14,072 nucleotides of DNA from Deltaproteobacteria bacterium (GTDB lineage: Bacteria; Desulfobacterota; BSN033; UBA1163), in NCBI GenBank assembly GCA_016875155.1, contig VGSD01000015.1, positions 1-14,072 on the forward strand. Reading direction: 5' to 3'. Under the pieces are notes generated by a model, which was given only the letters and a program-made list of their open reading frames with translations, had not been told where the DNA came from and made no database searches. Below are positions 1-14,072 of the stretch, one piece after another; position 1 is the first letter of the stretch, and each line of letters opens with the position of its first letter. The position numbers and the translations under genes were made by a program.

Positions 1-914
1 ACACCGATATTGCCATTTTGAACAACAAATATAAGGGACGGAGGCCTGTTCCCATCCCCATCATTATGGGTCATGAGGGAACGGGTGTGATTGCGGCATT
101 GGGGGAAGGCGTGGAAAACGTTTCTGTGGGGGATCGGGTCGGACTGGAAGTCCTCTACGGATGCGGAATCTGTATCAATTGCCTCAATGGAAACAGTAAT
201 ATGTGTGCGAACTGGAGGCATATCGGCATTACTTATGATGGCATCTTTGCCGAATATGTCGTTGTTCCGGCCCGCGCCGCTCACAGGCTTCCGGATAATG
301 TTTCATTTATCGATGCGGCCTGCCTCGAGCCGATCAGCCTGACCGTTCGAACGATGGAGCATGTGAGGCCGATCGTCGGAGATACGGTTGCGATTTTCGG
401 GCCGGGGGCCATCGGCCTCTTCCATCTCCAGGCCTTTAAGGCCGCAGGGGCTGGCCAGGTGATCATGATTGGCATTGACCAGGATGTGAAGCGATTTGAG
501 AAGGCGAGGGAGTTAGGAGCCGATCAAATCGTCAACGCCGACAAGGAGGATGTGGTCAAGCGAGTTCGAGAGTTGACCGACGGTCTTGGAGCGGATATTG
601 TTGTCGAAACAGCCAGCTCCCCTGATGTGGTGCCTTTAGCACTTGATGTCGCTGCGGCCAAGGGTCGTGTCTCCTTTTTCGGCCTCTATCCCGAAGCCAC
701 GGTGAGCCCCCTCACCATCACGCGAAGCGGCCTGCACATCTTCGGAGACGTGGGATCGCTCCCCCGCTATTTTGTTCGGGCGATCCGGTGGCTGAGGTAT
801 GGGAAAGTCAGGGCAACACCTCTTGCATCCCAATTCTTCCGCCTGGAAGAAGCCAGGGGGGCGCTTGAGGCTTCTCGCCTTGGGGATGTGGCGAAAGTCA
901 TTTTTAAGCTGTAG
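1..914 (+). CDS. Zinc-binding medium-chain alcohol/polyol dehydrogenase, 5'-truncated by window edge
   Basis: A medium-chain dehydrogenase of the threonine/sorbitol dehydrogenase type, expected to oxidise a secondary alcohol with NAD(P)+. The frame is open to the left edge (codons from position 3 read T-D-I-A-I-L), so the start lies outside; the TTG at 18 is only an internal codon. A GHEGTG motif at about 69-86 carries the catalytic-zinc His-Glu. The four structural-zinc cysteines lie at 162-206 with spacing C-x2-C-x2-C-x7-C. A Glu in CLEP (about 324-335) and a Rossmann FGPGAIG motif (about 399-419) follow. The gene stops with TAG at 912-914, about 200 bp before the regulator. It points the same way as the catabolic run and could supply an oxidation step. 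Family assignment is firm; the substrate is unknown. Confidence 0.9.
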   Translation, partial: TDIAILNNKYKGRRPVPIPIIMGHEGTGVIAALGEGVENVSVGDRVGLEVLYGCGICINCLNGNSNMCANWRHIGITYDGIFAEYVVVPARAAHRLPDNVSFIDAACLEPISLTVRTMEHVRPIVGDTVAIFGPGAIGLFHLQAFKAAGAGQVIMIGIDQDVKRFEKARELGADQIVNADKEDVVKRVRELTDGLGADIVVETASSPDVVPLALDVAAAKGRVSFFGLYPEATVSPLTITRSGLHIFGDVGSLPRYFVRAIRWLRYGKVRATPLASQFFRLEEARGALEASRLGDVAKVIFKL

Positions 915-1079
915 ACGTTCTATAGAGTCGAGAAAAATATAGTATGGTGAAAGAAATGTATGAATTGTATTTGGAGAAAACTGACGACTTAAAGATGAAA
1001 GAAAGTGCACTGTGGTCAGCTGAGCGATGAACGGGCCCTCCTGAAAAAAGTGAAGATCGGGGTCGAGTATTTTTTCTTC

Positions 1080-1108
1080 TTGACAGTCTGGCCTCAGCTT
1101 GTTATATT
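1080..1108 (+). promoter_or_regulatory. Strong sigma70 promoter of the IclR-family gene
   Basis: TTGACA at 1080-1085, a 17-bp spacer, and TATATT at 1103-1108. The -35 is a perfect consensus match and the -10 matches 5 of 6. The predicted transcription start (about 1114-1117) lies only 5-8 nt before the ATG at 1122, so the mRNA would be nearly leaderless. The same -35/-10 pair with the same spacer length occurs upstream of the citE-like gene on the minus strand. Confidence 0.75.
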
Positions 1109-1142
1109 TTATTGCAAGACAATGGCTGATAATATAATACAA
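1103..1142 (+). promoter_or_regulatory. Putative IclR operator, copy 1 (autoregulatory, overlaps -10 and start codon)
   Basis: The layout is TATATT-N5-GCAAGACA-N5-TGATAATATAATACAA. It matches the sequence at 12149-12110 on the minus strand at 35 of 40 positions without gaps. It contains a near-palindrome: TATATTTT (1103-1110) and ATAATATA (1129-1136) are 7 of 8 complementary, with an 18-bp spacer. The site covers the -10, the probable start point and the first codons of the regulator, a position suited to autorepression. That the IclR protein binds here is inference. Confidence 0.6.
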
Positions 1143-1910
1143 TCTGTTAACCGGGCATTGCAGATTCTCAATCTCTTTTCCCTTAATAATCCTCAGCTTG
1201 GTATTACGCAAATAAGCCGAGAATTAAGTTTGCATAAGGGAACGGTTCAGGGACTGGTTCGGACCCTGACAAATGCAGGTTTCTTGAGGCAGAATGGAGC
1301 AACGCGGAGGTATCAGTTAGGTCTAAAAATTTACGAATTGGGCGTAATTCTGGCCGGGGGCTTGGAGATCAACCAAAAAGCCTCAGCCCCGGCTCACAAA
1401 TTGGCAAGACAAACGCAGCATCTGGTGCGAATTGCTATTCAGGATGGAGATTCAGCCCTAGTCACTTTAGATGCATACCCCACCCCACAGCGCTTTCTTA
1501 CATGGCAATTTGGACCAAGATCTCCCTTATACTGCACAGCATTAGGGAAAACACTGCTCGCTTATCTAAGTCGGCAAGAGGTTGAAGGGTATCTCAAGAG
1601 AGTTAAACTTATTCCTTATACACCGCATACCATAACTAAAAAGGATAAATTCCTGAGAGAGTTAGAAGAAACAAGAAAAAGAGGCTACGCAATCAATCGG
1701 GAAGAAAACTTGTTGACTCGGGCTGCCATTGGAGTCCCCATCTTTGGAGGTGGGAAGTGTCCTGTTGCATCAATGTGTCTCGTTGGTAACCCAAGGTATA
1801 TCCTGGGGGAAGATAAAGAGAATCTCGCAGAGAAGGTCATGAAGACGGCTTTGGAAATATCGCTTTTAATGGGGCATTCCCAGGGCGTAACCTATGGGGA
1901 AAAGCGATAA
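1122..1910 (+). CDS. IclR-family transcriptional regulator
   Basis: A 262-residue DNA-binding regulator, the usual IclR length. The N-terminal winged helix-turn-helix begins IIQSVNRALQIL, the classic IclR start, with the recognition region at about residues 28-50. The ligand-binding domain follows (about 80-255), with the conserved stretch PLYCTALGKTLLAYL at about 135-149. An ATG at 1005 is in frame, but the 39 residues it would add look like translated promoter DNA, so I chose ATG 1122. That start has no Shine-Dalgarno and sits 5-8 nt after the predicted transcription start. IclR proteins often sense small organic acids and control adjacent catabolic genes. Its own promoter shares a site with the citE-like promoter, so it probably regulates both. 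Confidence 0.92.
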   Translation: MADNIIQSVNRALQILNLFSLNNPQLGITQISRELSLHKGTVQGLVRTLTNAGFLRQNGATRRYQLGLKIYELGVILAGGLEINQKASAPAHKLARQTQHLVRIAIQDGDSALVTLDAYPTPQRFLTWQFGPRSPLYCTALGKTLLAYLSRQEVEGYLKRVKLIPYTPHTITKKDKFLRELEETRKRGYAINREENLLTRAAIGVPIFGGGKCPVASMCLVGNPRYILGEDKENLAEKVMKTALEISLLMGHSQGVTYGEKR

Positions 1911-1917
1911 AAACAGA

Positions 1918-1957
1918 TGTCCGTACAGTTTGGACAATAGTCCCTGCAGTGATGGAC
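1918..1957. repeat. Four alternating GTCC/GGAC half-sites after iclR
   Basis: GTCC (1919-1922), GGAC (1932-1935), GTCC (1940-1943) and GGAC (1954-1957) alternate in orientation. The best arm pair is TGTCC (1918-1922) with GGACA (1932-1936). They could form alternative RNA hairpins or tandem protein half-sites. The words are short, so chance is possible. Confidence 0.3.
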
Positions 1958-1976
1958 CCTGATCTGGGCGATTTCT

Positions 1977-2027
1977 AAAATGGAGCTTAAGAAACAGGAT
2001 GTCTTGCCTAAAGCCCCCATTTTTTTT
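1977..2027 (+). terminator. Candidate rho-independent terminator after iclR
   Basis: AAAATGG (1977-1983) pairs with CCATTTT (2017-2023), and GCTT (1985-1988) pairs with AAGC (2011-2014), around a 22-nt loop. An eight-T run follows at 2020-2027 and partly overlaps the stem. It lies 67 bp after the iclR stop and would separate the regulator from the transporter genes. The stem is imperfect and AU-rich, so confidence is moderate. Confidence 0.4.
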
Positions 2028-2098
2028 CTCAGAGGATTAGGGGTTAGAATGGGATAGAATTCTTTGGGAACGATGAAATAACACAGAAAGGAGGTGCG

Positions 2099-2167
2099 TT
2101 GATAACCAAACAAGAAAAAACTTACTGCATAGAAGCTGAGGAAGGAGTTTGTTTTCACGTAATTTGA
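2099..2167 (+). CDS. Possible 22-residue leader peptide upstream of dctP
   Basis: A very strong ribosome site, AAAGGAGG (2087-2094), is followed after 4 nt by TTG (2099). This opens a 22-codon frame ending TGA at 2165-2167, read as MITKQEKTYC then IEAEEGVCFHVI. The dctP start lies 48 nt beyond, with its own strong ribosome site. I recognise no family. The TTG start and tight spacing argue against it; the near-perfect ribosome site with no other gene to serve argues for it. It may be a translated leader that affects dctP expression. Confidence 0.25.
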   Translation: MITKQEKTYCIEAEEGVCFHVI

Positions 2168-2214
2168 CGGACCGATATTGGAGAGCATCCAAACATATAA
2201 CAGGAGGTGAAATT

Positions 2215-3219
2215 ATGTCTACCAATTTGAATCGCTGGCTAGTGATTACCGTGATTACAGTCTTCACTCTAACTACCACCTTTTTCGGCCACATCAATTT
2301 GGCCCAGGCTGCCGACAAAATAGACCTTCGTATGTCAATCTCTCAGCCGGACAATTCTATCCAAGGTTTGGCTTACACTCGATTCAGCAAATTGATCGGG
2401 GAGGATTTCAAATTTACTCCCTATTACTCCAATACCCTATTCAAGCAAGGGACTGAAATCCCTGCACTGCAGCGCGGCAATCTTGAAATGGCTAATGTCT
2501 CAGCCGCGGATATCGCCAAACAAATGCCTGAATTTTCAATATTTATGGCCGGCTACGTCATCCGTGATCAGGATCACCTAAGAAAGGTATTCAAAGGTGA
2601 GATTGGCGCTGAAATGTATAAGAAGATTGAGGACCAAATGAAAATCAAACTGATCGGTTGTTATAACTTGGGAACGCGCCAACTCAATTTGCGAGGCACT
2701 AAAAAGATCATGAAGCCAGAGGATCTGAAAGGCGTGAAACTCCGTATGCCTACATCTGAATCCTATCAGTTTCTTGGGAAGGCCCTGGGTGCTGATGTAA
2801 CACCGATGGCTTTCCAAGAAGTCTATACAGGTCTGCAAACCGGCGCGATTGATGCTCAGGACAATCCTTTACCGAACACGAAGGTAATGAAATTCTATGA
2901 AGTCACCAAACAGATTATCCTAACAGGTCATCTGGTTGATCCCCAATATATTGCAGTTGCCAAAACGGTGTGGGATAAGCTAACGCCTCAACAGAAGTCG
3001 AAGATGCAGGCGGCTGCAGATGAAGCGTGCGCCTACAACGATGAGCTAACCGCAAAGGACGAGGCGGAGTGTGCGGAGTTTTTCAAAAAACAAGGCCTCG
3101 AGGTTTATAAGCCGGATTTGGAGGCCTTTCGTCAGTACGCCCAGAAGATGTATTTGGGGTCAAAATATGCTGAGGTCTGGCCTAAGGGACTCTTGGATCG
3201 GATTAATGCCGTTAAGTAG
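2215..3219 (+). CDS. dctP: TRAP transporter periplasmic solute-binding protein, DctP family
   Basis: The extracytoplasmic substrate-binding subunit of a TRAP transporter, which captures an organic acid in the periplasm and hands it to DctQM. It has 334 residues, typical for DctP. A Sec signal peptide covers about residues 1-32 with cleavage after AQA. The family signature QEVYTGLQTGAIDAQDNP lies at about 191-208, and LKGVKLRMP carries the Arg (about 167) that in this family contacts the substrate carboxylate. The start at ATG 2215 follows AGGAGGTGA (2202-2210). The frame extends upstream to 2149, but those residues do not fit a signal peptide. The membrane subunits lie downstream after an unusual 653-bp gap. 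An acid with a carboxylate is likely as substrate; its identity is not visible. Confidence 0.93.
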   Translation: MSTNLNRWLVITVITVFTLTTTFFGHINLAQAADKIDLRMSISQPDNSIQGLAYTRFSKLIGEDFKFTPYYSNTLFKQGTEIPALQRGNLEMANVSAADIAKQMPEFSIFMAGYVIRDQDHLRKVFKGEIGAEMYKKIEDQMKIKLIGCYNLGTRQLNLRGTKKIMKPEDLKGVKLRMPTSESYQFLGKALGADVTPMAFQEVYTGLQTGAIDAQDNPLPNTKVMKFYEVTKQIILTGHLVDPQYIAVAKTVWDKLTPQQKSKMQAAADEACAYNDELTAKDEAECAEFFKKQGLEVYKPDLEAFRQYAQKMYLGSKYAEVWPKGLLDRINAVK

Positions 3220-3872
3220 ATATTAGGCGTGGATGAAAAAAGAGATTTTTCACATTAAAGGGCAGGGCCGAGGCTCGCAGGGGCTTCCTCTTGATTTCGG
3301 CAACTCTTTCGTGTCGCAGTCCAAAATGGGCCTGCTTAAAAAAGAAGCCGTTCGCGTGATTACACCTCAGTTCCTGCCTGAATCCCTGTTTGCATCCGGA
3401 GGATTTCGATGTTGGAATCGAATGTTTCGAAGAGGTTCTCCTTTTATCGGTTGGCTGAATTGCGCCGCTAATAACATGATCGATGGTTTCTTGATACGTT
3501 CGACGGCGCCAAACCGTTCGGCTGAGCTCACGGCCGAAGCCCGGAGTTTAGATCGGGGTAAGAAGCGCCGCTCAGTATCAACCCCTGCCTACCAGCAGGC
3601 AGGCTGAGTCCCTCGGTTGAATTCGGGGCTTGAGCCGTTCGATACATTCACGGCCTTGCGCTCGTCGAAAGGTTTGGCGAAAGGCATACCCCGGGTGCTT
3701 GTCCTGAGCGCAGTCGAAGGATCAGACCGGGGAGCCGAATGGGTTGATTCAAGAATCGATCGATGGACTTCCAGTAACCCGTGGACCCTGATTCAACAGG
3801 CTTTCTGCCCCTGGTCTTTGGAAGCACGATGGTGCAGATGTGTTGATGAGTCAACCTAAGGGAGAGACCTTT
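3220..3872. repeat. Repeat-rich non-coding gap between dctP and dctQ
   Basis: A 653-bp stretch in which I see no convincing gene. Open frames exist (3233-3607 and 3617-3859 plus; 3648-3896 minus), but their products are low-complexity, have no family features and cross the repeats. It holds several short palindromic or dispersed-repeat-like units. TTCGGC/GCCGAA arms lie at 3517-3538. A hairpin, CCTGCCT/AGGCAGG, lies at 3584-3603. The unit CCTGAGCGCAGTCGAAGG at 3703-3720 resembles a repeat I recall from intergenic regions of many anaerobe genomes. The first and third units share a TGAGC...CGAAG core. The stretch probably reflects repeat insertion inside a TRAP operon. Confidence 0.6.
3584..3603. 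repeat. Perfect 7-bp stem-loop in the dctP-dctQ gap
   Basis: CCTGCCT (3584-3590), loop ACCAGC, AGGCAGG (3597-3603). No T-run follows, so it is not an obvious terminator. It may protect the dctP mRNA 3' end, or it may simply be part of the dispersed repeat. Confidence 0.5.
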
Positions 3873-4370
3873 ATGAAAGTGCTGAGATGGCTTCATGACC
3901 GTGCGAAGGATGTGGGGGTGGTGCTACTTATGGCCATTTTTTTCACCTTCGTTTTGCAAGTCTTCATGCGCTATGTGGTTGGACATCCACTTGGCTGGAC
4001 CCTTGAAATGAGCCTTATGGTGTATTTATGGCTCGTTTTTTGGTTTTCTGGATTTTTGGTCAAGGATAAAGAGCAAATCTATTTTGACATGCTTTATGTC
4101 GCTGTTAAACCTAAAACGCGCCAGATTTTCGACATTATTACAGGAACGATTATCGTTATCGCTTTGGCTCTTAGCTATCCCGCAACGGTCGATTATGTGA
4201 CCTTCATGAAGATTGAGAAGACGGGAGCAACTCAAATCAGACTGGATTATGTTTTCTCAATTTTTCTTATTTTCTTACCTTTTGTGGTCATCCGGGGAGG
4301 CATCCGGATCTTTCACTTACTGTTCGGAGATTCCGGCGGTCCAGATAAAAGGGAGGAGACAAACCCATGA
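3873..4370 (+). CDS. dctQ: TRAP transporter small membrane subunit, DctQ family
   Basis: The small permease subunit that joins DctM in the inner membrane. It has 165 residues with four predicted membrane helices (about 12-32, 44-63, 85-105 and 123-145). RYVVGHPLGWTLEMS after helix 1 matches the DctQ pattern of an Arg-Tyr, a Trp and an acidic residue. I start at ATG 3873 because GGGAGAG lies at the right distance upstream; ATG 3846 is in frame but would add a polar leader without a good ribosome site. Its stop overlaps the dctM start by four bases (ATGA, 4367-4370), a sign of translational coupling. Confidence 0.9.
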   Translation: MKVLRWLHDRAKDVGVVLLMAIFFTFVLQVFMRYVVGHPLGWTLEMSLMVYLWLVFWFSGFLVKDKEQIYFDMLYVAVKPKTRQIFDIITGTIIVIALALSYPATVDYVTFMKIEKTGATQIRLDYVFSIFLIFLPFVVIRGGIRIFHLLFGDSGGPDKREETNP

Positions 4371-5671
4371 GTTTTGCCTTTGCTCTTTCTTTAGGCGTTC
4401 TTTTTGGACTGGGTGCTGTTGGCGCGCCGATAGCATATGCGATGATCATTGCTTCAATCGCGTATTTGCTGGTGGCCGGACAGGATCTCGGGCTTGTTGT
4501 TGAGCAAATGGCCCAAGGGGTATTAAACAATTTTATAATACTGGCCATACCGTTGTTTATTCTTTCGGCAAGAATTATGAATGAGGGAGCCTTGACGGAC
4601 CGACTTCTTAAATTTTGTATAATGATTTTGGGAAGATTTCGAGGGGGATTGGCGCATGTCAATGTGTTTGGAAGCCTAATTTTTTCCGGAATGTCCGGTT
4701 CCGCTATTGCCGATGTGGCTGGGATTGGCAGAGTCATGATGAACATGATGATTAAAACCGGTTATTCACCGGGTTTTGCCGCCGCAATTACCGTAGCCTC
4801 CGCAACGATTGGCCCGATTTTCCCGCCGTCGATTCCAATGGTGCAATACTCACTGGTTTCAGACGCCTCCATCGGCTATTTATTTTTGGGGGGCATTATT
4901 CCGGCCTTTTTAATGACTGGTTTCCTAATGCTAACGATAGCCTATGTCGCGGCTAAGAAAAAATGGCGACCCGACAGAGCGAACGATGAAATCGTAACCA
5001 TAAGGGAAATTCCCAGGGTTACGATCCAGGCGTTTCCAGCGCTCCTATTACCGGTGATCTTGTTGGGTGGAATATACGGAGGTGTGGCCACACCGACCGA
5101 GGCGGCCGCAATTGCAGCCTTCTATGCCCTATTAGTTGCTACGTTTTTCTATCGCACGATCTCCGTTCAAAAACTTTATGTCATATTTTTCGAAAGCGCC
5201 CACTCGGGGGCACTTGTCGGACTGATTATTGCTGCCGCTTATATTTTTAACTTTGTTGTAACCAGCGCCAATATTCCTCAACTTATTTCCACCCTGATTA
5301 GCAATCTGAATCTTACGCCTCTCTCGTTCATGTTATTGGCCAATGTGATTTTTTTAGTGCTTGGCTGTTTTGTTGATGCGACGATAAGTCTTCTTGTTGT
5401 AATTCCGCTATTCCTTCCCTCCTGTCGAGCCATGGGTATCGATTTGGTGTACTTTGGTGTGGTGATCGTCCTGAATATCATGATTGGTTTAACCACCCCA
5501 CCTTACGGGATCTTGCTTTACGTCCTCTCGGGGATTACAGGCGTCCCATTCAGCAAGATTGTCAGAGAGATCTGGGTATTCATCATTCCCTTACTTGCCG
5601 TTTTAGTCGTTTTAATCATATTCCCGGACTTGGTGTTGTGGGTGCCAAGAATATTTGGTTATAAGGGGTAA
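4367..5671 (+). CDS. dctM: TRAP transporter large membrane subunit, DctM family
   Basis: The large permease subunit, which uses the sodium or proton gradient to drive uptake of the solute delivered by DctP. It has 434 residues, the standard DctM length, and is hydrophobic almost throughout. Family signatures include SGSAIADVAGIG near residues 110-120, the GPIFPPSIPMV segment, and GGIYGGVATPTEAAA in the middle. The GLTTPPYGILLYV motif near the C-terminus is also typical. A GGGAGGAG ribosome site lies just upstream. It is a separate polypeptide, not a DctQM fusion. Confidence 0.95.
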   Translation: MSFAFALSLGVLFGLGAVGAPIAYAMIIASIAYLLVAGQDLGLVVEQMAQGVLNNFIILAIPLFILSARIMNEGALTDRLLKFCIMILGRFRGGLAHVNVFGSLIFSGMSGSAIADVAGIGRVMMNMMIKTGYSPGFAAAITVASATIGPIFPPSIPMVQYSLVSDASIGYLFLGGIIPAFLMTGFLMLTIAYVAAKKKWRPDRANDEIVTIREIPRVTIQAFPALLLPVILLGGIYGGVATPTEAAAIAAFYALLVATFFYRTISVQKLYVIFFESAHSGALVGLIIAAAYIFNFVVTSANIPQLISTLISNLNLTPLSFMLLANVIFLVLGCFVDATISLLVVIPLFLPSCRAMGIDLVYFGVVIVLNIMIGLTTPPYGILLYVLSGITGVPFSKIVREIWVFIIPLLAVLVVLIIFPDLVLWVPRIFGYKG

Positions 5672-5752
5672 AAACAGAATAGGATTTTGCTGGAGATTAG
5701 ACTTGGGTCATGAAAAATAATATTTCCGTTCTCGATCATGCGGGAGAATGCT

Positions 5753-6796
5753 ATGTCTAAACTGAAACTTGGTATAATCGGAGCTGGTTTGATCGGCAAA
5801 ACGCATATCAGAACCGCACTCAAAATACCGGATTTTGAAGTGGTGGGTGTGGCAGATCCGGATCCGGCGGCTCTGGCGATTGCAGGAGAGTACTCCCTCA
5901 AAAGGTACAAATCGCATCAAGAGTTGTTGGCTGCTGTAAAACCGGATGCGGTGATTGTGGCAACCCCTAATAAATTACATGTTCCTGTAGGCATAGATTG
6001 TGCTCGCGCGGGAGCTCATCTTTTTGTTGAAAAACCGATTTCCGAATCAGTGGAAGCAGCCAACCAATTAAATGCCGAAGCCCATAAGGCAGGGGTTATT
6101 GTTCAAGTCGGTCACCATCGGCGCCACTACAAGCGAACAAAAGAGGCCCGCCGCATTGTGCAAGGCGGGGAAATAGGGGAATTGGTCGGCGTAACCGGGA
6201 TCTGGGCGAGCTTGAAGCCGGATGCGTATTTTAACGTCACCTGGCGTACTCAACCGGGCGGTGGGCCGGTGTTGATTAATCTCATTCACGAAATTGATAA
6301 TCTTCGGTTTATATGCGGTGAAATCATTGAAGTGATCGCCCGTAACAGCAATCAGAGGCGAGGGTATGCAGTGGAGGATACCTCTGCGGCCATCCTGACA
6401 TTGGCCAATGGTGCGTTGGGCACTGTATTCACAACAGATTCAGCCGCCACACCCTGGAATATAGAAATGGGCATTGGTGAGAATCCGAACTACCCAATGA
6501 CAGCGGAAAACAGTTGGTTTTTTATGGGCAGCAACGGGTCTTTATCTTTTCCAAACCTGATTTTGTGGTCTTATCGTGATCCATCTTTGCGGGGCTGGGA
6601 AAGTCCGCTGGCGCCTCAACCCGTGCCGATATTTGAGCATAATCCGTATCTTGAGGAGCTCAAACACTTCCAGGCAGTTATTGAGGGCAGGGAGGAACCA
6701 CTGATCTCGGGAGTGGACGGCACGCGGACGCTGGCAGTGACATTGGCTATCCTCGAATCCTCAAAAACAGGCAAGGCCATCAAAGTCCTTATTTAG
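5753..6796 (+). CDS. Gfo/Idh/MocA-family NAD(P)-dependent oxidoreductase
   Basis: A dehydrogenase of the glucose-fructose oxidoreductase/inositol dehydrogenase family, 347 residues. The Rossmann fold opens the protein with GIIGAGLIG (about residues 7-15). The EKP motif with its catalytic Lys is at 93-95. A GGG...H-x2-D pattern at about 169-182 matches the family's active-site region (His 179, Asp 182). I start at ATG 5753, which has GGGAGA at proper spacing; ATG 5738 is in frame but covers that ribosome site. These enzymes oxidise polyols, sugar acids or related cyclic alcohols, so this is probably a substrate-entry oxidation. The gene lies 81 bp after dctM. Confidence 0.92.
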   Translation: MSKLKLGIIGAGLIGKTHIRTALKIPDFEVVGVADPDPAALAIAGEYSLKRYKSHQELLAAVKPDAVIVATPNKLHVPVGIDCARAGAHLFVEKPISESVEAANQLNAEAHKAGVIVQVGHHRRHYKRTKEARRIVQGGEIGELVGVTGIWASLKPDAYFNVTWRTQPGGGPVLINLIHEIDNLRFICGEIIEVIARNSNQRRGYAVEDTSAAILTLANGALGTVFTTDSAATPWNIEMGIGENPNYPMTAENSWFFMGSNGSLSFPNLILWSYRDPSLRGWESPLAPQPVPIFEHNPYLEELKHFQAVIEGREEPLISGVDGTRTLAVTLAILESSKTGKAIKVLI

Positions 6797-6882
6797 AGGC
6801 AGGGGGAAACAATACAGGAAGAGATAGAACAATTCTTTCAATCGACAGGGATTGCAGAAAATCAAAGGAAAGGAGAACGGAT

Positions 6883-7881
6883 ATGAAGCAGACAGATGAT
6901 GCAAGTAAGGCCAAAGGGAAGGAAAAAGATGATCTGATATTGATCGATGTGGAAACGCACATGTTCCCGGCGTTGAAGAATATCAGCTACTTCCCAGGGA
7001 TGCAGTTGGTGAAGGCGAAACGAGCGCCGAATCGCAGTTACTCGGATTGGGGAGCAAAGGATGTGGATGCGGATATGGTCATAAAACTCATGAATGAGAA
7101 TGGGGTGGATTATTCATGTATCCTTCCTGAAATCATGCTCTCTTTGACGAACAACAAGATTTCTTGGTCAACAAATGGCTGGTTAAAAGAACAACAATCT
7201 AAATATCCGGATCGATTTATCGCTCAGTGTAACGTAGGGCCCGTTTTGAAATGCGGCGTGAAAAACGCCTGTTGGGAGGTGGAGCACCTTGTAAAGGAGA
7301 TGGGCTTCGAGATGATTAAACTGTATCCACCCGAGGATATTGGGCCTATGAATGACCGGGCTATGTGGCCTTACTATGAAAAAGTCGCAGAACTGGGGGT
7401 TCCATTGGCCATCCATGCCAGCATGTCGTTTGTCGCCGGTCAGTTTACCAAGAATTGCCACCCTTTACTGCTAGAGGAGATCGCAACGGATTTTCCCGAA
7501 ATTCCCATTATCGCCCACCATCTGGGATATCCTTTCGTGGATGAACTTTGTTGGCTATCCTCCATTTACAGGAACATTTATATCGGAACGAGCTATATTC
7601 TTGGATCTACATGGGTCGATTCTTCCCCCCGATTGGCTGGAAAGCTGCTTGGGAAGATCATGCAGTTTGCCACACCCGATAAAATTATATGGGGAACGGA
7701 CTTCACGGGTAACGAGAAGGAATACCGGGAGGCAGTAAACTTTGTCCGGAACTTTCAGATCCCTGAAGATGTGCAACGCGACTACGGTTATAAACCGCTC
7801 ACGCACGAAGACAGGAAGAAGTGGGCGGGATTGAATCTAGCGCGTCTCCTCAAAAAGAATGTTGAGAAAAAGGCCCCTTAG
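6883..7881 (+). CDS. Amidohydrolase-2 family metal-dependent hydrolase/decarboxylase
   Basis: A TIM-barrel protein of the amidohydrolase-2 (COG2159-like) superfamily, 332 residues. The first-strand metal motif reads D-V-E-T-H, giving Glu24 and His26 where many members have His-x-His. Further candidate metal or catalytic residues are His178 (LAIHAS), His212/His213 (AHHLGYP) and Asp273 (WGTDF). Relatives include lactonases such as those acting on sugar or pyrone lactones, and non-oxidative decarboxylases. A Glu at the first position occurs in some decarboxylases of this group. In this context either lactone hydrolysis after the Gfo/Idh dehydrogenase or decarboxylation is plausible. An AAAGGAGA ribosome site precedes ATG 6883. 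Confidence 0.85.
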   Translation: MKQTDDASKAKGKEKDDLILIDVETHMFPALKNISYFPGMQLVKAKRAPNRSYSDWGAKDVDADMVIKLMNENGVDYSCILPEIMLSLTNNKISWSTNGWLKEQQSKYPDRFIAQCNVGPVLKCGVKNACWEVEHLVKEMGFEMIKLYPPEDIGPMNDRAMWPYYEKVAELGVPLAIHASMSFVAGQFTKNCHPLLLEEIATDFPEIPIIAHHLGYPFVDELCWLSSIYRNIYIGTSYILGSTWVDSSPRLAGKLLGKIMQFATPDKIIWGTDFTGNEKEYREAVNFVRNFQIPEDVQRDYGYKPLTHEDRKKWAGLNLARLLKKNVEKKAP

Positions 7882-7915
7882 GCGTCTGGCTCTGGTGCGA
7901 CTGGTTAATCCGAAA

Positions 7916-7943
7916 GGATGGTCCTCCAGTGGGAGGATCATCC
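7916..7943 (+). other. Intercistronic RNA hairpin before the SDR gene
   Basis: GGATGGTCCTCC (7916-7927), loop AGTG, GGAGGATCATCC (7932-7943). This gives a 12-bp stem with one G-U pair. No T-run follows, so it is not a simple terminator. It sits about 20 nt before the SDR ribosome site (AGGAGG at about 7961-7966) and could affect mRNA stability or processing between the two genes. Its right arm carries a GGAGG that the stem would mask. Confidence 0.55.
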
Positions 7944-7971
7944 GGTTCATGAAAAATATGAGGAGGAAATC

Positions 7972-8709
7972 ATGGAGCATAAAGACCGCGTTGCCATAGT
8001 AACCGGGGCCGCGCGAGGCTTGGGAAAGTGCATTTCAGAACTGTTGGCCAAGCATGGGGCCAAGGTGGCTCTTTGGGATATCCAGACGATTGATCTGAAG
8101 GGTGGATTTAATGCTGGCACCGGTCAGTTTAAGGCCTGGCTAGTAGATATGACTGATGAGGAAAAAGTACGCGTTGCTACCCATCAGGTTGCTGAGGAGT
8201 GGGGTGGCATCGATATCTTAGTCAACAACGCAGGTATCCTCAAACATTTACGCATTGAAGAGATGACTCTAAGAGATTTTGAATCTGTGATTCGAGTCAA
8301 TTTGACGGGAACTTTCCTGGCCTGCAAGTACGTTGTGCCTTACATGAAAAAAAGGGGCAAGGGGAAGATCGTTAACATTGCCAGCCTGAGCGGTCGGACC
8401 GGGCGGCCAGGGGTAGGTGTCAACTATGCCGCATCCAAAGCAGGGGTGATTGGGTTGACGCAGACGTTGGCCAGGGAACAGGGACCCAATGGCATCTATG
8501 TCAATTGCGTCTGCCCCGGCCCGATTTTAACCGAGTTGACCAAACAGGTTCCTTCTGAAGTCTTCGCTACTTGGAACATTGGCCGGGCAGTAGAAAAGGA
8601 TGGAAAACCTGAAGATGTGGCTGAGGCAGTATTTTTCTTGGCCTCTGATCGTTCTGATTGGATAACCGGTGCCACCTTGGATATCAATGGTGGAATCTTA
8701 ATCAGGTAA
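7972..8709 (+). CDS. Short-chain dehydrogenase/reductase (SDR)
   Basis: A classical SDR of 245 residues, NAD-preferring by the Asp at the end of strand 2 (Asp36 in ALWDI). Motifs in order are TGAARGLG (11-18), NNAG (85-88), Asn110, Ser138 in the NIAS segment, and Tyr152-x3-Lys156 (YAASK). I start at ATG 7972, directly after AGGAGG with five bases between; an ATG at 7918 is in frame but would add 18 residues encoded by the hairpin. The family includes 3-oxoacyl and sugar-alcohol dehydrogenases. Here it probably oxidises a hydroxyl group of the pathway intermediate. Confidence 0.92.
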   Translation: MEHKDRVAIVTGAARGLGKCISELLAKHGAKVALWDIQTIDLKGGFNAGTGQFKAWLVDMTDEEKVRVATHQVAEEWGGIDILVNNAGILKHLRIEEMTLRDFESVIRVNLTGTFLACKYVVPYMKKRGKGKIVNIASLSGRTGRPGVGVNYAASKAGVIGLTQTLAREQGPNGIYVNCVCPGPILTELTKQVPSEVFATWNIGRAVEKDGKPEDVAEAVFFLASDRSDWITGATLDINGGILIR

Positions 8710-8888
8710 TAAGGGAGATATCCCGCAACCCATAGGATCTTAGTCTAAACGAGAGCGATGTCCACTGACCTTTTCCAGTCTGTGAAAGAGATAGGGGAGA
8801 AGGGAAAGAAGGTTTGATCTTTTTTTAGTCTGCGGGCCGTAAGGGTGGATTAGAAGGCGGACATCCAACAAATTACAGGGGAGAAACT

Positions 8889-10097
8889 GTGAGCCGGGTG
8901 TTAGAGCATATAGGGAAGCAGATTTTGCACGGAAATGGGATAGCTGTCCCGAGTTTTTTTGTGGCAGCTGGCAAAACGGAGGCAGATCAGGCCGGGGACA
9001 ATTTAGGCTACCCTGTCGTCATTAAAGCCTTAGTCCCTGTCGGAAAGCGGGGAAAGGCAGGAGCTGTTCGTTTTGCTGAAAACCGCGGCGAACTCGAGAA
9101 AATATCAGAAGAGATGTTAAGCATGAGTGTTCGCAATTTCCCAGTAGAGAAACTTCTTGTCGAAAAGAAAATTGACATTGCGCAAGAACTCTATGTTTCT
9201 ATCACGATCGACTCTTCAAATCAGATGCCTGTCATTATTGCCAGCACTTCCGGAGGAATAGATATTGAAGAGATTGCAAAGCAGGACCCGAGCAGAATCT
9301 CAAAACGCCATGTAAACATATTAGAAGGCCTTCACCAGTATCAAGCCAAGGAGATATGGTCAGACCTAGGTTTAAAAGAACGACCTCTTCAAGCGGCGAC
9401 AGAAACACTGTGGAAACTTTATCAGGTGTTTAGAAGGTATGATGCAACTGTCTTGGAGGTCAATCCTCTCGCGATTACGACAGAAGGGAAAACTGTGGCG
9501 GCCGCTGTTCTGATGGGAGTTGATGATGATGCCTTGTACAGGCAGCCTGAATTATCAGATAAGGTGGAAATAGGCAGCGACCGAGCGTGGAGACCCCTTA
9601 CTCAACGTGAGAAAGACATGGTTGCTGTGGATAGAGCAGAGCCCTACCGAGGGACAGCCCGGTATACAGAAATGGATGGGGGAGATATCGGGTTCTTTTG
9701 TGGGGGGGGAGGTGGAAGCCTCCTCGTATACGATATGTTGCTTCAATATGGAGGCAAGCCTGCGAATTATACCGAATTTGGGGGAAACCCGACGGACACG
9801 AAGGTGTATGGCTTAGCAAAAGGGATCCTTTCGAAACCAGGAGTGAAGGGGTTTTTGCTTGATGCAAACATTACTAATAATACGCAGACTGACTTGGTCG
9901 CTAAGGGGATCATCAAAGCAGTTCAAGACTTGGGGATAGATGTTAAAAAATTTCCCATAGTAATGCGACTTGCGGGTGTGAATGAACCCAAAGCTCGAGA
10001 ACTCTTTCAAGAAGCAGGAATAGAATACCATGGAGACGATATCACCATGGAGGATGCGGCTCGACTCATCGCCGAAAAAATGAAAAACCAGAGTTGA
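8889..10097 (+). CDS. ATP-grasp acyl-CoA synthetase beta subunit, ATP-citrate-lyase/citryl-CoA-synthetase-like
   Basis: The nucleotide-binding subunit of an ADP- or GDP-forming acyl-CoA synthetase, 402 residues. The ATP-grasp half includes Lys46 (VVIKA) and the metal-binding LEVNPL (Glu190, Asn192). The C-terminal CoA-ligase domain departs from succinyl-CoA synthetase. Where SucC and malate-CoA ligase have a VNGAGLAM-type segment, this has CGGGGGS (271-277), then NYTEFGGNP (293-301) and ANITNN (326-331). These resemble the GGGAS, NYGEYSGAP and IANFTN motifs of ATP-citrate lyase. The usual HEYQAK N-terminus is also absent. The GTG start at 8889 follows AGGGGAGA. The alpha subunit begins 14 bp downstream. 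Substrate unknown; a citrate-like acid is my inference. Confidence 0.88.
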   Translation: MSRVLEHIGKQILHGNGIAVPSFFVAAGKTEADQAGDNLGYPVVIKALVPVGKRGKAGAVRFAENRGELEKISEEMLSMSVRNFPVEKLLVEKKIDIAQELYVSITIDSSNQMPVIIASTSGGIDIEEIAKQDPSRISKRHVNILEGLHQYQAKEIWSDLGLKERPLQAATETLWKLYQVFRRYDATVLEVNPLAITTEGKTVAAAVLMGVDDDALYRQPELSDKVEIGSDRAWRPLTQREKDMVAVDRAEPYRGTARYTEMDGGDIGFFCGGGGGSLLVYDMLLQYGGKPANYTEFGGNPTDTKVYGLAKGILSKPGVKGFLLDANITNNTQTDLVAKGIIKAVQDLGIDVKKFPIVMRLAGVNEPKARELFQEAGIEYHGDDITMEDAARLIAEKMKNQS

Positions 10098-10111
10098 GGG
10101 AGAAAGACTTA

Positions 10112-11014
10112 ATGGCAATATTGGCGACAAGAGATTGTAGGATCGTGATTCAAGGCATTACCGGTAGAGAAGCCTCAATGGTGACACGGCACGCTTTGTC
10201 CTACGGGACAAAAATACTGGCGGGTGTTACCCCTGGCAAAGAAGGTCAACAGGTGGAGAATGTCCCTATATACGATACCCTGAAACGGGCTTGTCAAAGG
10301 CATGATTTGAATACGTCGATCATTTATGTCCCCCCTGCTTTTGCCCATGACGCGGTGATGGAAGCTATTGGCAACGGGATAAAACTGATTGTGATCATCA
10401 CTGAAAGAATACCCAGACATGATGTAGCCCGCTTTCTTGCCGCTGCAAAAAGAGCCGACTGCACAATCGTTGGTCCGAATTCAGTGGGGATCTTAAGCCC
10501 GGCTGAAAAGGTTAAACTGGGGGCCCTGGGAGGGGATAACGTCAGCCGTTGCTTTGTCCCCGGAGAAGTAGGGGTAATTTCACGAAGCGGGGGGATGACG
10601 GCGGAATGTTCCTGGATGGTGAAGAGGGCAGGATTCGGTGTCAGCACGAGTGTAAGTTTAGGGGGAGACCCGCTGATCGGCTCTCCTCCTAAAACGATAT
10701 TAGCCCTGTTTGAGAAAGATCCTAAAACGAAGGCAGTCGTCCTTTGGGGAGAACCGGGAACAAGCCACGAAGAAGATGTTGCCGATTTCATGAAGGAAGG
10801 GGGGTTTACGAAACCTTTGATTGCCTACGTCGCAGGTAGATTCGTCGAAGATATGTCCGAGGGAACAGTTTTCGGTCACGCTGCTTCGATCATTGAAGGA
10901 GGAAAAGGAAAACCCTCATTGAAGAATGCCTACCTTCGAGAAGCCGGTGCTCACGTGCCTAATCGCTTTAATGAAATCATTGAACTTCTTCAGAAAGTGG
11001 TTAGAAAAAAATAA
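10112..11014 (+). CDS. Acyl-CoA synthetase alpha subunit (SucD/ATP-citrate-lyase-like)
   Basis: The CoA-binding, phosphohistidine-bearing subunit, 300 residues. The CoA-binding fold has QGITGRE (14-20) and AGVTPGKEG (37-45). GPNSVGILSP lies at 121-130. The transiently phosphorylated His is His256 in FGHAASII, and a helper Glu is Glu214 in GEPGT (GEIGG in relatives). SRSGGM (157-162) and the C-terminal KNAYLREAGAHVP stretch look more like ATP-citrate lyase than like E. coli SucD. I start at ATG 10112, with GAGGGAGA upstream; a TTG at 10094 overlaps the beta-gene stop and is less likely. It forms a complex with the preceding subunit and should make a CoA thioester for the neighbouring lyase. 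Confidence 0.92.
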   Translation: MAILATRDCRIVIQGITGREASMVTRHALSYGTKILAGVTPGKEGQQVENVPIYDTLKRACQRHDLNTSIIYVPPAFAHDAVMEAIGNGIKLIVIITERIPRHDVARFLAAAKRADCTIVGPNSVGILSPAEKVKLGALGGDNVSRCFVPGEVGVISRSGGMTAECSWMVKRAGFGVSTSVSLGGDPLIGSPPKTILALFEKDPKTKAVVLWGEPGTSHEEDVADFMKEGGFTKPLIAYVAGRFVEDMSEGTVFGHAASIIEGGKGKPSLKNAYLREAGAHVPNRFNEIIELLQKVVRKK

Positions 11015-11030
11015 TTCGGTCTAATCTGAG

Positions 11031-11933
11031 CTATCCCTTAGATGTTCCTGAGCCAAGTTTCTCGTAAACGCGGAGCACCCGTTTGGCACGCTCAATGATG
11101 GGCAGGTCAAGCAATTGACCACCGAATGCTACTGCCCCATCACCTCGGGCGACAGCCGCGTCGAAGGCCGCGACGACGCGGGTTGCGTAGTCGATTTCGG
11201 CTGCCGACGGCGTGAAGGCATTGTTGATGAGATCAATCTGCCCAGGGTGGAATGTCGATTTTCCCGTGAATCCAAGTCTGCGTGCCTGGATCGTATCTCG
11301 TTCACAACCTTCCAGGTCGTGGATGTCGGGCCACACCCCGTCAAAACTAGCAATGTGGGCGCTGGCGGCTGCATTTACAATGGCCGCGCGGGCATAGACT
11401 AGCTCGCGCGCTTCAGCAACACGGTGTGACGGCAAGCCCAGGTCCAGTGCGTAATCCTCCGCTCCAAACAGCAAGCCAAGAAGCCTTGGTGAGCTAGCAG
11501 CTATTGCCGGTCCTTTGATGAGCCCTTTTGCACTCTCAATAGCGGCGACGAGCTTGATATGACCGGGCTTGATTCCGACTTGCTTTTCGCGTTTGTCTAA
11601 GAACGCCTCCACCAAGTGTACGTCAGCAGGATCCTCAACCTTGGGGATGATCAGGCCCTCAAGACCTGGAACGATGACCATGGCAAGGTCAGCGTCGATC
11701 CTATCTGGGCCAGTACCCACCGCATTGATTCGGACAAAAATCGTCGGCGCGCCCGCAGGCTTTTCTCTTTTCAAAGCGGAAACGATCTGCTCACGGGCAA
11801 CCGCTTTGTGTGAGGGGATAACACCATCCTCAATATCGAACATCGCCACATCGAGGTTCTTCAGAGTGAAAGCTTTCTCTATGAACCGAAGGCTATTCCC
11901 TGGAACGAACATCCATGAACGCATAAAATCCAT
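11031..11933 (-). CDS. CitE-like CoA-ester lyase (HpcH/HpaI aldolase/citrate lyase family)
   Basis: A 300-residue TIM-barrel lyase related to the citrate lyase beta subunit, malyl-CoA lyase and citramalyl-CoA lyase. These split a hydroxyacyl-CoA into a 2-oxoacid and an acyl-CoA by retro-Claisen cleavage with a divalent metal. Visible residues are Arg5 (RSWMFVPG), DIEDGV (33-38), Arg68 (VRIN), Glu133 (AAIES), Asp160 (FGAED) and Lys225/His229 (KSTFHP). No acyl-carrier or alpha subunit of classical citrate lyase is nearby, so it probably acts on the CoA ester made by the adjacent synthetase. It converges on that gene with a 16-bp gap. GGAGGAG precedes its ATG. Its sequence is clearly GC-richer than the other catabolic genes. 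Confidence 0.92.
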   Translation of the reverse strand: MDFMRSWMFVPGNSLRFIEKAFTLKNLDVAMFDIEDGVIPSHKAVAREQIVSALKREKPAGAPTIFVRINAVGTGPDRIDADLAMVIVPGLEGLIIPKVEDPADVHLVEAFLDKREKQVGIKPGHIKLVAAIESAKGLIKGPAIAASSPRLLGLLFGAEDYALDLGLPSHRVAEARELVYARAAIVNAAASAHIASFDGVWPDIHDLEGCERDTIQARRLGFTGKSTFHPGQIDLINNAFTPSAAEIDYATRVVAAFDAAVARGDGAVAFGGQLLDLPIIERAKRVLRVYEKLGSGTSKG

Positions 11934-12009
11934 GTCTAGGCTCCTCCATCACATATTGATTAAATGCCGCCACAGTTGTAGGCGTAATGAATCATGTAAA
12001 CCGGTTTCT

Positions 12010-12064
12010 CCAGATAGGTCAGGTTGGTTTTGGTTTTTCCGTTTATCATTTAGTTTCTATCTGG
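12010..12064 (-). other. Inverted repeat in the citE-like 5' leader
   Basis: CCAGATAG (12010-12017) and CTATCTGG (12057-12064) are perfect 8-bp complements with a 39-nt loop. The pair lies within the roughly 200-nt untranslated leader expected for the citE-like mRNA. It could form a leader stem or be an operator with widely spaced arms. No terminator-like T-run follows on the minus strand. Confidence 0.3.
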
Positions 12065-12109
12065 TGCCACAATATTTTAACCATTTATCGTTTGACTTCG
12101 GCTCAGAAT

Positions 12110-12149
12110 TTGTATTATATTATCAATCACTGTCTTGCATTATAATATA
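12110..12149 (-). promoter_or_regulatory. Putative IclR operator, copy 2 (citE-like promoter)
   Basis: Read on the minus strand: TATATT-N5-GCAAGACA-N5-TGATAATATAATACAA. It matches 1103-1142 at 35 of 40 positions with no gap. TATATTAT (12149-12142) and ATAATATA (12123-12116) form a perfect 8-bp inverted repeat with an 18-bp spacer. It overlaps the -10 and the predicted transcription start of the citE-like gene. Read in the same frame as the iclR start, it encodes V-I-D-N-I-I-Q and reaches a stop 11 codons later, so a decayed iclR start is an alternative explanation. Confidence 0.6.
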
Positions 12150-12172
12150 TCAGTTATGGGTTAAGATGTCAA
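12144..12172 (-). promoter_or_regulatory. Strong sigma70 promoter of the citE-like gene
   Basis: On the minus strand, TTGACA at 12172-12167, a 17-bp spacer, and TATATT at 12149-12144. Both hexamers and the spacer length equal those of the iclR promoter, but the spacer sequence differs (5 of 17 identical). The predicted start lies near 12136-12138, leaving a leader of about 200 nt before ATG 11933. Confidence 0.7.
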
Positions 12173-12221
12173 GGAAAAGTTTCTGAAATTTTCTTAAAAA
12201 TTACAGTCAGCCATTTCCACC

Positions 12222-12250
12222 TTGACAAACCTACCGTAATTCTTTAGTTT
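12222..12250 (+). promoter_or_regulatory. Possible maf promoter
   Basis: TTGACA at 12222-12227 is followed after 17 bp by TAGTTT (12245-12250), a poor -10 matching 3 of 6. The maf ATG at 12258 is only 8 nt beyond, so the transcript would again be nearly leaderless. The maf start has no visible ribosome site, which fits. Weak evidence. Confidence 0.3.
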
Positions 12251-12257
12251 TTAGTGA

Positions 12258-12896
12258 ATGGCGAACCTACTTATTCTTGCTTCGAAGTCTCCACGCAGAT
12301 GTGAATTGTTGAAGCAACTGGGCGTTGATTTTGAAGTGATTCCAAGTAAAATTGAAGAGGATTCTGTCCTTGGAGAGTCTCCCGGGGAGCATGTGATTCG
12401 ATTGGCAGAAGCAAAAGCCCAGGATGTCGGGAATCGATTTCCAGATCACTGGGTGATCGGCGCAGACACGATCGTCTATGTGGACGGTACCATTTTAGGA
12501 AAACCAAAGGGCCAGCAGGAGGCGCTGGAGATGCTCCGGCTGATGAGCGGGAAAGAGCACCATGTTTTGACCGGCGTCTCCGTCCGGCATTCTAACAAAG
12601 GAGTAGGAGAATGCGGAGTCGTGGAGACCGCCGTAAGGGTTAAAACGCTCAGCCCGGCGGAGATGGAGTGGTATATCGGAACAGGCGAGCCCTTCGATAA
12701 GGCAGGGGGATATGGCATCCAGGGGATCGGATCATTTATGATTGAATCGATCAACGGGTCCTATACCAATGTCGTTGGCCTTCCTCTGTGTGAGTTGATG
12801 CAGATGATGAGTCGGTTGGGAGCCCTTTCGATTTCGGAATGCGGCCTCCGGCTCAGAGAGCCCTCTGGCTCGGAGAGATTGCAGATTTCGGAATAA
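12258..12896 (+). CDS. maf: Maf-family nucleoside triphosphate pyrophosphatase
   Basis: A house-cleaning pyrophosphatase that hydrolyses non-canonical or excess NTPs (dTTP/UTP type in the YhdE branch) to the monophosphate. It has 212 residues, slightly longer than usual because of a variable tail after about residue 190. Motifs are LASKSPRR (7-14), GADTIV with the catalytic Asp70, GKPKG (81-85), LTGVSV (104-109) and the C-terminal GIQGIGSFMIESINGSY stretch. No Shine-Dalgarno is visible before ATG 12258. It is divergent from the citE-like gene and probably marks the start of a separate housekeeping run with yggS. Confidence 0.93.
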   Translation: MANLLILASKSPRRCELLKQLGVDFEVIPSKIEEDSVLGESPGEHVIRLAEAKAQDVGNRFPDHWVIGADTIVYVDGTILGKPKGQQEALEMLRLMSGKEHHVLTGVSVRHSNKGVGECGVVETAVRVKTLSPAEMEWYIGTGEPFDKAGGYGIQGIGSFMIESINGSYTNVVGLPLCELMQMMSRLGALSISECGLRLREPSGSERLQISE

Positions 12897-12900
12897 TAAA

Positions 12901-12965
12901 AAATGTAGCGCCCTCATTTATTGAGGGCGAACAAGACATCGGCAACGCATGCCGACGCTACATTT
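12901..12965. repeat. 65-bp compound palindromic element (REP/MITE-like) between maf and yggS
   Basis: Terminal arms AAATGTAGCG (12901-12910) and CGCTACATTT (12956-12965) are perfect 10-bp complements. Two hairpins lie inside: CCCTC/GAGGG (12911-12915 with 12923-12927) and CGGCA/TGCCG (12940-12944 with 12950-12954). The whole would fold as a three-way junction. It starts 4 bp after the maf stop and ends 14 bp before yggS. The form suggests a small non-autonomous dispersed repeat that may also act as a processing or attenuation site. Confidence 0.65.
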
Positions 12966-12979
12966 GATTTAAAATATTT

Positions 12980-13663
12980 ATGTCACAGATCCGAGAACAT
13001 CTTCTAAGGGTGATGGAAAGGATAGATAAGGCCGCTCGACGTGCAGGAAGAAATCCATCTGAAATCAAGTTGGTTGCAGTCTCCAAGACCGTAGAGGCTG
13101 ATCGAATCAAAGAGGCCATCGAGGCGGGTGTCACCATTCTTGGTGAAAATTATGTGCAGGAGGCACAGAAGAAGATCGAGGAGATTGGTCGTCCCGTGTC
13201 CTGGCATTTTATCGGGCACCTTCAGTCGAATAAGGCGAAGTATGCCGTCAGCCTCTTTGATATGATACACTCTCTTGATAGCATTCCTTTGGCTGAAGAA
13301 TTGAACCGGAGGGTAGAAAAAGAGGGTCAAACAATAAACGTGTTGATCGAGGTCAACCTTTCAGGAGAGACGACCAAATTCGGAACAGAAGAGGCAAGGG
13401 CATTCGATATCGCCAGCGGGGTTCTCAATCTCAGCCATCTCTCCCTGGTGGGATTGATGACCATGCCGCCTTACTTTGATGATCCGGAGCTGAGCCGGCC
13501 TTATTATGTCCGGCTGAGAGAGCTGAAGGAGAAGATGATAAAGGAAGGCATTCCATTGAGAGAGCTCTCCATGGGAATGTCGAATGATTTTGAAGTGGCC
13601 ATTGAAGAAGGGGCGACCTTTGTGAGGGTAGGAACAGCGATTTTCGGAGAAAGAAAAAAATGA
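12980..13663 (+). CDS. yggS: YggS/PROSC-family pyridoxal 5'-phosphate homeostasis protein
   Basis: A single-domain PLP-binding protein shaped like the N-terminal half of alanine racemase, which buffers PLP in the cytoplasm. It has 227 residues, the normal length. The PLP lysine is Lys36 in LVAVSK. HFIGHLQSNK (about 76-85) and the C-terminal SMGMSNDFEVAI and GTAIFGER stretches are family signatures. ATG 12980 gives the standard N-terminus, yet no Shine-Dalgarno is visible; the bases just before it are AT-rich and follow the palindromic element directly. It is not obviously linked to the catabolic genes. Confidence 0.95.
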   Translation: MSQIREHLLRVMERIDKAARRAGRNPSEIKLVAVSKTVEADRIKEAIEAGVTILGENYVQEAQKKIEEIGRPVSWHFIGHLQSNKAKYAVSLFDMIHSLDSIPLAEELNRRVEKEGQTINVLIEVNLSGETTKFGTEEARAFDIASGVLNLSHLSLVGLMTMPPYFDDPELSRPYYVRLRELKEKMIKEGIPLRELSMGMSNDFEVAIEEGATFVRVGTAIFGERKK

Positions 13664-13670
13664 TAGAGGG

Positions 13671-13827
13671 TTGAGGAGCGTCCCGCAAAGCGGGACTAAA
13701 GGAGCGGGGACTCATATCCCCTTGAGGACCGACCTTTGGTCTCGAGGCTAGAGGCAAAATCGTCTAATGCCTCAAGCGCAGCGCTCCTCAAGCCCCGAAG
13801 GGGCGGTCCTTAAGCACAGCGGTCCTT
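13671..13827. repeat. Multi-hairpin structured element between yggS and the lipoprotein gene
   Basis: TTGAGGAGCG (13671-13680) and CGCTCCTCAA (13782-13791) are perfect 10-bp complements about 100 bp apart. Between them lie GTCCCGC/GCGGGAC with an AAA loop (13680-13696), GGGGA/TCCCC (13706-13721), and weaker pairs around GACC/GGTC and AGGC/GCCT. Just outside are GCCCC/GGGGC with a GAA loop (13792-13804) and a direct repeat GCGGTCCTT at 13803-13811 and 13819-13827. No long T-run follows. It may be a compound dispersed repeat that could also end the yggS transcript. Confidence 0.55.
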
Positions 13828-13867
13828 TGCTTCTTGCGGCGGAGCGGTCGGCCAGGAGTTCCATTAA

Positions 13868-14072
13868 ATGAGGCTTAGCATAATGAATAGAAAGATAGTT
13901 ATAGCAATCTTCTTCATCCTACTCCTGGCCTTTGGTTGCGGTCAGAAGGCGCCTCCGGTGCCCTGGTCAACGGTTGTTCCTAAGAGGATCGTTGACCTTG
14001 AAGCAAAGCCGAGGGAGGAGCGACTTCTTCTCGAATGGACCTTTCCAAAAGAGAATACGGATAAATCTGTCC
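13868..14072 (+). CDS. Lipoprotein, N-terminal part (truncated by window edge)
   Basis: An open frame running off the right edge. A basic start and a hydrophobic helix (IVIAIFFILLLAFG) are followed by Cys-Gly-Gln-Lys, which suggests a lipoprotein signal peptide with lipidation at the Cys. The -3 to -1 residues A-F-G are not an ideal lipobox. The proline-rich APPVP and then a VDLEAKP...LLLEWTFP pattern look like the opening strands of a fibronectin type III domain, as in some small deltaproteobacterial lipoproteins. ATG 13868 has AGGAG nine bases upstream. ATG 13883 is in frame with a similar GAGG, so the start is uncertain. Function unknown. Confidence 0.7.
   Translation, partial: MRLSIMNRKIVIAIFFILLLAFGCGQKAPPVPWSTVVPKRIVDLEAKPREERLLLEWTFPKENTDKSV

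Follow-up and report, generated by a model that had tools for sequence, protein, structure and literature searches.

Gene content of the locus

The whole stretch of 14,072 nucleotides analyzed here, referred to below as the window, carries a catabolic gene cluster. On the plus strand, the iclR gene (1122-1910), which encodes an IclR-family regulator of 262 amino acids with the Pfam domains IclR_C and HTH_IclR, is followed by the dctP, dctQ and dctM genes of a TRAP transporter (2215-5671) and by genes for a Gfo/Idh oxidoreductase, an amidohydrolase-2, an SDR and the SucC-like and SucD-like subunits of a CoA ligase (5753-11014), these two groups being assigned from Pfam and NCBIfam. A citE-like gene on the minus strand (11031-11933) encodes a CoA-ester lyase of 300 amino acids from the HpcH/HpaI aldolase family (Pfam HpcH_HpaI); GGAGGAG precedes its start, and its leader is about 200 nt long. 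From the translations, we take the gene at 3-914, truncated by the window edge, to be alcohol-dehydrogenase-like, and the genes beyond citE, outside the cluster, to be maf and yggS. None of the titles listed in a literature search deals with this cluster, and the window gave no Rfam match at gathering thresholds.

The 262-aa protein is an IclR-family transcription factor by both of its domains (HTH_IclR, 51.3 bits for a cut-off of 22; IclR_C, 120.5 bits for a cut-off of 24). All eight NCBIfam models listed for the named IclR subfamilies (PcaR/PcaU/PobR, BhcR, KdgR, IclR and AllR) scored below their cut-offs, the best being PcaR/PcaU/PobR with 126.6 bits versus 284.75. At the other end of the cluster, an assignment of the lyase as the citrate lyase beta chain (CitE) proper was rejected, its score of 224.4 bits with the NCBIfam citE model lying below the cut-off of 443.4, and the Pfam matches of the ten proteins scanned included no alpha or gamma citrate lyase chain. 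A more fitting name for the product is HpcH/HpaI-family CoA-ester lyase.

Two promoter regions with a common 40-bp element

An earlier note on this DNA had described near-identical promoters at the two ends of the cluster, and a base-by-base check agrees with that description. TTGACA-N17-TATATT, with a TG preceding the -10 box and 11 of the 12 consensus bases, is found in front of iclR at 1080-1108 (plus strand) and upstream of citE at 12172-12144 (minus strand). The two sites align without gaps, with 35 of 40 bases equal from the -10 box onward, among them a run of 16 identical bases (TGATAATATAATACAA) and the octamer GCAAGACA, for which the full common string is TGCAAGACA. By part, agreement amounts to 6/6 in the -35 box, 5/17 in the spacer (the same figure on recounting), 6/6 in the -10 box and 29/34 over columns 30-63, in total 46/63; beyond column 63 identity drops to chance, giving the match a sharp end. 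The operator-like element of 40 bp thus runs at iclR from the -10 box across the start codon to codon 7 (1103-1142, plus strand, dyad centre 1122), and its second copy lies at 12110-12149 (minus strand, dyad centre 12130). Both are very A/T-rich, with G+C contents of 0.225 and 0.20, respectively.

The near-identity of the two promoter sites is real. No ungapped 40-mer alignment of one strand of the window with the other scores above this pair, with its 35 matching positions; the next-best match elsewhere reaches 30 and is an inverted repeat within the sucD-like gene (10653/10697). When the two flanks were dinucleotide-shuffled 1000 times, the top 40-mer score averaged 22.7 and never exceeded 27. 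A 29-base core, with up to three mismatches allowed, occurs twice in the window and in none of 200 shuffles. Across 900-12300, 20 sigma-70-like sites were seen, close to the chance expectation of 15.5, and the iclR and citE promoters tie for first among them.

The earlier note had also stated that the pair brackets the cluster. A promoter does stand at each end, but the second is some 200 nt ahead of the citE ATG (11933), and dctP has no copy of the element in front of it; the central operon's regulatory DNA is therefore not enclosed by the pair. The 8-bp inverted repeat with an 18-bp spacer reported in both sites is present but weak as evidence: some perfect 8-bp inverted repeat appeared in 37/1000 shuffles of the citE region, and one with at most one mismatch in 125/300 shuffles of the iclR region, where the repeat is not significant. 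Better supported, though still weak, is a longer imperfect dyad centered on column 43 of both sites (1122 and 12130), with 13/19 and 12/19 pairs, which was matched by 40/5000 joint column shuffles.

With the -10 box at 1103-1108, the predicted iclR message begins about 6-7 nt before the ATG. No Shine-Dalgarno sequence precedes this gene (TTATATTTTATTGCAAGACA stands before the ATG) and, taken together with the position of the predicted transcription start, this suggests that the iclR message is probably leaderless. Purine-rich Shine-Dalgarno sequences are carried by citE and by the eight genes between it and iclR. In lacking one iclR is not alone, as neither maf nor yggS, which lie beyond the cluster, has such a sequence. 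In the citE leader, a small ORF (MIHYAYNCGGI) was considered and set aside, a loose peptide pattern having matched one unrelated-looking stretch (L028) in 105 other sequences.

Uneven constraint and a trace in a relative

A pair of this kind could be alike by descent, some 40-63 bp from the 5' end of iclR having been copied to a place before citE and kept, or not yet decayed, with any regulatory role being secondary. The 16 identical bases in a row and the gap-free alignment from the -35 box to codon 7 speak for a copy, as does the frame V-I-D-N-I-I-Q, which the earlier note had read at the citE site and which is indeed kept there (12130-12110). The G+C content of citE (0.55 vs 0.43-0.50 in the eight central genes) is also what a late arrival might show, although its GC3 of 0.57 is hardly above the 0.45-0.56 of those genes. 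A simple copy, however, would be expected to show even similarity; in this pair, the spacer agrees at chance level only and the sequence on both sides of it matches (5/17 vs 29/34 downstream; Fisher p 1e-4), so the constraint is uneven. The constrained part extends from the -10 box to about +27, with the transcription start assumed 7 nt past the -10 box. Both isoleucine codons in the element are ATA, the rarest of the three across 12 window genes (0.18).

A decayed iclR pseudogene before citE, for which iclR-derived sequence beyond the block would have been expected, was rejected. Within 11934-12257, blastn picked up the 40-bp block at E 2e-7, its other matches spanning 8-9 bases at E 0.86 or higher, and tblastn of the whole IclR protein against 11934-12257 gave a best E of 0.059. 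As similarity to iclR is absent past the block, no pseudogene remnant is visible.

A similar pattern was traced in P0004, an IclR protein that is 82% identical to that of the window and has its called start 14 codons upstream. These 14 extra codons equal the distance from TTGACA to the ATG in the window, and the initial start-Thr permits TTG-ACN. In P0004, the residues DILYCKT precede the methionine equivalent to the window's start. Read back into codons and compared with the whole window, they fit the citE site best (1 mismatch) and the iclR site second (2 mismatches), the next-best place having 4 mismatches and the mean being 12.6. On this reverse translation of one protein, the element looks conserved and the pair looks old. 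The spacer residues of P0004 fit badly at both sites and those from the -10 box on fit, suggesting that constraint from the -10 box next to a free spacer recurs in another iclR. Among the seven codons, P0004 sides with the citE copy and not with iclR at two (D and L) and does the opposite at one (Y). Agreement with the citE copy at codons where the iclR of the window differs argues against a recent copy and points to an iclR/citE split older than this 82%-identity relative.

Protein homologues were taken from two lists, the best 120 of 280 and the best 120 of 2607. A region-limited search for extended IclR proteins returned four, the extended ones being P0004 and the window's own only; the homologues P0002, P0003 and P0005-P0007 begin at the ATG of the window's iclR. 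The motif M-x-D-N-[IL]-I-Q-S is found in all eight closest homologues among the matches listed (P0002-P0009) and, with the window's own protein left aside, in 16 of the 119 homologues listed. Its D-N residues precede the HTH domain, and their codons, GAT-AAT, fall within the element.

The uneven constraint, the like pattern in the iclR of one relative and the lack of an iclR remnant all favor selection on a regulatory element over a recent copy, as the earlier note had proposed. We accordingly regard a copy with a secondary regulatory role as unlikely; if the copy is old and selection has kept it, this reading becomes the regulatory explanation plus an origin.

Further copies and relatives

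The 29-base core was found, at up to three mismatches, in none of 395 sampled genomes from the phylum of G001, and a 20-base form of it in none of 111 loci. In these 395 genomes, a citE relative at E <= 1e-80 was met once, in G202 (54%); the 10.2 kb examined there carry nothing else from the cluster, and the contig stops directly behind citE. The proteins closest to the window IclR are 82-87% identical among the matches listed, and the closest IclR proteins from genomes labelled Syntrophobacterales, Desulfatitalea, Desulfobacteraceae and the like reach 56% and below. Searches for iclR in overlapping sets of 5, 395, 55 and 389 genomes gave matches, at the thresholds used, in 5, 6, 1 and 20 genomes, respectively, with a best identity of 56%. 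Of two contig scans for close relatives, the first returned none and the second 80 loci with a best identity of 55%; viral contigs yielded none.

Promoter resemblance was scanned over L001-L080. The iclR promoter of L001, the nearest named relative with DNA (55%), agrees in register at 13/29 columns, a borderline resemblance and the highest among 43 promoter-like sites (mean 7.8, sd 2.3). Over the element itself, agreement is only 18/35, chance places reaching 23, and the five best dyads all lie away from column 43. Within its own genome, the L001 sequence at up to three mismatches matched itself only, and a looser pattern matched one place.

Comparison with IclR-family operators

The element was scored against the two published consensuses, GKTYCRYW3-4RYGRAMC (group 1) and TGRAACAN1-2TGTTYCA (group 2). 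The group 2 core fits at 8/14 and 9/14, with 17 places in the window outscoring the citE core, and shuffles of the two 40-mers equaled this fit in 1696/2000 and 768/2000 cases. For group 1, the fit is at most 13 of 17 or 18 and was equaled in 247/2000 and 209/2000 shuffles. The element thus fits the published IclR consensuses no better than chance. Among 26 loci chosen from L001-L013, L051 and L081-L105, good group 1 palindromes stand before the iclR of distant relatives (0.94 in L099 and L102; 0.88 in L010, L087, L089 and L090), and the iclR of the window has none of that quality.

In the survey by Suvorova and Gelfand (2021, PMC8222616), the positions usual for IclR-family sites relative to the gene start are -20 to -80 and -3 to +1, with a prominent peak of site centres at the latter and a tail to -300. 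The dyad centre at iclR coincides with the A of the ATG, inside the -3 to +1 peak, and that at citE, about 197 nt upstream, is outside the usual zones and inside the tail. Compared with the local autoregulators of the IclR, KdgR, PcaU and PobR type as described in that survey, the window offers the same domain pair (IclR_C and HTH_IclR), a candidate palindrome on the regulator's own promoter with its centre at the start codon, and adjoining catabolic genes with a DctPQM transporter, DctPQM being among the transporter subunits listed there as co-occurring in IclR-family regulogs. It differs from them in that the match to the group 1 and group 2 consensuses is not above chance, that the near-identity extends over 40 bp and exceeds a single group palindrome, and that the second target is remote and convergent, with the operon adjoining iclR lacking a copy. 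The same source groups the operators of IclR, KdgR, AllR and SsgR as A/T-rich palindromic. The element resembles this group in being A/T-rich, roughly palindromic and promoter-overlapping, and differs, when compared by the group 2 consensus (8-9 of 14), in its CA-N-TG core and, at citE, its TATTATA/TATAATA arms.

The chance-level fit to both consensuses, the very high A/T content of the sites and the good group 1 palindromes that some distant relatives have, and the window lacks, before iclR would also suit a shared operator of another regulator of the cell, global or neighboring. Against such a regulator, the window has just two copies, of which one lies on the start of the iclR gene itself, and the reverse-translated P0004 trace is likewise at an iclR; we consider this reading improbable, and binding by the IclR-family protein is preferred. 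Coincidence deserves almost no credence: A/T-rich promoters do look alike, the nearest homologues keep the N-terminal residues, and M-A-D-N-I-I-Q could fix the iclR side of two strong promoters, but none of the 1000 shuffles rose above 27/40, the 29-base core escaped all 200 shuffles even with three mismatches, and amino-acid constraint is powerless on the citE copy and on the bases before the ATG.

Proposed control of iclR and citE

On balance, we favor the reading that one operator is present twice, as the two 40-bp stretches, and that the IclR-family protein of 1122-1910 is its most likely binder. The position of the element suggests IclR as the binder, and its control of its own gene and of citE is plausible. 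In the scheme that we infer from the DNA, which comprises protein binding, IclR as the binder, repression, the transcription starts and an effector, each copy would extend from the -10 box over the transcription start to about 27 bases past it. A regulator occupying this stretch would therefore keep RNA polymerase from initiating at both promoters, so that iclR would be autorepressed and the citE-like lyase gene, 11 kb away, repressed with it. Release from this repression would come from an effector, for which the TRAP transporter's substrate and a CoA-ester intermediate are possible candidates.

Ordinary local autoregulation with one remote target appears well supported but not proven on these data. 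At iclR, the operator would extend across the ATG into the opening codons of a message that is probably leaderless, and operator and N-terminal coding sequence would then share bases. A bolder extension, which we hold to be doubtful, is that the operator lies inside a leaderless coding start, that DNA binding dictates the M-x-D-N-I-I-Q of a whole IclR subclade, and that the block of promoter, operator and would-be codons was reused at the remote lyase, wiring it in one step.

If control by the IclR-family protein holds, a CoA-ester lyase and an IclR regulator, both uncharacterized, become linked, and the operator sequence is ready for finding the remaining members of the regulon and thereby learning which substrate the cluster serves. 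A CA-N-TG-centered, very A/T-rich operator outside both published IclR consensuses would be gained as well, as would a case of bases common to an operator and a coding start.

Control by IclR of the whole cluster of about 11 kb, as put forward in the earlier note, is not supported because no third copy exists before dctP or in the other gaps: in the nine gaps examined, including those between the enzyme genes, the best places reached 17.5-21 of 40, the chance level inside genes. With no copy before dctP, this control would either pass over the transporter and enzyme genes or extend to them by read-through only. Downstream of iclR, the candidate terminator stem before TTTTTTTT (1965-2032 folded) was no better than shuffles (z 0.00), leaving room for read-through from iclR to dctP; the transporter and enzyme genes may be transcribed in this way or be otherwise controlled.

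Ligase and lyase genes

The co-occurrence of a SucCD-like CoA ligase and an HpcH/HpaI family lyase (positions 8889-11933) with a TRAP transporter suggests that an imported hydroxy- or dicarboxylic acid is activated and then cleaved. For both ligase subunits and the lyase, all the NCBIfam models listed scored below their respective cut-offs. An inverted repeat, in which 30 of 40 bases agree, lies within the sucD-like gene (10653-10697).

The lyase gene, citE, is preceded by a leader of about 200 nt (11934-12137, minus strand), which gave no match to an Rfam family at the gathering threshold. Upstream of the citE ribosome site, this leader contains a small ORF, MIHYAYNCGGI, for which a loose pattern search of 105 other sequences found no convincing relative.

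Candidate operators and the dctP-dctQ gap

Near-consensus palindromes of group 1, one of two published IclR-family operator consensuses (GKTYCRYW3-4RYGRAMC), were found upstream of distant iclR relatives at two loci in other genomes, L099 and L102 (ATTCCATAATATGGAAC and ATTCCACATTATGGAAC). Located about 22 nt upstream of the matched part of the relative, both are candidate operators in their own genomes.

Within the window, a 650-bp gap without a convincing gene (3220-3872, plus strand) separates dctP from dctQ, subunits of a single transporter. Its translations are reminiscent of dispersed repeats, and it harbors an imperfect 14-bp inverted repeat (3507-3520/3666-3679).
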